From the IMG/VR virus record IMGVR_UViG_3300043418_000114, positions 186,001 to 250,000 of that record: DNA of 64,000 nucleotides; one strand, 5' to 3'. The DNA comes from a virus. Positions 1 through 64,000 of this stretch are shown here, one piece after another. Below the pieces are notes generated by a model, which saw nothing but the letters and a program-made list of their open reading frames with translations, ran no database searches and was not told where the DNA came from. A program made the position numbers and the translations under genes. Numbering within the stretch: position 1 is the first letter of the stretch; every line of letters begins with the position of its first letter.

Positions 1-1
1 T

Positions 2-403
2 ACACCAGAACAAGTCTACGATTTCTTCCGCAAGCTAAAACCACTACCAGGTGGACAACTAATTATCAATTGGTTGAAAGAAAACAAAATCCCCTTTACC
101 GTACTGAGTGCTCCTCTACGGGGCCCATACGCCGATGTTAGTAAGCAAGCCAAACGTGATTGGTTAGATGAACATAATCCAGGTACTAGCGAAGATGCTA
201 TCTTTACTAGCGGCAAGCAAAAGTACGCAGTGACAGATGGTGTTGCTAATGTACTAGTTGACGATTTTGGACCCTATATCCAAAAATGGACAGATGCTGG
301 CGGCATACCCGTCAAGCATGAGGATGAATCAGAAGTTGCAAGTGCCGCTGAGGACACTATTGAGAAACTAGAAAAGATTTATTCTCCTTATCTAAAACGA
401 TAA
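2..403 (+). CDS. HAD-type 5'-nucleotidase-like phosphatase, 3' part
   Basis: The reading frame is open from the first complete codon, so the N-terminus with the nucleophile Asp motif lies outside the window. The visible part has the HAD landmarks of the deoxyribonucleotidase (NT5C-type) group: VLSAPL as motif II, SKQAKRDWL supplying the motif III lysine, and VLVDD as motif IV, the acidic Mg2+ site. Such enzymes dephosphorylate nucleoside monophosphates; in phages they are placed in nucleotide recycling. Family is fairly sure, substrate is not. The next gene begins 7 nt after the stop. Confidence 0.7.
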   Translation, partial: TPEQVYDFFRKLKPLPGGQLIINWLKENKIPFTVLSAPLRGPYADVSKQAKRDWLDEHNPGTSEDAIFTSGKQKYAVTDGVANVLVDDFGPYIQKWTDAGGIPVKHEDESEVASAAEDTIEKLEKIYSPYLKR

Positions 404-410
404 GTAGTAG

Positions 411-596
411 ATGACTGCTCCAGGACAAAACCAAACACGTTACGAAGTTATAACACAAGAAGATCCAGAAACTGGTGATCTTCTTATGCCTATTCCACCT
501 GAACTATTGAAAAGTCTGGGATGGAAAGAAGGCGACGAAATAGAATTCGGCATCGACGACTCTGGTAATTATATTCTAAAACGAGTTGATAAATGA
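411..596 (+). CDS. Small SpoVT/AbrB-like (MazE-fold) protein
   Basis: 61 aa with the pattern of a swapped-hairpin AbrB/MazE domain: MPIPPELLKSLGWKEGDEIEFGI followed by a short strand ILKRV. Such domains bind DNA as dimers and occur as antitoxins or small regulators; no toxin partner is adjacent. The stop overlaps the start of the next gene by 4 nt (ATGA). A DNA-binding role is inferred from the motif only. Confidence 0.6.
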   Translation: MTAPGQNQTRYEVITQEDPETGDLLMPIPPELLKSLGWKEGDEIEFGIDDSGNYILKRVDK

Positions 597-1000
597 GCGA
601 ATACGACATAGATTTATCGGACATGGCTTACACAACACTAACATCACCTAATTCAAGTTTAGTCCGGGGTGCAACTGGAACAACAGCAACAAACAACGTA
701 TACACAGTAGCAGGATCAAACGGGTCAAGTGCCATGTGGTCTGATACTGTTACTATATCTGCGGCACCCCACCCATCACTTGCAGTAAAAGGTGATGCCA
801 CGTTTGAAGGCGATGTTAAAATCAATGGCAAGTCAATCGGTGACTCACTTGAGCGTATTGAAGAACGACTAGCTATCTTACGTCCTAACGAAGAACTAGA
901 AGAAAAGTGGGAAAACTTACGTGGCTTACGTAAGATGTATATGGACCTCGAAGCTGAGATTATTGAGAAAGAAAAGATGTGGGGTATACTCAAAAAGTGA
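593..1000 (+). CDS. Conserved phage protein with C-terminal coiled coil
   Basis: 135 aa. The first ~70 residues are Ser/Thr/Gly-rich and non-helical; around 62-80 lies a short beta segment (VKGDATFEGDVKINGKSIG) that resembles tail-fibre or baseplate decoration sequences; residues 83-135 are strongly helical and charged. A virion-associated role is inferred from composition and from the downstream fibre genes. No enzymatic motif is seen. Confidence 0.7.
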   Translation: MSEYDIDLSDMAYTTLTSPNSSLVRGATGTTATNNVYTVAGSNGSSAMWSDTVTISAAPHPSLAVKGDATFEGDVKINGKSIGDSLERIEERLAILRPNEELEEKWENLRGLRKMYMDLEAEIIEKEKMWGILKK

Positions 1001-1003
1001 TAC

Positions 1004-1031
1004 TTGACAATTAACTAAATTCCAATATAAT
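1004..1031 (+). promoter_or_regulatory. Sigma-70 type promoter
   Basis: TTGACA at 1004-1009 and TATAAT at 1026-1031 with a 16-bp spacer, directly upstream of the gene starting at 1062. It is the only clear plus-strand sigma-70 promoter in the first 7 kb. Confidence 0.75.
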
Positions 1032-1061
1032 AGCGCATATATCAACTATGTCCAAACAGCC

Positions 1062-1457
1062 ATGACAATGCATCTCGCACATCCCTCCCTTTCCATGGGT
1101 GGCAAGCGCAAAGGCAAAAAGAAATTTCGCAATGCAGACGAAGCACGTAAAGCACGTGAGCTTGATGCTGAGTGGGAACAAAAGCAAAAAGAGTGGGCTA
1201 AACTCAGTCCACTTGCTAACAAAAAAACAACATTCAAGCCTGCACCTTCCCTGAGTCCGCAGATTCCTGCAGGCCGTGATACAACTCGTCACATCAAGAG
1301 TCTAGACACTGGTCACACTGGTGCAATCGCTAGTAAACAAATCCCACAGTACACTGGCACTAAGATCATCGGCATTGGCACCCTGCACAAATCAAATGCT
1401 GTGCCTATTTTCAGTGATGAAGAAGCGGTTGAAATTTCAAGGATGCGCCGTGGCTAA
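1062..1457 (+). CDS. Basic hypothetical phage protein
   Basis: 131 aa, very Lys/Arg-rich at 13-50, then a low-complexity middle and a hydrophobic stretch TGTKIIGIGTLHKSN; the C-terminus is DEEAVEISRMRRG. It lies behind its own sigma-70 promoter and starts the block leading to infA. A nucleic-acid-binding or scaffold-like role is possible from charge alone. Function unknown. Confidence 0.7.
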   Translation: MTMHLAHPSLSMGGKRKGKKKFRNADEARKARELDAEWEQKQKEWAKLSPLANKKTTFKPAPSLSPQIPAGRDTTRHIKSLDTGHTGAIASKQIPQYTGTKIIGIGTLHKSNAVPIFSDEEAVEISRMRRG

Positions 1458-1701
1458 TTTCTATTTTGAGATTGCTGACTGCATGATAGACAAAGTTGGC
1501 GGCAAGTATTACATGACCAGTAAGTCAATCACTAGTAATCTTGCCGGAAAATCTCAACGACTATTAGAGTATAGCGATAGGGCTTGGTGCGAAAAAGAAG
1601 GCGCAGTCTGGTTTATTAAACACCGCATGGATCCAACTGCCGAAGTTGACTTGAAGGAATTCATGTGGATCAAACTTAGTGCGGAGGATGTACGTGGTTA
1701 A
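1450..1701 (+). CDS. Small protein of the WIKL/LRW-tail family
   Basis: A GTG start at 1450 is chosen because an AAGGA sits 6 nt upstream and the start overlaps the previous stop by 8 nt, as is usual here; a longer version would run inside the previous gene. The 83-aa product ends LKEFMWIKLSAEDV, nearly the same ending as the next gene, and resembles the minus-strand array at 14-19 kb. Function unknown. Confidence 0.6.
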   Translation: MANFYFEIADCMIDKVGGKYYMTSKSITSNLAGKSQRLLEYSDRAWCEKEGAVWFIKHRMDPTAEVDLKEFMWIKLSAEDVRG

Positions 1702-1981
1702 TCAAAAAACTCCAGCAATGGTCAATCAATACTATTGTGAGTTAGAGCATGGCTATCAGAGCATTGAAGCTGGCATCTATACTTTCAACAAAGGCCAAGG
1801 CACAAGACACCCTGCTAGTAAATTGCGATATATAGATATTGCTGATAGAGTTTGGAAAGAAAACGAAGTTGGCGTATTTGTAATAAAAAATACTCACAAG
1901 AGCGTAGGTATACCAAACAAACTCGCAGGTGACGAGTTGAAAGAGTTTATGTGGATTAAACTCAAAGCACAAGATATTTAA
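1694..1981 (+). CDS. Paralogue of the preceding small protein
   Basis: 95 aa from a GTG at 1694 with GGAGG 6 nt upstream, overlapping the preceding stop; an ATG at 1718 is the alternative start. Its end ELKEFMWIKLKAQDI matches the neighbour's DLKEFMWIKLSAEDV, so the two are a tandem duplication that has diverged elsewhere. No catalytic motif. It precedes infA by 21 nt. Confidence 0.65.
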   Translation: MVNQKTPAMVNQYYCELEHGYQSIEAGIYTFNKGQGTRHPASKLRYIDIADRVWKENEVGVFVIKNTHKSVGIPNKLAGDELKEFMWIKLKAQDI

Positions 1982-2002
1982 GGAGCGTAAAGCAAAACAC
2001 AT

Positions 2003-2218
2003 ATGGCAAAAGAAGAAACTATCAATATGGAAGGTAGCGTCATTGAGGTACTACCCAATGCGACATTCCGTGTAACCCTAACATCTGGTCAGACCGTTAT
2101 GGGATTTATCTCAGGCAAGATGCGACAGCATAACATCAAGATTCTACTTGGCGACAGAGTAGAAATTGAGTTCAGTCCATACGACTTGAGTAAAGGACGC
2201 ATTACAAGGCGCAAGTAA
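2003..2218 (+). CDS. infA: Translation initiation factor IF-1
   Basis: 71 aa, the length of bacterial IF-1, aligning from end to end: MAKEE start, [37 protein letters not shown] and the diagnostic [13 protein letters not shown] tail. IF-1 is an OB-fold protein that occupies the 30S A site during initiation. The basic loop and the PYDLSKGRI signature are intact, so it is probably functional. The stop overlaps the next start (TAATG). Phage-borne IF-1 is known from very large phages. Confidence 0.96.
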
Positions 2219-2838
2219 TGCAATTCTATGACAAGTATATTGGTCATTCTCTCGGCAATGACTTTAACAGTCTTGGACATAGATGTAGAGAAATAGATGA
2301 CATAAATCATCGAAATTATATATTGTTTGTTGGTGACAATATAACGCTTGGGTTAGGTACCTCCATTGAGGAAACGTATCCGTATCTAGTCAGTAAACAA
2401 TTGAACATGGATTACTACAATCTTGCGGTGTTCAATGGTGGATTGGATGCATCCAAGTATAATATGATATCATGGCAAGCGAATCAACCTACGCCTAGAG
2501 CTATCGTAGTTGGACATGAGTTCTTAAATTCATTCCTTACAGCAGATCAGAATTTTCAAAACTGGAAAACATGTGATTTATCCGATGCTAGCGTTCAGGA
2601 TATTTTTGATGCTGGCAATACAAATGGCTTTTTTACCACGAGACAATTCTTAGCTGAAAAGATATTGAAGAATCTAATAAAGGTTCCTATCTATCAGATA
2701 GTGTTCAATGACAAAACACCACTGTTTACTAGTGGGATAGTCAATATAAAATATGATGGTGATCCATACAATCACACCGATATCACGACTGTGGTAGTGA
2801 ATGCAATGCGTACTAATACGAGAAAGATGCTACCATGA
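2218..2838 (+). CDS. SGNH-hydrolase-like protein lacking the catalytic Ser
   Basis: 206 aa, homologous to the next gene: both contain the run YILF.G....G.G...E.TYPYLVSK with a Tyr-Tyr-Asn-Leu-Ala strand after it. In SGNH/GDSL esterases the first block carries the nucleophile Ser (GDS); here it reads FVGDNITLG, with Asn where Ser is expected, and the C-terminal half is shorter. It is likely a non-catalytic paralogue, perhaps structural. Fold is inferred from block I and order of strands. Confidence 0.6.
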   Translation: MQFYDKYIGHSLGNDFNSLGHRCREIDDINHRNYILFVGDNITLGLGTSIEETYPYLVSKQLNMDYYNLAVFNGGLDASKYNMISWQANQPTPRAIVVGHEFLNSFLTADQNFQNWKTCDLSDASVQDIFDAGNTNGFFTTRQFLAEKILKNLIKVPIYQIVFNDKTPLFTSGIVNIKYDGDPYNHTDITTVVVNAMRTNTRKMLP

Positions 2839-3566
2839 AGTTTCATGGCGATTTCATAGGTTTAGACAATCAGAATCAAATAGAACAGTTCACTGGTGGT
2901 GATTCTAAGAATCAGTTCGAGCGTCATTTGATTACTCAGCCAGATGATTGGTATTATAGAAATACAGCTATCACATATCAATTTAACGACAATGGTCATC
3001 GTTGTAAGAACATAGAAGATGTAGACTTAGACAATTACATATTGTTCACTGGTTGCAGTCACACTATGGGAATTGGATTAGAGCTAGAAAAGACATATCC
3101 ATATCTTGTCAGTAAACGTTTAGGATATGATTACTACAATCTTGCAATTCCGGCAACTGGCATAGATGTAGTTGAATACAATTTGTTGACTTGGTGGGCA
3201 ACTATAGAGAAAAAGCCAAAATACGTATTCGTGCAGTTGCCAGATCATAGTAGATTTGTGTCATATTTTGCACAATATGATCACCTGGTAGAGCGGGGCA
3301 CGTGGTCGATTGACGATAGGGATTTACGTTTCATTGTGAATGGCGAAGACTCTGGATTCTTTCATGCCAGAAAGATTCTTCATCTAAATAACATTAAGAA
3401 TACAGTGAATGTGCCATTGTACACATTTAACTTTGGGGCACAAGTTTCATATGGATCAGAAGACTGGTGTATGAAACAGATAGATAAAGCAAGAGACTTA
3501 TCTCACAGTGGGATATTGTCCAATATTGAGTTTTCGAATCAAGTTTGTAATAGGATACCATTATGA
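2835..3566 (+). CDS. SGNH/GDSL-hydrolase-like protein
   Basis: 243 aa. Block I reads FTGCSHTMGIG with the Ser in the nucleophile position; an N-terminal extension and FVQLPDHSRF in the middle fit an SGNH fold. Such enzymes remove acyl groups from sugars or lipids; near tail genes this could modify host surface glycans. It forms a tandem pair with the upstream gene (4-nt overlap). Activity is inferred from motif only. Confidence 0.6.
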   Translation: MKFHGDFIGLDNQNQIEQFTGGDSKNQFERHLITQPDDWYYRNTAITYQFNDNGHRCKNIEDVDLDNYILFTGCSHTMGIGLELEKTYPYLVSKRLGYDYYNLAIPATGIDVVEYNLLTWWATIEKKPKYVFVQLPDHSRFVSYFAQYDHLVERGTWSIDDRDLRFIVNGEDSGFFHARKILHLNNIKNTVNVPLYTFNFGAQVSYGSEDWCMKQIDKARDLSHSGILSNIEFSNQVCNRIPL

Positions 3567-3883
3567 TAACATTAACAGAATCGGCAATTGCCAAAATAGC
3601 AGAAGTATTAGAGGACGAGAGTCCAAGTTCCAGACTTAGAATGTATGTCCAGGGCGGTGGATGCGCTGGTTTCTCATATGGATTTACCATCGACGATCAA
3701 ACTAACGACGATGACTTTGAAATCCCAGCTGGCGCTACGACAGTTCTAGTTGATAGCATGAGCGCACAGTATTTGACTGGTAGCACAGTAGATTATGAGG
3801 AAAGTCTAATGGGTGCCAGCTTTAAAATCAAGAATCCACAAGCACAATCTACCTGCGGATGCGGAGCCAGTTTTAGCGCATAA
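3563..3883 (+). CDS. erpA: A-type iron-sulfur cluster carrier, ErpA-like
   Basis: 106 aa matching the IscA/ErpA/HesB family over its whole length: LTESAIAKI at the N-terminus, the first cluster Cys in GGGCAGFSYGF near residue 34, the SxxYLxGSTVDYEESLMGASFKIKNP core and the paired cysteines in STCGCGASFSA. All three cluster-ligating Cys are present. These proteins deliver Fe-S clusters to apo-enzymes. The sequence is closest in feel to proteobacterial ErpA, pointing to acquisition from a host. Confidence 0.92.
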   Translation: MITLTESAIAKIAEVLEDESPSSRLRMYVQGGGCAGFSYGFTIDDQTNDDDFEIPAGATTVLVDSMSAQYLTGSTVDYEESLMGASFKIKNPQAQSTCGCGASFSA

Positions 3884-3901
3884 TCCAGAGTTGCCCGTTT
3901 C

Positions 3902-3937
3902 TCCTTTATTGATAAATACAATAATAAGGATGAAAAC
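3902..3937 (+). promoter_or_regulatory. T4-like late promoter
   Basis: GATAAATACA upstream of the fibre-like gene at 3938 resembles the T4 late element TATAAATA recognised by gp55-type sigma; an AAGGA ribosome site lies between it and the ATG. No -35 element is visible. Confidence 0.5.
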
Positions 3938-5167
3938 ATGGCAATTCCAGGCATTCAAGTCATTAATGTTGGCTTACCTAATGAATCAGCAAACAGCGAT
4001 TCAATACGTAACGCATTTAACAAAACCGTAACTAATTTTAACACTCTATTCGATAACGCTAGTCCGTATAATACATACACTGGCAACACTGGCATTTCAG
4101 TAGCGGCAAATGCTACTAGCGGCACAGTAGACATAACGAATACAGGCGTCACTAACATCATAGCTGGTACTAACATTGTTGTTAGTCAAGCGAATGGTAA
4201 CGTAACAATCTCTGCTACTGGCGGAGGTGGTGGATCTGGAGGCACAGTCACCAGCGTTGGCATCGTGCCAGGAAGCACAAGTAGACTGACTGTTTCAAAC
4301 AGCCCAGTAGTGTCTGCTGGCAACATGACAATCGACTTGGCCACTAGTGGTGCGATTGCTGGCTCATATGTATATCCAGCAATCACAGTTGATAGCTATG
4401 GTCGTGTTACTAACATTGCAAATGGCGCTAGCGTTGGCACTGTCACTAGCGTTGGTATTACCCCTGGTGCAGGTATCCAAGTCACTGGAACTAACCCAAT
4501 AACGACTTCTGGCACACTTACAGTGGTGAACACTGGCGTAACTAGTTTGAGCGCTGGTACGGGCATTATGCTAAGTGGAAGTAACGGTAACGTCACTATC
4601 AGTACTAGCACATCAGGTGGTACCGTAACTAGTATTGTACTCAGTAGTTCAACATTAACAGTAACTGGTAGTCCAATTACCAGTGCTGGCACAATCACTG
4701 TAGATTTGCCAAGCACGATAACCTTGTCTGGTAACATCACAGGTGGTAACTTAAAGACTGCTGGTATAGTATCTGCTACTGGCAATATTAGTGGTGGCAA
4801 TCTATTGTCATCAGGCGGAATCCTCTCAAACAACAGTTCTGGCATTGGTTATGCAACAGGCTCAGGTGGCACAGTCACTCAACTAACATCACGCACAACT
4901 GGTGTAACAATCAACAAGATTTCTGGCGCAATCACTCTATTCTCTGCCGCTGGCACATCATCATATACAACGTTTACTGTCACGAACAGCACAGTAGCGG
5001 CAACTGACGTAATTATCGTCAATCAAAAATCTGGTACTGACAAGTATGAAGCATTCGTAACTAACGTTTCATCTGGTAGTTTTGACATTACTTTCTCAGA
5101 TACTTCAGGTACAACTACTGAGCAACCAGTATTCAATTTCGCTGTTATCAAGGCAGTGGCGGCATAA
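3938..5167 (+). CDS. Tail-fibre / neck-fibre-like structural protein
   Basis: 409 aa built from repeats of the type GTVTSVGI-x(n)-TVSGSPITSAGTITVDL, at roughly 105-140, 165-200 and 220-260, a pattern known from phage fibre proteins. Gly/Ser/Thr-rich, few charged residues. The C-terminal ~80 residues (SYTTFTVTNSTVAATDVIIVNQ...) form a distinct beta domain. Preceded by a late-type promoter, consistent with a virion protein. Confidence 0.82.
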   Translation: MAIPGIQVINVGLPNESANSDSIRNAFNKTVTNFNTLFDNASPYNTYTGNTGISVAANATSGTVDITNTGVTNIIAGTNIVVSQANGNVTISATGGGGGSGGTVTSVGIVPGSTSRLTVSNSPVVSAGNMTIDLATSGAIAGSYVYPAITVDSYGRVTNIANGASVGTVTSVGITPGAGIQVTGTNPITTSGTLTVVNTGVTSLSAGTGIMLSGSNGNVTISTSTSGGTVTSIVLSSSTLTVTGSPITSAGTITVDLPSTITLSGNITGGNLKTAGIVSATGNISGGNLLSSGGILSNNSSGIGYATGSGGTVTQLTSRTTGVTINKISGAITLFSAAGTSSYTTFTVTNSTVAATDVIIVNQKSGTDKYEAFVTNVSSGSFDITFSDTSGTTTEQPVFNFAVIKAVAA

Positions 5168-5176
5168 GGATAAGAA

Positions 5177-6856
5177 ATGATAATCGGATCAATAACAATA
5201 ACATCTTTAGACTCAATCGGCAACAATGTTGCTGGCGATACTCTAATACCGGTTGTAAACATGGATGGTGTCCCAACGACACAAAAGATGACAGTGGCCA
5301 ACTTAATGCAAGCTGGCATAGGAGCTAATCTAGGACCTGTTGCTAATGTGACAATCTCAGGTGGCACTAACGGATACGTACTACAAACAGATGGTACTGG
5401 TAATTTAAGTTGGACTGCTCAGACTGGTGGGGGCGGTAACGGATCAGTGGGCGGTGCGAACACACAAGTTCAATTCAATGATGCTGGTAATTTCGGCGGC
5501 GATACTGGATTTACATTTGATAAAACCACCGGTGCATTAGCAGTTACGAAACTAGATACAGCGACGGTGTATCACTTAAATGGTGTAGTTGTAGAAAACG
5601 CTGATTTAACACACGGTGCAACTTCTGCACTAATTATTCCAACAAATGGAAACACAACTAATCCAGCACAGTTAAACAACTTTTATGGAAACGTTATTGT
5701 CACTAGTGGTGTTGATGTTGACCATCTTAAGGTATGGACATTTAATGCTAATGGCGCAATCACTTTTCCTAATCAACCTACTAATCAGCGAACTGGTAGT
5801 GGCGAAGCACTAATGTTTGCCAAAACAGGCACTCAGAAAATAATTGGCACACAAACAGGAACAGCAAATATACCAGTCGTAGAACGATTAGTAGTTGCAG
5901 GTGGTGATGGATTTGATACTGGTGAAGGTGGTGATATCTATCTATGGGCCGGCTCAAGTGGAGCCAACGGTGGCGGCGGCGGTGATATCAAAGTAGATGG
6001 TGGCACTGGCTACAATGGTAGCGAGGGAGGTACTATTAAGATTCGCGGTGGACAGAGTAATGACACTGGTAATGGTGCTGGATATGGCGGTTTTGTTGAA
6101 ATCTATGCCGGTAGTGGCAAGTACGGTGCACCAGTTGACATTCGTTCCGGTCAAGGTGACAGTCAAGCTAATAGTGCTGATATCAGATTGAACACACCGT
6201 ACGGCGGACAGTGGACGTTTGATAATTATGGCAACTTAACACTACCAAGTGGCGGCAAACTAGGCTATGCTGGCATGGGATGGACAGGTCTGCATGGTGC
6301 TAATACTGGGACTCCGTTGGAAGTAACGGCATACACTAATACTGGAAATACTTCTTCACAACTATTCCTTAATAATAATGGAAGTCTAGCACTCTTTACT
6401 TCCGATGAAGCTAACGCAAACTCTTATTCATGGAATTATAACAGCAATGGTAGTTTGACATTACCTAATATTGGTGTAGGTGTCGGATTAGATGAACAAA
6501 CAGTAATTCAAAGTCAACGTAAGATTATACCACCAAATCGTTATAGCGCATTAATTGATGGTAATACACCAACTGTAGTTTATACTGCTAGTCAGGGTTC
6601 ATTATCACTAAAAACAACACTTGTTGTCCAACATGCTGGTTTTGGATTAGAGATGTTTGATGTGTCCGCAGTCAGTGCGGGCGCTAATGTTATCTATAGT
6701 GTAAGCAATAGATTGAATGCTACTGGTCAACCTGATACTACAGCAGTAGTTGATTGGGATAGTACTCAACTAGCAATAACATTGACTGTTAATTCAGGCG
6801 CAACTACAAGTTGGGTAACATACGATTCTACCGAATTCGGTATCGCAGTAGACTAA
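5177..6856 (+). CDS. Large tail-fibre-like structural protein
   Basis: 559 aa. Begins with a fibre-type N-terminal strand (SITITSLDSIGNNVAGDTLIPVVNM), has VGGANTQVQFNDAGNFGGD near 95, a trimeric-fibre-like motif, and a Gly-rich beta-helix-like centre around 250-330 with repeated GG-DIxxx-GG units. The C-terminal ~120 residues form another beta domain. It follows the other fibre gene by 9 nt and ends before the terminator at 6910. Receptor-binding is inferred. Confidence 0.82.
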   Translation: MIIGSITITSLDSIGNNVAGDTLIPVVNMDGVPTTQKMTVANLMQAGIGANLGPVANVTISGGTNGYVLQTDGTGNLSWTAQTGGGGNGSVGGANTQVQFNDAGNFGGDTGFTFDKTTGALAVTKLDTATVYHLNGVVVENADLTHGATSALIIPTNGNTTNPAQLNNFYGNVIVTSGVDVDHLKVWTFNANGAITFPNQPTNQRTGSGEALMFAKTGTQKIIGTQTGTANIPVVERLVVAGGDGFDTGEGGDIYLWAGSSGANGGGGGDIKVDGGTGYNGSEGGTIKIRGGQSNDTGNGAGYGGFVEIYAGSGKYGAPVDIRSGQGDSQANSADIRLNTPYGGQWTFDNYGNLTLPSGGKLGYAGMGWTGLHGANTGTPLEVTAYTNTGNTSSQLFLNNNGSLALFTSDEANANSYSWNYNSNGSLTLPNIGVGVGLDEQTVIQSQRKIIPPNRYSALIDGNTPTVVYTASQGSLSLKTTLVVQHAGFGLEMFDVSAVSAGANVIYSVSNRLNATGQPDTTAVVDWDSTQLAITLTVNSGATTSWVTYDSTEFGIAVD

Positions 6857-6909
6857 TAACAGTGGTACAACCCAAGTTGTAAATTGGGGCTATACAAAGC
6901 TATAAAATG

Positions 6910-6936
6910 AAAAAGCCCCTCACTTGGGGCTTTTTG
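6910..6936. terminator. Bidirectional rho-independent terminator
   Basis: AAAAAGCCCC-TCACTT-GGGGCTTTTT: a 10-bp A/T-flanked hairpin with T-runs for both directions, at the meeting point of the plus fibre operon and the minus early genes. The last codons of the minus gene ending at 6920 run into it. Confidence 0.92.
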
Positions 6937-7150
6937 CTTTCTTTGGGGTCTTCATCTGAGACAACATGTGTTCAGCGTACTTATGCATACACATCACTGG
7001 AATATTGTCCCAGTATTCTTCTAGATAAAATGGACAACTACCGATCCACTGATTTGTGTCAATGTAATGTTTCAGTTCACGTAAATCTTCATCCCGTGTA
7101 GGATCAAAAAGCCGACGATTACTGACCGCATTAAGTAGAGAATATCGCAT
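6920..7150 (-). CDS. Small hypothetical phage protein
   Basis: 76 aa with RYSLLNAVSNRRLFDPTRDEDLRELKHYID and an aromatic CPFYLEEYWDN segment; the Lys-rich end KTPKKAKSPK is encoded by the terminator hairpin. Last gene of the first minus operon. Function unknown. Confidence 0.65.
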   Translation of the reverse strand: MRYSLLNAVSNRRLFDPTRDEDLRELKHYIDTNQWIGSCPFYLEEYWDNIPVMCMHKYAEHMLSQMKTPKKAKSPK

Positions 7151-7152
7151 GG

Positions 7153-7347
7153 TTAGCTATCCATTTCCATTGAGTTGTATTCTTTAACAACATCAAGTAC
7201 TTCTTCCTCTGTGTTACAGATAATTTTACAGTTCTTCCATTCACTGTCGTCATCGCGGCCGCCAACTTCGACCATCCAACCATTGTCGTAACGATTGATT
7301 GTAATTGATTCGTTTACTTTTGCTAGTTTGCCTAGTTTATTTGCCAT
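7153..7347 (-). CDS. Small conserved phage protein
   Basis: 64 aa; core NRYDNGWMVEVGGRDDDSEWKN and an acidic C-terminal helix EEEVLDVVKEYN. Starts behind AGGAG and a sigma-70 promoter 20 nt upstream. No enzymatic motif; function unknown. Confidence 0.75.
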   Translation of the reverse strand: MANKLGKLAKVNESITINRYDNGWMVEVGGRDDDSEWKNCKIICNTEEEVLDVVKEYNSMEMDS

Positions 7348-7369
7348 TGTTACTTCTCCTTAAAACTTA

Positions 7370-7398
7370 ATGATATCAAATAACTCAGAGTGAGTCAA
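7370..7398 (-). promoter_or_regulatory. Sigma-70 type promoter
   Basis: Reading the minus strand: TTGACT (7398-7393), 17-bp spacer, TATCAT (7375-7370), immediately upstream of the gene starting at 7347. Confidence 0.65.
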
Positions 7399-7412
7399 CT
7401 ATTTGTTTACCA

Positions 7413-7568
7413 TTAACCTGGAATAGCACTCTCAGACATAAGAAGACGACCGTACTGTGCTTTTGCCATCTGCACAGCTTGATGGGGATTATCAGCACGA
7501 ATCATCACACGACCAAAGCCTGCACCAGGTTCGTCTTTGTATTTTACCATCACATAATATGTGTTCAT
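7413..7568 (-). CDS. Very small conserved-looking protein
   Basis: 51 aa (MNTYYVMVKYKDEPGAGFG... ending SAIPG). The ATG overlaps the stop of the upstream gene (ATGA), the usual coupling in this region. Contains AVQMAKAQYGR, a short amphipathic helix. Function unknown. Confidence 0.65.
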   Translation of the reverse strand: MNTYYVMVKYKDEPGAGFGRVMIRADNPHQAVQMAKAQYGRLLMSESAIPG

Positions 7569-7798
7569 TTTACAACTCCAGTTAAAGTGAATTTACCAAG
7601 TGCTTCTTTTGCGTCGAACAAGTTTTCAACATCATCTAAAATCTCGGCAGTCTGTTGAATGAGTTCAGTTCGTGCCATTCTGATCAATTCGATGGCATAC
7701 TGTGCATCATCATCGCTGATTGTAGCATACCAATTCTCAAATTGTTGAGGCGACAGTGACATGATAAACAAATAATTATCGCGGTCATGTTTGTTCAT
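7565..7798 (-). CDS. Small hypothetical phage protein
   Basis: 77 aa, mostly helical: LSPQQFENWYATISDDDAQYAIELIRMA then an acidic helix. Coupled to both neighbours by overlapping stop/start codons. Function unknown. Confidence 0.75.
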   Translation of the reverse strand: MNKHDRDNYLFIMSLSPQQFENWYATISDDDAQYAIELIRMARTELIQQTAEILDDVENLFDAKEALGKFTLTGVVK

Positions 7799-8013
7799 TA
7801 TACGACTCCAGCTTCCTTTGTGTAATCAAGATCGAGTTTGATGTGACCATATCCATTCTTTATCAGATTGGCAGTCACTCGTGAAGATGCCATTCGCTTC
7901 ATCCAAACAGTTGTATGGACACCTCATTTAGTTTCTCGACCAGTTACTCTAGTGCCGTTGATGTAAACAGCACCCAGATTGGTGACTTCTACGTTAACTC
8001 GTTTGGATCGCAT
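7798..8013 (-). pseudogene. Small gene interrupted by one in-frame TGA
   Basis: From the ATG at 8013 the frame reads 29 codons to a TGA at 7924-7926, then stays open in the same frame for 41 more codons to TAA at 7798. The flanks (VTGRETK / GVHTTVWMKRM) look like one continuous ~71-aa protein, and a single TGG-to-TGA change would explain the break. Start and stop overlap the neighbouring genes exactly as for intact genes. It may be a broken gene or a readthrough case; compare the release factor at 35137. Confidence 0.6.
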
Positions 8014-8426
8014 TATGCAACCTCGTATGATTTGTTCCACTGGCCGATGTTCACATCAACATACCAGCCCACATCGAAGTAATCTGATTGAATGTCCGAG
8101 TTGTTGTGATTGCCGTTGTTCATAGCAGTCATGACTTCTTGCAAGAACGTCAATGCTTTGCCATCGAAGTGGTCGTGATACCAGTAAGGGTTAACTTGAA
8201 TAGAACCTTCTGCCTTACGGAAGTTTTGTGGCTCAGCCATGTAACGAGGAGTACGGCTTACAGTACTGTTAAAGTTATCGATAAAGTCGATAGAACCAGA
8301 CTTGATGTTCAACACCAGGGTAGAGTGATTACGAACAGCAAGAGTGCCTTTGACGTTGTACTTTTTCAAGATAGCCTTGACGACTGGTGCGATTTCTGCT
8401 TTGTGATCTTGAGACATGTAAGCCAT
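8013..8426 (-). CDS. Conserved phage protein, early
   Basis: 137 aa; N-terminus MAYMSQDHKAEIAPVVKAILKKYNVKGTL with a beta strand set, an aromatic NPYWYHDHF motif, and C-terminal DVGWYVDVNIGQWNKSYE. The pattern is of a small alpha/beta protein found widely in large phages without known function. First gene after the promoter at 8459-8487; GGAG ribosome site. Confidence 0.8.
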   Translation of the reverse strand: MAYMSQDHKAEIAPVVKAILKKYNVKGTLAVRNHSTLVLNIKSGSIDFIDNFNSTVSRTPRYMAEPQNFRKAEGSIQVNPYWYHDHFDGKALTFLQEVMTAMNNGNHNNSDIQSDYFDVGWYVDVNIGQWNKSYEVA

Positions 8427-8458
8427 TTTGTTTCTCCGGTTTGTTTGTTGATGAATGA

Positions 8459-8487
8459 ATTATATATCCAAATCCATTCGTCGTCAA
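8459..8487 (-). promoter_or_regulatory. Sigma-70 promoter, conserved-spacer early type
   Basis: Minus strand TTGACG (8487-8482), 17-bp spacer containing ATGGATTTGG, TATAAT (8464-8459). The spacer is shared with the promoters at 9366, 20830 and 21634. Confidence 0.8.
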
Positions 8488-8810
8488 GTCAAAGTTAATT
8501 TAACTTCAACAACTTCCAGGTGGGCTGTTTTTTGAGTGTAAGTGTCACGAATGCCGTCAGCCATGTCAGGTCTGGTTGAATTAGCACATTGGTCAATATA
8601 TGCTTGAACATTGGGATGATATCGATCACCGTCAATAGTCCAAGCATTGTATTGCTGTCCGTTTTTCTCACCTTTGAACATGTTCTTGATAGCTTTTTCA
8701 GCATTGGCTCGTGAAACGAATTGTGCCGCACTTTGCATGTCCATGCTAAATGAACGGAAGTTTTGACCTGTACAAAATGCGCCAGTTTCTGTTTCACGAA
8801 TTACAAACAT
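8484..8810 (-). CDS. Hypothetical phage protein
   Basis: 108 aa. Opens with a strand MFVIRETETGAF and FRSFSMDMQSAAQFVSRANAEKAIKNM, resembling small phage proteins with one beta hairpin and a helix. The C-terminal end overlaps the -35 region of the promoter serving the downstream gene. Function unknown. Confidence 0.72.
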   Translation of the reverse strand: MFVIRETETGAFCTGQNFRSFSMDMQSAAQFVSRANAEKAIKNMFKGEKNGQQYNAWTIDGDRYHPNVQAYIDQCANSTRPDMADGIRDTYTQKTAHLEVVEVKLTLT

Positions 8811-8818
8811 TTTTGTCC

Positions 8819-9334
8819 TTAGTTAAAAACTTGACCATCAGCACGAATTTGTGTGATGTTCTCAACATCGAACGTGCGAATCACAACTTTGTCAGACAAG
8901 CCACCTTGTTCGCCTTCGCTAGCTTCTTGGAGACCTTGAATGCTAGATGCAGGAACAACATTCCCGTCAAGAGTGAAGTAAGATGCGCCAGCTTTCAGGA
9001 AGATCACTTCAAGATAGTGCTTAGTATCGCCGTTCTTAGTATGTTCAACGATTGGCATGTTCTCAAGACGAGTACCCCATTGACGAGGACCCAGTGTGAA
9101 GTTTGCAGGGTCTTTGCCTTCTGCAATCAAGCGACGATTAACCATATTCTCGTAGCCGTTGGAGTTTTTGTTTTGAAACACCATGACGTTAGCACCAGTC
9201 ATGAACTTCTGAACACGACCTTGATGTGGGTTAGACTTACCGCCAGTAAGTTTAGGAACAGTAACAGTGTCGATAGTTACGAAAGAAGCGCCATTAACGT
9301 TTGCGATGGCGTTGAGAACTTGAGCGTATTTCAT
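8819..9334 (-). CDS. Conserved phage protein
   Basis: 171 aa from the ATG at 9334, chosen for its GGAG ribosome site and because the promoter TSS lies downstream of the longer frame's start. Contains ASFVTIDTVTVPKLTGGKSNPHQGRV and LGPRQWGTRLENMPIVEH, features of a basic beta-rich protein of the kind that recurs in large phages. A nucleic-acid-binding role is possible but not shown. Confidence 0.78.
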   Translation of the reverse strand: MKYAQVLNAIANVNGASFVTIDTVTVPKLTGGKSNPHQGRVQKFMTGANVMVFQNKNSNGYENMVNRRLIAEGKDPANFTLGPRQWGTRLENMPIVEHTKNGDTKHYLEVIFLKAGASYFTLDGNVVPASSIQGLQEASEGEQGGLSDKVVIRTFDVENITQIRADGQVFN

Positions 9335-9365
9335 TTTTAACTCCGTTTTGTGTGTTGATGGATGA

Positions 9366-9394
9366 ATTATATGCCCAAACCCATTTAATGTCAA
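9366..9394 (-). promoter_or_regulatory. Sigma-70 promoter, conserved-spacer early type
   Basis: TTGACA (9394-9389), 17-bp spacer TTAAATGGGTTTGGGCA, TATAAT (9371-9366) on the minus strand, 32 nt before the start at 9334. Confidence 0.85.
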
Positions 9395-9400
9395 CCGTTT

Positions 9401-9577
9401 TTAGGAATTAATTGTATTAAATGGGTCAGTTTCGTCGTATTGTTGATCGTGAATACTTTCTACTACATCGTAGACAAAGGTAACAGGCACTCCCAATCTG
9501 ACCGCAATCATCTTGGGAGGCACATCCTCGTCCAGCAACATTTCGATTTCAAGTGCTAGTTCGGACATGTGGCTCAT
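9401..9577 (-). CDS. Small protein with a possible helix-turn-helix
   Basis: 58 aa (MSHMSELALEIEMLLD... ending NTINS). The segment VPPKMIAVRLGVPVTFVYDVVE resembles a helix-turn-helix with a turn at LGV. Its ATG overlaps the stop of the upstream gene (4 nt). A regulatory role is inferred only from this pattern. Confidence 0.65.
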   Translation of the reverse strand: MSHMSELALEIEMLLDEDVPPKMIAVRLGVPVTFVYDVVESIHDQQYDETDPFNTINS

Positions 9578-9786
9578 TTTGAGGAATTACTAGTAGTGTG
9601 AAACATAATGCCAGTCAGGATGTTCAAACCCCAGGCTTGCAACCAGGTAACTTCTTTGACACCAGTAACAGCGTCAACCAAGCAACCATTCCACAACATG
9701 TACACTGGCCAACTCAGCAAAAAACTGACGAAGACCAAGAGTGCGATGCCAAAAACTACAGTGATAAGTTTTGCTAGAAAATTCAT
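9574..9786 (-). CDS. Small membrane protein
   Basis: 70 aa. Residues 7-31 (ITVVFGIALLVFVSFLLSWPVYMLW) are one clear membrane segment and 49-63 (LQAWGLNILTGIMF) a second, shorter one. Proteins of this shape with a WNGCLVDAVTGVKEVTWLQAWG-type loop are common in large phages. Function unknown. Confidence 0.75.
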   Translation of the reverse strand: MNFLAKLITVVFGIALLVFVSFLLSWPVYMLWNGCLVDAVTGVKEVTWLQAWGLNILTGIMFHTTSNSSK

Positions 9787-9809
9787 GATGATTCCTTTAA
9801 TTGTATGGA

Positions 9810-10037
9810 TTACTTACTATTGATTTCTTTAATCTTTTGCTCATACTCAAGTCGGTTGAGCGTGATTGCGTAGAACAAATAAATGAACCAAGCGACGAGG
9901 CCGCCCCCAATCGCATTGCCAATGATCTGAGCGGGCACATTTGCAACAATGAATGCAACGGCGAATGAACCTGCAATTACACTAACAATGATGCCTGCTG
10001 TAATAAGCATTGCTTTTTGTTTAAGGGAGAGAGTCAT
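9810..10037 (-). CDS. Small two-pass membrane protein
   Basis: 75 aa with hydrophobic segments at about 10-33 and 38-57 and a charged C-terminal tail EYEQKIKEINSK. Preceded by AAGGA. Neighbours the other small membrane protein; a role at the host inner membrane is inferred. Confidence 0.7.
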   Translation of the reverse strand: MTLSLKQKAMLITAGIIVSVIAGSFAVAFIVANVPAQIIGNAIGGGLVAWFIYLFYAITLNRLEYEQKIKEINSK

Positions 10038-10069
10038 ATTTTTCCTTTATAGAGGAGGGTTGAGAAATC

Positions 10070-10321
10070 TTACATTGTCTTTAACAAATGCATCGTTAGA
10101 TCAGGGCCGCCGATCAATACACATTGTTGTGTGTATTTTAAGTAGCCGGTATCTGAGCGATAACCTGTTAGCATGGGAACTACACGAACTTGTTTGGGCG
10201 TTACCTTAATTACTTTGCCCACATATAACATATTATGATGGCAGAATGCCACCGCGTCATCTTCTTTTACTTCACGACCTAACAGGTCTTTGTGCTGTTC
10301 TTCTGGTTGTTTAATAGTCAT
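10070..10321 (-). CDS. Small SH3-like/beta-barrel phage protein
   Basis: 83 aa starting at the ATG at 10321, which overlaps the previous stop; a longer frame upstream is a shadow of the neighbouring gene. DLLGREVKEDDAVAFCHHNMLYVGKVIKVTPKQVRV has the strand-turn pattern of a small barrel domain. Function unknown. Confidence 0.7.
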   Translation of the reverse strand: MTIKQPEEQHKDLLGREVKEDDAVAFCHHNMLYVGKVIKVTPKQVRVVPMLTGYRSDTGYLKYTQQCVLIGGPDLTMHLLKTM

Positions 10322-10469
10322 CTTTGTATCTATGTTTCGGGCGACGATTGTATTGCCCCTTCTTAGGCTTTTCAACCTTAGGCTGGAAGGGCAATTCATC
10401 ATCAAACAGTGCCTTGTGGACACGGCGTTTCATGGGCTCGATTCGGAAGGTGATAGTTTCTCGTTTCAT
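10311..10469 (-). CDS. Small basic protein
   Basis: 52 aa, MKRETITFRIEPMKRRVHK then FQPKVEKPKKGQYNRRPKHR; strongly basic. First gene behind the promoter at 10479-10507, only about 9 nt after the -10 region's expected start site, so the leader is very short. It overlaps the next gene by 11 nt. Confidence 0.6.
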   Translation of the reverse strand: MKRETITFRIEPMKRRVHKALFDDELPFQPKVEKPKKGQYNRRPKHRYKDDY

Positions 10470-10478
10470 AGTGAGAGT

Positions 10479-10507
10479 ATTATACTTCCAAATCGAGTTC
10501 TTGTCAA
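10479..10507 (-). promoter_or_regulatory. Sigma-70 type promoter
   Basis: TTGACA (10507-10502), 17-bp spacer with CGATTTGGAAG, TATAAT (10484-10479) on the minus strand; it overlaps the last codons of the gene ending at 10504. Confidence 0.8.
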
Positions 10508-11820
10508 ATCTCTTGTTTAATCTGGGTGATTACACTATCCCAGGTGGTATCTGTCTGTCTGAACAATTTTACACAAGAATAGAAGGGACTGTCACTTCTT
10601 TCGGTGAACCAGCGCCAATCGCATCCATATTGACTCAACATTACATACGTTGGTACTCCAAGAGCGCCAGCTAAATGAGCAGTCACGGTGTCAACTGTTA
10701 CGATCAAGTCACATTGAATCATCAACTTTGCAGTTTCATGAAAATTGCCTAGAGTGGGAACCAATACGTTGTATTCCTGCAACAAATGTTTTTCTTCATC
10801 TGTTAGATCGAAGTTCAAACATACAAGTTGAATATCATCACGTGAAATCTCAAGGAGCTTTGCAAGATCCATCTTTCTAAAGCGAGTGATAAATGCAACA
10901 CCATTACTTCCCCACTGAATACCAACACGTTTCTTTGTAGTTGGTTGCAAGAATCTCATGGAGTGTGGAGTTATCGTTGTAGATAGATACTGGTCTGGAT
11001 ATGGGATTGTGTCGATAGTAGTGCCGAAACATTTAGGCAATGAAAGCAAAGGCACATTATAATGATAAGAGGGAACTTCATCTATTTTTGAGGTTACAAT
11101 TACGTTTGGGAAATTTTCTTCGAACAAGCTAACTAGCGGCTGTCTTACAAGTAGCACAACTGTGGCATTAAGATTCGCTAGCATCTTTACATAGCGCACA
11201 AACTGAATACAATCACCAAAGCCTTGTTCTCCGTAAACAAGTACAGTTAAGCCATTGACATTTTGTGTGCCATCCCACTCTGGTCCATGGTACACTGGCT
11301 TAAAGCTAGTTGCACTTTCATAGTACCAACGTGCGTCATAGTTCTTCCAGCCTTCAATTAGATCACCCTTCATTAGGTGACACACACTTTCATTCAAGCG
11401 ATGCACTGGATCATTGCTGTAGGTTTGTGCTATCTTGCAGAAATTCGCACCAATCTCTGGCATGCCAAACTCGCGCAGGCTATTGCCATAGTTGCTGTAC
11501 GCCGATGCGTTCTTTGGATCAAGAATAAATGCTTGACCAAAGTCCATCATTGCTTGTTTGTAGTGTCCTAGAGTTCTGAGGACTGCACCTCTACTGATTA
11601 AACTTTCAGCATAGCCAGCGGCGATCGGTGCTTCGAAATACTTCAATGCCTGATCGAGTTGATTCAACTTTATACAGGTCAATCCACAATTATGTTGAAT
11701 AACGTAATTGTCAATGCCATCATTGAGAATTTTCTCATAGCATTCTTTTGCTAGTTCAAACTCTCCAATCGTGTAATGTGCATTACCTCGATTGAAAAGT
11801 TCAAGTTGTGCTTCATTCAA
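10504..11820 (-). CDS. TPR protein fused to GT9-like glycosyltransferase domain
   Basis: 438 aa. Residues ~1-160 are TPR repeats (e.g. GEFELAKECYEKIL, GHYKQAMMDFGQAFILDPKNASAYSNYG). Residues ~185-430 resemble heptosyltransferase-like (GT9/GT41-type) domains: VLVYGEQGFGDCIQFVRYVKML, then CDLIVTVDTVTAHLAGALGVPTYVML, the donor-site signature. Likely adds a sugar to a protein or surface glycan. Phages use such enzymes for virion or host-surface modification; the acceptor is unknown. Confidence 0.82.
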   Translation of the reverse strand: MNEAQLELFNRGNAHYTIGEFELAKECYEKILNDGIDNYVIQHNCGLTCIKLNQLDQALKYFEAPIAAGYAESLISRGAVLRTLGHYKQAMMDFGQAFILDPKNASAYSNYGNSLREFGMPEIGANFCKIAQTYSNDPVHRLNESVCHLMKGDLIEGWKNYDARWYYESATSFKPVYHGPEWDGTQNVNGLTVLVYGEQGFGDCIQFVRYVKMLANLNATVVLLVRQPLVSLFEENFPNVIVTSKIDEVPSYHYNVPLLSLPKCFGTTIDTIPYPDQYLSTTITPHSMRFLQPTTKKRVGIQWGSNGVAFITRFRKMDLAKLLEISRDDIQLVCLNFDLTDEEKHLLQEYNVLVPTLGNFHETAKLMIQCDLIVTVDTVTAHLAGALGVPTYVMLSQYGCDWRWFTERSDSPFYSCVKLFRQTDTTWDSVITQIKQEI

Positions 11821-12103
11821 TTGATATCTCCACGGACTTTACGCTTTTAACAGTAAAGCTACGCCACTCTTTTTTATCCGTGTCGAATACTCGCATGGAT
11901 TCAGTTGACTCTTTTCGAGGAGTTGCGCCCTCCTTGATTTCAACTTTAGGCAGTTGTGCTGGTTCAAGTGTGCAGTTCATGACACGCTCGGTGCCATCTT
12001 TTTTAGTAAAAGTTACCTTAGCAGGACCAGCTTGTAGCATACCATGAAGCCACTCACGAAACTTATTCCACTCTTGATCTGTAAATTCAGCTTTAATTTC
12101 CAT
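11813..12103 (-). CDS. SH3-barrel (DUF2693-like) phage protein
   Basis: 96 aa from the ATG at 12103. VTFTKKDGTERVMNCTLEPAQLP and MRVFDTDKKEWRSFTVKSVKSVEI match a small phage protein family described as SH3-barrel fold. The acidic N-terminal helix FTDQEWNKFREWLHGML is also typical. Molecular role is unknown in the family. Confidence 0.78.
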   Translation of the reverse strand: MEIKAEFTDQEWNKFREWLHGMLQAGPAKVTFTKKDGTERVMNCTLEPAQLPKVEIKEGATPRKESTESMRVFDTDKKEWRSFTVKSVKSVEISIE

Positions 12104-12395
12104 CTGTTTCTTTCTCTGTTGGCAAACAACCAAATACGATGATAGGAATAATTGTTACAAACGTAACTAAACTAAACCATGGGTTAATTCCTGCGTCACG
12201 GCAACGTCTAGCTGATGTGGCAAACATCAAATAGAATGATAGTATCAACGATACAAATGCCACGATGCTACCGATTACTCCTAGCAACACCGATAGCAAA
12301 ACAATAAACGGCATTACAGCTAGGTAACAAATAAGCAACACACCCCAGAATTCACTGCGGGTTGATCGACCGCTAAAGCTAAAATATTTTTCCAT
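12093..12395 (-). CDS. DUF805-family membrane protein
   Basis: 100 aa. FSGRSTRSEFWGVLL at the N-terminus and RRCRDAGINPWFSL near 62-75 are the two hallmarks of DUF805, separated by a long hydrophobic segment (about 20-58); a further segment follows. Inner-membrane location inferred. The biochemical role of DUF805 is not established. Confidence 0.85.
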   Translation of the reverse strand: MEKYFSFSGRSTRSEFWGVLLICYLAVMPFIVLLSVLLGVIGSIVAFVSLILSFYLMFATSARRCRDAGINPWFSLVTFVTIIPIIVFGCLPTEKETDGN

Positions 12396-12685
12396 TACAG
12401 TACTGCCATTCTGAATAGTGCTACACTGTCGATAGATACCAGCAACAGGTAATTTGAAAGCATGCCTAGACTCTTACGTGTCCATGCGGCCCATGCAAAG
12501 ATCGCACATTGCGAGATAAAGATGGGATACAGAATAAGAAAAGGTGGTGTTGGCACAGTTAACATCATAGTGATTGAGCATCCAATGCTCATGAACCATG
12601 CCAAGATTTCTAAGAAACATCTAAGAGGATTGCTTTTCCAATCCTCTTTAATCCAGTTGATTACGCCGTAAAATAATTCATTCAT
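12395..12685 (-). CDS. Conserved phage membrane protein
   Basis: 96 aa from ATG 12685. MNELFYGVINWIKEDWKSNPLRCFLEILAW then membrane segments at about 23-45, 47-66 and 73-95. Closely resembles a small membrane protein seen in many T4-type phages. Coupled by overlap to the neighbours. Function unknown. Confidence 0.78.
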   Translation of the reverse strand: MNELFYGVINWIKEDWKSNPLRCFLEILAWFMSIGCSITMMLTVPTPPFLILYPIFISQCAIFAWAAWTRKSLGMLSNYLLLVSIDSVALFRMAVL

Positions 12686-12978
12686 TGAGTACATGTCCGT
12701 GTGCGAGTTACTGTACCATTGGGTTGCATTGTTTCTACCCAAGGTGTGCAGTTTTCTTTTGATTGATAGATGATTGGTGGTTGTTGCTGTTGCACAATCA
12801 CTGGCTGTTGTTCAACAATCACAGTTCGTGGATGACTGAGTTCGTAACCAATCACACCTCCAATGATTGCTGGACCTACCCAGCCTCCGCGATAACCACC
12901 ATAGTAATGATGATGGTAATGTTGAGCAAATGCTGGCGCTGATGCTAGTAATGCTACTGCTAATAGAACTTTTTTCAT
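12682..12978 (-). CDS. Secreted His/Gln-rich protein
   Basis: 98 aa with a textbook Sec signal peptide (MKKVLLAVALLASAPAFA, cleavage after Ala-Phe-Ala) followed by a His/Tyr/Gly-rich stretch, a short hydrophobic PAIIGGVIGYEL and a poly-Gln region; C-terminus CTPWVETMQPNGTVTRTRTCTQ may form a disulfide. Looks like a bacterial periplasmic protein acquired by the phage. A periplasmic role during infection is inferred. Confidence 0.75.
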   Translation of the reverse strand: MKKVLLAVALLASAPAFAQHYHHHYYGGYRGGWVGPAIIGGVIGYELSHPRTVIVEQQPVIVQQQQPPIIYQSKENCTPWVETMQPNGTVTRTRTCTQ

Positions 12979-13005
12979 GATAGTCTCCTATTCGTATTTA
13001 ACGTA

Positions 13006-13542
13006 TTAGGAGGTCACCTCGTTGACCTTAGTTTCATTGTGCTTGTCAATAGCCTCTTGCATGAGAATTTCGACCATCTTGTTTAATGTGATATCACGCT
13101 TGTGAGCTTCTAATGCCAGCTTCAATAACATATCATCTTCGAGTGTCAGTGGAACTTCAATACGCTCGTCGAATCCAGTACCAATAGAGATAGCTTCTGC
13201 TTTGTATAGCCAATCTTCCTCGGTCTCAAGATCGTACCACTTTACATCGTCCCATGCTTGATTAGGATCAACTTTACGTTCTTTGGCTTCTGTAATCATT
13301 GCTTCCTTGAATCGTGGATCTAACCAACGATATGGTTTGATTTCACTTGGAAACCATTCATCTGGTTTAACACTGACCTCTGCCTGATAGACTTCTTGCG
13401 TCTTGGAGTTGAATACGACACTAACGTGACAGTACTCAGTTTCATAATCTAAGTATCGTGCATTTGGCCAGCAATCCCATTGATACTCACTGCCATCAGT
13501 GATTTTATGAGCCATGATTTCATTTACTTGTGCTAGTTTCAT
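13006..13542 (-). CDS. Conserved phage protein, acidic
   Basis: 178 aa; aromatic N-terminal half (YQWDCWPNARYLDYETEY, CHVSVVFNSKTQEVYQAEVS) and an acidic helical C-terminus TLEDDMLLKLALEAHKRDITLNKMVEILMQEAI that looks like a ribbon-helix-helix segment. Function unknown. Confidence 0.72.
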   Translation of the reverse strand: MKLAQVNEIMAHKITDGSEYQWDCWPNARYLDYETEYCHVSVVFNSKTQEVYQAEVSVKPDEWFPSEIKPYRWLDPRFKEAMITEAKERKVDPNQAWDDVKWYDLETEEDWLYKAEAISIGTGFDERIEVPLTLEDDMLLKLALEAHKRDITLNKMVEILMQEAIDKHNETKVNEVTS

Positions 13543-13820
13543 TTGTTGTCCTCGAAATACATTTGTGCCAATCGCATCATTAGTGCGGCGTGTTCTTTGC
13601 TTTGTGGAACTTGAACACTACGTCCCTCTTTCAAATCGTTGAATTCTTTCAAGAGTGGTTCAATGTCGTTATTATATATTTGTTCCATCGTTTTGTAAAG
13701 CATAATGGCATCTTGTTCAGTCATGCCTGCTGTCCATGAAGGATCGCCTTGTTCTTTACGTAGACCATAGTCATGACGATAGGTCATGCACATGTTATAG
13801 ATGATTTCTTCTTTTGTCAT
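13539..13820 (-). CDS. Helical hypothetical phage protein
   Basis: 93 aa, nearly all helix: EEIIYNMCMTYRHDYGL, MTEQDAIMLYKTMEQIYNNDIEPLLKEF. ATGA-coupled to both neighbours. No motif of known function. Confidence 0.75.
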   Translation of the reverse strand: MTKEEIIYNMCMTYRHDYGLRKEQGDPSWTAGMTEQDAIMLYKTMEQIYNNDIEPLLKEFNDLKEGRSVQVPQSKEHAALMMRLAQMYFEDNK

Positions 13821-14056
13821 TTTGGATATCCTTTATCATAATCCCAACCTTTACCACCGAGCTTTTCCCAGTTATCCCATTTCTGAGCTTCATCCTTACA
13901 ACGCTGTGGTTGACCCATGGAACCAATTACTGCATTGCATGTATCACATCTATGGGCGCATCCTGAACCAAAATCATAGTAAGCAGTACCACCACATGGC
14001 ATATAGATTGGATCTAACGCAGGATGCTTGTCATCAAAGTCGGTATAGTAGTTCAT
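13817..14056 (-). CDS. Small zinc-ribbon-like phage protein
   Basis: 79 aa with GCAHRCDTCNAVIGSMGQPQRC: two CxxC-type pairs spaced as in a small zinc site, followed by a Trp/Lys-rich tail. Metal binding is inferred from the cysteine spacing; function unknown. Confidence 0.75.
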   Translation of the reverse strand: MNYYTDFDDKHPALDPIYMPCGGTAYYDFGSGCAHRCDTCNAVIGSMGQPQRCKDEAQKWDNWEKLGGKGWDYDKGYPK

Positions 14057-14331
14057 TTCATTATCAATTCTTTGAGTTTCTTGGCAGTGATAATTTCATG
14101 GACACCCTTGACTTCTTTGATGACCATCTCCAATTCAACTACTTCCCATTCACTCACACGATTGCGTCCACTGTCACTTCTGCTATCACTATTCATGACA
14201 CCAGTAACAAACGTTCTTAGTTGCCCCAGTGTCTGAAAGATTCTTCCAGATTTATCGTAACTCTGATAGTAAGGTGTACCCCTCACAAATAACTCAGGGT
14301 CATCCTTTTTTCTAATTTTATAGTATATCAT
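14053..14331 (-). CDS. Hypothetical phage protein
   Basis: 92 aa; an N-terminal RKKDDPELFVRGTPYYQSYDKSGRIFQTLGQLRTFV and C-terminal WEVVELEMVIKEV are typical of a small family of phage proteins with one beta sheet. Function unknown. Confidence 0.75.
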   Translation of the reverse strand: MIYYKIRKKDDPELFVRGTPYYQSYDKSGRIFQTLGQLRTFVTGVMNSDSRSDSGRNRVSEWEVVELEMVIKEVKGVHEIITAKKLKELIMK

Positions 14332-14332
14332 A

Positions 14333-14602
14333 TTATTCCCATCTTAATTTAAACCACATATACTCTTGCTCACACAAAAACTTAAATGTATATCGGCCAG
14401 AGTATATCCTGTTGCCATCGTCATTGTCGTAACCTTCACCCTCGGCACATATAAACTTATACCCACGCTCATCCTGCAACCATTTGTATGCCTGAACGTA
14501 TACCCGATAGTTGGGCACAGTATGTAACAACCAGTCATTACACTCACAATGATTCTCGTGGCGACAAATATCTGTCCACTCTAATTTAACTGTGTCTGTC
14601 AT
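14333..14602 (-). CDS. LRW-tail array protein 1
   Basis: 89 aa from the ATG overlapping the previous stop (ATGA). Shares with the following genes the layout: variable N-terminus, a Trp in the middle (YKWLQDERGYK), then an F-x-F strand and the ending EYMWFKLRWE. First (most downstream) member of the array at 14.3-19.1 kb. Function unknown. Confidence 0.72.
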   Translation of the reverse strand: MTDTVKLEWTDICRHENHCECNDWLLHTVPNYRVYVQAYKWLQDERGYKFICAEGEGYDNDDGNRIYSGRYTFKFLCEQEYMWFKLRWE

Positions 14603-14853
14603 AGCCATCTCAACACAAACCAGGTGCGTTGCTCCTCTGTTTTGAATCTAATGTAATCACCTGGTGGATTGATTGCGCCAAATTTAGCCAATTCTTGATT
14701 CGCAATTACTCGCAAATGCATTACCCGCCATGGATAAGTCAGCTTCTTTACATGATCGCAGAAGTTGTCCCACAGTGGTGTTACATTCATATCATCTGAA
14801 CATACCTGTAACTCATATGGATATGCCCTAAGTTGTTCCGTATCTTCTGTCAT
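14599..14853 (-). CDS. LRW-tail array protein 2
   Basis: 84 aa. The start at 14853 is chosen because the upstream gene's last codons TTG AGG TGG provide the Shine-Dalgarno and its stop overlaps this ATG. Ends RFKTEEQRTWFVLRWL. Carries MNVTPLWDNFCDHVKKLTYPW, the mid-protein Trp region. Function unknown. Confidence 0.75.
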   Translation of the reverse strand: MTEDTEQLRAYPYELQVCSDDMNVTPLWDNFCDHVKKLTYPWRVMHLRVIANQELAKFGAINPPGDYIRFKTEEQRTWFVLRWL

Positions 14854-15236
14854 AGCCACCTCAATATAAACCAAGCATAATCTTTTTCATCACGAAATCT
14901 AATACGATCAATATGTATATCATACCAGCGTGTCCACGCATCCGGTCGTCTAGGGCGTGGACCAAAATGTTCAGTACACCATGCTATGACTTCATCATAA
15001 TCGTCATAATGATGGTCTGCATCGTACCATCGGGCACGGCTGAATTGATATTTTGGCTGTTGTTTGTAGCTGGCTTTCATAGTAAAGATTTCACCCACAG
15101 AATCTGTCATAGTTTGTACACCTAGAATAGATTGGGCTAACAGTTGAGGATATACTTGCCTAATCATGGGCATGAGTATCTGCTGGCCTGTGGCGGTCAC
15201 ACTGGCCGCTAGATTGGGATTATAGTGATGCGTCAT
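14850..15236 (-). CDS. LRW-tail array protein 3
   Basis: 128 aa; longest of the array. Contains IAWCTEHFGPRPRRPDAWTRWYD and ends RIRFRDEKDYAWFILRWL, closely matching array protein 5. Start at the ATGA overlap (15236). The near-identity of the C-terminal third with protein 5 shows recent duplication. Confidence 0.78.
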   Translation of the reverse strand: MTHHYNPNLAASVTATGQQILMPMIRQVYPQLLAQSILGVQTMTDSVGEIFTMKASYKQQPKYQFSRARWYDADHHYDDYDEVIAWCTEHFGPRPRRPDAWTRWYDIHIDRIRFRDEKDYAWFILRWL

Positions 15237-15472
15237 GACCACCTCAACGTAAACCACTCGGCGTCTTTTTCATCACGAAATTCGAACCATTCGATATCCC
15301 ACGTGCCGTCAATCGTTTCACTGCCCAAGAATCCTGGATGATCTTTGCCATAAGTCCAACGCTTTTTATAATTATTGTGTGCTTCTGGGGGACCAAACAT
15401 ATCAGTCATCCATTTCCATATCTCGGTCATTTCCTGAATAGTGCGTTCAGTATTTCTAGTATAGACTTTCAT
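15233..15472 (-). CDS. LRW-tail array protein 4
   Basis: 79 aa; IWKWMTDMFGPPEAHNNYKKRW and the ending FRDEKDAEWFTLRWS place it in the array family. Start at the ATGA overlap with the upstream stop. Function unknown. Confidence 0.75.
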   Translation of the reverse strand: MKVYTRNTERTIQEMTEIWKWMTDMFGPPEAHNNYKKRWTYGKDHPGFLGSETIDGTWDIEWFEFRDEKDAEWFTLRWS

Positions 15473-15810
15473 GACCACCTCAACATAAACCACTCGTAGT
15501 CTTTGCTATCACGAAATCTAAATGTTCTGTTGACATTAAAGTACCAACGTGACCACGCATCAGGATACTTTGGGTCCGGACCAAACTGTTCAATGCACCA
15601 GTTATATGCGCCTGCACCGTCTTTAGGCAATTTAGCTTCATGCCACTTAGCACGGCTGAACTTGTATTTCGATTCACTCATAATAGTTGGAATATAGGGA
15701 GCATAGTATGCTCCATCAATCAATATTGAATCAAGTGTACTTTCTATTGTCTGTGCAGTAAGTAATATTTCCTTGCACAAGTTTGAATTATAAATTTGAG
15801 TTTTATTCAT
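15469..15810 (-). CDS. LRW-tail array protein 5
   Basis: 113 aa; YKFSRAKWHE and YNWCIEQFGPDPKYPDAWSRWYF, ending FRDSKDYEWFMLRWS; sister of array protein 3. N-terminal helix region variable. Function unknown. Confidence 0.76.
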   Translation of the reverse strand: MNKTQIYNSNLCKEILLTAQTIESTLDSILIDGAYYAPYIPTIMSESKYKFSRAKWHEAKLPKDGAGAYNWCIEQFGPDPKYPDAWSRWYFNVNRTFRFRDSKDYEWFMLRWS

Positions 15811-16115
15811 TGGAACTTCAAAATTAACATTGAATAGATTTTTTCAGGTACATCAAAGTATGAATCGAATGTCCATCCAGTGTTAGCCTCAACTGCACAA
15901 TCTTGTTCACGTAACCACTTGCCTGCATCGCTATCTCTGCGGGTTCTAATAGAATACCACTGTTCGCCATCAACAATAGCTTCATCAACTTTTTCAAATT
16001 GAAAATTCTTTGATGTTGGATAGTAGTATGAACTTTTGCCAGTTCGTCTAGCCTGCATAATCAGCATTTCTCCTGCTTTGAAACCACCTGATTCAATGTC
16101 GATAAATGTTTTCAT
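15807..16115 (-). CDS. Array-associated protein, diverged tail
   Basis: 102 aa from ATG 16115 (AGGTGG ribosome site 5 nt upstream). FIDIESGGFKAGEMLIMQARRTGKS at the N-terminus and a weakened family tail YSMLILKFQ. It is coupled to the array but may be a separate small phage family. Function unknown. Confidence 0.65.
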   Translation of the reverse strand: MKTFIDIESGGFKAGEMLIMQARRTGKSSYYYPTSKNFQFEKVDEAIVDGEQWYSIRTRRDSDAGKWLREQDCAVEANTGWTFDSYFDVPEKIYSMLILKFQ

Positions 16116-16390
16116 GACCACCTCAATGTTATGTAAGTGTAAAGCGATTCGTGCACCAGATAGGGCATGCAATTCATTTGGCCCCAAGAAGGCGTTCCTT
16201 CACACCACATGTCGTCTGGTTGTTTCTCGATCCAACGTTGTAAGCTGGTAACGAATACATTGATTTCATACCACATCACACCGCTTGAATCAGGACTGGA
16301 CTCAACATACACAAATGGAGTTAAACCCGCTGTATTAACTACATGTGGGTACATTGAGTTTACATCTGAGTCTAAAAAGTTTATAGCCAT
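16112..16390 (-). CDS. LRW-tail array protein 6
   Basis: 92 aa; WYEINVFVTSLQRWIEKQPDDMWCEGTPSW in the middle and the ending HESLYTYITLRWS. The start overlaps the preceding stop. Function unknown. Confidence 0.72.
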   Translation of the reverse strand: MAINFLDSDVNSMYPHVVNTAGLTPFVYVESSPDSSGVMWYEINVFVTSLQRWIEKQPDDMWCEGTPSWGQMNCMPYLVHESLYTYITLRWS

Positions 16391-16611
16391 TTTAATGCAA
16401 AGATGGTTGCATCTTTGTGTACTGCAAATTTAAATACTGCTTCATCCCATTCATCACTACAGACCCATGATCCTTTGCAATTCTTTTTGCACCATCTGGT
16501 AGCGGCACTAACTCGCTGGTCGTGTTCGTACCAGCGCTGATCTTCAATTGCACGTACAGTAATGACATGCGGATGTTCTCTTCGGGATTTCCTACGTTGT
16601 GCTGAGTTCAT
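16381..16611 (-). CDS. LRW-tail array protein 7
   Basis: 76 aa; basic N-terminus, ATRWCKKNCKGSWVCSDEWDEAVFKFAVHKDATIFALKWL at the C-terminal half matches the family's W-C...W...F-x-F...F-x-L-x-W layout. Function unknown. Confidence 0.72.
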   Translation of the reverse strand: MNSAQRRKSRREHPHVITVRAIEDQRWYEHDQRVSAATRWCKKNCKGSWVCSDEWDEAVFKFAVHKDATIFALKWL

Positions 16612-17303
16612 GATACTGAATATAGAATGTCAGAGGTTTGATATTGTGTGCCAGCGTTTTGATTATTTTCTACCCATTCCATGACTTTCTTATATCCGAA
16701 TGGTTCTATTAATTTGAAAGCATCGTGTTCGCAGTGCCCATAAAATTTATTAAGAAAATCATTTGATTCAATGACAATCACTGGTTTGTATTTCTCAATA
16801 GTAGCCAATGCGCCTTGAATGGCCGCTTGTTCATATCCTTCAATATCAAGATGAATTAAATCTGGACGTAGATTCAATGAATCTATCTTCAATTGAGGAA
16901 TATTTCCGCCACCGACTACTCGAATCGCACCAAGATTTTTGTTGCCGCCCCATGTGTCCGGTGGTGGTGAAATAGCTAGACCACCTGGGTCATTTCCCAA
17001 ACAGCATTGAAACTTGAAAATGTTATCAGCATTCGCATTATGAGTAAGACATTGGAACCATTTACTGTCTGGCTCAAACGTATACACATTTTCAAAATGA
17101 TTGGCATACAATTTAGCATATAGTCCAGAATTACCGCCAGCTTGAATAACTGTCGATCTACCATCAACATACTGCATGATCGTTTCTGGAAAAGTTGCGG
17201 CATCATGACGATTAAAGAAATCCCAACACATGGTATCCTGGGCCGGCCATAGCCAACCCGCACCAAATACGTCACTGTCTCTAATTTCTAACTCTTTGTT
17301 CAT
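16608..17303 (-). CDS. FkbM-family methyltransferase-like protein
   Basis: 231 aa. STVIQAGGNSGLYAKLYANHFENVYTFEPD is the SAM-binding loop and acidic strand of FkbM methyltransferases, and DLIHLDIEGYEQAAIQGA is the second family signature. FkbM enzymes O-methylate sugars or polyketides. Start at the ATG overlapping the previous TGA (17303). It interrupts the LRW array and may be a cargo gene modifying glycans; substrate unknown. Confidence 0.85.
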   Translation of the reverse strand: MNKELEIRDSDVFGAGWLWPAQDTMCWDFFNRHDAATFPETIMQYVDGRSTVIQAGGNSGLYAKLYANHFENVYTFEPDSKWFQCLTHNANADNIFKFQCCLGNDPGGLAISPPPDTWGGNKNLGAIRVVGGGNIPQLKIDSLNLRPDLIHLDIEGYEQAAIQGALATIEKYKPVIVIESNDFLNKFYGHCEHDAFKLIEPFGYKKVMEWVENNQNAGTQYQTSDILYSVS

Positions 17304-17494
17304 TCTTTCCACTTTTTCGATTCTACACTATTGCAATGAATGCAGTAGCGCACTTGTTTTGTAAATGACGAATAACTACTTGTAACAGGATCACTCCACT
17401 TAGTCCACGTGTGCCAATTGAATCGGCACCAGAAGCTAGTCACTGCCGGTGGCAAGTCTTGTAGTGAGCGCCATGTGTTGATCTTCTCGTTCAT
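17300..17494 (-). CDS. Small Trp-rich CxxC phage protein
   Basis: 64 aa: FWCRFNWHTWTKWSDPV and YCIHCNSVESKKW, giving a CxxC and many Trp. Very similar short proteins recur in large phages. Zinc binding would need further ligands and is uncertain. Function unknown. Confidence 0.75.
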   Translation of the reverse strand: MNEKINTWRSLQDLPPAVTSFWCRFNWHTWTKWSDPVTSSYSSFTKQVRYCIHCNSVESKKWKE

Positions 17495-17721
17495 ATCTTT
17501 AACAGAAACATCATTTGATCCTGTGTGTTATCAAACTTCAAGTAGTTACGACCTTCTTTCCAATTATACACCTGTTCAGCATTAAATTCTCTCTTTATAA
17601 AGCCCCATAAATCCATTGTATATCCATTAGGATCCATCAACATCATGTTAATGATGCTGTCTTTGTAGTCCGTAATTGGAACTAACTTTTTGCCTAACAG
17701 TTTATATAGAAAGAATTTCAT
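17491..17721 (-). CDS. LRW-array-related protein 8
   Basis: 76 aa from the ATGA overlap. ITDYKDSIINMMLMDPNGY..LWGFIKREFNAEQVYNWKEGRNYLKFDNTQDQMMFLLKI: keeps the F-x-F and terminal F-L-L-K pattern but lost the final Trp. Function unknown. Confidence 0.68.
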   Translation of the reverse strand: MKFFLYKLLGKKLVPITDYKDSIINMMLMDPNGYTMDLWGFIKREFNAEQVYNWKEGRNYLKFDNTQDQMMFLLKI

Positions 17722-17903
17722 TGCCACCTCAACATGAACCATAATTTATGGGATTCATCAGAGAATTCAAAATGCTCGTCAACATAATCCCAATCGTAAC
17801 CAATCGTATCATCTAACCAAGTTGATAACTGGTACCATTTCCCTTCATTATTATACCAATCACCAGTTCGTGGGAAATAAACACGATAGATATTTTTCTT
17901 CAT
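17718..17903 (-). CDS. LRW-tail array protein 9
   Basis: 61 aa, the shortest full family layout: YQLSTWLDDTIGYDWDYVDEHFEFSDESHKLWFMLRWQ. It shows the minimal conserved unit. Function unknown. Confidence 0.75.
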   Translation of the reverse strand: MKKNIYRVYFPRTGDWYNNEGKWYQLSTWLDDTIGYDWDYVDEHFEFSDESHKLWFMLRWQ

Positions 17904-18130
17904 GCAAACCTCAGTGAAAACATAAACGCATCTTGTTCACGTATGAACACAAAATTAGTGCAATTATTGAATCGTTCATATGTCCAACCACGTTTGTCAT
18001 ACAGACTATATCCATCATTGTCACATTCTACTACATTTAACTTGCACCATGCAAGTGCTTCTGCTACATCCTTTGATGCATATAGTTTTGTCATTACATG
18101 ATAGTCATCTGCCAGACTTCGTTTAATCAT
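17900..18130 (-). CDS. LRW-tail array protein 10
   Basis: 76 aa from the ATG at 18130, after AGGTGG in the upstream gene's last codons. ALAWCKLNVVECDNDGYSLYDKRGWTYERF, ending FIREQDAFMFSLRFA. Function unknown. Confidence 0.74.
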   Translation of the reverse strand: MIKRSLADDYHVMTKLYASKDVAEALAWCKLNVVECDNDGYSLYDKRGWTYERFNNCTNFVFIREQDAFMFSLRFA

Positions 18131-18324
18131 GTCCACCTCAAGCTAAACCACTCGGCTTGTTTTTCGTCGTCAAACTGAAAAGTATAATGAGTCTCAAGAT
18201 TGTAATAATCTGGTTTAAACCATCGCCATTCAACAAGATGCTTCCATCCCTGTTGTTGAATCCATTCAAACACATCAGGAAGAACTTCATCCTTTTTCAG
18301 ATTAACATGTATGTTATAACTCAT
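18127..18324 (-). CDS. LRW-tail array protein 11
   Basis: 65 aa: VFEWIQQQGWKHLVEWRWFKPDYYNLETHYTFQFDDEKQAEWFSLRWT. Same layout, coupled to its neighbours. Function unknown. Confidence 0.74.
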   Translation of the reverse strand: MSYNIHVNLKKDEVLPDVFEWIQQQGWKHLVEWRWFKPDYYNLETHYTFQFDDEKQAEWFSLRWT

Positions 18325-18533
18325 GACATTAGAATTTTAAAAATCTCATGATACGTAGTTTGACATTGTTGCAAAGCCCAGTTCAACTGTTTCGCAGGCA
18401 TGTCATCAACAACGGTGTCAATGTCTTTATCTAAATCCAAATGACTGTACATACGCTTAAACACCATGCGATTCTTGTCCTCAAGCAAGTGCAAAATGCG
18501 TTTAATCTCAGTACGTTTTTGCTTCGGTGTCAT
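18321..18533 (-). CDS. Small helical phage protein
   Basis: 70 aa, charged and helical (KRTEIKRILHLLEDKNRMVFKRMYSHLDLDKDIDTVVDDMPAKQLNWALQQC). Not part of the LRW family. Similar short proteins occur in large phages. Function unknown. Confidence 0.74.
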   Translation of the reverse strand: MTPKQKRTEIKRILHLLEDKNRMVFKRMYSHLDLDKDIDTVVDDMPAKQLNWALQQCQTTYHEIFKILMS

Positions 18534-18535
18534 GA

Positions 18536-18862
18536 TTAAATCTTGAATGTAGCCCAGAATGCAGTCTTCTCTAAGTCACTTTGAAACTCGGGATAGACTT
18601 CATCGAGTTGGTCTTTGTCAACTTCTTTATAGCCCTTGTTTGTTTTCTTTTCAAACATCAACATAGCGTCATAGCTTGATCCAGAAAACAATTTAGTTTG
18701 CAGTTTAGCACCACGACGGCCCCAAAACGAAACGTACTTGTTTGTGCGGAATGGCCATGCTGATGTATTTACTGGCACATCTTGTGCTAACAGAATGATG
18801 CCCCAAACTTTGTCTGCGTTTGTCTTTTCGTCTTTGCACCAACCGATATGCTCATATTTCAT
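18536..18862 (-). CDS. WGR-domain-like phage protein
   Basis: 108 aa. NKYVSFWGRRGAKLQTKLFSG contains the WGR-type core and the flanking Trp and Lys fit a WGR domain, a nucleic-acid-binding module also found in PARP proteins. C-terminal helices QLDEVYPEFQSDLEKTAFWATF. DNA-end or RNA binding is inferred from family knowledge. Confidence 0.7.
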   Translation of the reverse strand: MKYEHIGWCKDEKTNADKVWGIILLAQDVPVNTSAWPFRTNKYVSFWGRRGAKLQTKLFSGSSYDAMLMFEKKTNKGYKEVDKDQLDEVYPEFQSDLEKTAFWATFKI

Positions 18863-18865
18863 ACT

Positions 18866-19120
18866 TTACTCCATTGACAATTGTTTTCGTTCAAACTGTT
18901 CTAACGTTAACACTTCTGGGAATTGTAGCACAAACCAGGTAGCAATTGCTTCGTTGTAGAAAACAAATTCAACAAAATCTTCTGTATCATCATGCCAATA
19001 CCATGTCCAAGTTGATTTGTCATATGAGCATTTGCCAAAGTTTTTCTCGACCCAGTTCCACTTTACCATCATGTCTTCAAAGTGTTTATGACCGTGTCGT
19101 GGGATAACAAACGTAGTCAT
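18866..19120 (-). CDS. LRW-array relative with extended tail
   Basis: 84 aa; KWNWVEKNFGKCSYDKSTWTWYW then FVFYNEAIATWFVLQF, the family layout, but the final LRW is replaced by LQFPEVLTLEQFERKQLSME. Most upstream member of the array. Function unknown. Confidence 0.7.
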   Translation of the reverse strand: MTTFVIPRHGHKHFEDMMVKWNWVEKNFGKCSYDKSTWTWYWHDDTEDFVEFVFYNEAIATWFVLQFPEVLTLEQFERKQLSME

Positions 19121-19506
19121 ACATTGAACCCTGCACTACGCAATTCAACGAGAGCCTTGTTTCGATTAGTAGGATCAACTTCGATTTTGATGACTTTGCC
19201 AGATGAAATCAAGTCACTCATGTCCTTGGCTTCTTTCAGCCCAGGGCCACGCCGGTCAACAGTACGAATAGCTTTAATCATCGCAACACGATTAGCATTC
19301 GGAGAATGACTAGCAATGGTGATGATATTGTTATATTCACCAGTCAGCATTGCAAAGAAAATCTGACCCTTAACGTCAGGGTCAAGAGTACTTGCAATAG
19401 TATCCCACAGTTTCATGCCTTCATCAGTACCGTAGGCTTCTGTGATACTACGCATGAAGTTCATGCCACTTTGGATAATGTCTTGTTTGTTTTCAGCAGG
19501 AATCAT
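19117..19506 (-). CDS. Ribosomal protein L7/L12 C-terminal-domain-like protein
   Basis: 129 aa. Residues ~70-129 (NANRVAMIKAIRTV... GLKEAKDMSDLISSG... NKALVELRSAGFNV) match the bL12 C-terminal domain, the part of the ribosomal stalk that recruits translation GTPases. The N-terminal ~65 residues are a phage-specific helical domain and not the L12 dimerisation domain. Phage bL12-like proteins are known in large phages; here it presumably interacts with the host translation GTPases or ribosome. Confidence 0.85.
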   Translation of the reverse strand: MIPAENKQDIIQSGMNFMRSITEAYGTDEGMKLWDTIASTLDPDVKGQIFFAMLTGEYNNIITIASHSPNANRVAMIKAIRTVDRRGPGLKEAKDMSDLISSGKVIKIEVDPTNRNKALVELRSAGFNV

Positions 19507-19820
19507 TTTTTAATACCAAGAACTTTCTTTTCTTCGGCAGTCAATTTAGACAATGCCTCTTTGCGAATACGTGCTTCGTGTGCTTTCTTTTCTTTTGCTT
19601 CACGTGCTTTACGGTCAGCTTCTTGGTGAAATTCCCACCACTCACGGACTTCATCATCACGTAGAATCAGGAAATCACCTTTGCCTTGTTCCATTAGTTC
19701 AGTTATTACTTTACAAGCAATACGAGCCAACTTGTCATTATTCGCTTTGAGTTCTTTGTACTGCCAACTTTCTGTTGGCGAACCGGTGCGATCATTGTCT
19801 TCATAACTCATGCATGGCAT
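19503..19820 (-). CDS. Hypothetical coiled-coil phage protein
   Basis: 105 aa from ATG 19820 (the longer frame would overlap the upstream gene). An acidic/Trp N-terminal part and a long charged helix EADRKAREAKEKKAHEARIRKEALSKL ending TAEEKKVLGIKK. Its tail resembles that of the protein at 30447 (SDEERELLGL). Function unknown. Confidence 0.7.
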   Translation of the reverse strand: MPCMSYEDNDRTGSPTESWQYKELKANNDKLARIACKVITELMEQGKGDFLILRDDEVREWWEFHQEADRKAREAKEKKAHEARIRKEALSKLTAEEKKVLGIKK

Positions 19821-19821
19821 T

Positions 19822-20088
19822 TTATTGTCCCATCCTGTCAGGGTTGAGTTCCCAACCCATATCTGAATTTTCTTTTTTAAGTTTTTCAAATTGGTCAACG
19901 CACACTTCTACATCAACAAGGATACGCTTGAGTTCGTCAATGTTGATTTCAAGGAATTCCATTGTTACTGATAACGCTCTTGCTTCTCCTTGAGACAGAG
20001 TGTATTGTTTCTGCAACATTTCGGCCATCATCCGTTCCTTGCCGGCGATTGTGTTACGCAGATTCTCTGCTACGGTTTGGATGTTCAT
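19822..20088 (-). CDS. Coiled-coil hypothetical protein
   Basis: 88 aa predicted as two helices: VAENLRNTIAGKERMMAEMLQKQYTLSQGEARAL and MEFLEINIDELKRILVDVEVCVDQFEKLKKE. Similar coiled-coil proteins are common in phages. Function unknown. Confidence 0.74.
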   Translation of the reverse strand: MNIQTVAENLRNTIAGKERMMAEMLQKQYTLSQGEARALSVTMEFLEINIDELKRILVDVEVCVDQFEKLKKENSDMGWELNPDRMGQ

Positions 20089-20360
20089 AGTTCAACCCAA
20101 AAATGTTCTGCCAATTTATTGCGAAGGGTAGCATTATACAGATTCCAATTGATTTTGGAGCCAGGTGTTTGAATGCTTTCATCTGCCTTTAGCTCATTAC
20201 AAGTTTCTTTGCTTATTTTATTACATTCTGCAACAATCAACTCGGCGAACTTTTCTTTGAACAATGTAGCCTGGCTTGGGTTATTTGCATTAGCCCAGTT
20301 CCAGGTTTTATCTACGAATTCCCAAGCCTGCTTCTCAAGTTCTTTAATTCGTTCGTTCAT
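20085..20360 (-). CDS. MNERI-family small phage protein
   Basis: 91 aa: starts MNERIKELEKQA, has EKFAELIVAEC in the middle and AEHFWVEL at the end. Paralogous copies occur at 24735, 29266, 29732 and 29989. The family is abundant in T4-type phages and has no assigned function. Confidence 0.78.
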   Translation of the reverse strand: MNERIKELEKQAWEFVDKTWNWANANNPSQATLFKEKFAELIVAECNKISKETCNELKADESIQTPGSKINWNLYNATLRNKLAEHFWVEL

Positions 20361-20509
20361 TTGACTTCTTTCAAAATTTTGTTGATAGCATCAGGCAGAA
20401 ACTTTTTCATTTCTTCTGCGTCAAGGAAGTCACCAAACGTTCCAGGCGCTTTACTGTATGTTTGTGCATCGAGCCATTTCTTCAATGCCTCAATTTGTGT
20501 CTCAGTCAT
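20357..20509 (-). CDS. Very small hypothetical protein
   Basis: 50 aa (MTETQIEALKKWLDAQTYSKAPG... NKILKEVK), helical and acidic-basic. ATGA-coupled at both ends with AGGAAG upstream of its start. Function unknown. Confidence 0.65.
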   Translation of the reverse strand: MTETQIEALKKWLDAQTYSKAPGTFGDFLDAEEMKKFLPDAINKILKEVK

Positions 20510-20823
20510 TTTTCTTCCTCCGCTTTAAGTTCTGCCAGCATTTCAGCAATCAGTTTGTCAGCAAGTGCGTTGCGGCGCACGGATTCTTCACGGGTCCAAC
20601 CACGTGAAACAAAGTTTTTAAATGCACATGACCCATGACGATCCGAACCGTGAGTAGAACCAATTGGCATACATTCAGGAGCATCAAGGCATCCATCCAA
20701 GTCCAACCAGAAGCCAGTAGATGTGATTTCAGTTGTTTCACGATCTACCAAACAGTACAATGGAGTGCGACCGTATGTGTACTGGTAGCTAGGATGAATT
20801 CGGATGCTGTGTTCGTATGTCAT
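20506..20823 (-). CDS. Hypothetical protein, apparently leaderless mRNA
   Basis: 105 aa from ATG 20823. The -10 box of the promoter lies only 6 nt before the ATG, so transcription should begin at or beside the start codon. Contains WLDLDGCLDAPECMPIGSTHG and ends in a charged helix RNALADKLIAEMLAELKAEEEK. Function unknown. Confidence 0.72.
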   Translation of the reverse strand: MTYEHSIRIHPSYQYTYGRTPLYCLVDRETTEITSTGFWLDLDGCLDAPECMPIGSTHGSDRHGSCAFKNFVSRGWTREESVRRNALADKLIAEMLAELKAEEEK

Positions 20824-20829
20824 GGTTGA

Positions 20830-20858
20830 ATTATACATCCAAATCCATTTAGTGTCAA
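20830..20858 (-). promoter_or_regulatory. Sigma-70 promoter, conserved-spacer early type
   Basis: TTGACA (20858-20853), spacer CTAAATGGATTTGGATG (17 bp), TATAAT (20835-20830) on the minus strand; identical spacer to the promoter at 21634. Confidence 0.88.
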
Positions 20859-21109
20859 CCGATTAACTGTAGAATCTTTTCTTTGCAGTCTTCTCGACTA
20901 CTCTTTGCATTAGGACTGTACTTGAGTCCCGGCTCAGGGTCGCACCTCGATGCACATTCATTGATAAGCAAATTGGCAAATGCCTTGATGAATTCAGCAG
21001 GAATCTCATACGTGATTTCGCCGTTGGAAGTTTGCAACATAAAATCCTGTGAATCGAATCCCATGTTGTATGTGGCTTCTTCTGCTAGTTTACTAATAAT
21101 ATCGTTCAC
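20855..21109 (-). CDS. MNERI-family-related small protein
   Basis: 84 aa: MNDIISKLAEEATYNMGF, AEFIKAFANLLINECASRCDPEPGLKYSPN, ending EKILQLIG. The KAFANLLINEC segment corresponds to EKFAELIVREC of the MNERI family, so it is a diverged member. Function unknown. Confidence 0.68.
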   Translation of the reverse strand: MNDIISKLAEEATYNMGFDSQDFMLQTSNGEITYEIPAEFIKAFANLLINECASRCDPEPGLKYSPNAKSSREDCKEKILQLIG

Positions 21110-21606
21110 TTCACCAACTCCATAACTTTAGTTGCATCAGCTTCGTCACCACGGATGCGAGTGAAAACATCACTGTTATCCATGCGATCATAATAAGTAC
21201 GATTTGCTTTGGCAGCCTCTACGATGACCAGTGGGTTTTGCAACCAACGACCATTATCACCAGCTGGCTTGAATTCAAAAGTACGATCAAACTCAAAGTC
21301 AAAGCCGCTGTCATCATAGATGTAGTTGCCAATAAAACTATTCATCTTTGAAACCCAACCTGGATTATAGTGATAGCTATTGCCAATGTTACTAAAATCC
21401 ATGCCAGAGATTTGCCAGATCATCTGAATAATCTCGCGGCCAATCTTAGCATCAGAGTCGCCGCCACAATAAGCCATCTGGTCACTGTATGCGAGAATGT
21501 AGCGCATCATTTCAGCAACGCCAGGGTCTCTATTGCATGTAGCTTTGAGTTCGTCAATTTGCAGTTGCAGATAGTCGTGTGATTTTTTAGATACGATATC
21601 AAACAT
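21106..21606 (-). CDS. Hypothetical phage protein
   Basis: 166 aa. Helical N-terminus (VSKKSHDYLQLQIDELKATCNRDPGVAEMMRYILAYSDQM), a YHYNPGWVSKMNSFIGNYIYDDSGFDFEFDRTF centre. First gene of the unit driven by the promoter at 21634; ribosome site AAAG is weak. Function unknown. Confidence 0.72.
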   Translation of the reverse strand: MFDIVSKKSHDYLQLQIDELKATCNRDPGVAEMMRYILAYSDQMAYCGGDSDAKIGREIIQMIWQISGMDFSNIGNSYHYNPGWVSKMNSFIGNYIYDDSGFDFEFDRTFEFKPAGDNGRWLQNPLVIVEAAKANRTYYDRMDNSDVFTRIRGDEADATKVMELVK

Positions 21607-21633
21607 TGTGGTCTTTCGTTAATGAATGACTGA

Positions 21634-21662
21634 ATTATACATCCAAATCCATTTAGTGTCAA
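21634..21662 (-). promoter_or_regulatory. Sigma-70 promoter, conserved-spacer early type
   Basis: TTGACA (21662-21657), spacer CTAAATGGATTTGGATG, TATAAT (21639-21634) on the minus strand. Confidence 0.88.
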
Positions 21663-21913
21663 CGACCTTCTGAATTCTTAATAAACTCGAACAAGTTTGC
21701 TTTATTGTATGCGTTCTTTACGATAGGAAGATTGTTTCGCCACGTTGCAAACTTTAATATTGAATTCTCAACAAAGTCCAATGTTCGTATGCGGAACATA
21801 GGAACAATAGAAATGATGCCAGCGATTATCAACATCAAAACAATAAACGGCACAATTGGCACCGTGATTGCCCAAAATATGATATTGAGCTTTGCGTCAG
21901 GACTGAGTTTCAT
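21659..21913 (-). CDS. Small membrane protein
   Basis: 84 aa from the ATG overlapping the upstream stop. Residues ~9-36 (LNIIFWAITVPIVPFIVLMLIIAGIISI) are strongly hydrophobic, followed by a basic C-terminal half RTLDFVENSILKFATWRNNLPIVKNAYNK. One or two membrane passes. Function unknown. Confidence 0.72.
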   Translation of the reverse strand: MKLSPDAKLNIIFWAITVPIVPFIVLMLIIAGIISIVPMFRIRTLDFVENSILKFATWRNNLPIVKNAYNKANLFEFIKNSEGR

Positions 21914-22278
21914 TTGTATCGCTTCGCTTTCTTGTCGTAGCCGATCTTGTCGTAGAAGTCCCATACTCCCTTGCATACCGGCACAGTGTTGATATCAACT
22001 CCAAGATCATCAAGGTATTCTTTGATGGGGCGACCTGTAACTTGCTCACCACAGTACTTCACAGTGCGAGAATACTCCATCCAGTTCATACCCTTGTATA
22101 GTCCACCAGAGGTATCAGGATACGCACGTTTCAATTCACGGTCACGAAACCATTGAAACGAAATGCACTGAGGATAAAAGTTTGGTTCATTTGGTGTCGG
22201 CACTTCAACAATGAAGAATTTACCATAGTCACCAGAATGACGGTTAGGTTCGTGTAGTTCCATTAGATATTGTCGCAT
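21910..22278 (-). CDS. Hypothetical phage protein
   Basis: 122 aa; MRQYLMELHEPNRHSGDYGKFFIVEVPTPNEPNFYPQCISFQWF then GVDINTVPVCKGVWDFYDKIGYDKKAKRYK. Mixed alpha/beta. No known motif. Confidence 0.72.
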   Translation of the reverse strand: MRQYLMELHEPNRHSGDYGKFFIVEVPTPNEPNFYPQCISFQWFRDRELKRAYPDTSGGLYKGMNWMEYSRTVKYCGEQVTGRPIKEYLDDLGVDINTVPVCKGVWDFYDKIGYDKKAKRYK

Positions 22279-22280
22279 GA

Positions 22281-22511
22281 TTATTTTCCTTCAGGCTTGT
22301 TGCATTCCCAGAACACTTCGTTGATGCCGCATTTAATGCAGTGTCCGCCTTCGTGTTCGTAGCCTTTGAGTGCAGATGCAAAGTCATGGTTACATTCAAA
22401 TCGATATGACTTGAGTTCCGCAATCATTGCATCTTGCTCCGCCAATCGTTTGGCAAGTTCGCGGCGCTGTTTTTCAGCGTGTTCGATTTGATCGAGTAGA
22501 GTCACAGACAT
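22281..22511 (-). CDS. Coiled-coil protein with Cys/His cluster
   Basis: 76 aa from ATG 22511. Helix LLDQIEHAEKQRRELAKRLAEQDAMIAELKSYRF then CNHDFASALKGYEHEGGHCIKCGINEVFWEC, where C-x-H ... H-C-x-x-C ... C could bind zinc. Behind the promoter at 22539. Function unknown. Confidence 0.72.
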   Translation of the reverse strand: MSVTLLDQIEHAEKQRRELAKRLAEQDAMIAELKSYRFECNHDFASALKGYEHEGGHCIKCGINEVFWECNKPEGK

Positions 22512-22538
22512 TGCAGTTCCTTTTAAATGTATAGGCTT

Positions 22539-22567
22539 AGTATACATCCAAAATGGTTTAATGTCAA
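22539..22567 (-). promoter_or_regulatory. Sigma-70 type promoter
   Basis: TTGACA (22567-22562), 17-bp spacer TTAAACCATTTTGGATG, TATACT (22544-22539) on the minus strand. Confidence 0.85.
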
Positions 22568-22570
22568 CAA

Positions 22571-23005
22571 TTATGTGGCTAAAAATGCACGTAGATCTGG
22601 GAGAATTCTACGTTGTCGATTGATAACGTCTTGTTCCCAAGGTAGATTTTGATAGTATTGATAGTCGGCGTTCTTAGGAACAGGGTAGTTGTTACCGTTC
22701 CAGATATATTGGCCGTTTGATGTGTTAGACAGTTTGCCTGTCTTAATTTGACTTAAATGTAACAACTCATGTAAGAGAACTTGTGGTATCTCTCTGACTG
22801 TTAATTTAGAATTGACATTAACCCTATTCTTGAATCTAGGGTTAACAGGGGTGTTTCCGTATTCATGGTCTGCGAGTGCCGCAAATACAATTTCAATATC
22901 AACAGGCAGTTCAACTACTGTTGATAAGTATTCAACCACACGAGTTGCCAGTGCCTCTCGTTCTGCTATTTGCTCACCTGCTTGATAAATGAATCTGATT
23001 GCCAT
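22571..23005 (-). CDS. Zincin-type metallopeptidase-like protein
   Basis: 144 aa. VLLHELLHLSQ places HExxH at residues 79-83, and LPWEQD near 125 supplies a plausible third Glu ligand, as in SprT-like or phage metallopeptidases. No signal peptide, so cytoplasmic. Substrate unknown; could act on DNA-protein crosslinks or in virion assembly. Confidence 0.72.
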   Translation of the reverse strand: MAIRFIYQAGEQIAEREALATRVVEYLSTVVELPVDIEIVFAALADHEYGNTPVNPRFKNRVNVNSKLTVREIPQVLLHELLHLSQIKTGKLSNTSNGQYIWNGNNYPVPKNADYQYYQNLPWEQDVINRQRRILPDLRAFLAT

Positions 23006-23298
23006 TAGTGGATTGTCTCGCCGAATGAACTATTGATCCAACGCTTTAGTTCTTTCTTTAGGTCTTTCTCGGTATAGCCCATTGCGCCTAAACGCATGAC
23101 CACCTCTGTAAATAGACCTAGTGTAGCTACGCCATATACGTATTCTGGATCTTCATTCTCGTGTTCGAATTCGTCTAGTTGTTCTAGTACGTTCTCGTTC
23201 AAGAATTCGCTTGCTATCTCGGCACTATGTTCAAATTGCCAGTCTTCGTATTCTTCTTCGGTTAATTCCCTTACTTCGATTCCTGACTTTTCGCTCAT
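23005..23298 (-). CDS. Acidic hypothetical protein
   Basis: 97 aa, strongly acidic (ELTEEEYEDWQFEHSAEIASEFLNENVLEQLDEFEHENEDPEY), overlapping the metallopeptidase start by 1 nt. An acidic mimic or inhibitor is conceivable but not supported by any motif. Confidence 0.7.
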   Translation of the reverse strand: MSEKSGIEVRELTEEEYEDWQFEHSAEIASEFLNENVLEQLDEFEHENEDPEYVYGVATLGLFTEVVMRLGAMGYTEKDLKKELKRWINSSFGETIH

Positions 23299-23302
23299 AG
23301 TG

Positions 23303-23761
23303 TTACTCCTGAATAGTATCTTTATTTATGACGTATTCGTAGTTGGTTGTCTCTAGATTTTCTCTAAAGATAATAGCACCATTTTTCAAATGAAAACGTC
23401 TTGCCATGTTAGTCTTAGGACTCAGAGTTACAAACCTAGTTACACTTGGGTATTTTTCTTGAATCCCTTTCACCGCCCTAAGCAATAATTCCTTGCCTTT
23501 GCCACTCTTATAAGACCAGATTGTGTAGAAGATTGCAGTCGTAGGGACTTGACTTGTGTTATTCAAGTCAGTTACATCTTCTGGTACAAAATCATGAAAA
23601 CTCACACAAACCATCGCCTCTGGATTCTGTTCCTCGTCTGTCAGGGCGGCAATTAAGCGACCGTTTGATACTCGGAAATCCGCAGGAATCTCAGGACGCA
23701 CTGGATCGTCCTTGATGAATTCCAATAATTTGTGTGTGAGGTCTTGAATGAAGTGAAGCAT
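23303..23761 (-). CDS. GNAT-family acetyltransferase-like protein
   Basis: 152 aa from ATG 23761. SGKGKELLLRAVKGIQEKYPSVTRFVTLSPKTNMARRFHLKNGA corresponds to GNAT motifs A and B (acetyl-CoA loop and the following helix-strand). A TATAAATAA element sits 5 nt upstream of the ATG. Closely resembles a small acetyltransferase-like protein found in T4-type phages; acceptor unknown. Confidence 0.72.
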   Translation of the reverse strand: MLHFIQDLTHKLLEFIKDDPVRPEIPADFRVSNGRLIAALTDEEQNPEAMVCVSFHDFVPEDVTDLNNTSQVPTTAIFYTIWSYKSGKGKELLLRAVKGIQEKYPSVTRFVTLSPKTNMARRFHLKNGAIIFRENLETTNYEYVINKDTIQE

Positions 23762-23766
23762 AATGT

Positions 23767-23776
23767 TATTTATACG
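23767..23776 (-). promoter_or_regulatory. T4-like late promoter abutting a start codon
   Basis: Minus strand TATAAATAA ending 5 nt before the ATG at 23761; the transcript would start at about the initiation codon. Confidence 0.5.
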
Positions 23777-23792
23777 TATATTATAAAAATCC

Positions 23793-23818
23793 AAAAAATA
23801 GGGACTTTCGCCCCTAGT
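23793..23818 (-). terminator. Rho-independent terminator (minus strand)
   Basis: On the minus strand AGGGG-CGAAAG-TCCCT followed by ATTTTTT. It separates the unit starting at 24390 from the gene at 23761, which has its own late-type promoter. Confidence 0.75.
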
Positions 23819-23869
23819 ACTGGTTACGAGTTCCAGTGCCACTCAATCTTTGTGGTCGGTTACTATTAT

Positions 23870-24076
23870 TTAATCAGATTTGTGTGACAGGCGTGTGACA
23901 ATCTCACGTAATCTTTCGATTTCAGTTGCCGCCTCGTCCAATAAGTTAGCAATTTTGTCCGGTTTGCCTTCTGTTACAGCGAGTCGTCCTGGAATCTGGC
24001 GTCTGATTTCAGCCCGTTTTCTCAGTCTGAATACTAGACTTTGCTCCGCAACTGGTAAATGTGATTCGTCTTTCAT
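23870..24076 (-). CDS. Small basic helical protein
   Basis: 68 aa from the ATG overlapping the upstream TGA. LVFRLRKRAEIRRQIPGRLAVTEGKPDKIANLLDEAATEIERLREIVTRLSHKSD: basic first half and a heptad-like second half, a layout common in phages. Function unknown. Confidence 0.7.
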   Translation of the reverse strand: MKDESHLPVAEQSLVFRLRKRAEIRRQIPGRLAVTEGKPDKIANLLDEAATEIERLREIVTRLSHKSD

Positions 24077-24390
24077 CGTTTGAGTTCCTCCCATACTTCC
24101 TGTCGCTCACTGTCGTAAATTCGGTGCAATACAACTAACCAGTTGTATAAGAAAAAGATTACAGGATTAGCAAGTAGGATGTAGAGCCAAAATTGATCCG
24201 GGCGTCCGCCTGATAGTCCAACTATTACTAATGCGCCGACAATAAACTGAGCAATGCCCAGTAAAAACGTGAGGACAATTGCCGCAAACATTTCATCTTC
24301 AATTATATCACGATAACCTTCAATCATGCCATAATTACTGTCGAATAATCGAAATTGAATTCTCTTTAAAATCCATACTATAAAATTCAT
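24073..24390 (-). CDS. Small membrane protein
   Basis: 105 aa with hydrophobic segments at about 33-58 and 66-88 and charged ends. Coupled to its downstream gene. Function unknown. Confidence 0.7.
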   Translation of the reverse strand: MNFIVWILKRIQFRLFDSNYGMIEGYRDIIEDEMFAAIVLTFLLGIAQFIVGALVIVGLSGGRPDQFWLYILLANPVIFFLYNWLVVLHRIYDSERQEVWEELKR

Positions 24391-24399
24391 ATCAACTCC

Positions 24400-24738
24400 T
24401 TAAAATGGGATATCGTCATCCCAGCTAGCTGGATATTCAACTGGCTTAGGCTTAGGCGCTACGTAGTTTTCATCATGGAAGTTATCGAATACTTCTTGGT
24501 AACCACCACTCCAATCACTAACACTACGCAACCTGTCTTGATTATCACACAAGATTTCAACCTTGTCTAAGCTAGAGTAGTCACCGCTAGGGCAGTCATG
24601 AACCGTGACATACCCATCAATGTATGTACCGTTCCAACGACCATTGACCACATGAAAGTCAAAATGGGTGGGACTGTATTCTTGCTCGACATTAACAAGC
24701 AAACTTGGTTTATCTTTTGTACCTAACATTAGTCTCAT
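24400..24738 (-). CDS. Protein with an SSB-like acidic C-terminal tip
   Basis: 112 aa. The body has strands (SLLVNVEQEYS, TYIDGYVTVHD) and no OB-fold SSB signature, but the last residues are PASWDDDIPF, the same DDDIPF tip by which bacterial SSB binds repair and replication proteins. A decoy or recruiter of host SSB-binding proteins is a reasonable inference; the rest of the function is unknown. Confidence 0.75.
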   Translation of the reverse strand: MRLMLGTKDKPSLLVNVEQEYSPTHFDFHVVNGRWNGTYIDGYVTVHDCPSGDYSSLDKVEILCDNQDRLRSVSDWSGGYQEVFDNFHDENYVAPKPKPVEYPASWDDDIPF

Positions 24739-24944
24739 TCTTCAACTCCGAAATGTTCTTTAATCCTGTGTTCAATCTTTACTGCTACATCGGCATTGAG
24801 TTCTGCCTTGTCCCACATGTCATACGGAACACGGATACATTCCCGAACAATCAACTCGGCGAACTTTTTAGAATTAAACCAAGGTGGACCATATTGTTTC
24901 GGCTCCCAGCATTGCGCTTCAAGTTCTTGAATTCGTTCGTTCAT
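24735..24944 (-). CDS. MNERI-family small phage protein
   Basis: 69 aa: MNERIQELEAQC, KKFAELIVREC, and IKEHFGVEE at the end, the complete consensus of the family. Coupled by ATGA to both sides. Function unknown. Confidence 0.78.
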   Translation of the reverse strand: MNERIQELEAQCWEPKQYGPPWFNSKKFAELIVRECIRVPYDMWDKAELNADVAVKIEHRIKEHFGVEE

Positions 24945-25282
24945 TCGTCATCCTCGTTATAGAAAACTTTGGTATGGTCAGTGATGTTGTAACCACTTAA
25001 ATTTAGTCGGCTTCTTGCAGGAATATCACCACGTACATATTCGTACTTGATAAACTTACCCAACTTGGCATCAATCTCAGCTACAGTACATCCATGCCAT
25101 CCTCTGCCAAGAATGTATTTTACTTTCACCCATTTGACATTGTTTTCAGGTGCACCGGTATAGCAACTTTGAAAACTGTAATAGTCACTATGTCCACCAT
25201 TCATGCTCATAAGAGACAGAGGACGACACCAATCTTCTGGATCAACTGTGTCATTGGCTTCAAGTAATTGCAGTGTTATCAT
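24941..25282 (-). CDS. Hypothetical phage protein
   Basis: 113 aa with EDWCRPLSLMSMNGGHSDYYSFQSCY and VKYILGRGWHGCTVAEIDAKLGKF; mixed beta and loops. Function unknown. Confidence 0.7.
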   Translation of the reverse strand: MITLQLLEANDTVDPEDWCRPLSLMSMNGGHSDYYSFQSCYTGAPENNVKWVKVKYILGRGWHGCTVAEIDAKLGKFIKYEYVRGDIPARSRLNLSGYNITDHTKVFYNEDDE

Positions 25283-25542
25283 TTAACTACCCTTAATGTT
25301 GTTGGGTCTTCCCTACGCTTGTGCATTTCACACATACCATGACCCTTTTCAAAGAACACGATTGCTGGCATATCTGGCACAGTACAGCCATATCCAATCA
25401 CAGTAGTGATGGATGATTTCGTAGCTAGACTTTTGTTCCAGGGATGACCTACGATGGCACGATGATACTTGCAGTTACAACAGCAACTGCCACTACTGTT
25501 GCCGTCTTCTTCTCGCCATCCCTCGAAGCATAATTCTAGCAT
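25279..25542 (-). CDS. Cys-rich, probable zinc-binding phage protein
   Basis: 87 aa: CFEGWREEDGNSSGSCCCNCKYH and, later, GYGCTVPDM...GMCEMHKRR. At least seven Cys plus His in metal-site-like spacing. Similar Cys-rich proteins are frequent in T4-type phages. Function unknown. Confidence 0.75.
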   Translation of the reverse strand: MLELCFEGWREEDGNSSGSCCCNCKYHRAIVGHPWNKSLATKSSITTVIGYGCTVPDMPAIVFFEKGHGMCEMHKRREDPTTLRVVK

Positions 25543-26051
25543 ACTTTACTTTCGTCAATCTTTTCGCACAACGATTCGTACTGTTTAAAACTTACTCCGA
25601 GTGCTTCTAGCCATTTGGTAAAATAACGATCCAGTTCATTGCTTCTGGCATGTTTTCCATAATGATATGTAGCGAAGTCCTTCAGGTTCTGTACCTTATC
25701 AGCAATCAGCATTTCATTGACTTCAAGAATAGGACTCAATTTCAATGGATAATCTGTATCAATCTTGTCGCTTAGATATGCATTGGCAATGTTACGATAT
25801 TCCATCGTTAGGAGCAATACATGTGGCTCAACAAAGGAAGCCATATAGTAGTTCTCTTGCAGGTCTTCATCTGCCTGAAACAATGGATGCAAACAGAATG
25901 CCTTCTTGGTTGTTTCTACTGCACCGATTTCTTTTAGAATAATCAAGCCTTCGTTGATGTGATTAATCAGAGGGACCTGACTGCGCTTGGCAACACGGTC
26001 GCCATAGTGCTTGGCAATCAACTTGTATTCGACAGAATTTTTGATACTCAT
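25536..26051 (-). CDS. Conserved phage protein, HD-like fold possible
   Basis: 171 aa, mostly helical. VPLINHINEGLIILKEIGAVETTKKAFCLHPLFQADEDL is the conserved core; the His/Asp placement resembles small HD-type helical proteins of T4-like phages, but a complete HD metal site is not certain. Function unknown; nucleotide hydrolase activity is only a possibility. Confidence 0.68.
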   Translation of the reverse strand: MSIKNSVEYKLIAKHYGDRVAKRSQVPLINHINEGLIILKEIGAVETTKKAFCLHPLFQADEDLQENYYMASFVEPHVLLLTMEYRNIANAYLSDKIDTDYPLKLSPILEVNEMLIADKVQNLKDFATYHYGKHARSNELDRYFTKWLEALGVSFKQYESLCEKIDESKVC

Positions 26052-26155
26052 GTTACCACCCTATATCGTGAGTGCGGATACGTTTCAACAAGCCATTCTA
26101 ACAGGTCTTCGCTGTATGGCAATCTGATTGAATCATATTTGTTTGTGATGTACAT
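26048..26155 (-). CDS. Tiny possible protein after a terminator
   Basis: 35 aa (MYITNKYDSIRLPYSEDLLEWLVE... RVVT), ATGA-coupled to the next gene. The ATG directly follows the T-run of the terminator at 26155-26184 and has no Shine-Dalgarno, so it would be translated only from readthrough RNA. Weak call. Confidence 0.4.
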   Translation of the reverse strand: MYITNKYDSIRLPYSEDLLEWLVETYPHSRYRVVT

Positions 26156-26184
26156 AAAAGAAAAGGGCGAACAAGTCGCCCTCT
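26155..26184 (-). terminator. Rho-independent terminator (minus strand)
   Basis: Minus strand AGGGCGA-CTTGT-TCGCCCT followed by TTTCTTTT; ends the single-gene unit from the promoter at 26707. Confidence 0.9.
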
Positions 26185-26200
26185 CACATGGGAGCAACTG

Positions 26201-26626
26201 TTATGCAGTTTGTGTTTCGGCAGTGTCTGCTTCTTGAGTAGTGGCAGTAGCACGTGCTTTGATTGCGTCAAGAGAGAGTTCAACCTTGACTTCTTTTTGC
26301 TTTGCAGGCTTGGCGGTACGCTCAGAGAGAGCTTCTTGAATAGTTGCCTGATCTGCGGGAGATTGGAAATCTGCATGTTGAGCCAAGAAAGCAAGTGCTT
26401 GCTCTTTAGTCATTGCGTTAGGCAATTCGACCAGGTCAACACGTTTGCTGTCCAGGAAGCCATCACCACGACCACCCAGATCATAAGAGACACCGATCTT
26501 GCGATCAGAGGACAGAGTTTTCACAAGACGGATCATGTCGTTACCATAGCGAACTTTGGTAACAGTGACATTCTCGCGAGAGTGAGTAGTAATACCAGCA
26601 ACAGTAAAAAGTTTAGAAGTAGACAT
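26201..26626 (-). CDS. Conserved early phage protein
   Basis: 141 aa from ATG 26626, the first gene behind its own strong promoter and terminator: a monocistronic unit, suggesting high expression. LFTVAGITTHSRENVTVTKVRYGNDMIRLVK and VDLVELPNAMTKEQALAFLAQH are typical of a widespread phage family; the last ~40 residues are low-complexity Ala/Thr/Glu/Lys. Function unknown. Confidence 0.75.
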   Translation of the reverse strand: MSTSKLFTVAGITTHSRENVTVTKVRYGNDMIRLVKTLSSDRKIGVSYDLGGRGDGFLDSKRVDLVELPNAMTKEQALAFLAQHADFQSPADQATIQEALSERTAKPAKQKEVKVELSLDAIKARATATTQEADTAETQTA

Positions 26627-26706
26627 ATATTTCTCTTTCAAGATAACACCTGAGATTAAAATATCGTAATTGCTGTCAGGCACCACAATCACGACTTGGA
26701 ATAATT

Positions 26707-26735
26707 AGTATAAGTGGAACGGTATCAAATGTCAA
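26707..26735 (-). promoter_or_regulatory. Sigma-70 type promoter
   Basis: TTGACA (26735-26730), 17-bp spacer, TATACT (26712-26707) on the minus strand; ~75-nt leader before the gene at 26626. Confidence 0.85.
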
Positions 26736-26752
26736 CAGTATCTTACCAGAAA

Positions 26753-27823
26753 TTAAACCATTTTGTATCCAACGGAAAACTTCATTGCATTTTTGTAGCT
26801 TTCCAGCAACACAATGCGTTGATCTTCACTAGGAACTGTGTTAGATTTCAACGGAGACAAGTCAATATTAAAACTTTTGCTTACATCTTCGATATTGCAA
26901 TCTGGATGAATTAATGGCAAGCAATCATTATAGATTGATTCAATGAATCTGTAATTGGAGAAACAATGAGAATCGTAGCTAGGCAACATGAACGTAAACT
27001 TAGAACGTTTCACTTTGTCAAGGTACTCATTCCCTGGAATATGTGAGTTCTCGCCAGTGAATTCATTTTTGCAATACACGTTTGCGACCTTGAATTGACT
27101 AGCAATATTATTGACATATTCTGGATAATGTTCACGACCGCTATCATCTAGAATTGTATATCCAAACGTGAAGTCGTAGCACTTGTCTACTGCTTCCTCG
27201 AATAGTGGATTCTGCTTCGCTTCAAAATAATATTGCAGACTATCTAATCGATTCGCGTTGTACTTAGGAATGTCGTATCCGTGATACAGATAGAAGTTGT
27301 CGCCAACAGCAACGTCCGTATGAAATAAGTCACAACTCATTTCATTTGGATCATATGCCATTTCATGCAGAGGAATTCCATACTCACGATGTGCTTTCAA
27401 CATAGCAAGAATGTTGGTCAAGTGAGTGCCGAGAGATTCAAACTTGATCTGTCCACCATCATGTGGGAAAACACCCTTACGCTTTTGGTGACGACCGATA
27501 TTGCTATTGTGAAAATCTAGTCCACCAATGATATACAAGGCATCGTAGTCCTTCAAGAATGCTGGGTTAATATCGTTGTAGATATCAATCCACTTGTCAA
27601 ACTTTTTTGCCTCGTTATCGTAGTATAGACGATAGCTATCATTCATTTCATTGATGCGAATCATTGAATGCTGTTCGATCAACTTCTTTGATGCGGGTGA
27701 TTTCTTACTAGTGAGTAAATCGATTTGATCGTGGTGATGTTTCAGAATAGTGAAGTGGCGACAGATGTTCGGGCCTTCTCGACCATCAATCGCACGTGTT
27801 GTATAAAATAGACATTTTGACAT
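26753..27823 (-). CDS. Putative glycosyltransferase
   Basis: 356 aa. KVKRSKFTFMLPSYDSHCFSNYRFIESIYNDCLPLIHPDCNIEDV resembles the C-terminal donor-binding part of exostosin-like/GT1-like glycosyltransferases. The N-terminal half has ALYIIGGLDFHNSNIGRHQKRK and PLHEMAYDPNEMSCDLFHTD. Probably glycosylates DNA, protein or surface sugar; family assignment is tentative. Confidence 0.6.
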   Translation of the reverse strand: MSKCLFYTTRAIDGREGPNICRHFTILKHHHDQIDLLTSKKSPASKKLIEQHSMIRINEMNDSYRLYYDNEAKKFDKWIDIYNDINPAFLKDYDALYIIGGLDFHNSNIGRHQKRKGVFPHDGGQIKFESLGTHLTNILAMLKAHREYGIPLHEMAYDPNEMSCDLFHTDVAVGDNFYLYHGYDIPKYNANRLDSLQYYFEAKQNPLFEEAVDKCYDFTFGYTILDDSGREHYPEYVNNIASQFKVANVYCKNEFTGENSHIPGNEYLDKVKRSKFTFMLPSYDSHCFSNYRFIESIYNDCLPLIHPDCNIEDVSKSFNIDLSPLKSNTVPSEDQRIVLLESYKNAMKFSVGYKMV

Positions 27824-27827
27824 ACTG

Positions 27828-27980
27828 TTACTTATAGTGGTCGAACCACTGAAAACTAATTCTTCGCCAAGGCTGATACCATGTGAAATAGCCGCCAGTC
27901 AAGTGGACCATACGAACCCCAAACTTTCCAATCTGGAGTTCGTATGCAGTAGCGCCTTTAATACAGCCAATGTAAATCAT
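27828..27980 (-). CDS. Small aromatic-rich protein
   Basis: 50 aa (MIYIGCIKGATAYELQIGKFGVRMV... FDHYK) with HLTGGYFTWYQPWRRISFQWF near the C-terminus. Its ATG overlaps the upstream stop and AGGTGG in the upstream LRW codons is the ribosome site. Function unknown. Confidence 0.6.
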   Translation of the reverse strand: MIYIGCIKGATAYELQIGKFGVRMVHLTGGYFTWYQPWRRISFQWFDHYK

Positions 27981-28156
27981 GCCCACCTCAATTGATATAA
28001 GGTATATTGAATATCAGTTAGCCTCAACCCATACTTTCCAGTACTGGGTTGGTGGGTAGATTTATAGTCATCATTCCACACTGCCCTGCACCAAGCGTGT
28101 ATTTCTTGATATGCAGGTACACGAAGGTGTCTCAAATCAACATATGTTAGATGCAC
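27977..28156 (-). CDS. Isolated LRW-tail family member
   Basis: 59 aa from a GTG at 28156 with GAAGGA 7 nt upstream, right after the RNA-ligase stop. AYQEIHAWCRAVWNDDYK and the ending TLYQLRWA match the 14-19 kb array, showing the family extends beyond it. Function unknown. Confidence 0.62.
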   Translation of the reverse strand: MHLTYVDLRHLRVPAYQEIHAWCRAVWNDDYKSTHQPSTGKYGLRLTDIQYTLYQLRWA

Positions 28157-28157
28157 T

Positions 28158-29063
28158 TCAATTTCCTTCTACAAAGTTACGAACCCATGCTAAACGAGCT
28201 TGCTCGTCCATAGCAGTGTACTCAACAATGTTGGCACGAATAGCGTCAACAAGTGGATAATACTCCTCGTCTAGGTTTTGCTTGATATCTTTGTTCATAT
28301 CAACCAATTTATCTGTACGAGGATTACGTGCTACCCACTTAGAGGTCAAGTAGTAAGGACTCTTGATCTTGGAGCTAACTCCATCTTGTGTATAGAACAC
28401 ATAGCCTTCATGCTTACATTCCTTGACTAAGTTCTTTAGTTGAGCCAGATTAGTTGTTACACTTTCTGGTACAAAACAGTTGAACATTGCGCCAAGTTCT
28501 TTCAACATGAAAACATCATGACCTACCTTAGAACCCCATGCGTTCTCACGATGACCCAAGATGTACATACCTGGCTTTTCAATCACGATATGTGGATCGT
28601 TAGGATGTACGCACTCAAACATGAAAGTCATGTCACGGCAGTCGTCACCCATGAGTGCCATTTGCCAGTCTGTCCAAGGCATGTGCTTTAGCATCATTTC
28701 TTTTGCCATGGTAACAAAATCACTGTCAGTAGAACCAGTAGTAGATACCAATACATCGCCATTGTGCCAAGTCACTGAAACCATAAAGCCATTGACCTTA
28801 CGGAAAGCAGTCACTTGAGTATCATCGGACAACACAGGTGCTTCTTTTTCGATACCATAATTGTAGATTTTTGTGAATGGATATGCAACTAGGTTGAAAT
28901 CCTTGTCAACAATCGTACCACGGCATTCAGCAATGTAGTCGTTCCACAAGTTATCGTAGAACACTTTCTTCTTGTACTTTAACACATAGATGCCGTCGCC
29001 AGCCTCTTTCATGTTCACAAGGCCAGAAGTCTCTACGTAGTTTTTCAATTCATCTTTAAACAT
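28158..29063 (-). CDS. T4 Rnl1-like RNA ligase
   Basis: 301 aa from ATG 29063 (an ATG at 29075 is the alternative). Nucleotidyltransferase motifs are in order: FRKVNGF (motif I, catalytic Lys; the usual KxDG reads KVNG), ECRGTIV just before it, TFMFECVHPND (III), HEGYVFYT (IV) and KIKSPYY (V). Joins 5'-phosphate and 3'-OH RNA ends; in T4 it repairs cleaved tRNA with polynucleotide kinase. The kinase-like gene at 31308 is a possible partner. Confidence 0.88.
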   Translation of the reverse strand: MFKDELKNYVETSGLVNMKEAGDGIYVLKYKKKVFYDNLWNDYIAECRGTIVDKDFNLVAYPFTKIYNYGIEKEAPVLSDDTQVTAFRKVNGFMVSVTWHNGDVLVSTTGSTDSDFVTMAKEMMLKHMPWTDWQMALMGDDCRDMTFMFECVHPNDPHIVIEKPGMYILGHRENAWGSKVGHDVFMLKELGAMFNCFVPESVTTNLAQLKNLVKECKHEGYVFYTQDGVSSKIKSPYYLTSKWVARNPRTDKLVDMNKDIKQNLDEEYYPLVDAIRANIVEYTAMDEQARLAWVRNFVEGN

Positions 29064-29262
29064 CTTTAGTTCCATTTTGTTGAAGACTAGATACGTATTT
29101 TACATCATACCATCCAATTGAGCAATACTTTCTATCAAGTATTTCTGCTTGCAGACGTTTGCCGTTGTCATATTTGACAGAAAGCAACACATATCCATCT
29201 TCACCTTTTTTGCCATCAAGTAGCACAAATTCGCCAATGTCTTGTAGAGTAATTGCAGTCAT
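29056..29262 (-). CDS. Small beta-rich phage protein
   Basis: 68 aa: LQDIGEFVLLDGKKGEDGYVLLSVKYDNGKRLQAEILDRKYCSIGWYDVKYV, the strand pattern of a small barrel. Overlaps the RNA-ligase start. Function unknown. Confidence 0.72.
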   Translation of the reverse strand: MTAITLQDIGEFVLLDGKKGEDGYVLLSVKYDNGKRLQAEILDRKYCSIGWYDVKYVSSLQQNGTKDV

Positions 29263-29265
29263 TCC

Positions 29266-29463
29266 TCAACTCCGAAAATGTTCCTCTACACGATACGATA
29301 GTGTTCCAGTATCTTCTCCACGGTTGTTGCGAAGTATAGTCTGAAATTCTTCCACCATCAACTCGGCGAACTTTTCCAAGTACCACGCTGGAATATTCAT
29401 GGTATGAGTGGTTGAACCGTGATGTGTTGCCTGTTCAGCAAGTTGCTTAATTCGTTCGTTCAT
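29266..29463 (-). CDS. MNERI-family small phage protein
   Basis: 65 aa: MNERIKQLAEQATHHG, YLEKFAELMVEEF, YRVEEHFRS. One of four family copies within 30 kb. Function unknown. Confidence 0.78.
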   Translation of the reverse strand: MNERIKQLAEQATHHGSTTHTMNIPAWYLEKFAELMVEEFQTILRNNRGEDTGTLSYRVEEHFRS

Positions 29464-29732
29464 TTCACAATCTCCACTCGACCTTCGTCGATCATTTTAT
29501 CCCACGCTTGGCAACGATATCCGTTGCAAAAACTTTTGTACACTGTACCGTCTTTTTTGATTTTCTCAAAATTGTAGCTTTGACGGCGAGGGTCTTCTTT
29601 GTCTTTGCCGTAGCAGAATGGGGCCCAGATATGTTTCACACGATACAACCCAGTCTTCCAGTCATCACATTTGTGAATACCTGGAATAGTTTCATTCAGT
29701 TTTACAACATCACCGACTTTGAGTTTGAACAT
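29460..29732 (-). CDS. Small conserved phage protein
   Basis: 90 aa; FKLKVGDVVKLNETIPGIHKCDDWKTGLYRVKHIW then NGYRCQAWDKMIDEGRVEIVK. Barrel-like N-terminus; function unknown. Confidence 0.74.
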   Translation of the reverse strand: MFKLKVGDVVKLNETIPGIHKCDDWKTGLYRVKHIWAPFCYGKDKEDPRRQSYNFEKIKKDGTVYKSFCNGYRCQAWDKMIDEGRVEIVK

Positions 29733-29989
29733 TACTTTGCTCCTAGTTTAGCTATCATACGTTGTTGTGCAATGAACAGTGCCTTGGCTTGGTCTTCGTT
29801 ATTGATTCTTTGTGCCTTGGCGGCATCACGATATTCAATAACTAGATCAGCACAGATTGTAACACATTCCCGAATAAGCAACTCGGCAAACTTCTCAAGA
29901 TGCGGCGCGATGCACAATTCAGTGCCGTATTCCAGATGATACTCTGGAATTTTAGCCTTTTCTGCAAGTTCTTTAAATTGTTTGTTCAT
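29732..29989 (-). CDS. MNERI-family-related protein
   Basis: 85 aa: MNKQFKELAEKAKIPEY, HLEKFAELLIREC, then a longer helical tail IEYRDAAKAQRINNEDQAKALFIAQQRMIAKLGAK in place of the KEHFGVE ending. Function unknown. Confidence 0.75.
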   Translation of the reverse strand: MNKQFKELAEKAKIPEYHLEYGTELCIAPHLEKFAELLIRECVTICADLVIEYRDAAKAQRINNEDQAKALFIAQQRMIAKLGAK

Positions 29990-30222
29990 TATTCAACTCC
30001 GAAATGTTCTTTGATTCTGTCTTTAACAACTTGGGAAATATTGCCATTTATACCATCTTCACGAGTATACCAAACCTGATCTATACATTCCCGAACAATC
30101 AGCTGGGCGTGTTTACCAGCGGCAATGGCATAGTAAATGTCATTGTATCTGCGTTCAGCAGGCACAACGCTGTCTGCATATTCAATAGCCTGCATGTACA
30201 GTTCTTGAATTCGTTCGCTCAT
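29989..30222 (-). CDS. MNERI-family small phage protein
   Basis: 77 aa from ATG 30222: MSERIQELYMQAIEYADSVV, KHAQLIVRECIDQV, VKDRIKEHFGVE. Adjacent to two other copies, indicating tandem duplication. Function unknown. Confidence 0.76.
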   Translation of the reverse strand: MSERIQELYMQAIEYADSVVPAERRYNDIYYAIAAGKHAQLIVRECIDQVWYTREDGINGNISQVVKDRIKEHFGVE

Positions 30223-30226
30223 AATA

Positions 30227-30445
30227 TTACCGTTGAGTAAAAAGTCGGTCATCCACAAACAGCGTATACTCATGCTCTGCTATTCCGGGAATAGGATCGG
30301 AGACACTGATCATTACTTTGAGTTTCTTTCCTAGAAAGAAGTCAATCAATGTATGCAGGTCTTCTTCTACAACAGCATTATGCTGATATCCGTATTGCTC
30401 AAGTTTAACTGAGCCTGCCCAAGAGAAAATTAAAACTTTGTTCAT
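30227..30445 (-). CDS. Small hypothetical phage protein
   Basis: 72 aa from ATG 30445; MNKVLIFSWAGSVKLEQYGYQHNAVVEEDLHTLIDFFLGKK then PIPGIAEHEYTLFVDD. Alpha/beta. Function unknown. Confidence 0.68.
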   Translation of the reverse strand: MNKVLIFSWAGSVKLEQYGYQHNAVVEEDLHTLIDFFLGKKLKVMISVSDPIPGIAEHEYTLFVDDRLFTQR

Positions 30446-30446
30446 T

Positions 30447-30878
30447 TTACAGTCCAAGTAGTTCACGTTCTTCGTCACTAAGCAGTTCATTTACCTTACG
30501 TTGAGCTTCACGCTTAACTTCTAGTCGGCGTTGTGCTTCTCGTTGTTCTTCTTCAAGTTGATCAAGTTTCCATTCCAGACTATCTAAAGTGTCTTGAGTG
30601 TCAACATTCCAACTATAGCTAAGTTCATATTCGGAGTCATATCGTTCACGACTATTCTTCACCACGAACAATCCATTTCGCACTTTAAGATCCATGTCGT
30701 ATTGATTGTTCAGGCGCTCGAATGCCGCCATCAATCGCGCAGGATACTCACGAGCCTGCTCTGCCAAACGATTTACTTCTGCTTGACGTTCACGCTCTTG
30801 GCGTTCAGCTTTTGTTTCTTTTGCCATATCTTTTGCCCAGTTACGTGCGTCACGTTGTTTTGTAGTTTCACGTACCAT
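30447..30878 (-). CDS. Highly charged coiled-coil protein
   Basis: 143 aa: ETKAERQERERQAEVNRLAEQARE at the N-terminus, a short beta part KVRNGLFVVKNSRERYDSEYELSYSWN, and a second charged helix ending NELLSDEERELLGL. Nucleic-acid or protein scaffold possible; function unknown. Confidence 0.72.
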   Translation of the reverse strand: MVRETTKQRDARNWAKDMAKETKAERQERERQAEVNRLAEQAREYPARLMAAFERLNNQYDMDLKVRNGLFVVKNSRERYDSEYELSYSWNVDTQDTLDSLEWKLDQLEEEQREAQRRLEVKREAQRKVNELLSDEERELLGL

Positions 30879-30891
30879 TTTAGGCTCCTAG

Positions 30892-31242
30892 TTACATATA
30901 TTTCAATTCGTCCAGTGCTTCTGCATATGCAGATGCTTCATATTGTTCCATCAGATTGGAAGTAGGACTAGTGCTTTGTGCAGGATAACGTGCTTTGCTC
31001 ATAACACGATCAAGCAATGTTTCACGTGCCTGTTCGATTGTGCAAACTTCTTCGCCTTCGCGTGGAGTAAATGAATACACCAACATGGTAGCTACTTTCA
31101 ATCGTGCCGCATTGTGAAATGCATCGAGGCCCCAGCTAAGTGCGTGTGCAGGATCTTTATCCAAGGCTTCTTTGAATTTGTCGATTTTTGCTTGAGCTTG
31201 CTCGGCGATTGCGGTGAACTTCTTGAGTGCTTTGGCTGACAT
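30892..31242 (-). CDS. Helical early phage protein
   Basis: 116 aa from ATG 31242, 26 nt behind the -10 of a strong promoter. MSAKALKKFTAIAEQAQAKIDKFKEALDKDPAHALSWGLDAFHNAARLKVA then an acidic helix ATLLDRVMSKAR. Fully helical. Function unknown. Confidence 0.74.
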   Translation of the reverse strand: MSAKALKKFTAIAEQAQAKIDKFKEALDKDPAHALSWGLDAFHNAARLKVATMLVYSFTPREGEEVCTIEQARETLLDRVMSKARYPAQSTSPTSNLMEQYEASAYAEALDELKYM

Positions 31243-31273
31243 TTTGGGCTCCAGTGTGTTAAACAATGACTGT

Positions 31274-31302
31274 ATTATATGCCCAAAATGTTTTGTTGTC
31301 AA
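31274..31302 (-). promoter_or_regulatory. Sigma-70 type promoter
   Basis: TTGACA (31302-31297), 17-bp spacer with CATTTTGGGCA, TATAAT (31279-31274) on the minus strand. Confidence 0.87.
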
Positions 31303-31307
31303 CCGTT

Positions 31308-31772
31308 TTACTGAGCGTACCAGATTTCTTTGAAGCCTTCGTCTTCGGTAGGAGGATCGTAACTCTCAATCATGTTTTTCATCACATGCTCAGGAATGTT
31401 TTTGCCAACTCGTGAGTTCAATCGACGATCATGTTCTTCCTTCTCAGGAGTCTTAAAGACCACCGCGATAAACTCATAACCAGGCAACATATTGAACTTG
31501 CGTTCACGACTGCGAATGGTAGTAGAAGTCTGGTCCCAGATCACATCCAAGTTGTTTGCATGACAGACTGCCGCCTGATTAGCCATCAACTTAACAGCAA
31601 TAGGCATGTAGTCTTTGAACACTTCATTGTAAGTCTTGCCTTGGCGAACTGCCTCAGCTTCAACGAAATTGTCAGTAGAAACAACAGGCATGTCCTTGGT
31701 CCAATCTTGGTTCTTAATCCAAGTAGACTTGCCTGCGGCAGGCACACCAATCAACATATAACACTTAGGCAT
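31308..31772 (-). CDS. P-loop polynucleotide-kinase-like protein
   Basis: 154 aa. Walker A GVPAAGKST at residues 9-17; VVSTDNF and VIWDQTSTTIRSRERKF are the acceptor-side elements of T4 PNK-like 5'-kinase domains; DRRLNSRVGKNIPEHVMKNM is the lid region. Phosphorylates 5'-OH RNA or DNA ends, if the resemblance holds; the 3'-phosphatase domain of T4 PNK is missing. Together with the ligase at 28158 it could repair nicked tRNA. Confidence 0.78.
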   Translation of the reverse strand: MPKCYMLIGVPAAGKSTWIKNQDWTKDMPVVSTDNFVEAEAVRQGKTYNEVFKDYMPIAVKLMANQAAVCHANNLDVIWDQTSTTIRSRERKFNMLPGYEFIAVVFKTPEKEEHDRRLNSRVGKNIPEHVMKNMIESYDPPTEDEGFKEIWYAQ

Positions 31773-31781
31773 ATTTTCTCC

Positions 31782-32189
31782 TTACTGAAACACTGTCTTT
31801 GCTACGGTTGATGCCAACTTGCCGTCATACTGACCGGCATATGCTTCTTTCAAATGTTTCATGAATGAAGGCATGCTCTCGTGATGGAGGGCAATTTCAC
31901 GAAGGGCGCCTTCTCCAAGTTGCTGAGGCAAAAACTGTTCCAAAACTTCGCGTTCGACCACGAATTCAACGAATAGTTGATTACGAGCTTGAAGGGCGGC
32001 AATGGTTTCATCGATATTCTTGATGAATTTCTTTACCACAGCAACAACTTCTTGGTCAGTAGTTTCTCGATTGGCATTCTTACCAACCATGCTAGCTTCG
32101 CCCAACAGCGTAGTCAACAGACTCGCTTGTGGATCACCGGACTTACGTGCGGCAACTTGTCTTGTTTTGATTTGTTCCATCAATGTCAT
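31782..32189 (-). CDS. YqeY/GatB-domain protein
   Basis: 135 aa covering a YqeY-like domain: LLTTLLGEASMVGKN, TTDQEVVAVVKKFIKNIDETIAAL, then EREVLEQFLPQQL and FMKHLKEAYAGQYDGKLASTVAK. The domain is shared with the tRNA-binding part of GatB amidotransferases, so tRNA interaction is possible. It sits beside the kinase-like gene in a phage rich in tRNA genes. Confidence 0.85.
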   Translation of the reverse strand: MTLMEQIKTRQVAARKSGDPQASLLTTLLGEASMVGKNANRETTDQEVVAVVKKFIKNIDETIAALQARNQLFVEFVVEREVLEQFLPQQLGEGALREIALHHESMPSFMKHLKEAYAGQYDGKLASTVAKTVFQ

Positions 32190-32199
32190 TTTGTTTTCC

Positions 32200-32742
32200 T
32201 TAGTGATGGGCGCGAATTTCGCCCTTTAATGCATCAGCAATCATATCATCTAAATTGCTAACTACTCGACCAGTTGCGTCAAATGCAACATCACGGGCAC
32301 GATATTTCTCCATGCCAGTTTTGTTACCATGAACATGTCCATAGAAATGAACACTGCCACGATGCATTTGGTCCCATTCCCAGATAGGGTAGTGCAACAT
32401 AATCACGATTTGTCCATTGTGATTATAACGCAAATATTGATGAACTTCTTTAAACTGAAGGCGAAACAATTCATCCTGCAACAATTTGCGGTCATGATTG
32501 CCTTCAATCAAAATCTTTTCACCATTTAATCTGCATAAGATATCAACTGCATCTTTTGCAGGCAAGAAAGCAAAGTCACCCAAGATGAATGTTTCATCTT
32601 CTGGAGCTACCTTACTGTTCCACTCTGCAATCATCTTCTCTCGCATATCTTCTACATCCTTAAAGCCTGCCCGAGTTACTGGACAGAACTTCATGATGTT
32701 TGCGTGACCGAAATGCAGGTCACTTGTAATCCATTTTGTCAT
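32200..32742 (-). CDS. Calcineurin-like metallophosphoesterase
   Basis: 180 aa with the whole motif set: WITSDLHFGHANI (DxH), FILGDFAF (GD), EGNHD (GNHD), MLHYPIWEW (H) and FYGHVHGN (GHxH). Two-metal phosphoesterase of the type common in large phages; substrate (nucleotide, RNA end or phosphoprotein) not determined. Confidence 0.9.
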   Translation of the reverse strand: MTKWITSDLHFGHANIMKFCPVTRAGFKDVEDMREKMIAEWNSKVAPEDETFILGDFAFLPAKDAVDILCRLNGEKILIEGNHDRKLLQDELFRLQFKEVHQYLRYNHNGQIVIMLHYPIWEWDQMHRGSVHFYGHVHGNKTGMEKYRARDVAFDATGRVVSNLDDMIADALKGEIRAHH

Positions 32743-32942
32743 TTTGTTGTCTTTCTTAAACTTTTCTCAAACCATTCAGTTAGGTATGAGTTTTGACTAG
32801 TAACATTGTCCTCGTAGAACTCTTGTTCTGCGGCAACACGAATCATAGTGTATAACTCAGTGATGCGTTGTGGATGATCGAATCCTTGACGCACTTGCTT
32901 ACGAAATACGCGAGTCAAGAACCAACGTTCAAATTTTGTCAT
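32739..32942 (-). CDS. Small basic phage protein
   Basis: 67 aa: MTKFERWFLTRVFRKQVRQGFDHPQRITELYTMIRVAAEQEF. Resembles a short family present across many phages. Function unknown. Confidence 0.76.
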   Translation of the reverse strand: MTKFERWFLTRVFRKQVRQGFDHPQRITELYTMIRVAAEQEFYEDNVTSQNSYLTEWFEKSLRKTTK

Positions 32943-33199
32943 ACGTATTCCTTATTCAAACGTTCACGTGCGGCACTTGCGAATTCGCTGATGTTACCAC
33001 ACTTATCTTCCCAACGCAACAGATTTCGACAAGTGTAACCAATGTCACGCTTATTGTAGCAAACTGCTTCCTGATTTACTTCACCATTAACCAACACACG
33101 GCAGTGATAGTTGCCATTGATATTGCGAACAGTTACTTCATGTTCTACTGCACCAACGAGACAACGCTGGATGCGAATGAGTTGTTTATATCGTTCCAT
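32939..33199 (-). CDS. Hypothetical phage protein
   Basis: 86 aa from ATG 33199, chosen because the longer frame would overlap the neighbour entirely. GAVEHEVTVRNINGNYHCRVLVNGEVNQEAVCYNKRDIGYTCRNLLRWEDKC. Function unknown. Confidence 0.7.
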   Translation of the reverse strand: MERYKQLIRIQRCLVGAVEHEVTVRNINGNYHCRVLVNGEVNQEAVCYNKRDIGYTCRNLLRWEDKCGNISEFASAARERLNKEYV

Positions 33200-33200
33200 G

Positions 33201-33398
33201 TTATTCTCCAATGTACTCACGAACCCATTCAAACTTAGCTTCGCTAGCTTTGACCCATTTGAATTGTTCACGGCGTCTGTTAATCTTGTCAAAGTCGAAA
33301 CATATAAAGATCCAACCTTTGTCCTCTGAGAACATGACGGTATCTTGGACTTTGACAATCTGTACGATTTTGTCTTTCATCTTTGCTACAATCATCAT
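33201..33398 (-). CDS. Small hypothetical phage protein
   Basis: 65 aa; MMIVAKMKDKIVQIVKVQDTVMFSEDKGWIFICFDFDKINRRREQFKWV. GGAGA ribosome site, short leader from the promoter at 33422. Function unknown. Confidence 0.72.
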   Translation of the reverse strand: MMIVAKMKDKIVQIVKVQDTVMFSEDKGWIFICFDFDKINRRREQFKWVKASEAKFEWVREYIGE

Positions 33399-33421
33399 TA
33401 TGTTCTCCGGTTAATGCATGT

Positions 33422-33450
33422 ATTATATAACCAATTCCATTTAATGTCAA
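33422..33450 (-). promoter_or_regulatory. Sigma-70 promoter, conserved-spacer early type
   Basis: TTGACA (33450-33445), spacer TTAAATGGAATTGGTTA, TATAAT (33427-33422) on the minus strand. Confidence 0.87.
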
Positions 33451-33749
33451 CCGAATCTTGCTTTGTCAGGAAAGAGTCGTCTTGCATCAATTCTAGCCTG
33501 TAGATAAGTTTCTACCACTTGAGTATCCATTTTCTTAAATCCAGATTTAAGCAAAAAGAATAATTCATCCTTCTCAGACTCTACAGTAACTGCGTGTACA
33601 TCACCTTCGCTGATTTTGGCAACTGAGTTGCAAATAAATGTTATCTGCACTCCCAGTTCTCGTGTTAACACATCAGGTCCAGTCATGTCACCTGGGACAT
33701 AATCATACTGATAGGTATTAGGAACGTCAACGTAGAATACGTAGCTCAT
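33447..33749 (-). CDS. Hypothetical phage protein
   Basis: 100 aa; VDVPNTYQYDYVPGDMTGPDVLTRELGVQITFICNSVAKISEGDVHAVTVESEKDELFFLL: beta-rich first part, helical tail. Its end overlaps the -35 of the promoter at 33422. Function unknown. Confidence 0.7.
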   Translation of the reverse strand: MSYVFYVDVPNTYQYDYVPGDMTGPDVLTRELGVQITFICNSVAKISEGDVHAVTVESEKDELFFLLKSGFKKMDTQVVETYLQARIDARRLFPDKARFG

Positions 33750-33982
33750 GTGCGTTCTCGTTGTACTCGGCCTATACGTGCTGACTTGTTCCAGTCATAC
33801 TTTACACCGTCAGGAGTCTTACCGTCTACAACAGAGTCAACTCCAAACATACCCACGATTTCAAAGTCCGGACCTGTGATAGTCACAAACTCGTTCATCT
33901 TCTTTGCGTACTTCATAGCTTCGTCCAACGACAAAACTTCATGTTCTACACTCTTACCTTTTACTTTATACATTAAAGTCAT
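33746..33982 (-). CDS. Conserved small phage protein
   Basis: 78 aa; LSLDEAMKYAKKMNEFVTITGPDFEIVGMFGVDSVVDGKTPDGVKYDWNKSARIGRVQRE, a pattern repeated in many phage proteins. AGGA 9 nt before the ATG. Function unknown. Confidence 0.76.
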   Translation of the reverse strand: MTLMYKVKGKSVEHEVLSLDEAMKYAKKMNEFVTITGPDFEIVGMFGVDSVVDGKTPDGVKYDWNKSARIGRVQRERT

Positions 33983-34220
33983 TTAAACTTATCCTTTTCA
34001 ATCCATACTTGTTTGATATTTCTATGTGATCGGCAATTGCCTCTTTCTTTGTTTTATATCGTCCTAACACCGCACTCTCACCATTACCATAAAAGATACA
34101 ACTTTCATATGGGGCATACTTATACAAGTCGCCATCTAATTCAACTGTGCTTAGTGAGATATCAGCTGGGAACATCCAAACATGATCATCGCTTACAATT
34201 TGCCAACGCTTGCTATGCAT
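33966..34220 (-). CDS. Conserved small phage protein
   Basis: 84 aa from ATG 34220. RWQIVSDDHVWMFPADISLSTVELDGDLYKY...CIFYGNGESAVLGRYKTKKEAIADHIEISNKYG is a recurrent phage pattern. Function unknown. Confidence 0.74.
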   Translation of the reverse strand: MHSKRWQIVSDDHVWMFPADISLSTVELDGDLYKYAPYESCIFYGNGESAVLGRYKTKKEAIADHIEISNKYGLKRISLNDFNV

Positions 34221-34224
34221 ACTA

Positions 34225-34725
34225 TTAAGTGTCACCAAGTTGTTGCGGACTACGCTTAGGGATGATAAGTCCGGATTCAAGTTCGATTCCATTAATTGTA
34301 TGAGGCTCGTTTTCGTCATAAGTCCATCCCAATGCTTTCATCATCTTGTGCTTTACTAGCAAGTTAGGACTGCGAAACACTTCTGTGTCTTGAAATCCCA
34401 TCATTACGCCAATCTCACAAACTGCGCCACTACGACACACACCGGCATGACAATGAACAATCACGTTCATGTGATTTTCTTGTGCATGTTGTAGCAATCG
34501 AACTAGTTCATCGGCTTGCTCTTGACTGCATCTCCATGCTTCGTCAAGTGAGTAATCATTTGCTTCAATATCAAGAAACTCAAACTGATGAACTTCTTTG
34601 AATTTGTACAAGGGAGTAGGAAATTCATAAGCAGGATCAACAATTTGAATCAGCATTGCATTGTCGCCAGGGTTGATATGAAACCCTTTCTTGATATCAC
34701 TGAGTGATACGTTTTGAATCCACAT
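34225..34725 (-). CDS. Cys-based protein phosphatase (DSP/PTP-like)
   Basis: 166 aa from ATG 34725 (GAGAGGA ribosome site). VIVHCHAGVCRSGAV contains the HCx5RS phosphate loop with Cys92 and Arg98; an Asp/Asn before it (EANDYSLDEAW) may act as general acid. Dual-specificity-type phosphatases in phages probably dephosphorylate nucleotides or host proteins; the exact substrate is open. Confidence 0.82.
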   Translation of the reverse strand: MWIQNVSLSDIKKGFHINPGDNAMLIQIVDPAYEFPTPLYKFKEVHQFEFLDIEANDYSLDEAWRCSQEQADELVRLLQHAQENHMNVIVHCHAGVCRSGAVCEIGVMMGFQDTEVFRSPNLLVKHKMMKALGWTYDENEPHTINGIELESGLIIPKRSPQQLGDT

Positions 34726-34727
34726 TG

Positions 34728-35135
34728 TCAATCCTCTCGAAACATTTTAATCATGGGTCCGTCAAGATAATCTCGACCTGGATCCATGTCACTGTAAACA
34801 GTCTTACTACCAAACTTCTTTTTCAATCGTTCATATTCAGCTAGTTCTTTGGCTTCTTTCGCCGCCTTGTCGGCTTTGTTTTTTGCTTTAGTTTTAGCTT
34901 CAACTGCGAGTCGTGCGTTATATTCTTTGTCAGTTTCTTCACGGCGTTCACGCAACTTTAATTCTTTGCCACCATCATAGCCGTAGTGTTCGATATCGAA
35001 ATACACATCACGATTGCCCATTTCTTCTCGGAGTGCCTTCATGCGTTCGATGATTTCCTCAGGAGTTCTACCGTCAAACTCACAGAAGTCAACATACTCA
35101 TTTGCTTCAACATCTAAAATTTTACGTTTGCTCAT
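34728..35135 (-). CDS. Charged coiled-coil phage protein
   Basis: 135 aa from ATG 35135 (AGATA ribosome region). FDGRTPEEIIERMKALREEMGNRDVYFDIEHYGYDGGKELKLRERREETDKEYNARLAVEAKTKAKNKADKAAKEAKELAEYERLKKKFG. Very high charge in the helix. Function unknown. Confidence 0.72.
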   Translation of the reverse strand: MSKRKILDVEANEYVDFCEFDGRTPEEIIERMKALREEMGNRDVYFDIEHYGYDGGKELKLRERREETDKEYNARLAVEAKTKAKNKADKAAKEAKELAEYERLKKKFGSKTVYSDMDPGRDYLDGPMIKMFRED

Positions 35136-35136
35136 A

Positions 35137-35808
35137 TTATCTCCAAAGTAAATCAAAGTTGCCAGCTAGTACTTTAGTAGCATTAGCAACTTTACCTGTT
35201 AAGTGATCTTGAACTTTATCATCTTGGAAACGATATGTGCGAATCTTGTCACCGCGCATGCCAGAACCAACCTGAGTCTTTCTATCACTAGCTATTTCGT
35301 TATTGTACATCATTTGGTTATTGCTGTCAACACGTTCTTGTATTGCACTCAATGCTTCGTTATAGCTATTCTCACGGCTACGACATTGAGCCGTTGCAAC
35401 TACGCCGCTTGGGATGTGCGTGATTCTGCAACTGTTTTGATGCTTGTTACGATGTTGACCACCTGCACCAGTGCCACTATACCATTCGATTCGTAAATCT
35501 TTTTGTTGTATAGTTGTTGTGATTTTAGCAGGATCGATAACGGCAACTGTCACTGTGCTTGTATGCACTCGACCTTTGCGTTCTGTTGGCGGTACACGTT
35601 GTATTCTGTGTCCACCTGGCTCGTTGTATAAGCCGGATAAATCAGTACCCTCTATCTCTAGATGGATCTCGCCTTGATGCTCATTTATCAGGCGGGTAGT
35701 TCAGCCGAGCTTGGAAGCCATGCGAATATAAGACTTCGCTAAATCTTTTACAAACAACTTACTGTCATCGCCACCTTCTGCGGCTCTAATCTCAATTACA
35801 CGTTTCAT
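35137..35808 (-). CDS. Class-I release factor (RF1-like) with in-frame TGA
   Basis: Start ATG 35808 after AAAGGAG. The frame encodes IEIRAAEGGDDSKLFVKDLAKSYIRMASKLG, then TGA at 35701-35703 (codon 36), then continues in the same frame: GGHRIQRVPPTERKGRVHTS (RF1-type PxT region), GTGAGGQHRNKHQNS (GGQ peptidyl-hydrolysis loop) and a full C-terminus. The N-terminal domain of bacterial RFs is absent, as in short phage/organellar types. The TGA stands where RFs usually have Trp. Product depends on readthrough, frameshift-free suppression or is broken. Confidence 0.85.
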
Positions 35809-35870
35809 GATATTCTCCTTTAATTGTGTTGAGTATTTATTATACACTATAAATCCGTATCTGGAAATAA

Positions 35871-35908
35871 GAATGGCCGGACACTTCCACCACAGAAGCC
35901 CCGGCCTT
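35871..35908 (-). terminator. Hairpin, possible terminator
   Basis: Minus strand AAGGCCGG ... CCGGCCATT followed by a modest T-rich tract; 6-7 bp GC stem with a ~20-nt loop. It could end the RNA running out of the Ro-like gene before the release-factor unit. Confidence 0.45.
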
Positions 35909-35909
35909 A

Positions 35910-36262
35910 GTTGTTTACACTGTCTCACGTTATAGTTTCTGGAAACTACTATTCGTCAACCTAGGGCTTTGTCCGTATCCTGAAATTGGATCGTGTAGTA
36001 GTCCCTATGCACTAAACTACGTTGTGGTTGTAGTCAATACCTCACACATCATAACGACTGTGTGACGCCGGGTTTTAGGTTTGATATGTCACTAAATGCT
36101 CAATCCTGAGAAAGATTTTACGGCATGCCAGCATTTTTTACTGTGAACAGAAGGTGTCTCGGATACTATTTTAAACTTCTTCATATCAAATTAGGGGTTG
36201 AATGATTAGGCTGACTCCTGGGCGTCCCCTGGCTTTATTTAAAGTGACTCACACTCACCTAA
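35910..36262 (-). ncRNA. Gene-free structured RNA region downstream of the Ro-like gene
   Basis: No coding frame. On the minus strand several closed helices follow one another: TGATTAGG/CCTAATCA (8 bp), TTTGATATG/CATATCAAA (9 bp, ~100 nt apart), TCACACA/TGTGTGA (7 bp) and TAGTTT/AAACTA. This looks like a string of small structured RNAs rather than an untranslated tail. Function unknown; Ro-bound RNAs are a possibility given the neighbour. Confidence 0.5.
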
Positions 36263-36273
36263 TCAATCAGTAG

Positions 36274-37695
36274 TTACGACAAGTCGTAACGTGTCTTCAT
36301 CACTGTCTTCAACATGACGGCTTCTGGTGTGAAGTCTTCCAAGTCGTTAGACAATACAGAAGTTGCTAGTGCTGGGCTAAAGCCTGACACTAGTGCAGTA
36401 CCACTCTTATCGAATGACACTGGTGTGTTACCGTAACTTGCGTTCAAGTTCCAGAAGACAACTTTTGGAAGTGCGTAGCCTGCGGCTTCGTACTTACGTG
36501 CGATCATTTGCATCGCGGTGTCGTCATGCTTAACACATTGGTTAAATTGCATGTCTGAGAAGATAACAAGAGTTTCAGGCATTTCTGCTTGTGGAACACT
36601 GTTTTCTGTCGCAGTCTTCAGGATCTTTTCAAACGCCTTGTGAAGGTCTGTACTCATATCCCAGTTAGACTTGACCATTTGGTCAATCTTTTGGTTGATG
36701 TTACCCTTTAGGTGCATCAATTCTGGCTTGCTTGAGAAGGTCAAGAAGGTATCTTTGAACTTACCCTTGTTCTTATCAGCAAAGTACAAACCTAGGCTAA
36801 CAGCAACTTCCATGCAAGACAGGTTGCTCTTAGAGCCATGACCACCTGCTGGACAAGACATTGAACCAGAAACGTCAACCAGAGGAAGAACGTTTGCATC
36901 GCCAACGTAGTTAGGCATTGCTTCCCATTGCTTTTGGATCAAGTCAGTTTCAGTCTTGTTAAACTGCATCCAACCACCAATACGACCCTTCAGTACGTCA
37001 TATGGGAACACTGCGCCTGCGTTAACCTTAACACCAGCTTCGCCCTTAACGAGCTTAGTTACATATTCAGCGTATGTAGTACCATGACGGCCAAACGCTT
37101 TCTTGTAACGTGCATGTGCCACTGAAGGAACATGTGAGTAGTTGATGTTATCCCAATTTTGGGCACACATTTGTGTTTCAACAACATTAGTAAGGCCGAC
37201 TAGGCTCTTACGATATTGTTTAGGGGTCATTCCGAAGAATTGACGGATTTCACGTGCTACTTCACCTTTACGTGGAGTCCACTTAGCCGCAAGACCGTTA
37301 CCTGCACGTAGTGCATCGCCGAGCATAGTGTATGCCTTGGCCTTCACAGGCTGAGTCTTAAACACTAGCAAGTCGTCGTAACGACCCAATTCTGGAATCT
37401 TAGCCATCAAACGCATTGCGTCTTCTGGGTTAGTCTTTTCCAAGTGAACGAGGATGTCTCGGAAGACTTGACGTTCACCTGAACCACCACGTGCATCACG
37501 TGCCCATTGAGCGATACGCAATGCAAGATCAGAGTTCTCTACATAAGCCGCTGTGAAAGCCGGCACGATGTTTTTACCACGGCTTGCACCGATGTTGTAA
37601 AACAAATCAACACATGCGTTAGCACTTGATTTGCGAGCCTTCATACCATTGGTGGTACGAGTTGATTGATTCTTAACTGCTTCTGCGAATTGCAT
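36274..37695 (-). CDS. Ro60/TROVE-like vWA protein (DUF2828 type)
   Basis: 473 aa. Residues ~1-240 are helical repeats resembling the TROVE ring of Ro60 (e.g. NIVPAFTAAYVENSDLALRIAQWARDARGGSGERQVFRDIL, IPELGRYDDLLVF); ~265-470 is a von Willebrand A domain with intact MIDAS DVSGSMS (Asp274, Ser276, Ser278), VIFSDMQFNQC and FWNLN. Ro60 proteins bind Y RNAs and misfolded RNAs and help RNA decay. Structured RNA flanks the gene on both sides, and a sigma-70 promoter lies at 37793. Ribosome site AAAGGAG. Confidence 0.85.
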   Translation of the reverse strand: MQFAEAVKNQSTRTTNGMKARKSSANACVDLFYNIGASRGKNIVPAFTAAYVENSDLALRIAQWARDARGGSGERQVFRDILVHLEKTNPEDAMRLMAKIPELGRYDDLLVFKTQPVKAKAYTMLGDALRAGNGLAAKWTPRKGEVAREIRQFFGMTPKQYRKSLVGLTNVVETQMCAQNWDNINYSHVPSVAHARYKKAFGRHGTTYAEYVTKLVKGEAGVKVNAGAVFPYDVLKGRIGGWMQFNKTETDLIQKQWEAMPNYVGDANVLPLVDVSGSMSCPAGGHGSKSNLSCMEVAVSLGLYFADKNKGKFKDTFLTFSSKPELMHLKGNINQKIDQMVKSNWDMSTDLHKAFEKILKTATENSVPQAEMPETLVIFSDMQFNQCVKHDDTAMQMIARKYEAAGYALPKVVFWNLNASYGNTPVSFDKSGTALVSGFSPALATSVLSNDLEDFTPEAVMLKTVMKTRYDLS

Positions 37696-37721
37696 AGTAA
37701 CTCCTTTCTATGTGTGTTATG

Positions 37722-37789
37722 CAACAGGATGCGCTTTTAGTTTCATCTATGAATTGAAATTTTAAAGTTTGCTGAATGCATCCTAAAAC
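37722..37789 (-). ncRNA. AGGAT/ATCCT-helix RNA element A
   Basis: Minus strand: TTTTAGGATGC-ATTCAGCAA ... GCGCATCCTGTT; 7-bp closing helix AGGATGC/GCATCCT, conserved CAGCAA, internal hairpin TTCAAT/ATGAA-like. It begins at the start site expected for the promoter at 37793 and is therefore the 5' leader of the Ro-like mRNA or a separate RNA. Member of a seven-copy family. Confidence 0.65.
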
Positions 37790-37792
37790 TTG

Positions 37793-37821
37793 ATTGTACT
37801 ACAGTAGTCATTGTATGTCAA
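37793..37821 (-). promoter_or_regulatory. Sigma-70 promoter for the Ro-like gene
   Basis: TTGACA (37821-37816), 17-bp spacer, TACAAT (37798-37793) on the minus strand; transcription would begin at the edge of element A. Confidence 0.82.
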
Positions 37822-37835
37822 CTGTAGTTCGAAAA

Positions 37836-37995
37836 ATAAAACAGGATCGTTGTTGACTGCTTTTTGAATAGGGCCATCACTCCTATTGCGATAGATGCAT
37901 TTCAATAACTACCTTCAAAGTCCGTAGACTCCAGTAGTTACCATGCGATCCATCAGTTCCAATAAAGTAAATTATTGCTGTACCGATCCTAAAAA
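37836..37995 (-). ncRNA. AGGAT/ATCCT-helix RNA element B, multi-branched
   Basis: Closing helix AGGATCG/CGATCCT with CAGCAA next to it. Inside on the minus strand: hairpin CAATAA/TTATTG; an 11-bp stem GATGGAT-C-GCAT/ATGC-ATCTATC with one bulged C, topped by TAACTAC/GTAGTTA; and AATAGG/CCTATT. Three arms on an outer stem give a cloverleaf-like plan. A bulged C in a long helix is a feature of Ro-binding Y RNAs, but the sequence is not the classical one. Confidence 0.6.
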
Positions 37996-38305
37996 TAAAC
38001 GGGATGTTTGAACGTAGTTTATTTTATTGTCTGGTTGAGTCTAACTCACCTTTGCAGGACTTACGTTCCTCAACCATATCAACAATTCATGTTGACTATC
38101 TAGTAATTGAGTCTGCTACTAGCAACATAGAATGTCTTTCCATTCTGTCGTCTATTCCCTGAATGCTTAGTTGCCTAAGAGTATTGCTACTGTCTCCCGA
38201 CCACCTTCTATAGCTGATAGTTTGATTTTTAAATGCTGAACACATCCCAGTCATTCAATACAAGTATTGTATCATCAATACATGTGATTTTAAACTGTTT
38301 TGGGT
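37996..38305 (-). ncRNA. Gene-free structured region upstream of the Ro-like gene
   Basis: No coding frame. Minus-strand helices include TGGTTGAG/CTCAACCA (8 bp), AGAATG/CATTCT, TCAACA/TGTTGA and, at 38252-38265, CAATAC-TT-GTATTG. The last includes a TACAAT with a weak upstream TTTAAA 17 bp away, matching the -10 region of the tRNA-array promoters, so transcription of this region may begin near 38250. Confidence 0.5.
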
Positions 38306-38307
38306 AA

Positions 38308-39441
38308 CTATCGTAAATTAATTTTTACGTTAGGGTCTAATGTGATGCTAGACCAATTCTTGTTGAAATTGCCCCATATATCTTTCTCATTCTTGTAATC
38401 AGAAAGCAATGATAGCAATTGTGGATTGAATCGCTCAACTATCTTACGTTGAATAAGACCTGTTGTGGAATTCAGGGTGATATCCTCTACTGACATTCTA
38501 TGAATCGTTTGAGGGATTCGTATGTCTGCGAAAGGACTAAAAGTCATGTTGTTGTCAATGTGCCAATACTGATGATCATAAAAAATTGTTGAGTATAAAA
38601 ACTTCATCAACTGTTCTTGGTCGTAGTATTCTTCCATTGAATCTTTGTACTTGGCTACAACATTGGGACGCTTCAAAAACCAATAAAGATAATCAGTTTC
38701 TTTAGCTAGTTCGTCAATGTGTTTGCCTTGATAGTTTGCCAATGCGTTGATTGCTTCGCCGTCACGGTACTGATATGTCTCTGCATAGAAGCCAGTTGCA
38801 TACCAATTTAATTCCGTAAATGCACTTGATACATCATATCCCCAGTGTTTACTGGATACAAAGTCTACCAAGTCACTATCGTACTCTCTAACTCTGCCCA
38901 AAAACTTATGTAACGTATCGTCACCTTGTTTAGGCACATATGCTGTTAGAGTATAGTCTTTTGTGTAGCTGTCTAGTACAGCCCATGTTGTTAGGGTATC
39001 CAGTCCTGCTGAATACAACACATTCATGCGTTCAATATTATTGTACTTGTAGAAGTTTCGTGTGTTTTCTAACAATATATCGCCGATGATAATCGACGAC
39101 TCTTCCAATGACAGTAGGGTATCATTGGGAATTTTAGGTTCATTGTATGTAACAATGCCGTAGCCTTCAGTGGCTAGGTTTGTTTGTTCACCATTGCGTT
39201 CATATAATGGAAAACCTCTGAGAACTGGGTGATACACTTTTTCGTCATGTATCACGCACCATTTCCCAGCTGGCTGATAGCCATCAAGTATTTCTAGTAG
39301 CGTATCTGCTAGAGTACAATCTACGCTATAACCCTTATACCAGATGTTATCTTTTTGTTTCCAGCCGCCATCTAAAAACAGGCGATCTGAAACTTTGTTC
39401 ATCGCCTGTATTGGACAATTGGATCCGATGTAGAAAAACAT
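38308..39441 (-). CDS. Asparagine-synthetase-like PP-loop ATPase
   Basis: 377 aa. MNVLYSAGLDTLTTWAVL at ~140-157 is a PP-loop (SxGxDS/T variant) of the N-type ATP pyrophosphatases; the C-terminal ~200 residues with HIDELAKETDYLYWFLKRPNVVAKY fit asparagine-synthase-like domains. The N-terminal part resembles the beta-rich half of such enzymes but lacks the Cys1 glutaminase residue. Could amidate or adenylate an acceptor, possibly tRNA or peptide; unassigned. It overlaps the omega gene by 1 nt. Confidence 0.7.
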   Translation of the reverse strand: MFFYIGSNCPIQAMNKVSDRLFLDGGWKQKDNIWYKGYSVDCTLADTLLEILDGYQPAGKWCVIHDEKVYHPVLRGFPLYERNGEQTNLATEGYGIVTYNEPKIPNDTLLSLEESSIIIGDILLENTRNFYKYNNIERMNVLYSAGLDTLTTWAVLDSYTKDYTLTAYVPKQGDDTLHKFLGRVREYDSDLVDFVSSKHWGYDVSSAFTELNWYATGFYAETYQYRDGEAINALANYQGKHIDELAKETDYLYWFLKRPNVVAKYKDSMEEYYDQEQLMKFLYSTIFYDHQYWHIDNNMTFSPFADIRIPQTIHRMSVEDITLNSTTGLIQRKIVERFNPQLLSLLSDYKNEKDIWGNFNKNWSSITLDPNVKINLR

Positions 39442-39665
39442 TATCGCTTGTTGCCGATGCGCTTTAGATAATCACGGCCGACTAGGCCCTTTTCGATTTC
39501 TTGCAATGCAGTAACAAGATGGCCTGCTTTTGTTGCTAGTTTTGGTCGATGACCACGGGATAATTCACGAGTACGTTGACTTGCGATTAGAATCAAATCA
39601 TATCGATTGCCAACTGCATTAACTGCATCTTCGCTAGTATAGCGAACTCTACTTTCTGTCGTCAT
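39441..39665 (-). CDS. rpoZ: RNA polymerase omega subunit homologue
   Basis: 74 aa. SEDAVNAVGNRYDLILIASQRTRELSRG is the conserved omega core (T/S-x-E-D-A-V-x-x-x-G-N-R-x-D-L-x-L-x-A), followed by TALQEIEKGLVG. Omega wraps the beta' C-terminus and helps polymerase assembly. The homology is convincing; whether it joins the host RNA polymerase or a phage one cannot be seen here. Phage omega homologues are rare outside very large phages. Confidence 0.88.
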   Translation of the reverse strand: MTTESRVRYTSEDAVNAVGNRYDLILIASQRTRELSRGHRPKLATKAGHLVTALQEIEKGLVGRDYLKRIGNKR

Positions 39666-39694
39666 TTTTTACCTTTTAAGGTTGTTAATAAACA

Positions 39695-39770
39695 TGGAGC
39701 GGGAAAAGGGGCTCGAACCCTCGACCTATACCTTGGCAAGGTATCGCTCTACCAACTGAGCTATTCCCGC
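39695..39770 (-). tRNA. tRNA-Gly(GCC)
   Basis: Minus-strand cloverleaf; anticodon loop TTGCCAA, stems ATACC/GGTAT; acceptor GCGGGAA paired with TTCCCGC, discriminator T and encoded CCA. Ends the minus-strand tRNA array at its low-coordinate side. Confidence 0.97.
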
Positions 39771-39776
39771 ATGTTC

Positions 39777-39851
39777 TGGTACATCGACACGGTTTCGAAC
39801 CGCGGACCCTCTCCGTGTAAAGGAGACGCTCTACCCCTGAGCTATCGATGC
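39777..39851 (-). tRNA. tRNA-Val(TAC)
   Basis: Anticodon loop TTTACAC on TCTCC/GGAGA; acceptor GCATCGA/TCGATGT; ACCA end encoded. Confidence 0.96.
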
Positions 39852-39862
39852 ATATATTCTAT

Positions 39863-40051
39863 TTAGCCACCCTGTTGGCTATCTTTAATTTCTGTTCCCC
39901 AGTCAATTTCCTTCTTGTCATCAGACATATCAGGTAATGGAGGTGGAACGTAACGTTCACGCTTTGGCTTTTCACCAAAGATTTTGTCCATGTTCTCACC
40001 GAATTCTGTAGGACTAATACTAAATGGACGAGGACGAGAACCCTTGCTCAT
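39863..40051 (-). CDS. Small Pro-rich phage protein
   Basis: 62 aa: MSKGSRPRPFSISPTEFGENMDKIFGEKPKRERYVPPPLPDM. Coupled to the next upstream gene (stop overlaps start). Similar short proteins are seen in large phages; function unknown. Confidence 0.68.
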   Translation of the reverse strand: MSKGSRPRPFSISPTEFGENMDKIFGEKPKRERYVPPPLPDMSDDKKEIDWGTEIKDSQQGG

Positions 40052-40218
40052 TACTTAGATTCCTTACGTGAACCCTTCTGACGGGCATCGCTCTCTGCGA
40101 TTTGTGTAAAGCTACGCAAGAATGCGCCACGCTTGTGTGAATCTAGAATTGTTGCAGATGCTATCTTAACTAGCTTGCCTAGCTTCACTGCTTTTGGATC
40201 ATAACCTCTACATGTCAT
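40051..40218 (-). CDS. Small basic protein between tRNA genes
   Basis: 55 aa: MTCRGYDPKAVKLGKLVKIASATILDSHKRGAFLRSFTQ, ending KGSRKESK. AAGGA ribosome site; located just downstream of tRNA-Pro. Function unknown. Confidence 0.66.
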   Translation of the reverse strand: MTCRGYDPKAVKLGKLVKIASATILDSHKRGAFLRSFTQIAESDARQKGSRKESK

Positions 40219-40241
40219 ACTATTTTCCTTTTATGTTAAAT

Positions 40242-40319
40242 TGGTCTCGGTAGTAGGATTCGAACCTACGACCCTCTGCTCCCAAAGCAGATGCGCTAAC
40301 CAGACTGCGCTACACCGAG
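40242..40319 (-). tRNA. tRNA-Pro(TGG)
   Basis: Anticodon loop TTTGGGA on TCTGC/GCAGA; acceptor CTCGGTG/TACCGAG; ACCA encoded. Confidence 0.97.
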
Positions 40320-40325
40320 ATTGTT

Positions 40326-40399
40326 TGGATGCGGGTGACAGATTCGAACTGCCGATGCTCCGAGCTTATGAGACTGGAGTGGTGACCACCCTACCCGCG
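40326..40399 (-). tRNA. tRNA-Met(CAT), initiator-like acceptor
   Basis: Anticodon loop CTCATAA. The acceptor CGCGGGT/ACCCGCA leaves C1 opposite A72, the unpaired 1-72 position typical of initiator tRNA, but the three G-C pairs of the initiator anticodon stem are absent and the D arm is short (GGTG-GTCAC-CACT). TCCA encoded. Confidence 0.85.
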
Positions 40400-40410
40400 T
40401 AAATCGTTTT

Positions 40411-40485
40411 TGGTGCGTGATAGAGGGATCGAACCTCTGACCTTCTCAATGTCACTGAGATATTCTACCGCTGAAATAATCACGC
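40411..40485 (-). tRNA. tRNA-Val(GAC)
   Basis: Anticodon loop GTGACAT on TCTCA/TGAGA; acceptor GCGTGAT/ATCACGC; ACCA encoded. Confidence 0.93.
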
Positions 40486-40488
40486 ATT

Positions 40489-40613
40489 TTAACAGGTTCT
40501 CTTTTTTCGTGCTACCACTACACCAACGCGAAGACCAACTCGCGCCTGGGATTCGAACCCAGCCCCTCTTTTTTACAGAAAGATTATTAAGATTGCTGAA
40601 AAGAACCTAATGG
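40489..40613 (-). ncRNA. RNA element G: permuted tRNA(GTA) body in an AGGTTC/GAACCT helix
   Basis: Minus strand order: outer helix AGGTTC(TTTT), CAGCAA, anticodon-type hairpin TCTTT-CTGTAAA-AAAGA (anticodon GTA), T arm CTGGG-TTCGAAT-CCCAG, 3' acceptor GCGCGAG, 6-nt loop, 5' acceptor TTCGCGT, D arm GTG-TAGTGGTAG-CAC, then GAACCT closing the helix. The 3' half of a tRNA thus precedes its 5' half, and the acceptor strands pair over 7 bp. Either a permuted tRNA or a Y-RNA-like tRNA mimic. Confidence 0.7.
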
Positions 40614-40620
40614 TCAAACT

Positions 40621-40696
40621 TGGTGGAGGTGACAGGACTCGAACCCGCTACCTATTGCTTGCAAAGCAACCGCTCTCCCAGGTGAGCTACACCCCC
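40621..40696 (-). tRNA. tRNA-Ala(TGC)
   Basis: Anticodon loop TTTGCAA; acceptor GGGGGTG/CACCTCC; ACCA encoded. Confidence 0.96.
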
Positions 40697-40771
40697 GAAA
40701 TTTGTTACACACTACTTATCTCATTATACGCCATGTGTAAGGGCGAGGCTTCTAACTCTTTCGAGTTTTGT

Positions 40772-40848
40772 TGGTGCGGATGGTGGGACTCGAACCCACA
40801 AAATTTGGCTTCTAAGACCAACACGTATACCAATTCCATCACATCCGC
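40772..40848 (-). tRNA. tRNA-Leu(TAG), short variable arm
   Basis: Anticodon loop CTTAGAA on TTGGT/GCCAA; Leu-type D arm (GATGGAATTGGTA). The variable region is only ATTTT instead of the long class-II arm normal for tRNA-Leu. ACCA encoded. Confidence 0.92.
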
Positions 40849-40857
40849 GTAATTCTA

Positions 40858-40940
40858 TTTATACTGAAACACACTAACCAAGTCTCCTAACCTGTATCAA
40901 CTGCCCCACTTGTGCAGTTATCAATGCGTTTTAGTATAAA
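40858..40940 (-). ncRNA. Inverted-repeat RNA, AAACAC/GTGTTT family
   Basis: TTTATACTGAAACAC pairs with GCGTTTTAGTATAAA (13 of 15). Inside on the minus strand: hairpins AACTGC/GCAGTT and CAGGT/ACTTG. One of several similar elements between tRNA genes. Confidence 0.5.
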
Positions 40941-41118
40941 GGCTATCAGAGGCTTGCCATCGCCCTTAGGTTATACTGATATTACTCGTTGAAATATACC
41001 GAAGTATAGAGTTGGATTCAACAAGACCCTACTACTCACCTAAACTCATGTAGTCTGTAACGCATCATCATGAAGGGTCCAGCGACCTCTATCGTTACAG
41101 CATCTGGTTACATTCTTT
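40941..41118 (-). ncRNA. Structured non-coding stretch
   Basis: No gene. Minus strand has TATAC-TTCG-GTATA, a UUCG-capped hairpin (about 40996-41009), and CTGTAACG/CGTTACAG closing a ~48-nt loop (41057-41100). Confidence 0.4.
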
Positions 41119-41200
41119 CTATACTGAAACACACTGACTCTCCAGTATTTCTACTTTCGCCGAGTTTGACCGCGTAGTCGTGCAATGTGTTTTAGTATAG
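41119..41200 (-). ncRNA. Inverted-repeat RNA, AAACACA/TGTGTTT family
   Basis: CTATACTGAAACACA pairs with TGTGTTTTAGTATAG (14 of 15) around a ~52-nt interior with a GACT/AGTC helix. Confidence 0.55.
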
Positions 41201-42083
41201 TGGAGCACTGAGAATACATGCTTACCGAGTAACACCTCAGACATTATTACAATCCTTGCGAGACTGCTTTCTTCTGACTTCCACTGCAACCTCTTGCGAG
41301 TATCACAGTCTGTTACCAACATCGCCGTTTTAAGTCAGGCATTAGACTTGACGCTGTATGCTATTCTACGCTTTCTATCCCGTTGACCTTTAGAGCCATT
41401 CACTACCGCTAAGTAGTTACGAAACTTCCTGCATAAACAGATTTCACCTTGCGAGTTACGTCTGACTGGATTATCTTGCGACTCCAGTATTAGATGCTTT
41501 TCACATACAACCGAGACAGACTTTGCTTTTTTAATCGATAGAAGGGATCGAACCTTCAGCCGACTGCTTGAAAATGCAGTTGATCTACCATTGATCTATA
41601 TCAACCTACTGTGATGTGCTGTCTCAGTTGCTTCATAATCTTTTGGACTACAAAATACAACACGCCACGTACCTTTTGTCTCGCGGACTACTCAGTCGTC
41701 TTTCACGATTAATGTCGGGTCTCGGCTTTCGCGTACCTCCATCAACCATTCAAACTGCATTACAACTCTTAGATGCGACTCCTCGAATCATAACACTACC
41801 CTTTCTCATACCAATTAACTGGACTGGTTTTGTCGTGAGGTCAGCACCACCTGTTACTCTCTAATGACTTGCGTTACCCTCGATATTATCTCAGGCGCTT
41901 AAGCCACTAATTCTTTCCACAACTTCCAGCGTCATTGTTATCACCACCGGTCTTATCAGTGATGAAACCCTCGCGGGTTTGAGCAGGCTTGCTTAGATGA
42001 ACTATTTCTAGCGCGGGTCTGTAGGAGACTACCGCTTTGGGCCGATCACTCGGCTTATTCTAATGAGGCTAAGCCCCCATAAA
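41201..42083 (-). ncRNA. Large gene-free structured RNA region with an embedded tRNA
   Basis: About 880 nt without a credible gene. The minus strand repeats CTCGCAAG three times plus GTCGCAAG (41255-41490), has GNRA-capped hairpins AAACCC-GCGA-GGGTTT (41965-41980) and GCCGA-GTGA-TCGGC (42042-42055), and encloses a tRNA (41533-41605) in a GAGACAG/CTGTCTC helix. Size, tRNA neighbourhood and an internal tRNA recall the GOLLD RNA class; this is a hypothesis. Confidence 0.45.
41533..41605 (-). tRNA. tRNA-Glu(TTC)-like with 8-nt anticodon loop
   Basis: Acceptor GTTGATA/TATCGAT, D arm GATC/GATC, T arm GAAGG-TTCGATC-CCTTC are good. The anticodon stem ACTGC/GCAGT closes an 8-nt loop ATTTTCAA instead of 7, so TTC is the likeliest reading but not certain. 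CCA is not encoded. Lies inside an outer GAGACAG/CTGTCTC helix. Confidence 0.75.
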
Positions 42084-42200
42084 TTCTTATACTCGCATAC
42101 ACTTGCAATATTGAAATTGCCTACCGGAAGGATATCTCACATCCAGCTGTGTCCGCTCACATCCGTATGGCCTATACGTTTATGTATGCGAGTATAAGAA
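42084..42200 (-). ncRNA. Inverted-repeat RNA with an 18-bp perfect stem
   Basis: TTCTTATACTCGCATACA pairs perfectly with TGTATGCGAGTATAAGAA; the interior contains CGTAT/ATACG, GGAT/ATCC and GCAAT/ATTGC hairpins on the minus strand. Confidence 0.6.
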
Positions 42201-42212
42201 CTACTTTCTTAA

Positions 42213-42301
42213 CATTGTTGAACATACTAGTGCATTTCCAAATTATGCTACTCCTCATCAGGGATGGAATCGAACCAACATCCCTAATACATTCAACAAT
42301 G
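42213..42301 (-). ncRNA. tRNA-like element in permuted order, 10-bp closing helix
   Basis: CATTGTTGAA/TTCAACAATG close the element. On the minus strand a T-arm-like GTTGG-TTCGATT-CCATC is followed by a D-arm-like GCAT-AATTTGGAA-ATGC; the acceptor between them is reduced to CCT/AGG. It has the same permuted order as elements D and G but is degenerate. Confidence 0.45.
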
Positions 42302-42323
42302 CTAAGAAAATTCTTAGCAATAA

Positions 42324-42394
42324 TTTTTTAAAGAACATCACTGATTTCTCAGTGTCAATACAAGTATTGTATAAGGTTTTTAATTCACTGTCAA
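42324..42394 (-). promoter_or_regulatory. rRNA-operon-like promoter and antitermination leader 1
   Basis: Minus strand: TTGACA (42394-42389), 17-bp spacer, TACAAT (42371-42366), then boxB-like hairpin CACTGA-GAAA-TCAGTG (42354-42339) and boxA-like TGTTCTTTAAA (42337-42327). The same order stands at 46332 and 46121. It drives the gene-poor RNA region and tRNAs below 42.3 kb. Confidence 0.82.
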
Positions 42395-42424
42395 CAACTT
42401 TTTTAAGATTGTTAACCATTTTAT

Positions 42425-42500
42425 TGGAGCGGGAGGCGGGAGTCGAACCCGTCTATTTCAGTTTGGAAGACTAACGTGTAACCACAAACACTTCACCCGC
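42425..42500 (-). tRNA. tRNA-Gly(TCC)
   Basis: Anticodon loop CTTCCAA; acceptor GCGGGTG/CTCCCGC; TCCA encoded. Its 5' edge touches the late promoter of the plus-strand gene at 42513. Confidence 0.95.
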
Positions 42501-42512
42501 ATAAATAACTTT
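42501..42512 (+). promoter_or_regulatory. T4-like late promoter abutting a start codon
   Basis: CATAAATAACTTT immediately before the ATG at 42513; the transcript would carry almost no leader. Confidence 0.5.
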
Positions 42513-42677
42513 ATGCATATCTATGACGCTATCACAAACTCTGGATTACACATCCACTTGTCCATGAGCGCCGATAATACATTTTACATTCTAGTATACG
42601 ACATTGATAACTTCATGTTAACTATGAAATTTTTCAACAATGTAGATACTGCAATGCAATTTATCCATTCACTATGA
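42513..42677 (+). CDS. Small hypothetical late protein
   Basis: 54 aa: MHIYDAITNSGLHIHLSMSADNTFYILVYDIDNF... FIHSL. Plus strand, opposite to the surrounding tRNA genes, with a late-type promoter 5 nt upstream and no Shine-Dalgarno. Stop overlaps the next start (ATGA). Function unknown. Confidence 0.6.
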   Translation: MHIYDAITNSGLHIHLSMSADNTFYILVYDIDNFMLTMKFFNNVDTAMQFIHSL

Positions 42678-42865
42678 GTAGCCCAACAGATTACGAAATC
42701 TTATATAGATTAAACACTAGTCCATATGCAGAGACTAAGAGTTGGGTACTGCCTAATACATTCAAAGCAATGTTCTCAAATGAGAACTTACCTGAATTTG
42801 TTATTGATGAACTATTAAAGAAACAGACGTTTAAATTAGACGATCAGTTTCCTCAATACAAATAA
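42674..42865 (+). CDS. Small hypothetical late protein
   Basis: 63 aa: MSSPTDYEILYRLNTSPYAETKSWVLPNTFKAMFSNENLPEFVIDELLKKQTFKLDDQFPQYK. Second gene of the small late unit inserted between tRNA genes. Function unknown. Confidence 0.68.
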   Translation: MSSPTDYEILYRLNTSPYAETKSWVLPNTFKAMFSNENLPEFVIDELLKKQTFKLDDQFPQYK

Positions 42866-42867
42866 TC

Positions 42868-42943
42868 TGGCATCCCGGGAGGGATTTGAACCCCCAACTT
42901 ACGGTTTTGGAGACCGTTGCTCTGCCAATTGAACTACCGAGAT
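42868..42943 (-). tRNA. tRNA-Trp(CCA)
   Basis: Anticodon loop CTCCAAA on ACGGT/ACCGT; acceptor ATCTCGG/CCGGGAT; GCCA encoded. D-stem position 24 is G, so it is not the Hirsh-type UGA suppressor form. Confidence 0.97.
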
Positions 42944-42947
42944 ATAT

Positions 42948-43013
42948 AAAACAGGATGCTTATTTTTCAATTAAAAGTTGAATTATAAGATGTTGCTGGA
43001 CGCATCCTAAAAC
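42948..43013 (-). ncRNA. AGGAT/ATCCT-helix RNA element C
   Basis: Minus strand TTTTAGGATGCGTCCAGCAA ... GCATCCTGTTTT; closing helix AGGATGC/GCATCCT, conserved CAGCAA, inner hairpin TTCAA/TTGAA. Lies between tRNA-Trp and tRNA-Ser. Confidence 0.62.
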
Positions 43014-43014
43014 T

Positions 43015-43104
43015 TGGCGGAAACGGTGAGATTCGAACTCACGGACCCTTTGAAAGATCGCCGGTTTTCAAGACCGGAGCCATAGACCACTCGACCACGT
43101 TTCC
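43015..43104 (-). tRNA. tRNA-Ser(TGA)
   Basis: Anticodon loop CTTGAAA on CCGGT/ACCGG; long class-II variable arm; acceptor GGAAACG/CGTTTCC; GCCA encoded. Confidence 0.97.
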
Positions 43105-43117
43105 ATTAAAATATTTA

Positions 43118-43203
43118 TACCATATGTAAACACACTAGCGTTTTTCACTAAACTACAACTTGACTGGACTTGACCAGTGACTCTATTGTGCTTGCATATG
43201 GTG
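43118..43203 (-). ncRNA. Inverted-repeat RNA, AAACACA/TGTGTTT family
   Basis: TACCATATGTAAACACA pairs with TGTGCTTGCATATGGTG; the interior on the minus strand contains ACTGG/CCAGT. Confidence 0.52.
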
Positions 43204-43312
43204 ACAGTTTAGTCCGATAACTGCCAAGAGTTGTGGTGATCCGGCACACCTTTTATGTATAAGTTGACTACAAGAGGCTTATACACTAGGGCCTTCACGT
43301 TGCCCTATTTTT
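43204..43312 (-). ncRNA. Short structured stretch
   Basis: No gene. Hairpins CAGTT/AACTG and GTATAAG/CTTATAC (7 bp, 43256-43283) are visible. Confidence 0.35.
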
Positions 43313-43442
43313 TAATACCATATAGAAACACACTGTCGTTTCTCTTTCCAGTCTAGACAACCTCGCTTACGAAGCACGATTATATCACAGGATTACGCAT
43401 CCTGCTCGTCACTGTACTCAAGCAATGTGTTTTTATATGGTA
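43313..43442 (-). ncRNA. Inverted-repeat RNA, AAACACA/TGTGTTT family
   Basis: ACCATATAGAAACACA pairs with TGTGTTTTTATATGGT (15 of 16). The interior holds AGGAT/ATCCT and GCTT/AAGC hairpins. One strand runs into the CCA end of tRNA-Lys. Confidence 0.52.
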
Positions 43443-43512
43443 GGGGCACAGGGAATCGAACCCTGATAGACCGGTTAAAAGCCGGATATTCTAGCCGTTG
43501 AATTATACCCCC
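43438..43512 (-). tRNA. tRNA-Lys(TTT)
   Basis: Anticodon loop CTTTTAA on CCGG/CCGG; acceptor GGGGGTA/TGCCCCT; ACCA encoded. Confidence 0.95.
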
Positions 43513-43515
43513 ATA

Positions 43516-43590
43516 TGGTCCCAGTGCTGAGATTCGAACTCAGTTCTCTCGGCTTAAGAGGCCGGACTTCACCTTCAAAGTTTCTCTGGG
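43516..43590 (-). tRNA. tRNA-Lys(CTT)
   Basis: Anticodon loop CTCTTAA on CGGC/GCCG; acceptor CCCAGAG/CACTGGG with one A-A mismatch; D arm ACTT/AAGT; ACCA encoded. Confidence 0.9.
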
Positions 43591-43689
43591 ATGGATCGTA
43601 AGAAATTTTCTTTTACGTGCCATCTGAGACCATACGGGGGTCAAAGATGACACTATCGTTTACCTGAACGTTTCATGTCATTTACCTTT

Positions 43690-44046
43690 TTAAGATTTAA
43701 GTGCTTTTAAAATATTATCCCAAGATTCAGTTGGATTATGACCTTGATCTAGCAAGGCAACATAAGTCTTAACTGCATCTTCTGGAATCTTGAAATAGAT
43801 GTTTGCGTAGGTGCAGTCGAATGAATCATCTTCATCACGAACGTACCATGGATGACTTGACATTTCATCAAATACATCTTCATAGTCTTCACGATTGCCA
43901 CCACCATTACGTGTGTGAACAACAATGTGACCATCTTCTACATAAACATCACGAAAGCGACCGAAGTCACCTTTTGTTTTATCTAACAGACTCAGGAGTT
44001 GATCCGAGTTAGGGTTAGTGCCAAACATCATGTTATACAAACTCAT
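43690..44046 (-). CDS. Conserved T4-type phage protein
   Basis: 118 aa from ATG 44046 (AAAGGAG). FGRFRDVYVEDGHIVVHTRNGGGNREDYEDVFDEMSSHPWYVRDEDDSFDCTYANIYFKIPEDA is a pattern repeated in many T4-type phages. Inserted between tRNA genes. Function unknown. Confidence 0.78.
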   Translation of the reverse strand: MSLYNMMFGTNPNSDQLLSLLDKTKGDFGRFRDVYVEDGHIVVHTRNGGGNREDYEDVFDEMSSHPWYVRDEDDSFDCTYANIYFKIPEDAVKTYVALLDQGHNPTESWDNILKALKS

Positions 44047-44144
44047 TTCATTCTCCTTTGTTAATTTGTGGAAGTTCCGATAGCACCCATCGTCACTTAC
44101 AACCGTTGAGTAGCCTTGCATCAAAACAGTGCTACTATTTGCTC

Positions 44145-44219
44145 TGGAGGACAGGATAGGAATCAAACCTACCTAGAACGGATTTGCAATCCGCCACATA
44201 ATCGCTCTGTCACCTGTCC
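44145..44219 (-). tRNA. tRNA-Cys(GCA)
   Basis: Anticodon loop TTGCAAA on GCGGA/TCCGT; acceptor GGACAGG/CCTGTCC; TCCA encoded. Confidence 0.96.
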
Positions 44220-44228
44220 ATATTTTGT

Positions 44229-44316
44229 TGGCGGAGCATGTAGGAATCGAACCTACTCACCTCTTTCGAAATGATGGATTAGCAATCCATTGCCTTAACC
44301 GGTCGGCCAATGCTCC
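44229..44316 (-). tRNA. tRNA-Ser(GCT)
   Basis: Anticodon loop TTGCTAA on TGGA/TCCA; class-II variable arm; acceptor GGAGCAT/ATGCTCC; GCCA encoded. Confidence 0.97.
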
Positions 44317-44345
44317 GTAAAATATCTGATTAAAAATCATAAAAT

Positions 44346-44486
44346 AGTGTATTCAGCTGGCAGACTGCAACAAGATACTATCCTCTAATATATTAGTATC
44401 ACAGTGATATTAAGTTCCGGACCCTAATATCACCAAAGTCTGGCAAATAAGATATATAAATTCAAAGTTTATTAAATGAATACACT
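44346..44486 (-). ncRNA. Structured RNA with nested helices and two hairpins
   Basis: Closing helix AGTGTATTCA/TGAATACACT (10 bp perfect), then CAGACT/AGTCTG, enclosing GATACTA/TAGTATC and GTGATATTA/TAATATCAC (9 bp). The perfect nesting over 140 nt without any gene is strong evidence of a folded RNA. Not recognised. Confidence 0.65.
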
Positions 44487-44499
44487 AATTTATGATTTT

Positions 44500-44576
44500 T
44501 GGTGGGCCCAACAGGACTCGAACCTGTGGCCAAGGAATTATGAGTTCCCTGCTCTAACCAACTGAGCTATAGGCCC
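44500..44576 (-). tRNA. tRNA-Met or Ile2 (CAT)
   Basis: Anticodon loop CTCATAA on GGAA/TTCC; acceptor GGGCCTA/TGGGCCC; ACCA encoded. Body could be elongator Met or Ile2 whose C34 is lysidine-modified; sequence alone does not decide. Confidence 0.93.
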
Positions 44577-44591
44577 ATAATCTAAAACCAT

Positions 44592-44619
44592 ATTATAATA
44601 CACTCCCAATGCATGTCAA
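44592..44619 (-). promoter_or_regulatory. Sigma-70 type promoter
   Basis: TTGACA (44619-44614), 16-bp spacer, TATAAT (44597-44592) on the minus strand, upstream of tRNA-Met/Ile2 and tRNA-Ser(GCT). Confidence 0.75.
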
Positions 44620-44633
44620 GCACTGTAACTTCA

Positions 44634-44707
44634 TGGTACATCTTGAACCACAGTTTCGAACCTGTGAAATGTAGCACTATCTAGTATCAACTCTTTCGAA
44701 TTCAAAA
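44634..44707 (-). tRNA. tRNA-like element, anticodon not recognisable
   Basis: T arm CACAG-GTTCGAA-CTGTG and an 8-bp acceptor TTTTGAAT/GTTCAAGA are visible, followed by TGTACCA; the D and anticodon arms do not fold normally. A decayed tRNA or tRNA mimic. Confidence 0.4.
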
Positions 44708-44762
44708 CATACTAGACCCGGCAAGCTGGGGCCTCTATATATGACAAGAGTATACTATAATA

Positions 44763-44849
44763 TGGTGCGGGTGGCCGGAATCGAACCGGCACGGTGTCTC
44801 CACCGACGGATTTTAAGTCCGTTACGTCTACCTATTTCATCACACCCGC
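44763..44849 (-). tRNA. tRNA-Leu(TAA)
   Basis: Anticodon loop CTTAAAA on ACGGA/TCCGT; normal long variable arm; acceptor GCGGGTG/CACCCGC; ACCA encoded. Confidence 0.97.
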
Positions 44850-44856
44850 ATATTAC

Positions 44857-44933
44857 TGGCGCCTCGTAGGGGACTCGAACCCCTGGCCTCTTGCGTGACA
44901 GGCAAGCGATCTAACCAACTGAGCTAACGAAGC
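44857..44933 (-). tRNA. tRNA-Asp(GTC)
   Basis: Anticodon loop CTGTCAC on CTTGC/GCAAG; acceptor GCTTCGT/ACGAGGC; GCCA encoded. Confidence 0.96.
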
Positions 44934-44938
44934 GTAAA

Positions 44939-45014
44939 TGGTGGGCTATCGCGGATTCAAACCACGCAACAACTCTATGTTGTAGAGTTAGGATTTCCAA
45001 TCACTCTAAAGCCT
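44939..45014 (-). tRNA. tRNA-like element with CCA end, atypical arms
   Basis: 3' end is tRNA-like: T arm CGTGG-TTTGAAT-CCGCG, ATAGCCC, ACCA. The 5' side AGGCTTT pairs at 5 of 7 positions. The middle hairpin ACTCT-ACAACAT-AGAGT has no T at position 33, so no anticodon can be assigned. Degenerate tRNA or mimic. Confidence 0.45.
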
Positions 45015-45139
45015 ATAAATTCATCACCGTTGACGTTTTACCATTGAAAGACACGGTGCCATCTGTCTCAGTCGCATTACCTATCACCCCATGCTCGGAT
45101 TCATAGATAGGCATTCTACTGATAATTCAATGTTTATCT
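45015..45139 (-). ncRNA. Structured stretch with a D-arm-like hairpin
   Basis: No gene. CACCGT/ACGGTG closes a hairpin with a D-loop-like CAATGGTA; CTATC/GATAG lies beyond it, and CTGTCTCAGTCGC repeats a motif seen at 41621. Confidence 0.35.
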
Positions 45140-45226
45140 TGGTGGATGCGGCTGGAGTTGAACCAGCAGTGCCTTTCGGGCGGCGGGTTTACAGCCCGCT
45201 GGGGTTACCAATTTTCCTACACATCC
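45140..45226 (-). tRNA. tRNA-Tyr(GTA)
   Basis: Anticodon loop CTGTAAA on CGGG/CCCG; class-II variable arm; acceptor GGATGTG/CGCATCC; ACCA encoded. Confidence 0.96.
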
Positions 45227-45227
45227 A

Positions 45228-45656
45228 TTATTTGTTTTTGCCACACCAAGTGTCAGTCTGTGAATGACAATTGGGACAGAGTAATCTTAAGTTTTTAAAC
45301 TTGTGATTGTGATTATCGCCGTCTATGTGATCTAAATGTAGAGAAATTTCTTTTCCCATCCATTCTTCTAATCCACACGACGAGCATTTGTTATCTAATA
45401 TTTTTTCTTTTAACAAACGCTTTTTCAGTTTTAGTGTTTGATATGTAGGATGCAATCCTTCTAGAATTTCATTCAACTCTATCTTCTTTGCACCACCACC
45501 TATCTTAAAATCTAAACCTAATCTTTTTGCTCTACGCCAAACTGTAACATCTGGCACATTAAAATAATGTGCTAACTTGCTCAAGACTGGCGTAATGTTA
45601 TACTGTTCTATCAATTCAGTATCTGTAAACTTTTCTGTACTATGTTTTTGTTTCAT
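45228..45656 (-). CDS. HNH homing-type endonuclease
   Basis: 142 aa. N-terminal helix-turn-helix-like PVLSKLAHYFNVPDVTVWRRAKRLG; CSSCGLEEW ... ISLHLDHIDGDNHNHKFKNLRLLCPNCHSQT is an HNH nuclease with CxxC pairs. Sits 1 nt from tRNA-Tyr inside the array and starts 4 nt after a CATAAATA late-type element without a Shine-Dalgarno. Probably a selfish endonuclease. Confidence 0.9.
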   Translation of the reverse strand: MKQKHSTEKFTDTELIEQYNITPVLSKLAHYFNVPDVTVWRRAKRLGLDFKIGGGAKKIELNEILEGLHPTYQTLKLKKRLLKEKILDNKCSSCGLEEWMGKEISLHLDHIDGDNHNHKFKNLRLLCPNCHSQTDTWCGKNK

Positions 45657-45660
45657 ACAG

Positions 45661-45670
45661 TATTTATGAA
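45661..45670 (-). promoter_or_regulatory. T4-like late promoter abutting a start codon
   Basis: Minus strand CATAAATA, then CTGT and the ATG at 45656. Confidence 0.45.
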
Positions 45671-45699
45671 AAGTTAGATATGAAATCTAAAAATAAACT

Positions 45700-45776
45700 T
45701 GGTGCCCCCAGCGGGACTCGAACCCGCAGAATCTTGATTTTGAGTCAAGCACGTATACCAATTCCATCACAAGGGC
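45700..45776 (-). tRNA. tRNA-Leu(CAA), short variable arm
   Basis: Anticodon loop CTCAAAA on CTTGA/TCAAG; variable region only ATTCT; acceptor GCCCTTG/TGGGGGC; ACCA encoded. Confidence 0.93.
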
Positions 45777-45813
45777 AAAAAGAAACATACTAGCGATCTA
45801 CTGTTGTTGTGAT

Positions 45814-45875
45814 TGAACACAGGACTTAGTATAAGTCGTCCCAACTCCGCATCTTTTTAACACAAGTCCTGCGGT
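45814..45875 (-). ncRNA. Inverted-repeat element CAGGACTT/AAGTCCTG
   Basis: An 8-bp perfect closing helix around ~45 nt between tRNA-Leu(CAA) and tRNA-Glu. It recalls the AGGAT-helix family but lacks the CAGCAA motif. Confidence 0.4.
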
Positions 45876-45904
45876 TGCTTGTGAGCTAATATATTTCAAA
45901 AACT

Positions 45905-45980
45905 TGGTACTCCGTATGGGAATCGAACCCATCTTACCAACGTGAAAGGCTGGTGTCCTAAACCGATAGACGAACGGAGC
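45905..45980 (-). tRNA. tRNA-Glu(TTC)
   Basis: Anticodon loop CTTTCAC on CCAGC/GTTGG; acceptor GCTCCGT/ACGGAGT; ACCA encoded. Confidence 0.96.
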
Positions 45981-45989
45981 ATAGTTATT

Positions 45990-46106
45990 CACTATATGTA
46001 AACACAAAAGCAATACTAACCGGGCGGTCGATATCGGCGTTAGCCAAGTCACTTACCCAGACTTTCAAACTAATGTGCTTACATATAGTGACTGCTTCAC
46101 AGCAGT
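45990..46106 (-). ncRNA. Inverted-repeat RNA plus adjacent hairpin
   Basis: CACTATATGTAAACACA pairs with TGTGCTTACATATAGTG (45990-46090, 15 of 17); next to it ACTGCT-TCAC-AGCAGT (46091-46106). First RNA downstream of promoter 2. Confidence 0.55.
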
Positions 46107-46120
46107 GTATATGTTGGTTG

Positions 46121-46192
46121 TTTTTTTAAAGAACAGTGCTGATTTCTCAGCGTCAATACATGTATTGTATAACATGTTTGAATCATTGTCAA
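46121..46192 (-). promoter_or_regulatory. rRNA-operon-like promoter and antitermination leader 2
   Basis: Minus strand TTGACA (46192-46187), 17-bp spacer, TACAAT (46169-46164), boxB-like GCTGA-GAAA-TCAGC (46151-46138), boxA-like TGTTCTTTAAA (46136-46126). Drives tRNA-Glu, Leu, Tyr and beyond. Confidence 0.85.
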
Positions 46193-46201
46193 ACTATTTT
46201 T

Positions 46202-46314
46202 AAGTATTTTAGATGGATTCGAACCATCGTTTCACTGGCGATTCCCACCATACAGTTACTATGACTTCACTGTGTGGGCCCTTGCGTCCTAAGCCCCTAG
46301 ACGATAAGACACTT
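46202..46314 (-). tRNA. Large tRNA-like RNA with a long middle arm
   Basis: T arm GATGG-TTCGAAT-CCATC, D arm CGTC/GACG and a ~9-10-bp acceptor AAGTGTC-TTA/TAA-AATACTT (one mismatch). In place of a normal anticodon arm there is a ~10-bp stem CCCAC-ACAGT/ACTGT..GTGGG with a 12-nt loop. First RNA after promoter 3; no CCA encoded. tRNA mimic or tRNA with insertion. Confidence 0.45.
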
Positions 46315-46331
46315 AGAAATAGTCTGACAAA

Positions 46332-46400
46332 TTGTTAAAGAACAGTGATTGATTTCTCAATCGATACACGTATTGTATGCGAGTTTTTATTTAGTGTCAA
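46332..46400 (-). promoter_or_regulatory. rRNA-operon-like promoter and antitermination leader 3
   Basis: Minus strand TTGACA (46400-46395), 17-bp spacer, TACAAT (46377-46372), boxB-like GATTGA-GAAA-TCAATC (46362-46347), boxA-like TGTTCTTTAACAATT. The last motif is very close to proteobacterial rrn boxA leaders. Confidence 0.87.
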
Positions 46401-46445
46401 GCGTTTCCTAAAATATTTTGATAAATAGTTAAAAGGAACCCCAAA

Positions 46446-46943
46446 ATGAAAAAGTACGCAACATTAAGCATTGATAGCTCAACTCTAGCAACTGAAATCA
46501 TGACATATTTGAAATCTTCAATCGATGTTGAGGATAACGATCATCATATCCATGCATTTCACGTGTTAAATTTGACTGATCTTGCCAACACTACACTCAA
46601 CACTACGTTTACCGGATTAACCGCAAAATTCGTGGGGCATTTGACAATCAATGGCAGTCAAATGTTTAATCATTGCTATGATTCTGCATTTATGCTTATT
46701 CCATTGGAAGATTGTGAATCAACAGTGGTTAAGATTTTTGACGTTGCTCCTGGCGCAGTATTTAATCCAACTGACTCTTGCTACATGGACCAAGACTGCA
46801 CACTAGCAAATGCATTGCCACTTACATCACCTATTGTGATTAGTGCGAATACAACTCACACCATTGAAACAACCAACTTCACAAAACTAGCAGATGTGTT
46901 AATGATCATCTTCAATGAAGATGTATCAACGTTACTAGCTTAA
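46446..46943 (+). CDS. Hypothetical late protein
   Basis: 165 aa, beta-rich and neutral: KKYATLSIDSSTLATEIMTYLKSS, FTGLTAKFVGHLTINGSQMFNH, ISANTTHTIETTNF. Plus strand, opposite to the tRNA genes; GATAAATAG late-type element and AAAAGGAA ribosome site upstream. Probably a virion or assembly protein; not recognised. Stop lies 1 nt before the tRNA-Arg 3' end. Confidence 0.72.
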   Translation: MKKYATLSIDSSTLATEIMTYLKSSIDVEDNDHHIHAFHVLNLTDLANTTLNTTFTGLTAKFVGHLTINGSQMFNHCYDSAFMLIPLEDCESTVVKIFDVAPGAVFNPTDSCYMDQDCTLANALPLTSPIVISANTTHTIETTNFTKLADVLMIIFNEDVSTLLA

Positions 46944-46944
46944 G

Positions 46945-47019
46945 TGGTCCGGCGTAGTGGAATCGAACCACTATAATCACTTTAGAAGAATGATGTCCTA
47001 TCCGTTGAACGAACGCCAG
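46945..47019 (-). tRNA. tRNA-Arg(TCT)
   Basis: Anticodon loop CTTCTAA on TCATT/AGTGA; acceptor CTGGCGT/ACGCCGG; ACCA encoded. Confidence 0.95.
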
Positions 47020-47028
47020 ATAACTGAT

Positions 47029-47057
47029 AGCATATCACAATAAAAAGAAAAAGTCAA
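47029..47057 (-). promoter_or_regulatory. Sigma-70 type promoter
   Basis: TTGACT (47057-47052), 17-bp spacer, TATGCT (47034-47029) on the minus strand, just before tRNA-Arg(TCT). Overlaps the terminator hairpin. Confidence 0.65.
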
Positions 47058-47083
47058 GAGATTTTTAGTTTCTTGACTTTTTT
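47049..47083. terminator. Hairpin terminator between tRNA-Asn and tRNA-Arg
   Basis: AAAAGTCAAGA ... TCTTGACTTTTTT: 9-10-bp hairpin with T-run. Its arm contains the -35 box of the promoter at 47029, an economical terminator/promoter overlap. Confidence 0.7.
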
Positions 47084-47086
47084 GTT

Positions 47087-47162
47087 TGGCTCCCCTACGT
47101 GGGCTCGAACCACGGACATTTTGATTAACAGTCAAACGCTCTACCAACTGAGCTATAGGAGA
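47087..47162 (-). tRNA. tRNA-Asn(GTT)
   Basis: Anticodon loop CTGTTAA on TTTGA/TCAAA; acceptor TCTCCTA/TAGGGGA; GCCA encoded. Confidence 0.97.
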
Positions 47163-47169
47163 ATAAATG

Positions 47170-47244
47170 TGGTGCCCTCGAGGTGAATCGAACACCTGAT
47201 CCTCCGCTTACAAGGCGGATGCATTACCACTCTGCTACAAGGGC
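47170..47244 (-). tRNA. tRNA-Thr(TGT)
   Basis: Anticodon loop CTTGTAA on TCCGC/GCGGA; acceptor GCCCTTG/CGAGGGC; ACCA encoded. Confidence 0.97.
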
Positions 47245-47262
47245 ATAATTTTATTTATAGTG

Positions 47263-47291
47263 AGTATATCACAGCAAAACTTTTTTGTCAA
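47263..47291 (-). promoter_or_regulatory. Sigma-70 type promoter
   Basis: TTGACA (47291-47286), 17-bp spacer, TATACT (47268-47263) on the minus strand, upstream of tRNA-Thr(TGT). Confidence 0.85.
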
Positions 47292-47310
47292 GTCTTGCCA
47301 TGATATCTTC

Positions 47311-47871
47311 CTACGAAAGCAAGATTCTAGAATGCTTTGGCACACCTGCCATCAAGTATTCCATTTGGTCTGCAAGAATTGTTCGTTGTTGCAGAATCAT
47401 GTTTTCATAGTGGTTAGGTTCATAAGGAACATAAAGTAGTTCCATACGTGCTTCTTTCAAAGACTTATGACCCTTCTTAGAGTTACATTCCTTACATGCA
47501 GTAACTACGTTCATCCAAGTGTTGTCGCCGCCATGGTACCGAGGTACAATGTGGTCACGGCTTAGATTGTGATAGTTAGGGAAATGTCCACCACAGTATG
47601 CACAAACATACCGGTCACGACCAAACAATGTCTTGTTAGTCAATGCAACATGTGCGTGACGATGTGGGTTATAACCATGACCCTTGATAGCAATAATAGA
47701 AGGAGATTCTAGGTAGCTTAGTGATCCGTCACGTTGTACGCCACCACGATACTTCGCAACAATTTCACCCATAGACCATGCTACGGAGTCAGTTGCGTGA
47801 TATGCAATTGCGTCATCGTTTGAGATCCATTGCCGGGGAACTCCTGAAATATCTAGTGCTAGAACAGCCAT
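47311..47871 (-). CDS. HNH endonuclease
   Basis: 186 aa. DRYVCAYCGGHFPNYHNLSRDHIVPRYHGGDNTWMNVVTACKECNSKKG is a complete HNH domain with CxxC...CxxC zinc site and the DH general base. The rest is a conserved N-terminal beta region and a helical tail. AAAGGAG ribosome site. Likely a phage DNA endonuclease or homing enzyme. Confidence 0.92.
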   Translation of the reverse strand: MAVLALDISGVPRQWISNDDAIAYHATDSVAWSMGEIVAKYRGGVQRDGSLSYLESPSIIAIKGHGYNPHRHAHVALTNKTLFGRDRYVCAYCGGHFPNYHNLSRDHIVPRYHGGDNTWMNVVTACKECNSKKGHKSLKEARMELLYVPYEPNHYENMILQQRTILADQMEYLMAGVPKHSRILLS

Positions 47872-47916
47872 GCTTTTCTCCTTTGTGTTACTGTCTACAT
47901 TTATTTAATGTTCCTT

Positions 47917-47991
47917 TGGAGGGTCGTACAAGATTCGAACTTGTGACTGCTGGTTTCGAAGACCAGAACTCTTCCACTGAGCTAACGACCC
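47917..47991 (-). tRNA. tRNA-Arg(TCG)
   Basis: Anticodon loop CTTCGAA on CTGGT/ACCAG; acceptor GGGTCGT/ACGACCC; TCCA encoded. Confidence 0.97.
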
Positions 47992-48000
47992 ATGTTAATG

Positions 48001-48029
48001 ATTATATGACAAACACCATTATTTGTCAA
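48001..48029 (-). promoter_or_regulatory. Sigma-70 type promoter
   Basis: TTGACA (48029-48024), 17-bp spacer, TATAAT (48006-48001) on the minus strand, upstream of tRNA-Arg(TCG). Confidence 0.87.
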
Positions 48030-48032
48030 ACT

Positions 48033-48108
48033 TGGTGGCCTCGGGCGGGATCGAACCACCGACACATGGATTTTCAATCCACTGCTCTACCATCTGAGCT
48101 ACGAGGCC
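48033..48108 (-). tRNA. tRNA-Phe(GAA)
   Basis: Anticodon loop TTGAAAA on GTGGA/TCCAT; acceptor GGCCTCG/CGAGGCC; ACCA encoded. Confidence 0.97.
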
Positions 48109-48109
48109 A

Positions 48110-48283
48110 TTATTTTTGTTCTGGTATCTTACGCAAGCTATCTAGCTTCACTAGACAATCACGTTGAGTACCCATTCTGAATACGCGCAGATAATCTACG
48201 CCATCAATCTTTTGAATGTCCTTCATGTTTTTACAGAAGAACTTTTCCTTGTTTCTGACATTTTCGAAATAAGTTGTTTTCAT
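48110..48283 (-). CDS. Small conserved phage protein
   Basis: 57 aa from ATG 48283 (AAGGAG): MKTTYFENVRNKEKFFCKNMKDIQKIDGVDYLRVFRMGTQRDCLVKLDSLRKI. Resembles a short T4-type phage family. Placed between tRNA-Leu and tRNA-Phe. Function unknown. Confidence 0.74.
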   Translation of the reverse strand: MKTTYFENVRNKEKFFCKNMKDIQKIDGVDYLRVFRMGTQRDCLVKLDSLRKIPEQK

Positions 48284-48297
48284 ATCATTCTCCTTCT

Positions 48298-48374
48298 TGG
48301 TACCCCAGATGGGACTCGAACCCACAGATACAACGACCTCAACGTTGCGTGTCTACCAATTCCACCACCGGGGC
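48298..48374 (-). tRNA. tRNA-Leu(GAG), short variable arm
   Basis: Anticodon loop TTGAGGT on CAACG/CGTTG; variable region only TATCT; acceptor GCCCCGG/CTGGGGT; ACCA encoded. Confidence 0.93.
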
Positions 48375-48482
48375 ATATATTAGTGCCAGGTTGTCCTTGT
48401 CCCTAGCGTTGCGGCAAGTTGTTTTAGGTTTTGCTTTTACTATGGATCCGCTTTACCTTAAACCACAAAAGGATTTAAACAC

Positions 48483-48572
48483 TGGCAGAGAGTAAGGGAT
48501 TCGAACCCTTGTGCCGCGCTAGCGACCATCACCTTTCCAAGATGCGCCCTTAAGCCTCTCGGGCAACTCTCT
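48483..48572 (-). tRNA. tRNA-Ser(GGA)
   Basis: Anticodon loop TTGGAAA on CATC/GGTG; class-II variable arm; acceptor AGAGAGT/ACTCTCT; GCCA encoded. Confidence 0.96.
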
Positions 48573-48577
48573 ATATT

Positions 48578-48676
48578 TGGTGCCTCTGGCAGGACTCGAA
48601 CCTGCACACTGTGGCTTATCTAGCCACTGCTTTGGGGAGGTATAAGCTCCCTTCTTTACCATTAAGCTACAGAGGC
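48578..48676 (-). tRNA. tRNA-Ile(TAT) with a long variable arm
   Basis: Anticodon loop CTTATAC on GGGAG/CTCCC; acceptor GCCTCTG/CAGAGGC; ACCA encoded. Between the anticodon and T arms are ~29 nt with hairpin GTGGCT/AGCCAC, a class-II-like arm not expected in tRNA-Ile. Confidence 0.88.
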
Positions 48677-48683
48677 ATTATCT

Positions 48684-48775
48684 TGGCGGAAAGCAGAGGA
48701 GTCGAACCCCATCCCCGTTAGGAGAACCCAGTTTTCAAGGCTGGTCGGCACACCAACGCGCCTGCATTACTTTCC
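48684..48775 (-). tRNA. tRNA-Ser(TGA), second copy
   Basis: Anticodon loop CTTGAAA on CCAGC/ACTGG; class-II variable arm CTCCTAACGGGG; acceptor GGAAAGT/GCTTTCC; GCCA encoded. Diverged from the copy at 43015. Confidence 0.95.
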
Positions 48776-48776
48776 T

Positions 48777-49781
48777 TTATTTTTTGACGCCACGGGATGG
48801 ATTGAGCAATTCATGTAGATGCTCAATATATCGGTGGACTTCTTGATACACTAATTTTAGGTATCGTCTACGAACCTGCACTTCTTGTGGGTTGCGCGGT
48901 TCGGCGAATCTATTGCTGATTCTATTGTTTATGTAAGAAATGATATCTTCACTTTCAATGCGAGGAATATCTTGTAGTCTTTCAACTTTATCTAAGCCAT
49001 TTGCTTTAATAACGTCTAATGCCATTTGATGTGCAAATGCGGCAATTTCTTGTGGACTAGCATAATACAAGTCGTAGTAACGATCTTTGTTCTTAGACTT
49101 TACAGCCTTTTGTGCGGCGCTGTAGAACTCACCCTTAGTTTTATCTAAGTAGCTACGATATTCAGTCTTGCCTAGTGGTCTATGTGCCTGTTGCTTGTGT
49201 TGAACTAAGTGTACTGCCTCGTGAACTACAATTGATACAATCTTGTCGATTGCACTGTCCATGTCTTTCAAAAGTACATTAAGAATTTCTCTGTCATTAG
49301 ATTTCAACATCTTGAACAAGAAACTCATGCCCTTTGTTCTATCGCCTGCCTCATAATTGTCATACAAATAAATGCTAAAACGATTCATGATTGTACGAGC
49401 AATTGCTGGCAAGTAAGCACGATTAATAACCATGTTAGAACCCTGTGCGTAACCGCCCATGCCCTTCATGGTACCAAATCTGAACTTAGATATTGCGTCT
49501 TTACCAAGGATCTTTTCCAAGGTAAGTTTCATTTGTTTGGTAATACCTTTTTCAATCTTTTCATTACCTTCACGTTGCATGAACTCACGTACATAACGAT
49601 CACTTAGGTTATCGTCGTTTAAGATTTCTTGCAAGTTTGGATTGTTCATGAATGACTTTTCCAATGCAGACACGCCATTAATAATGCCGTCTTTAACAGC
49701 CCTTGACAAGTCTTCTTCATACTTGGTCATACTTATGGCTTCATCGACCACTTCTTCATTAACAAATTCAAATATACGCAT
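48777..49781 (-). CDS. Zincin metallopeptidase-like phage protein
   Basis: 334 aa from ATG 49781. VSIVVHEAVHLVQHKQQ gives HExxH at 187-191 and YYASPQEIAAFAHQ a downstream Glu ligand. The N-terminal ~110 residues are helical and Asn/Glu-rich; the C-terminus contains RNPQEVQVRRRYLKLVYQEVHRYIEHLHELL. GATAAATA stands 8 nt before the ATG. Possibly a late, virion-associated protease; substrate unknown. Confidence 0.75.
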   Translation of the reverse strand: MRIFEFVNEEVVDEAISMTKYEEDLSRAVKDGIINGVSALEKSFMNNPNLQEILNDDNLSDRYVREFMQREGNEKIEKGITKQMKLTLEKILGKDAISKFRFGTMKGMGGYAQGSNMVINRAYLPAIARTIMNRFSIYLYDNYEAGDRTKGMSFLFKMLKSNDREILNVLLKDMDSAIDKIVSIVVHEAVHLVQHKQQAHRPLGKTEYRSYLDKTKGEFYSAAQKAVKSKNKDRYYDLYYASPQEIAAFAHQMALDVIKANGLDKVERLQDIPRIESEDIISYINNRISNRFAEPRNPQEVQVRRRYLKLVYQEVHRYIEHLHELLNPSRGVKK

Positions 49782-49802
49782 AGTACATATATTTATCTTA
49801 TT

Positions 49803-49880
49803 TGGTGTGTCCTGTTGGAATCGAACCAACTTCTCCGATTTTTCAGACCGGCGCTGAATGACCACACTAGCTCAGGACAC
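49803..49880 (-). tRNA. tRNA-Phe(GAA), second copy
   Basis: Anticodon loop CTGAAAA on CCGGT/ATCGG; acceptor GTGTCCT/AGGACAC; unusually long D arm; ACCA encoded. Confidence 0.93.
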
Positions 49881-49881
49881 A

Positions 49882-50244
49882 TTAAATTGTTTTATATCTT
49901 TTATCTTTTTGCTTGTGTTCTACGTCCCACTTGATTGCGGCGCCAGAACAAAACTTTTCATCTTTCCAGAATCTTGCTCCATTCAATATGAATGGCTTCA
50001 ATACTCTATCACCGTTCCACCAACCACGTTGGCATTTAATGAAGCCTTTTGCTTCTAATTCGTTTCGTAGTTCTTTGAACTCTGGATGATCATCATGTGA
50101 CAATGACTTACATCGATCCTCGCCCTTGATAATCTTAATCAATTGATCTGGTGTTAGTTCGTTTACTGGAATGTGATCATACATTCCCCACTCTTTTTCA
50201 ATCTTAACATCACATAATGAATTCATGTCGATTTCAAACTTCAT
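49882..50244 (-). CDS. Hypothetical phage protein
   Basis: 120 aa from ATG 50244 (GGAGGAAG ribosome site). DHIPVNELTPDQLIKIIKGEDRCKSLSHDDHPEFKELRNELEAKGFIKCQRGWWNGDRVLKPFILNGARFWKDEKFCSGAAIKW. The mid helix and Trp-rich C-terminus look like a small DNA- or RNA-associated domain; unassigned. Confidence 0.72.
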   Translation of the reverse strand: MKFEIDMNSLCDVKIEKEWGMYDHIPVNELTPDQLIKIIKGEDRCKSLSHDDHPEFKELRNELEAKGFIKCQRGWWNGDRVLKPFILNGARFWKDEKFCSGAAIKWDVEHKQKDKRYKTI

Positions 50245-50410
50245 GCTTCCTCCATTGTAGGTTTTTGAGCGCCCAACTATCTTTCTCAAGGACTCACTGG
50301 ATTGTCTCGTATGAAGGAGTTTAGCAACCTTGTACTGCTACTGGCGTGTCAGTCACAAGAATAGGGACCTAGCGCACAAGGGACTCTACTTCTACGTCTA
50401 TCTCAAAAAT
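50245..50410 (-). other. Gene-free stretch
   Basis: No credible gene, tRNA or strong helix seen; probably spacer or unrecognised RNA between the gene starting at 50244 and the mini tRNA-like element. Confidence 0.3.
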
Positions 50411-50464
50411 TGGTGGTAGGCTTTCCTGGCACATGTAACCAGTAAGGCCCGGGCGCCGCCTACC
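50411..50464 (-). tRNA. Mini tRNA-like hairpin with CCA
   Basis: Only 54 nt: acceptor GGTAGGC/GCCTACC (7 bp perfect) followed by A and CCA; inside, CTGG/CCAG forms one short arm. It looks like a tRNA acceptor minihelix with an encoded CCA end and no anticodon arm. Confidence 0.45.
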
Positions 50465-50474
50465 ATAACTCGAA

Positions 50475-50556
50475 TGTGTGTTGTAGGATTCGAACCTACA
50501 TCAGGAGGTTTTTAGGCCTCTTGTAATGATGCCCTAAACATTTATACGAAACACAC
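50475..50556 (-). tRNA. Atypical tRNA with large D region and 8-nt anticodon loop
   Basis: Acceptor GTGTGTT/AACACAC and T arm GTAGG-TTCGAAT-CCTAC are perfect. GAGG/CCTC closes an 8-nt loop CCTAAAAA; the D region is ~25 nt. Anticodon TAA (Leu) or AAA is possible. CCA is not encoded. Confidence 0.6.
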
Positions 50557-50561
50557 AAAAC

Positions 50562-50640
50562 TGGCTTCGTTAGCAAGACTCGAACTTGCGATAGTGGCTT
50601 CAAATCGCGTATGCTGGGTGCCACCGTGTTTCCCAAAGTT
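50562..50640 (-). tRNA. tRNA-like 3' part with CCA, expanded anticodon loop
   Basis: T arm GCAAG-TTCGAGT-CTTGC, TAACGAA and GCCA are tRNA-like; GTGGC/GCCAC could be an anticodon stem around a 21-nt loop. No 5' acceptor partner for TAACGAA is found upstream. Boundaries uncertain. Confidence 0.35.
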
Positions 50641-50826
50641 ACCCTCGTATCCCCTCTGCTAGTTTATCTCACTTTTCTCACATTTCGACCTGTTCCGCAC
50701 TTCCCGGACTCACAGTGTTTGGTTTTAAAGCCTACGCGATTGTTATCTACTTTGTTTTACTAGTTGCCTTATTAATAGCATACTCAATACTACTCTACCT
50801 TCCTCTACACTATAACGAAATAAAAT
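50641..50826 (-). other. Gene-free stretch
   Basis: About 185 nt without a gene or clear tRNA; A/T-rich, no convincing helix family member seen. Confidence 0.3.
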
Positions 50827-50902
50827 TGGCACCGTAGACGGGAATCGAACCCGCCGCGTCTTCATAGACAGTGAAGTATCACCCCTAGGTGAACTCTACG
50901 GT
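50827..50902 (-). tRNA. tRNA-Asp(GTC), second copy
   Basis: Anticodon loop CTGTCTA on CTTCA/TGAAG; acceptor ACCGTAG/CTACGGT; GCCA encoded. Confidence 0.93.
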
Positions 50903-50907
50903 ATAAA

Positions 50908-51447
50908 TCATTTTACAACATCTTGCCAACGAATGACTAGTGATTTGTCGTAATTTTGAGTTTTGTTCTTTCTGCGATTTTCCAATGCAGGAAGATACTG
51001 AAAGTTATCAGGATGATGTAGACCTCCGCATGCCAATGGCACAATATGGTCGACTTCGTATCCAGTTGGACAACTCTCGTAAATTTTTCGAATTAACTGA
51101 CTATCAACGTAATCAGGTGTTGCGTTGTACTTTCTCGCTCTATAGTTTTGTACATTCAACACATTTAATTTTGCAGATTCGTCTTTCGTTTTTCTTCCAA
51201 CTTTATCCCAATAAGCTATTCTAGCCTCTGATATTTTGGCAGAATGTTCTGCTGTTCTCGGCTTAAGTTTCTTTCCTTTGGTACTGGTTTGCTTAATTGA
51301 ACCAGAAGCAATTCCTTCTTTAACCGAGTTGGCTATTTTTCGTTTCGTTTCATCGGATCTAACTCTAGAGTTAGCACACGGTCTACAACAATACTTTCCT
51401 GATCCATATGATCCATCATGTTCACTATTACATTTGAGGCAAAACAT
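50908..51447 (-). CDS. HNH homing endonuclease with zinc and NUMOD-like region
   Basis: 179 aa. CLKCNSEHDGSYGSGKYCCRPCANSR is a zinc site; RSDETKRKIANSVKEG resembles a NUMOD DNA-binding repeat; GYEVDHIVPLACGGLHHPDNFQYLPALENRRKN is the HNH core. GATAAATA and AAAGGAA lie upstream. Selfish endonuclease embedded in the tRNA array, with no intron visible next to it. Confidence 0.9.
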   Translation of the reverse strand: MFCLKCNSEHDGSYGSGKYCCRPCANSRVRSDETKRKIANSVKEGIASGSIKQTSTKGKKLKPRTAEHSAKISEARIAYWDKVGRKTKDESAKLNVLNVQNYRARKYNATPDYVDSQLIRKIYESCPTGYEVDHIVPLACGGLHHPDNFQYLPALENRRKNKTQNYDKSLVIRWQDVVK

Positions 51448-51496
51448 ATTAAATTCCTTTAATATATTTATCGAACCTCGCTCATTCTTTAGTTTT

Positions 51497-51572
51497 TGGC
51501 TCCCCAGGATGGGATCGAACCACCGACATCCTGATTAACAGTCAGGCGCAACTACCGCTGTGCTACTGGGGA
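51497..51572 (-). tRNA. tRNA-Asn(GTT), second copy
   Basis: Anticodon loop CTGTTAA on CCTGA/TCAGG; acceptor TCCCCAG/CTGGGGA; GCCA encoded. Confidence 0.96.
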
Positions 51573-51580
51573 ATAATTCT

Positions 51581-51655
51581 TGGTGCCTCCACCTGGGCTC
51601 GAACCAGGGACTCCCACCTTATCAAGATGATACTCTACCACTGAGTTATAGAGGC
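51581..51655 (-). tRNA. tRNA-Ile(GAT)
   Basis: Anticodon loop TTGATAA on TCATC/GGTGG; acceptor GCCTCTA/TGGAGGC; ACCA encoded. Confidence 0.96.
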
Positions 51656-51665
51656 AATTAATTGT

Positions 51666-51739
51666 TGGTACCCAGTGCAAGAATTGAACTTGCGTCTATC
51701 GATTATCAGTCGATTGCTCTTCCGTTGAGCTAACCGGGC
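51666..51739 (-). tRNA. tRNA-Ile(GAT), second copy
   Basis: Anticodon loop CTGATAA on ATCGA/TCGAT; acceptor GCCCGGT/ACTGGGT; ACCA encoded. Confidence 0.94.
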
Positions 51740-51745
51740 ATTGTT

Positions 51746-51821
51746 TGGTAGATGTGAGTGGATTCGAACCACCGACCTGCTCCGTATGAAGGAGATGCAC
51801 TAGCCGCTGTGCTACACATCC
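51746..51821 (-). tRNA. tRNA-Met or Ile2 (CAT)
   Basis: Anticodon loop TTCATAC on TCTCC/GGAGC; acceptor GGATGTG/CACATCT; ACCA encoded. Confidence 0.93.
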
Positions 51822-51827
51822 ATTGTA

Positions 51828-51902
51828 TGGTGCTCCTTGACAGAATCGAACTGCCACCCCTAGATTACAAAACTAGTCCACTACCATTATGATTAAAAGA
51901 GC
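51828..51902 (-). tRNA. tRNA-Thr(TGT), second copy
   Basis: Anticodon loop TTTGTAA with one T-T mismatch closing it; acceptor GCTCTTT/AAGGAGC; ACCA encoded. Somewhat degenerate. Confidence 0.88.
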
Positions 51903-51905
51903 AAA

Positions 51906-52025
51906 TAAAACAGGATACATTCTTGACGAATGCTCTACCAATTGAGCTAATCTCGCATGAAGCGAAATGTTGGAATCGAACCAACGACACATCGTTTGAT
52001 GTAGTTTGCTGTATGTATCCTAAAA
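51906..52025 (-). ncRNA. RNA element D: permuted tRNA body in an AGGATACAT/ATGTATCCT helix
   Basis: Minus strand order: AGGATACAT, ACAGCAA, hairpin ACATC/GATGT, T arm GTTGG-TTCGATT-CCAAC, 3' acceptor ATTTCGC, 5-nt loop, 5' acceptor GCGAGAT, TA, D arm GCTC-AATTGGTA-GAGC, linker, ATGTATCCT. The acceptor strands pair over 7 bp and the closing helix over 9. No standard anticodon loop forms. This is the topology of YrlA-type Y RNAs or of a circularly permuted tRNA. Confidence 0.7.
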
Positions 52026-52026
52026 T

Positions 52027-52146
52027 TGGCGCCGCCGGAGGGATTCGAACCCCCATCTCTTCCTTGACATGGAATTTTTATATGCTGAACGTACTCTGTA
52101 CAGAGTCACTTTTTATAAGTGTCCTGATCCATTAGACGACAGCGGC
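52027..52146 (-). tRNA. tRNA-Asp(GTC)-like with insertion before the anticodon arm
   Basis: Acceptor GCCGCTG/CGGCGGC, D arm GTC-TAATGGATCAG-GAC, anticodon hairpin TTCC-ATGTCAA-GGAA and T arm GGGGG-TTCGAAT-CCCTC with GCCA end. About 45 nt are inserted between D and anticodon arms, containing hairpins CACTT/AAGTG and ACTCT/AGAGT. Could be an intron or a tRNA mimic. Confidence 0.72.
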
Positions 52147-52153
52147 GATAAAT

Positions 52154-52227
52154 TGGTGCGGGGTAAGGGAGTTGAACCCTTGACTAAACGTTGGCAACGT
52201 TTGATTTTACCGTTAAACTAACCACGC
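52154..52227 (-). tRNA. tRNA-Gly(GCC), second copy
   Basis: Anticodon loop TTGCCAA on AAACG/CGTTT; acceptor GCGTGGT/ACCCCGC; ACCA encoded. Confidence 0.94.
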
Positions 52228-52235
52228 ATAAAAAC

Positions 52236-52312
52236 TGGAATACGGAGTGAGATTTGAACTCACGAATAACTGGTTTGCAATCAGTCCCCTTAGGCCGCTC
52301 GGGCATCCGTAC
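52236..52312 (-). tRNA. tRNA-Cys(GCA), second copy
   Basis: Anticodon loop TTGCAAA; acceptor GTACGGA/TCCGTAT; TCCA encoded. Confidence 0.92.
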
Positions 52313-52322
52313 ATAAATTGAT

Positions 52323-52398
<76 letters not shown>

Positions 52399-52411
52399 AA
52401 ATTCACTTAGG

Positions 52412-52485
52412 GGTGACCGGTGGGACTTGAACCCACAAAAACCTGAGTCACAGTCAGGGTCGTCTACCAATTCCGACACGGCCAC
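52412..52485 (-). tRNA. tRNA-His(GTG)
   Basis: Anticodon loop CTGTGAC on CCTGA/TCAGG; acceptor GTGGCCG/CGGTCAC; discriminator C as expected for His. CCA not encoded; flanks CTTAGG/CCTAAG extend the acceptor helix. Confidence 0.93.
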
Positions 52486-52506
52486 ACCTAAGTAAACTTA
52501 GGAGAA

Positions 52507-52574
52507 ATAAAACAGGATGCGTTTTTGCTTTTTACCAATAAAAGTTTTTTTAATTGCTGAATGCATCCTAAAAA
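52507..52574 (-). ncRNA. AGGAT/ATCCT-helix RNA element E
   Basis: Minus strand TTTTAGGATGCATTCAGCAA ... GCATCCTGTTTTATTT; closing helix AGGATGC/GCATCCT as in elements A and C. Directly follows the terminator at 52575. Confidence 0.62.
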
Positions 52575-52604
52575 CAAAAAACCCTGAGAGGATCAGGGTT
52601 TGTA
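52575..52604 (-). terminator. Rho-independent terminator (minus strand)
   Basis: Minus strand AAACCCTGA-TCCTC-TCAGGGTTTTTTG; 8-bp hairpin and T-run after the gene at 52622. Confidence 0.92.
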
Positions 52605-52621
52605 ATGTGTTGCAAGTATGT

Positions 52622-53275
52622 TTACTTTTTAGGATAAACATACAGTTTTTGCAAGTCTGGTCTTTCAGGTTCTAACCACTCGCCTTTCTTGCACATAGCA
52701 ATGATGCTTTTTGGGCATCCTGCTAACTCTAATTGTGTATAAGAACTAAGTCCTCTACCTTGAATTTTAGGTTGCATATGACATGGCTGAGGAACTTCTC
52801 TCCAATAACCGGTGCCATTGTCTACACCTGATGCAATGTAGTTAGTGTATTCTGCTTTGATACCAGGACGAAAATAAATTGTCAAGCCACGATCAGGTGT
52901 TTCATACACTCTAGGACCATCAACAAATATTTCTGCCATGTCTAAGCATGTCATTACAGCAGTAGGTCGCTGTAGATGATCTAACCTTGTGCCATCAGGG
53001 CATGCACCGTTGTCTAACTCAGTTTTATCGCCGTTAGGCAACTCCATGAACTCGCCATGCTGAGTTTTGAATTCACCGAACAAGTCTTGGTAATTCTCAC
53101 TGATCCAGTATTTCTCGCGTGTCCAATCTTCATCCCTATCGATGGTAGTAGTCACACCTTTAAACACTTTAATATAGCCACTATCGCCGCCATCAAGTGC
53201 TTCATAAGATAATTCTTTATTGACTGTTAATGTCAATTTCTTTGTATTGTAATCATAAATCCATGGTAAAATCAT
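52622..53275 (-). CDS. Hypothetical phage protein
   Basis: 217 aa. FKGVTTTIDRDEDWTREKYWISENYQDLFGEFKTQHG, then a Cys-containing C-terminal half (CPDGTRLDHLQRPTAVMTCLDMAEIF; PCHMQPK; ELAGCPKSIIAMCKKGEW). TATAAATACTAG late-type element and GGAG ribosome site; own terminator. Late expression suggests a structural or lysis-stage role; not recognised. Confidence 0.7.
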   Translation of the reverse strand: MILPWIYDYNTKKLTLTVNKELSYEALDGGDSGYIKVFKGVTTTIDRDEDWTREKYWISENYQDLFGEFKTQHGEFMELPNGDKTELDNGACPDGTRLDHLQRPTAVMTCLDMAEIFVDGPRVYETPDRGLTIYFRPGIKAEYTNYIASGVDNGTGYWREVPQPCHMQPKIQGRGLSSYTQLELAGCPKSIIAMCKKGEWLEPERPDLQKLYVYPKK

Positions 53276-53294
53276 AGTTCGTCTCCGATACTAG

Positions 53295-53306
53295 TATTTA
53301 TAGATT
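53295..53306 (-). promoter_or_regulatory. T4-like late promoter
   Basis: Minus strand TATAAATACT, 19 nt before the ATG at 53275 with GGAG between; the spacing is that of a normal leader. Confidence 0.6.
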
Positions 53307-53315
53307 AATGAATAA

Positions 53316-53392
53316 TGGCGCCACCGAAGAGATTCGAACTCCTGACTCCTTCGTTCGTAGCGAAGTACTCTAATCCACTGAGTTACGGCGGC
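53316..53392 (-). tRNA. tRNA-Arg(ACG)
   Basis: Anticodon loop CTACGAA on CTTCG/CGAAG; acceptor GCCGCCG/CGGTGGC; GCCA encoded. Confidence 0.97.
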
Positions 53393-53397
53393 ATAAT

Positions 53398-53503
53398 ATA
53401 ACAGGATAGTTGTTTTGCAGGGGGAATTGAACCCCCAAGGTTTGATTAGAAGTCAAATTGTGAACCGTTCACATGCGTATTGTTTGCTGTAACTATCCTA
53501 AAA
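53398..53503 (-). ncRNA. RNA element F: tRNA(TCT)-like cloverleaf in an AGGATAGTT/AACTATCCT helix
   Basis: The 9-bp closing helix and ACAGCAA motif place it in the AGGAT family. Inside, in normal order: D-arm-like GTG-AACGGTT-CAC, anticodon-type TTTGA-CTTCTAA-TCAAA (TCT), T arm GGGGG-TTCAATT-CCCCC. The tRNA acceptor is reduced to GCA/TGC and replaced by the outer helix; no CCA. Arg(TCT) mimic. Confidence 0.65.
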
Positions 53504-53504
53504 C

Positions 53505-53579
53505 TGGCATCCTGTACGGGAATCGAACCCGTCTTTATGACTTGAAAGGCCATCGTTCTTACCGATAAACTAACAGGAT
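53505..53579 (-). tRNA. tRNA-Glu(TTC)
   Basis: Anticodon loop CTTTCAA on ATGGC/GTCAT; acceptor ATCCTGT/ACAGGAT; GCCA encoded. Its acceptor resembles the outer helix of the adjacent element F. Confidence 0.94.
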
Positions 53580-53689
53580 ATTAATTCGTTCCCGTGCTAC
53601 GACTTTTACGCAACGACCGTAGTGCCCGATCTCGCAAGTTGCTCCGGACGGGAGTAGAGCAACGTTGTCTTCTTTCTGGCCAGAAATAC
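53580..53689 (-). ncRNA. Short structured RNA stretch
   Basis: No gene. Minus-strand hairpins CTACG/CGTAG, GTTGCTC/GAGCAAC (7 bp) and the palindrome TTTCTGGCCAGAAA. Confidence 0.45.
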
Positions 53690-53765
53690 TGGCACCCCGT
53701 GATGGACTCGAACCACCGCATGTCGGAATCAAAATCCGATGCCTTACCAACTTGGCGAACAGGGT
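53690..53765 (-). tRNA. tRNA-Gln(TTG)
   Basis: Anticodon loop TTTTGAT on TCGGA/TCCGA; acceptor ACCCTGT/ACGGGGT; GCCA encoded. Confidence 0.95.
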
Positions 53766-53771
53766 ATAATT

Positions 53772-53846
53772 TGGTGGAAGCCGAGGGAGTTGAACCCTTC
53801 TAGACAGCGATCTTGCAAGGATCACCCGTAGCCCGCTACTGCCCCC
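53772..53846 (-). tRNA. tRNA-Ala(TGC)-like, degenerate D arm
   Basis: Anticodon loop CTTGCAA; acceptor GGGGGCA/GGCTTCC with wobbles; ACCA encoded. The D region GTAGC-GG-GCTAC cannot form a standard D loop. Confidence 0.75.
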
Positions 53847-54050
53847 AATTGTATGGCGTCCACCGTCGGTATCACACCGCACTCCAAGTCAGCTGGTAAG
53901 TGCTGACCTACGTATCTCACGTTGAGTGGACTGTCTTATACTTCCATCGTTGCCACCACAGCATTGACTACTCATATAAGCACTAACTTGAATAGACGCT
54001 ACCGGGCATTAATATCCGCCCGTATCACAGTTAGTTGGTCTACATAAACT
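53847..54050 (-). other. Gene-free stretch with hairpins
   Basis: About 200 nt without a gene; GTCAGC/GCTGAC and CGGGC/GCCCG hairpins on the minus strand suggest further small RNA. Confidence 0.35.
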
Positions 54051-54137
54051 TGGTGGAACCCTAAGGAATCGAACCTCTTGCCACCACCCACCTTATTATG
54101 GCTACGATTTTACAGACCGCAAGCGGGAAAGGGCTCC
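54051..54137 (-). tRNA. tRNA-Tyr(GTA)-like lacking a normal D arm
   Basis: Anticodon loop CTGTAAA on GCGGT/ATCGT, class-II-like variable arm (GCCA/TGGC), acceptor GGAGCCC/GGGTTCC, ACCA encoded. The D region is too short (CCGC-TT-GCGG conflicts with the anticodon stem). Confidence 0.65.
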
Positions 54138-54148
54138 ATTAAATTGTT

Positions 54149-54222
54149 TGGTCTGGGTGGCAAGAATCGAACTTGCTCCTCGAGTATCCAAGACTCGCCG
54201 ACTTCCATTATCCTACACCCAG
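54149..54222 (-). tRNA. tRNA-Pro(TGG), second copy
   Basis: Anticodon loop CTTGGAT on CGAGT/ACTCG; acceptor CTGGGTG/CACCCAG; ACCA encoded. Confidence 0.95.
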
Positions 54223-54224
54223 AT

Positions 54225-54238
54225 TGATAAATACTATT
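54225..54238 (+). promoter_or_regulatory. T4-like late promoter abutting a start codon
   Basis: GATAAATACTATT immediately before the ATG at 54239; no Shine-Dalgarno between. Confidence 0.5.
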
Positions 54239-54802
54239 ATGAATACACAAAAACTACGCCAACTAATGAATCTATGCGAGGGTCGTAACCCTGATCTAGA
54301 ATATCAAGACGCAGAAGATAAAGTCATTGCTAGACTTCAAAGTTATAAGAGTCAATCTTATACTAAACTTGCTCAAAAAGTCAACCGCATCAAAGAATTA
54401 AAAGATGAGGTCAAGGCCTTAGAGGAAGAAGTCAAACAAGAAACTCGTGAAAACATCAATGATTTGTTTGATGCCGAAGATGCTGTAAAAACACGCATCG
54501 TTGAAACTATGAGTTTTATTCTTACTCTAAGCAAGAATCCAAAAGCTACAGAAACTCCTAAGTACAAGGACATTCTGAATGAACTTACTAATCACTTGAC
54601 TCCAGAGTTGATTAACGTCCTAGAAGGTCTTAAGAAACAAATGGTTACTGTTACTCAGAAAGAACCATCATTGAAAATTGAACCACTTAAGGAAGGTTTC
54701 TTAGGCTCATACTTTGCACGTTTGAAAAACGCTGTTATGAGTTGGGGTCAACGTTATGACCAGAAACTCGATAACTTAAAGCGTTTAGCTTACTCAAAAT
54801 AA
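54239..54802 (+). CDS. Helical late protein, possibly virion-associated
   Basis: 187 aa from ATG 54239. Long charged helices RLQSYKSQSYTKLAQKVNRIKELKDEVKALEEEVKQ, then helical bundle ILTLSKNPKATETPKYKDILNEL; C-terminus LGSYFARLKNAVMSWGQRYDQKLDNLKRL. Late-type promoter, plus strand among minus tRNAs. Could be an assembly or structural factor; unassigned. Confidence 0.72.
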   Translation: MNTQKLRQLMNLCEGRNPDLEYQDAEDKVIARLQSYKSQSYTKLAQKVNRIKELKDEVKALEEEVKQETRENINDLFDAEDAVKTRIVETMSFILTLSKNPKATETPKYKDILNELTNHLTPELINVLEGLKKQMVTVTQKEPSLKIEPLKEGFLGSYFARLKNAVMSWGQRYDQKLDNLKRLAYSK

Positions 54803-54804
54803 GT

Positions 54805-54882
54805 TGGCAGAGGTAACTGGATTCGAACCAGTGTTCACGATTTCAAAGACCGTAGCTTTAGGCCAGACTAAGCTATACCCCA
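54805..54882 (-). tRNA. tRNA-Gln(TTG), second copy
   Basis: Anticodon loop CTTTGAA on ACGGT/ATCGT; acceptor TGGGGTA/TACCTCT with 1-72 mismatch; GCCA encoded. Highest-coordinate tRNA of the array. Confidence 0.9.
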
Positions 54883-55123
54883 ACAAAAAACGCTATTCAT
54901 TAGTATACAGGACATAAGGCCGTCAGGAGGCGAAATGCAGTGTTCATCCTATGATACTAGTGAATAGCATCTTGCGATGCTATGCTAGAGTCAATGCTCT
55001 AGCCAGTTATTTGTACTCCCGGGTTCTCGCCCACGGTTTCATCCAACTGTCCGCCCGTTCAAAGTTTATTATAGTGTTCTTTCAGGACCTCGTTTCCTGG
55101 GCTTACGCTCTTATTCAACACTG
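54883..55123 (-). ncRNA. Structured leader region of the tRNA array
   Basis: No gene. GCTATTCATTAGTAT pairs with ATACTAGTGAATAGC (54892-54968, 14 of 15); GCATC-TTGC-GATGC and CTAGAG/CTCTAG hairpins follow. This RNA would be transcribed from the promoters at 55649-55775 ahead of the first tRNA. Confidence 0.5.
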
Positions 55124-55376
55124 TTAATCAGCATAGTTTACTAGCTTTTTCAAACTAGCTAACTTTTCCTGATCCTTTTTCGCTCTCTCATACTTGTTTC
55201 GCATGAGAATTCTAACTTGTTCTTTTGACAGAGTATGGTTCTTTAACCAGTTATCTTTGTCAGAAGAACTTAATCTTATTTCATCCTTCAATTTTTATCA
55301 ATCTTTCTTTTTGTTCTGTTGTATTTTTGCTACATTCAAAACAAAAAACCTCTGGGTTTTTAATCCAGAGGTTTCA
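55124..55376 (-). pseudogene. Frameshifted gene fragment
   Basis: On the minus strand one frame encodes PEVFCFECSKNTTEQKERLIKIEG and stops; a -1 shift at that point continues DEIRLSSSDKDNWLKNHTLSKEQVRIL...KLVNYAD to TAA at 55124. The CxxC start resembles the zinc element of HNH-type endonucleases; no start codon is found. Probably a decayed endonuclease remnant. Confidence 0.4.
55343..55373 (-). terminator. Rho-independent terminator (minus strand)
   Basis: Minus strand AACCTCTGG-ATTAAAAA-CCCAGAGGTT then TTTTGTTTT; terminates the small gene at 55398 and overlaps the fragment's 5' end. Confidence 0.88.
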
Positions 55377-55397
55377 TAATCTTTTTGGAGTGTTACT

Positions 55398-55571
55398 TTA
55401 AGCGTAACCGTCTCCTTCTATGAAACTCTCTGGTGTTCTCGCATCATAATTGCTCTCTGATCCGCGAATACTAGATAAGCCTGATGTACCAAACGTAGCC
55501 CATACCGGCTGTTGCAATGCGAAAGCATTTAGCCCTGTATGTTTAGCGGTTTGACACATTATGTTTTTCAT
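55398..55571 (-). CDS. Small hypothetical late protein
   Basis: 57 aa: MKNIMCQTAKHTGLNAFALQQPVWATFGTSGLSSIRGSESNYDARTPESFIEGDGYA. GATAAATAA lies 8 nt before the ATG and no Shine-Dalgarno is seen; a terminator follows. Short acidic C-terminus. Function unknown. Confidence 0.65.
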   Translation of the reverse strand: MKNIMCQTAKHTGLNAFALQQPVWATFGTSGLSSIRGSESNYDARTPESFIEGDGYA

Positions 55572-55648
55572 AGTAAGTTTATTTATCTCTGATTAAAAAT
55601 TTAGTCATTTAAGACTGGTTTTTTGTTGTTTTTGCAACGTATGAGTGA

Positions 55649-55677
55649 AGTATAACTTGTTTTCGATTAGTTGTCAA
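55649..55677 (-). promoter_or_regulatory. Sigma-70 type promoter (array, inner)
   Basis: TTGACA (55677-55672), 17-bp spacer, TATACT (55654-55649) on the minus strand, pointing into the tRNA array. Confidence 0.87.
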
Positions 55678-55719
55678 CAACTTTTTTCGTTAACTTGTCC
55701 AAAACTTCAAAATTCTTTT

Positions 55720-55775
55720 TTGCTCGATTTCTCAAGCAATGTGTGTAGTATATATCTGTTTTGAGTTGTTGTCAA
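55720..55775 (-). promoter_or_regulatory. Sigma-70 promoter with boxB-like hairpin (array, outer)
   Basis: TTGACA (55775-55770), 17-bp spacer, TATACT (55752-55747), followed by GCTTGA-GAAA-TCGAGC, the same GAAA-capped hairpin as in the rrn-like leaders at 42.3 and 46 kb. No good boxA is seen after it. Confidence 0.82.
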
Positions 55776-55791
55776 ACTTTTTTGGACATCT

Positions 55792-56820
55792 TCACAACAA
55801 CCATCGTTGATTCTTCATTGTCCACTCTACAACATCACGAAGTTTATCTTGAAATGTGTACTTTGGTTTCCAACCCAACGATGCCAGATACTCTCCTGAC
55901 AAACTGTAGCGAAAATCATGACCAGGTCGTTGACTATCATTTCCAGTGATTTGATATTGTAGCGTCTTGTTCATCACTGTAGCAATCATTTTGGCAACTG
56001 CTAGATTACTAAATTCCTCATTTGCTGTGATGTTGAATTTAGGACAGGTGATGCCTTCTGTGTTGGATGGCAATGAAAACTGCTTGTGTGGCAGATTCAT
56101 AATGAACAATGTGGCTAGAGCCACGTCTTCTACATAGATCCAATGACGTAGTCCACTCACTGTGCCAGTACTATCGCCATGAATTGTAACAACTTCATCG
56201 TTCGATAACTTATTCATCACTAAACCAATGAACTTTTCTGGATTCTGTCTCTCGCCGAACGTGTTCATAACGTGTAGGCAGTATATTGGCATGCCATACG
56301 TATTCTCATATGCTACGCACAGTTCTTCTGCCGCGGCCTTACTTGCACTATATGGACTACGACTGTTATATCTGTCGTATTCGTTGAAATTTACACCAGC
56401 TGGAGCACTTCCAAAAATCTCATCCGTCCCAAAATAGATGAACTTTTCTAGATTAGGAAGATGATGCCTTGCATATTCCAATAGGTTACATGTGCCTACC
56501 ACGTTGTCTTGAATGAATTGAACTGGATTTTGTATGCTTCTGTCAACGTGACTACCCGCGGCTAGGTGAATAATATAGTCAACGTTGCCTAGTTGTTTGG
56601 CTAGCTGAGGATTAATTTCTGCACGAAGATCATGGTAGATTACTCTAAGATTATGATTTACTGGATCTAACTCATCGCGTATTTCGACTAATCTATTCAG
56701 ATTGCCAGAAAAATCCAGTCTATCCAGACTAGTCACCTGGTAGCCTCTCGACAATAGTTGTTTTATTAGATGATGACCAATGAATCCTGCTCCACCTGTC
56801 ACTAGTACATTTTTACCCAT
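55792..56820 (-). CDS. dTDP-glucose 4,6-dehydratase-like SDR enzyme
   Basis: 342 aa extended SDR: NAD-binding VTGGAGFIGHHL at 6-17, LAAGSHVDRSI, FGTDEIFGSAP, catalytic YSASK near 157-161 and C-terminal RPGHDFRYSLSGEYLASLGWKPKYTF, the RmlB-type substrate region. Makes 4-keto-6-deoxy nucleotide sugars for surface glycans. The TATAAATA late element is 4 nt before the ATG. Exact sugar substrate not certain. Confidence 0.87.
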   Translation of the reverse strand: MGKNVLVTGGAGFIGHHLIKQLLSRGYQVTSLDRLDFSGNLNRLVEIRDELDPVNHNLRVIYHDLRAEINPQLAKQLGNVDYIIHLAAGSHVDRSIQNPVQFIQDNVVGTCNLLEYARHHLPNLEKFIYFGTDEIFGSAPAGVNFNEYDRYNSRSPYSASKAAAEELCVAYENTYGMPIYCLHVMNTFGERQNPEKFIGLVMNKLSNDEVVTIHGDSTGTVSGLRHWIYVEDVALATLFIMNLPHKQFSLPSNTEGITCPKFNITANEEFSNLAVAKMIATVMNKTLQYQITGNDSQRPGHDFRYSLSGEYLASLGWKPKYTFQDKLRDVVEWTMKNQRWLL

Positions 56821-56824
56821 CCAG

Positions 56825-56832
56825 TATTTATA
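56825..56832 (-). promoter_or_regulatory. T4-like late promoter abutting a start codon
   Basis: Minus strand TATAAATA then CTGG and the ATG at 56820; the divergent plus operon has AATAAATATC just before its ATG at 56862. Confidence 0.55.
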
Positions 56833-56848
56833 GACAAGGTTCCTTCAG

Positions 56849-56861
56849 AATAAATATCAAC
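56849..56861 (+). promoter_or_regulatory. T4-like late promoter for the biosynthetic operon
   Basis: AATAAATATCAAC ends directly before the ATG at 56862. No sigma-70 promoter is visible, so the operon appears to be expressed late. Confidence 0.5.
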
Positions 56862-57764
56862 ATGGACATACTGACTATTACATGCGACCGCGACTTCGAT
56901 ATCATGGAGTCTCACGCCAAAAGCATTCAACGTTTTTTGGCACCATGTAAGCATTGGGTTTTCGTAAATCAGTCAAAACGCTCACGCCAAGACTGGATGG
57001 AAATGCTAGAGCCATATTACACAAGGCATGAACTAGAAATTGTCTTCACCGATGACATAGAATCATTTGGTGACTTGAATGGTTGGATCGTTCAACAGAT
57101 ATGGAAGATACGTGCAGTAGATTGGATCAAAAAGGATTACGTTGTTTTTGATTCTAAAAACATATTTGTGCGTGACACTGACGTTGGCACATGGACTCAT
57201 GAAGGACCTGGTGTGTTTGGATACTTACCCGACACTGAGCAGAAGCCAGATGATCCTGACTTTGATTTAACTATCAACTACATTCTGTCTGCCAGAGATT
57301 GCTATGTAAAGTACTATAATTTACCAGCAATTAAAAAGACTATGAACATTATCACGCCATTCGTAGTGCGTGAAAAAGTAATGTCTGAGTTGTCAGCTAT
57401 GATCAAAAAGAATAACGTGTTTGTAGACGTACCAATCGACGACAAGGTTATATGGCATGGTGACTTTTTGCTATACAGTATGGTAGCAGAAAAATATGGA
57501 CTACTAGACACTGAACCTGACTTCCATCTTCCAGGCGATGTTACTAGTAAATCTGTATTCTATCATCATTCAGAATGGGAACAAGATGCATACAAGAGTG
57601 GGTTTGATAGATTACGCAACAATGAAAACTATGCGTGTTTGAGTCTACATCATACCTGGTTAGCGAATGCTTCAATGAATGAGCGTGTGGAAATGGCAGA
57701 GTTCTTAGAGCAATTGGATGTGCTACCAGAACGATTAAAAAAACAAATATTGAGAATAAAATGA
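56862..57764 (+). CDS. Putative glycosyltransferase (DUF6492-like)
   Basis: 300 aa. MDILTITCDRDFDIMESHAKSIQRFL opens a GT-A-like fold; VVFDSKNIFVRD is in the position of a DxD strand; SVFYHHSEWEQDAY and SLHHTWLANASM occur at the C-terminus. Comparable proteins are annotated as DUF6492 in glycan clusters. First gene of the plus operon; its stop overlaps the next start. Sugar transfer to the product is inferred. Confidence 0.68.
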   Translation: MDILTITCDRDFDIMESHAKSIQRFLAPCKHWVFVNQSKRSRQDWMEMLEPYYTRHELEIVFTDDIESFGDLNGWIVQQIWKIRAVDWIKKDYVVFDSKNIFVRDTDVGTWTHEGPGVFGYLPDTEQKPDDPDFDLTINYILSARDCYVKYYNLPAIKKTMNIITPFVVREKVMSELSAMIKKNNVFVDVPIDDKVIWHGDFLLYSMVAEKYGLLDTEPDFHLPGDVTSKSVFYHHSEWEQDAYKSGFDRLRNNENYACLSLHHTWLANASMNERVEMAEFLEQLDVLPERLKKQILRIK

Positions 57765-58537
57765 GACATGAACAAACTAAATTAGACAATCATATTCTTT
57801 TTGCAATTCAGTTACTGAGTTATGCCTCCATTCCATTGATGTTCATGTATGCTACTATTGGACAATGGATTATTGCCAGTATCATGTGTTTCTTGTTATA
57901 TCACGTTGGTGTTGCAGTTACATTCCATCGTTTGTTAACTCATAATTCGTTCAGCACAGGTCCAATCACTAAAGTGGTGATGACAATCTTAGGCACATTA
58001 GCTACTAATGGCAGTTCATTGTACTGGGTTGCACTGCACACAACACATCACAAGTATTCAGATAGTGATAAAGACGTTCACAGTCCACGCTTTGGCTTCT
58101 GGAAGACTTGGTTCATGCCTATGTATCCACATAGCCCAGTTGACTCTACTAAGCTAGCTATCCGTTTAGCTAAAGAGCCATTGCAATTGTTCTTACACAA
58201 GTACTATTGGTTCGTTATTGCCGCATATGTTCTAATGTTGTATGTCATTAGTCCATTCGCTATCGTATATGCTTACTTGTTCCCTGTAATGTTCTCATGG
58301 GCAATGTCAGCAGGCATCGTCAACACACTATGCCATGTTCGTGGATATCGCAATCACGAGACTAAAGACAATTCAACAAACATTCGTTGGTTCTCTTGGA
58401 TCACAAACGGTGAAAGCTATCATAACAATCATCACGCTAGACCAAGCAGTGCTAATTTTGGTAGCGATACCGAGTACGACCCAGGCTACTCGTTTATCAA
58501 GTTGTTAGCAAAGTTGAAACTGGCAACCTTAAAATGA
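57761..58537 (+). CDS. Membrane fatty-acid (acyl-CoA-type) desaturase
   Basis: 258 aa with the three His boxes of front-end/delta-9 acyl desaturases: HRLLTH (56-61), HTTHH (93-97) and ESYHNNHH (221-225). Hydrophobic pairs at ~13-50 and ~145-185 give four membrane passes. Introduces a double bond into a membrane-bound acyl chain using a di-iron centre. A phage-borne desaturase next to a ketoacyl synthase points to a lipid or polyketide product. Confidence 0.9.
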   Translation: MRHEQTKLDNHILFAIQLLSYASIPLMFMYATIGQWIIASIMCFLLYHVGVAVTFHRLLTHNSFSTGPITKVVMTILGTLATNGSSLYWVALHTTHHKYSDSDKDVHSPRFGFWKTWFMPMYPHSPVDSTKLAIRLAKEPLQLFLHKYYWFVIAAYVLMLYVISPFAIVYAYLFPVMFSWAMSAGIVNTLCHVRGYRNHETKDNSTNIRWFSWITNGESYHNNHHARPSSANFGSDTEYDPGYSFIKLLAKLKLATLK

Positions 58538-58851
58538 TAATTGGCAAACCTAAAGGCAAAGACCACTATACTTGTTCCTTGAGTGATAAGTATTATGAGA
58601 ATCAATGTAAGAATCCACCAGATTATTACAGTTTGTTTGACTTCCATCAAGTGCCAGATAGCTATACCTTCGTTCCTGACATAAAGAACTATGATAAATT
58701 AGAGAAAGTATGTTATCTATTTCATCACAGGCTAGTTCAGTATTATATTGATCACAATTTAGATCCTGATACCCCGTGGTGGTGGTATGATGACAAAGAG
58801 TTACATGCATTAGCAGATAGGCTAGCACAAAGAATAAAGGACACACTATGA
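58534..58851 (+). CDS. Small acidic hypothetical protein
   Basis: 105 aa: KGKDHYTCSLSDKYYENQCKNPPDYYSLFDFHQVPDSYTFVPDIKNY, then a Trp-Trp-Trp-Tyr stretch and helix ELHALADRLAQRIKDTL. Coupled in the operon on both sides. No known motif; an accessory of the pathway. Confidence 0.7.
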   Translation: MIIGKPKGKDHYTCSLSDKYYENQCKNPPDYYSLFDFHQVPDSYTFVPDIKNYDKLEKVCYLFHHRLVQYYIDHNLDPDTPWWWYDDKELHALADRLAQRIKDTL

Positions 58852-59672
58852 GTACTAAACGAATTTCACACAAAAACACGCCAATGGTCATGCGTATTCC
58901 ATTGCCAGCATCACTAGCACAATTGCAAAAAGAAACACTAGATTTGATTGCTAAACCAAAAGAAGAACGCCGTAGAGTTGACAATGATTCAACATTCGCC
59001 GCACTTGACGCAGGCGAAGAAGGCAAGTACTCAGTCTATTCGAATGATGGCATCGATATGCAAGGCACGACTGGTGAAAAGTTTGAGTACAACGTTGCAT
59101 CGTTCTTTGAAATGAATGACAAAGCCAAGCAATGGGTAGCTGACAATGGCGGCCATCGTCGTGTTATCAGTCCACTAAATCGCTATCGTGGCTACATGAA
59201 TCCTTGGGTCAGTGAGTACTGGGATCCAGGACTAGACGAGCGTGTGTTTGACAAGCCAACTGAGTTGAACGTTGGTATCTTTAAAGAACTAAACGATTGG
59301 TTCAGTAACAAAGGCTATAGTGTTCGTCGTAGTGCTTTAGTCAGAGTTATGCCGCACCAATTCTTGAGTCCCCACGTTGACACTGGTCCTGATTTTATCG
59401 TTCGATTCCAAATCCCAGTTATTCACAATGACAAAGCGGTAATGGGTTTCAGAAAGTCTAAGACTGATCCATGGACAGTATTCAACTTCGAACCAGGTTA
59501 CATCTATGCTGTTAACTCAGGACTAGAACATTTTGCACGTAACGATGGCGACGATGACCGAGTTCAATTCCGTATCTGTGTTGAAGAATACAATGTATTA
59601 GAAGAACTAGGTTTCGAAGAATGGAATCAAGCCATGACTTGGGAAGATTGGGAAACACCCAAGTATGACTGA
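58848..59672 (+). CDS. 2-oxoglutarate/Fe(II) oxygenase, Asp/Asn-hydroxylase-like
   Basis: 274 aa. SPHVDTG gives His176 and Asp178, SGLEHFARN gives His228, and FRI (Arg242) is placed to bind 2-oxoglutarate: the ligand order of aspartyl/asparaginyl beta-hydroxylase-type oxygenases. Likely hydroxylates the pathway product or a carrier-bound intermediate. Followed by a second enzyme of the same class. Confidence 0.82.
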   Translation: MSTKRISHKNTPMVMRIPLPASLAQLQKETLDLIAKPKEERRRVDNDSTFAALDAGEEGKYSVYSNDGIDMQGTTGEKFEYNVASFFEMNDKAKQWVADNGGHRRVISPLNRYRGYMNPWVSEYWDPGLDERVFDKPTELNVGIFKELNDWFSNKGYSVRRSALVRVMPHQFLSPHVDTGPDFIVRFQIPVIHNDKAVMGFRKSKTDPWTVFNFEPGYIYAVNSGLEHFARNDGDDDRVQFRICVEEYNVLEELGFEEWNQAMTWEDWETPKYD

Positions 59673-60303
59673 TTGCTATCAAAGTCATGGTAGCGTTGAC
59701 GAACAAATTGTACTTGAGTTGCACAAATATCTAGACAGTATTTTTCCTCAAGAGATTCGTAATAGTTATCCATTGTCTGAGAATGTGTATTACACATTCC
59801 ACATGAAATACTTGTTTGACAAAAGCGTACCATTGGACATGGACGCATTGTCGTGGTATGGCGATGGTGAACGCACAGTTGACTTGATATATGATATGCA
59901 TCCCTTGAAGATTTACAAGGTCATTGAATCAGTTAGACGAGGGGTAATTGATATCATCGCTGTGGTAGATGATGCGCCTGGTAATGAGACCTTCAAAGAA
60001 TTCATCGGGGCCATGGAAGAAAAAATGGGTCGCAAAGTCCTGAAGGTTGCATTCAGTGTGTGTGGCGAAGGCCATAGAATTAAAATACACAAAGACTTTT
60101 CTGTTAAATACGACAACAAACTTCACTTAGTTATTAAGAACGGTGGAGTTAGTTCGCTTGTATGGTACGACGACAATTTCAAAGAACTTGCTAGATGTAA
60201 TGGGCAAAGTGGTGAATTGTTCTATTTTGAGGGTGACAAATACTTTCACCGTTTTGATAGACCAAAGAGCGAACGCATACATCTAATTATGTGCTTTGAA
60301 TGA
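59665..60303 (+). CDS. Second 2OG/Fe(II) oxygenase-like protein
   Basis: 212 aa. IKIHKDFS gives His142 and Asp144, followed by LHLVIKNGG, and YFHRFDRPKSERIHLIM gives His195 and Arg204, the beta-hydroxylase arrangement. Shorter than its neighbour and different in sequence, so a distinct enzyme rather than a duplicate. Overlaps the upstream gene by 8 nt. Confidence 0.75.
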   Translation: MTDCYQSHGSVDEQIVLELHKYLDSIFPQEIRNSYPLSENVYYTFHMKYLFDKSVPLDMDALSWYGDGERTVDLIYDMHPLKIYKVIESVRRGVIDIIAVVDDAPGNETFKEFIGAMEEKMGRKVLKVAFSVCGEGHRIKIHKDFSVKYDNKLHLVIKNGGVSSLVWYDDNFKELARCNGQSGELFYFEGDKYFHRFDRPKSERIHLIMCFE

Positions 60304-61718
60304 AACAGGTTGACTTTCTAATAATTGGCGCAGGCCTTGCTGGAATTGGTGCGGCAGTTCACTTCCAAAAACAATACCCAAACAAAACTTTTGCTATCGT
60401 AGAGAAACGTGGTAGTATTGGTGGCACATGGGATGTGTTCAAGTACCCAGGTGTTCGTTCAGATAGCGACATGTTTACACTGGGTTACAGTTTCAAACCG
60501 TGGACTGGTAGTTACTATGCCACAGGACAAGAGATTAACAACTACATCAAAGAAACTGCCCAAGAATACAACATTACACAACACATCCATTTCAACACTA
60601 CAGCTAGTGGCTTAGAATGGCAAGACAATCAATGGACTCTATATACTAACAACGATATGTTCGTTGCCAAATTCGTATTGTTTGCTACCGGTTACATCAA
60701 CCACGAACGTTCACACTTCCCATTCATCAAGAACCACAATAGTTTTAAAGGCAAAATCATTCATACTCAGTACTGGGATAGTGACATAGACTATACAGAC
60801 AAGAAAATAGTCGTGATTGGCAGTGGGGCTACTGCATACACATTAGTGCCAGAACTTGCAAAGACAGCAAAACACGTGACTATGATACAGCGTAGTCCTA
60901 GCTATGTACGCAGTGAAGAACGTAACCCTGAATGGTTAAAAGACATTCGTAAAGAACTATCAGACCCACAAGAGATTCATGACAAGGTTAGATTGTACAG
61001 CACTCATATACAGCACAATCAATTTCACAATAGCAGACAAAGACCTGAAGTAATGAAACGGTTGCTTATTAACGATGTTAAGAAACAACTGGATCCAACT
61101 GTTGATATTAAACACTTCACTCCAAACTACATGCCATGGGACCAGCGTATCTGCAAGATTATTGACAATGATTTCATTCAGACTGTCAATAGTGGCACAG
61201 TTTCAATCGAGACTGACACGATTGAATCGTTTACGGTGAACACCGTTGTATTATCATCTGGCAAAGAAGTTGAAGCTGACATTATTGTTATGGCAACTGG
61301 ATTCAAGACTCGCATGATGGGAGATATCTCTATCAAAGTCGATGACGTTGACAAAGATTATACCAAACTAAAAGCATACAAAGGAACAATGATTGAAGAC
61401 TTGCCTAACTTAGGCTATATATTTGGGTATGCCAGCATGTCATGGACGTTGAAGTTAGAACTAGCACTGTCATTCTATTCACGTGTATTTGATTACATGG
61501 ATAAAAACAACTATTCAGTGTTTGTACCATTTGATGAAAACACAGTTGAGTCTGGCACAGGCTTTATTGATTTGAGTGCAAACTTCTATACACGCAGTGA
61601 AGATAAATTCCCTAGACAAGGTGTTGAGTTACCTTGGCAAAACACAAACAATATCGTAGTCGATAAGACTATGTTATTAGAAGACCCAATAGATGATGGA
61701 GTATTGAAATTCAAATGA
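60300..61718 (+). CDS. Flavin-containing (Baeyer-Villiger-type) monooxygenase
   Basis: 472 aa. FAD loop IGAGLAGIGA at 8-17, YPGVRSDSDM near 52, FKGKIIHTQYWD at ~157-168 matching the BVMO fingerprint FxGxxxHxxxW, NADPH loop VIGSGATA near 177. Inserts oxygen next to a ketone, or oxidises S/N atoms. In context it may act on a keto-acyl chain made by the ketoacyl synthase. Confidence 0.88.
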   Translation: MKQVDFLIIGAGLAGIGAAVHFQKQYPNKTFAIVEKRGSIGGTWDVFKYPGVRSDSDMFTLGYSFKPWTGSYYATGQEINNYIKETAQEYNITQHIHFNTTASGLEWQDNQWTLYTNNDMFVAKFVLFATGYINHERSHFPFIKNHNSFKGKIIHTQYWDSDIDYTDKKIVVIGSGATAYTLVPELAKTAKHVTMIQRSPSYVRSEERNPEWLKDIRKELSDPQEIHDKVRLYSTHIQHNQFHNSRQRPEVMKRLLINDVKKQLDPTVDIKHFTPNYMPWDQRICKIIDNDFIQTVNSGTVSIETDTIESFTVNTVVLSSGKEVEADIIVMATGFKTRMMGDISIKVDDVDKDYTKLKAYKGTMIEDLPNLGYIFGYASMSWTLKLELALSFYSRVFDYMDKNNYSVFVPFDENTVESGTGFIDLSANFYTRSEDKFPRQGVELPWQNTNNIVVDKTMLLEDPIDDGVLKFK

Positions 61719-62362
61719 GAGCTTGGACTAAATTCGAACACGGTAATGAAGTACACGAACACATGCTAGATGAGTTTTTAAAGACTCCTGGCATGCCTGA
61801 ACACATGTCAAGTAGAGAAGGCATTAAGATTGCAAAGTTCCAAGAGCATCCTGCTAGTGAGTTCTATATGCTAGTTGTTAGTGGCAAGATGGTAGGATGC
61901 TGTGGCTTCTATGTGTTGCATGATGACAATGGCATATTGTACTGCAAGAGCCCATATCGTTTATACATTTTACCTGAAGGCAATGGTGCATACACTGCTA
62001 ATCGTACCAGTTGGGAAAACATCAGTAGAGATTGGCTAAGTCGTTGGCCTGATATTCCATTCTTGGCAACAGTAAATGTAGGCAATGAAAAGATATTGTA
62101 TTATGAGATTCTTGGCATGCAACGATATACTGACAGATTGCCACTAGATGATCCATTCAGACAAAATCAAAAGTCATTCTACTTGCATCCCAAATTAGTC
62201 AAAGAAATGTACACGTGGCAATATGCATGGTATACCACTAACTATGTTGGATTTCAACGTGAAGAAATGGACATGGATGTTGAAGTCAAGAAACAAATTG
62301 AAGACTACTGGGCTAAAGGATATTGGCTTGGCAAGGGCAACACTGACAGGACAACAGTATGA
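61715..62362 (+). CDS. Acyltransferase-like protein (GNAT-type fold possible)
   Basis: 215 aa. EHPASEFYMLVVSGKMVGCCGFYVLHDDNGILYCKSPYRLYILPE has the beta-sheet core of GNAT-like N-acyltransferases; the CoA-binding loop is not canonical. C-terminal helix EMDMDVEVKKQIEDYWAKGYWLG. Could load or transfer the acyl chain onto an amine; assignment is weak. Confidence 0.55.
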   Translation: MRAWTKFEHGNEVHEHMLDEFLKTPGMPEHMSSREGIKIAKFQEHPASEFYMLVVSGKMVGCCGFYVLHDDNGILYCKSPYRLYILPEGNGAYTANRTSWENISRDWLSRWPDIPFLATVNVGNEKILYYEILGMQRYTDRLPLDDPFRQNQKSFYLHPKLVKEMYTWQYAWYTTNYVGFQREEMDMDVEVKKQIEDYWAKGYWLGKGNTDRTTV

Positions 62363-63561
62363 CAGACATAGCCATTATTGGAGTAGGTATTGTTGACAGT
62401 TTAGGTTTCAACAAAGACGAATGCTGGAACAACATGCTCAACGGTGTTGTTGGACTAAGCCCTAATGTTCTATTCAATAGAGAACAATATCCTATATCAA
62501 AAATCAATAGTGTTCATAGCGTAGACTTGAACAAGATAACACTTGCCGAGTTCACTGACAAAGAAAGACAGAATATGGATCGCATCTTTTTGCTTTCCAT
62601 GCATTCAATATTAGACTGTATCAAAGACAGTAATGTTACATCCACTGATGTTTCAATGATTGTAGGCATGACTAGTTCTATGAAGAATTTAGAACTAGAA
62701 TCTTGGAACAGATTACTCAATAATAAACGCACTGCGCCTAGACAAATGTACTTTGCAATGCGTGATACTATCACATCGACAATCACTCGAATGTTTGGGT
62801 ATACGGGTGCAACAAGTACCATGAGTAACATGTGTACTACATCTATAAGTTCGTTAGATTATGCTGTGCGTTTGTTAAACGACAACGACTGTGCATATTC
62901 ATTAGTCACTGGAGTAGATTCGTTCGTACACCCTCTTGACATGTATGTTATGCAATCAATGGGTGCAACATGCATTGACGAAAATCCATTAACCAAACCA
63001 TTTGACGAGAATCGTAATGGTATCACATTAGGTGAAGGCAGTTGTTCATTCATGCTAACCACCTTAGCTAATGCTAAAAATAACAATCATAAAATCTATG
63101 GCATTATTAAGGGAATAGGTCACGGTACTGAATCTGTGCATGAAACTGACATGAGTACAGATGGTATTGGTTCACGCAATGCTATCAACATGGCACTAAG
63201 AAAAGCAAACTTGTCCAGTGCCGATATTGGATACGTTAATTGTCATGCAACAGGAACACCTCAAGGAGATACTGTCGAATATGATATTGTCAGTAGCATG
63301 TTCCCAAACGTAACAGTAGGTGCAAACAAATCAAATATCGGACACACCATGGGTGCGTGTGGTATGCTTGAGTTGTTCTACACGATCATGGCGTTGAATC
63401 GTCAGGTAGCACCACCTATCGCTAATTTAATTACCCCTATAGGTCATTCAATAAATATCCCAATGACCATGCAAACAATTGACACTATGTATGCCCTAAA
63501 GAATTCTTTTGGCTTTGGTGGCAAAAGTAGTTGCGTTGTCATTGAACGGGGAACATTATGA
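62359..63561 (+). CDS. Beta-ketoacyl synthase (KAS/FabF-like)
   Basis: 400 aa, thiolase fold with complete catalytic set: Cys159 in SNMCTTSISS, His296 in NCHATGTPQGD, Lys324 and His329 in GANKSNIGHTMGACG, and C-terminal NSFGFGGKSSCVV. Catalyses decarboxylative condensation of malonyl thioesters. Shorter than FabF-type by few residues and diverged at the N-terminus. No acyl carrier protein or KR gene lies within the window, so it may use the host ACP. Confidence 0.92.
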   Translation: MTDIAIIGVGIVDSLGFNKDECWNNMLNGVVGLSPNVLFNREQYPISKINSVHSVDLNKITLAEFTDKERQNMDRIFLLSMHSILDCIKDSNVTSTDVSMIVGMTSSMKNLELESWNRLLNNKRTAPRQMYFAMRDTITSTITRMFGYTGATSTMSNMCTTSISSLDYAVRLLNDNDCAYSLVTGVDSFVHPLDMYVMQSMGATCIDENPLTKPFDENRNGITLGEGSCSFMLTTLANAKNNNHKIYGIIKGIGHGTESVHETDMSTDGIGSRNAINMALRKANLSSADIGYVNCHATGTPQGDTVEYDIVSSMFPNVTVGANKSNIGHTMGACGMLELFYTIMALNRQVAPPIANLITPIGHSINIPMTMQTIDTMYALKNSFGFGGKSSCVVIERGTL

Positions 63562-64000
63562 AGTTAGCAATGGTTTCAGCACATACAGTTGACTTTTACC
63601 ATTTTTTCAAAATTCAATATGCAATGATGCAGATGTATGACCCATTGGTTAAAATCACTGTAGCAAAGAGTGATACATTCGAGCAGTTCAATGAGAAGGT
63701 TGATTGGGTAGATTTAGGATATCCTGATTTCTTGCATCCAATGCATCGTAACTATACAACCAAATTCAACTTTGCACGTGCTCCGTTGGCACAATCAGTA
63801 GATGCAGACCGAGTAGCATGGGTAGATGCAGATATATTGCCTCTAGTTCCAACCGCTATTAGCAACTTCATGACTGTAAGTGACAAGCCCACAGTAGCAC
63901 ACAATGTATACATGAGCGATGAACAATATGATGGGTGGAATAGTCTTACTGAATGGTATGGAGTTGGTAAGTTACCATGTTATAATTGCGGATTGGTTGC
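63558..64000 (+). CDS. Glycosyltransferase-like protein, 5' part
   Basis: Begins at ATG 63558 overlapping the previous TGA and runs off the window end. MKLAMVSAHTVDFYHFFKIQYAMMQMYDPLVK then RVAWVDADILPLVPTAI, a DxD-type metal site of GT-A glycosyltransferases. Ninth gene of the operon; a second sugar-adding step is inferred. Confidence 0.65.
   Translation, partial: MKLAMVSAHTVDFYHFFKIQYAMMQMYDPLVKITVAKSDTFEQFNEKVDWVDLGYPDFLHPMHRNYTTKFNFARAPLAQSVDADRVAWVDADILPLVPTAISNFMTVSDKPTVAHNVYMSDEQYDGWNSLTEWYGVGKLPCYNCGLV

Follow-up and report, generated by a model that had tools for sequence, protein, structure and literature searches.

The window analysed here comprises 64,000 nt of the viral record IMGVR_UViG_3300043418_000114 (positions 186,001-250,000; full record 364,247 b) and carries on its minus strand three units, leaders A, B and C, in each of which a TTGACA-N17-TACAAT promoter is followed by a hairpin of 5-6 bp with a GAAA loop and then by a perfect boxA (Table 1). 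An earlier, sequence-only reading had described these units as mimics of rRNA operon leaders that drive a tRNA array. All three read as it had described, with exact promoters, GAAA hairpins and perfect boxA; the positions it gave (42324, 46121 and 46332) do mark the boxA ends, but the units reach ~70 nt further upstream.

Leader A lies ahead of a GOLLD RNA, the 5′ domain of which probably occupies ~42320-41669 and which is typical of RF02032 in having the usual 3′ domain, nearby tRNAs and an embedded tRNA. Judging from their placement, GOLLD and the seven tRNA genes beyond it would be co-transcribed from this leader. Leader B is followed by a structured untranslated RNA and then by 13 tRNAs; no Rfam family matched the structured RNA, and a counterpart in the same frame was found in L144, L355 and L378. 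Two small ORFs (one of them HNH-like) and one boxA-less promoter (44619-44592) lie within the tRNA stretch. The claim that the leaders drive the tRNA array stands in part: 21 of the 45 tRNAs are downstream of some leader, 13 of them behind leader B, but leader A heads GOLLD, leader C heads a tRNA-like fragment and five further strong promoters within the array all lack boxA. No rRNA genes come after the leaders, tRNAs and GOLLD being found there instead; hence, the leaders are of the rrn type but do not belong to an rrn operon.

Table 1. Leaders and associated RNA features in the window
Feature	Coordinates	Strand	Sequence or basis
Leader A promoter	42366..42394	-	TTGACA-N17-TACAAT, exact match
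Leader A boxB-like hairpin, near predicted RNA 5′ end	42339..42354	-	CACTGA-GAAA-TCAGTG
Leader A boxA	42328..42337	-	TGTTCTTTAA(AAAA), fits GYTCTTTAANA
Leader B promoter	46164..46192	-	TTGACA-N17-TACAAT, exact match
Leader B hairpin	46138..46151	-	GCTGA-GAAA-TCAGC
Leader B boxA	46126..46135	-	TGTTCTTTAA(AAAA), fits GYTCTTTAANA
Leader C promoter	46372..46400	-	TTGACA-N17-TACAAT, exact match
Leader C hairpin	46347..46362	-	GATTGA-GAAA-TCAATC
Leader C boxA	46335..46344	-	TGTTCTTTAA(CAATT), fits GYTCTTTAANA
29-nt stretch of leader C resembling E. coli rrnB leader (boxA and following CAATTTGTCAGACTAT)	46319..46347	-	26/29; 0/1000 shuffles as good
Degenerate leader at head of array (promoter and hairpin, without boxA)	55720..55775	-	TTGCTTGAGAAATCGAGCAA
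GOLLD conserved 3′ domain, downstream of leader A	41205..41668	-	RF02032 full model, 203.5 bits (above gathering score of 150)
tRNA gene inside GOLLD	41532..41606	-	ARAGORN, Rfam
Seven tRNA genes beyond GOLLD (Leu, Ala, Val, Met, Pro, Val, Gly)	39695..40848	-	
Structured untranslated RNA (~125 nt), immediately 3′ of leader B	45982..46125	-	Folding z = -6.35
13 tRNA genes behind leaders B and C, tRNA-Glu first	42425..45980	-	

The boxA consensus GYTCTTTAANA (PMC5725501) is matched three times in the 64 kb, both strands counted, each time in one of the leaders. Exact matches to TGAGAAATCA are likewise confined to the three leaders, and TGTTCTTTAA has one additional exact match, on the plus strand at 24754. 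The promoter motif with up to two mismatches occurs at 30 sites in the window against 14.0 ± 3.6 expected. Across the full record, the combined hairpin and boxA pattern GAGAAATC-N2-14-TTCTTTAA was found three times and its reversed control not at all. An Infernal search with filters off scored the leaders at 41.8-57.8 bits, the next best site reaching 11.9. In the predicted structures boxA stays single-stranded, as seen in the minimum-energy folds for leaders A and B and, for leader C, in the centroid. Folded on their own, the short leaders give modest z-scores (-0.5 to -1.9).

Occurrence and covariation of the leader module

The leader module was identified in at least 118 IMG/VR stretches. 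The same search gave 24 sites (one cut by a contig end) with no recognised promoter, which mostly fall in a few repeated sequence contexts with no tRNAs and were set aside. At the promoter-bearing sites, a tRNA lies within 600 nt downstream in 91 of 99 cases, and strong leader matches sit in tRNA arrays at the loci whose neighbours were examined. In a scan for promoter and boxA only, which ignored the hairpin, 61 of 106 distinct sites were located <700 nt before a tRNA, compared with 1/21 for a reversed-boxA control (Fisher p = 5e-6). A GNRA hairpin of at least 5 bp was present in 25 of these 61 tRNA-linked sites, shuffled sequences giving a mean of 0.17 and a maximum of 2.

The compensating stem changes noted earlier among the three leaders are borne out by covariation among relatives: 98.3% of cells are paired, with a score of 0.302 vs 0.139 ± 0.018 for shuffled alignments, and all 57 leaders form the first two outer stem pairs, at which 5 and 3 types of pair, respectively, occur. 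The stem sequence is free to vary, pairing and loop alone being conserved. The GNRA hairpin begins 6-13 nt past the -10 element and boxA mostly lies 25-32 nt past it.

The pairing of leader and GOLLD recurs as well. The GOLLD 3′ domain lies ~510-655 nt after a leader in the window, L139/L042, L141/L189, L186, L187 and L188, and variant leaders precede GOLLD in L193 and L194; no recognisable leader was found at the GOLLD loci L190, L191 and L192. A boxA leader in front of GOLLD is not described in the literature searched. Some marine phages keep the promoter and a TTGAGAAATCAA hairpin but are missing boxA, which indicates that the hairpin has some boxA-independent role. These marine hairpins, like the boxA-less promoters in the array, count against an account based on boxA.

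The leaders are absent from the nearest cultured relatives, which also weighs against such an account; none was found in Vibrio phage 2.275.O, PA5oct, 121Q, Phosso or RaK2. BLAST, a method that is weak for elements of 40 nt, likewise did not detect them among 50,697 phage records; matches of the leaders or of a Pantoea rrn leader in phage records were due to chance or to apparently bacterial sequence, and the strong matches in one phage search were to tRNA-Glu alone.

Likeness to bacterial rrn leaders and the host

In all three leaders, the elements follow the order promoter, hairpin (boxB) and boxA, as in E. coli rrnB. The rrn P2 leaders of E. coli and other proteobacteria (boxB-boxA-boxC) share with them the promoter, a hairpin close to the start site and boxA GYTCTTTAANA; the phage leaders differ in having a weak boxC or none, a shorter A/U-rich hairpin, and tRNA and GOLLD rather than rRNA behind them. 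A model, R1, trained on phage leaders only was run on 369 bacterial genomes (E ≤ 0.01) and all six of its matches were in rRNA operons, five at 16S-23S spacer boxA sites and one in a 16S leader. Leader C, like rrn P2 leaders, runs on into a CAATTTRTCAGAC tail and so retains part of the stretch after boxA, a feature missing from leaders A and B. When these two were aligned singly to E. coli rrnB, the match was no better than that of shuffles; hence, their kinship to rrn leaders is based on architecture and the model search. Taken with the geometry, the GNRA hairpin, the perfect boxA and the wide conservation, these results uphold the proposal of rrn-type boxB-boxA leaders.

Comparison with the rrn leaders of candidate hosts had been suggested as a means of identifying the host. 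Contigs of Pantoea, Enterobacter and Erwinia carry an rrn-leader-like GAGAAATC followed by boxA. The exact core of leader C gave zero matches in the bacterial genome collection, and GYTCTTTAACAATTTRTCAGAC with one mismatch allowed was found, among 274 genomes, in the Pantoea seed genome only (seven sites, one a confirmed rrn leader and the others rrn leaders by inference). Since this was the sole genome matched, the comparison narrows the host, the tail of leader C being Enterobacterales-like, but does not fix it. No NusB, S10 or RNA polymerase beta-prime domain was detected in four giant records, the controls being positive.

Candidate functions of the leaders

It is likely that the phage leaders are of the rRNA-operon type and recruit the host Nus machinery to make long untranslated RNA. 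The observations behind this reading are the sequence itself, its conservation and covariation, the placement before tRNAs and GOLLD, the likeness to rrn and the lack of a detectable phage NusB, S10 or beta-prime domain; promoter use, NusB/S10 binding, an effect on antitermination or folding, and 5′ protection are predictions from sequence. Host RNA polymerase would transcribe from the sigma70 promoter an RNA with the GNRA-capped boxB-like hairpin at its 5′ end and boxA behind it. The nascent boxA most likely binds host NusB/S10 (NusE), which would join NusA, NusG and SuhB on the polymerase to form an rrn-type antitermination complex. Such a complex would keep elongation processive through the tRNA and GOLLD sequence, which is untranslated and heavily structured; by holding the 5′ end in a loop, it may also aid folding and processing. 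The hairpin probably sets up the presentation of boxA and may guard the 5′ end against decay. In rrn, boxA is necessary and sufficient for factor recruitment, and the function of the boxB hairpin has been called puzzling (PMC10250234). A comparable arrangement is known from the boxA leaders of CRISPR arrays (Stringer et al., cited in PMC7862264), which likewise precede a long untranslated repeat-rich transcript; according to the passages of PMC7862264 that treat them, the Legionella boxA GTTCTTTAAAA, which leaders A and B carry unchanged as their core, gave ~10-fold more transcript of synthetic CRISPR arrays in Legionella. These leaders belong to a bacterial defence locus, and the same passages do not describe a conserved GNRA hairpin for them.

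Escape from Rho, as originally suggested for the leaders, is plausible, but whether it is the main job of boxA is in question because the role of boxA at rRNA itself may lie more in maturation than in resistance to Rho (PMC4807359). That assignment of rRNA maturation to the Nus complex also lends some credit to a reading that is possible but less likely, in which the same complex is recruited mainly to assist GOLLD and tRNA precursors in co-transcriptional folding, looping and processing. GOLLD is a giant RNA with an elaborate fold, and the position of a leader directly ahead of it, together with the recurrence of this pairing in other phages, would suit this reading; the three GOLLD loci with no recognisable leader and the modest effects of boxA deletion in rrnB (PMC10250234) speak against it, and most of its predictions are common to the main explanation.

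Lambda nutL and nutR also combine boxA and a hairpin in a phage transcript, and a putative phage-encoded N-like protein might recognise the GNRA hairpin in the way that boxB is bound by lambda N. The hairpin is indeed strongly conserved, even without boxA in some phages. Nevertheless, such a nut-type site is unlikely: in the lambda nutR sequence boxA is 5′ of boxB, and all three leaders have the reverse order, which is that of rrn; nut sites need N and serve early protein operons, unlike these leaders, the strong matches of which sit in tRNA arrays at the loci examined; and the stem varies freely. It is slightly less probable still that the hairpin only stabilises the RNA 5′ end, with the boxA-like sequence being incidental or a processing signal. 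A hairpin at the predicted 5′ terminus and the boxA-less marine class would be expected of a stabiliser, but boxA is held at its published consensus, the reversed-boxA control has no tRNA link, and boxA is kept (L217, L236) or nearly kept (L064, L285, GTTCATTAA) beyond an insertion of ~100 nt that separates it from the hairpin. Abundant lambda nutL RNA was reported, in a passage of PMC4807359, to titrate Nus factors and lower rRNA, and the leaders might by analogy act as a takeover device reducing host rRNA synthesis; this appears highly improbable, as a decoy needs no placement before tRNA and GOLLD.

With recruitment of host Nus factors as the preferred reading, the conserved boxA leader offers a direct, mutable handle on the transcription of tRNA arrays and GOLLD, and the many divergent boxB-boxA leaders form a natural set for asking what the rrn boxB hairpin does. 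The question addressed is how arrays of 20-50 tRNAs and giant RNAs such as GOLLD are transcribed without ribosomes shielding them from Rho. For some of these transcripts, a giant phage and >100 uncultured viral contigs probably borrow the host NusB/S10 complex. More speculatively, and with considerable doubt, giant phages may have turned the host rRNA transcription complex into a general factory for their own large untranslated RNAs, including GOLLD cage assembly, drawing Nus factors from host rRNA synthesis.

Leaders of the window and the features they precede

On re-reading of the sequence, the three leaders (TTGACA-N17-TACAAT promoter, GAAA-capped boxB-like hairpin, boxA) were found as the sequence-only reading had described them. 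The gammaproteobacterial boxA consensus GYTCTTTAANA (PMC5725501) occurs three times in the window, each time inside a leader. The hairpin-boxA combination also occurs three times in the entire 364,247-base viral record, of which the window forms bases 186001-250000, and the reversed pattern does not occur there. With the filters of the covariance model off, leaders A, B and C scored about 30 bits or more over all other sites. Since the GNRA hairpin starts 6-13 nt past the -10 box, it is predicted to lie at or near the RNA 5' end.

Features of the window
Feature	Position	Strand	Remark
Leader A	42394-42328	-	
Leader B	46192-46126	-	
Leader C	46400-46335	-	
Structured RNA after leader B	46125-45982	-	unannotated; folding z = -6.35
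tRNA-Glu-like fragment after leader C	46310-46200	-	no ARAGORN call
tRNA embedded in GOLLD	41606-41532	-	ambiguous four-base anticodon call
HNH endonuclease gene	47871-47311	-	clear; inside tRNA array
HNH endonuclease gene	45656-45228	-	inside tRNA array; slightly under Pfam cut-off
phrog_850 'RNA-binding protein'	36274-37695	-	Pfam DUF2828/DUF7788 match
RNA ligase	28158-29075		

The phage has a Gp23-like major capsid protein with 63-67% identity to those of giant T4-like phages (Vibrio phage 2.275.O, PA5oct, Asteriusvirus 121Q), and ARAGORN predicts 45 tRNA genes in a minus-strand array running from 54.9 to 39.7 kb. The phrog_850 protein shares its region with the RNA ligase and this array. 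The proposal that the leaders drive the array fits leader B, which precedes tRNA-Glu and twelve more tRNAs, but not the array as a whole: leader A heads the giant phage RNA GOLLD (Rfam RF02032), five other strong promoters within the array lack boxA, and the 24 tRNAs located above 46.9 kb come before any of the leaders in the direction of transcription.

Leader A is followed by GOLLD (203.5 bits, full Rfam model) rather than by a separate tRNA gene, and a tRNA is embedded in this RNA. The same order was found in contigs L139/L042, L141/L189, L186, L187 and L188, and variant leaders precede GOLLD in L193 (C at the Y position of boxA) and L194; these tallies count contigs, some closely related, and not independent origins. 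At L147, the leader lies farther upstream with tRNAs in between, and no recognisable leader was found at the GOLLD loci L190, L191 and L192. The embedded tRNA varies among phages (L139, 3852-3923; L141, 6312-6383), its anticodon outside the window being read by eye as GTT and TTT. In L138 (3724-5000), a boxA leader is followed by a GOLLD-like 5' domain, apparently split by an insert that is endonuclease-like by eye; the Rfam GOLLD model left no match there.

Between leader B and its tRNA-Glu lies a strongly folded RNA with no Rfam family. Its frame, a constant CTGCTGTGAAGCAG-type hairpin plus a long stem around TATATGTAARCACA / TGTGTTTRCATATA that closes the structure, was found again in L144, L355 and L378, with inner domains that differ between phages. 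Leader C is followed by a fragment with tRNA-like 5' and 3' parts and an altered middle.

Conservation of hairpin and boxA among viral contigs

The pattern TGAGAAATCA-N2-10-TGTTCTTTAA was searched in IMG/VR and found in at least 118 stretches. Among the matches listed, 99 sites, window included, have a correctly placed promoter; a tRNA follows within 150 nt in 72 and within 600 nt in another 19. Two further sites have their nearest tRNA within 2 kb, one being leader A with the GOLLD-embedded tRNA, and six have no reachable tRNA, four of them at most 330 nt from a contig end. Among the 72, tRNA-Glu comes first in 50 and tRNA-Gln in 15. The two pairs adjoining the core, left free by the search pattern, form in 57/57 distinct leaders among the matches listed, with five and three pair types, and the leader structure outscores shuffled and slid controls. 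Eighteen whole viral records hold one to four strong model matches each, surrounded by tRNA arrays in the regions examined.

When promoter and GYTCTTTAANA were searched alone, so that the choice of hairpin played no part, 61 of 106 distinct sites were followed by a tRNA within 700 nt, compared with 1/21 for the same promoter with reversed boxA (p = 5e-6, a guide only, as related contigs do not count as independent observations). A GNRA-capped stem of five or more pairs is present in 25 of these 61 sites and in at most two in any of 200 shuffles; the stems differ (GTTAA-GAAA-TTAAC, GTTAA-GCAA-TTAAC, ACTAA-GCAA-TTAGT and others). Conversely, a search by promoter and hairpin that ignored boxA gave 106 distinct sites among all loci collected, 50 with GYTCTTTAA within 25 nt. 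Among the remaining sites, boxA is retained past an inserted RNA segment of about 100 nt in L217 and L236 and takes the variant form GTTCATTAA there in L064 and L285. The segment, which begins GGTTGTTTC and lies between hairpin and boxA, looks like a small mobile RNA element.

In a group guessed to be mostly marine, the hairpin is kept but boxA is absent, and another conserved sequence comes after the hairpin. In L287, L213, L215, L242, L256, L197, L203 and L239, the promoter and GTTGAGAAATCAAC hairpin are followed by CTGCGG...GCGGCGATAGGAAC, and a tRNA often follows 55 nt on; the three searched (L213, L215, L203) gave no Rfam match. Because this group keeps the hairpin without boxA, the hairpin must serve a function of its own, at least there. 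A 5'-terminal hairpin can protect RNA against decay, and on such general grounds that of the leaders may be protective.

Likeness to rRNA operons and possible mode of action

A covariance model built from phage leaders only, R1, was searched against 369 genomes from the class to which Pantoea belongs. Its six matches at E<=0.01 all fall in rRNA operons: one genome has five, in 16S-23S spacers downstream of tRNA-Ala, and another has one, in a 16S leader. A pattern search found rrn-leader-like matches with GAGAAATC inside boxB in 14 Pantoea, Enterobacter and Erwinia contigs, the 16S start being visible in L122, L127 and L129. In direct alignment, leader C shares 26/29 bases with E. coli rrnB over boxA and the stretch after it, whereas leaders A and B align to rrnB no better than shuffles.

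Neither an RNAP beta-prime domain nor a NusB or S10 family member was found in this or three related giant records, in which positive controls worked; the leaders are therefore likely to be used by RNAP and Nus factors of the host. In rrn, boxA by itself is enough to recruit the complex and the role of boxB is puzzling (PMC10250234). For a synthetic CRISPR array, about tenfold higher transcription with boxA has been reported (PMC7862264), and for rRNA itself it is disputed whether the benefit lies in Rho resistance or RNA maturation (PMC4807359). The phage leaders would, by analogy, bind the Nus complex and may act through antitermination or on folding. In the literature searched, mostly outside subscription journals, no report was found of phage tRNA arrays or GOLLD being preceded by boxA leaders. 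Such leaders would place an established mechanism in a new context.
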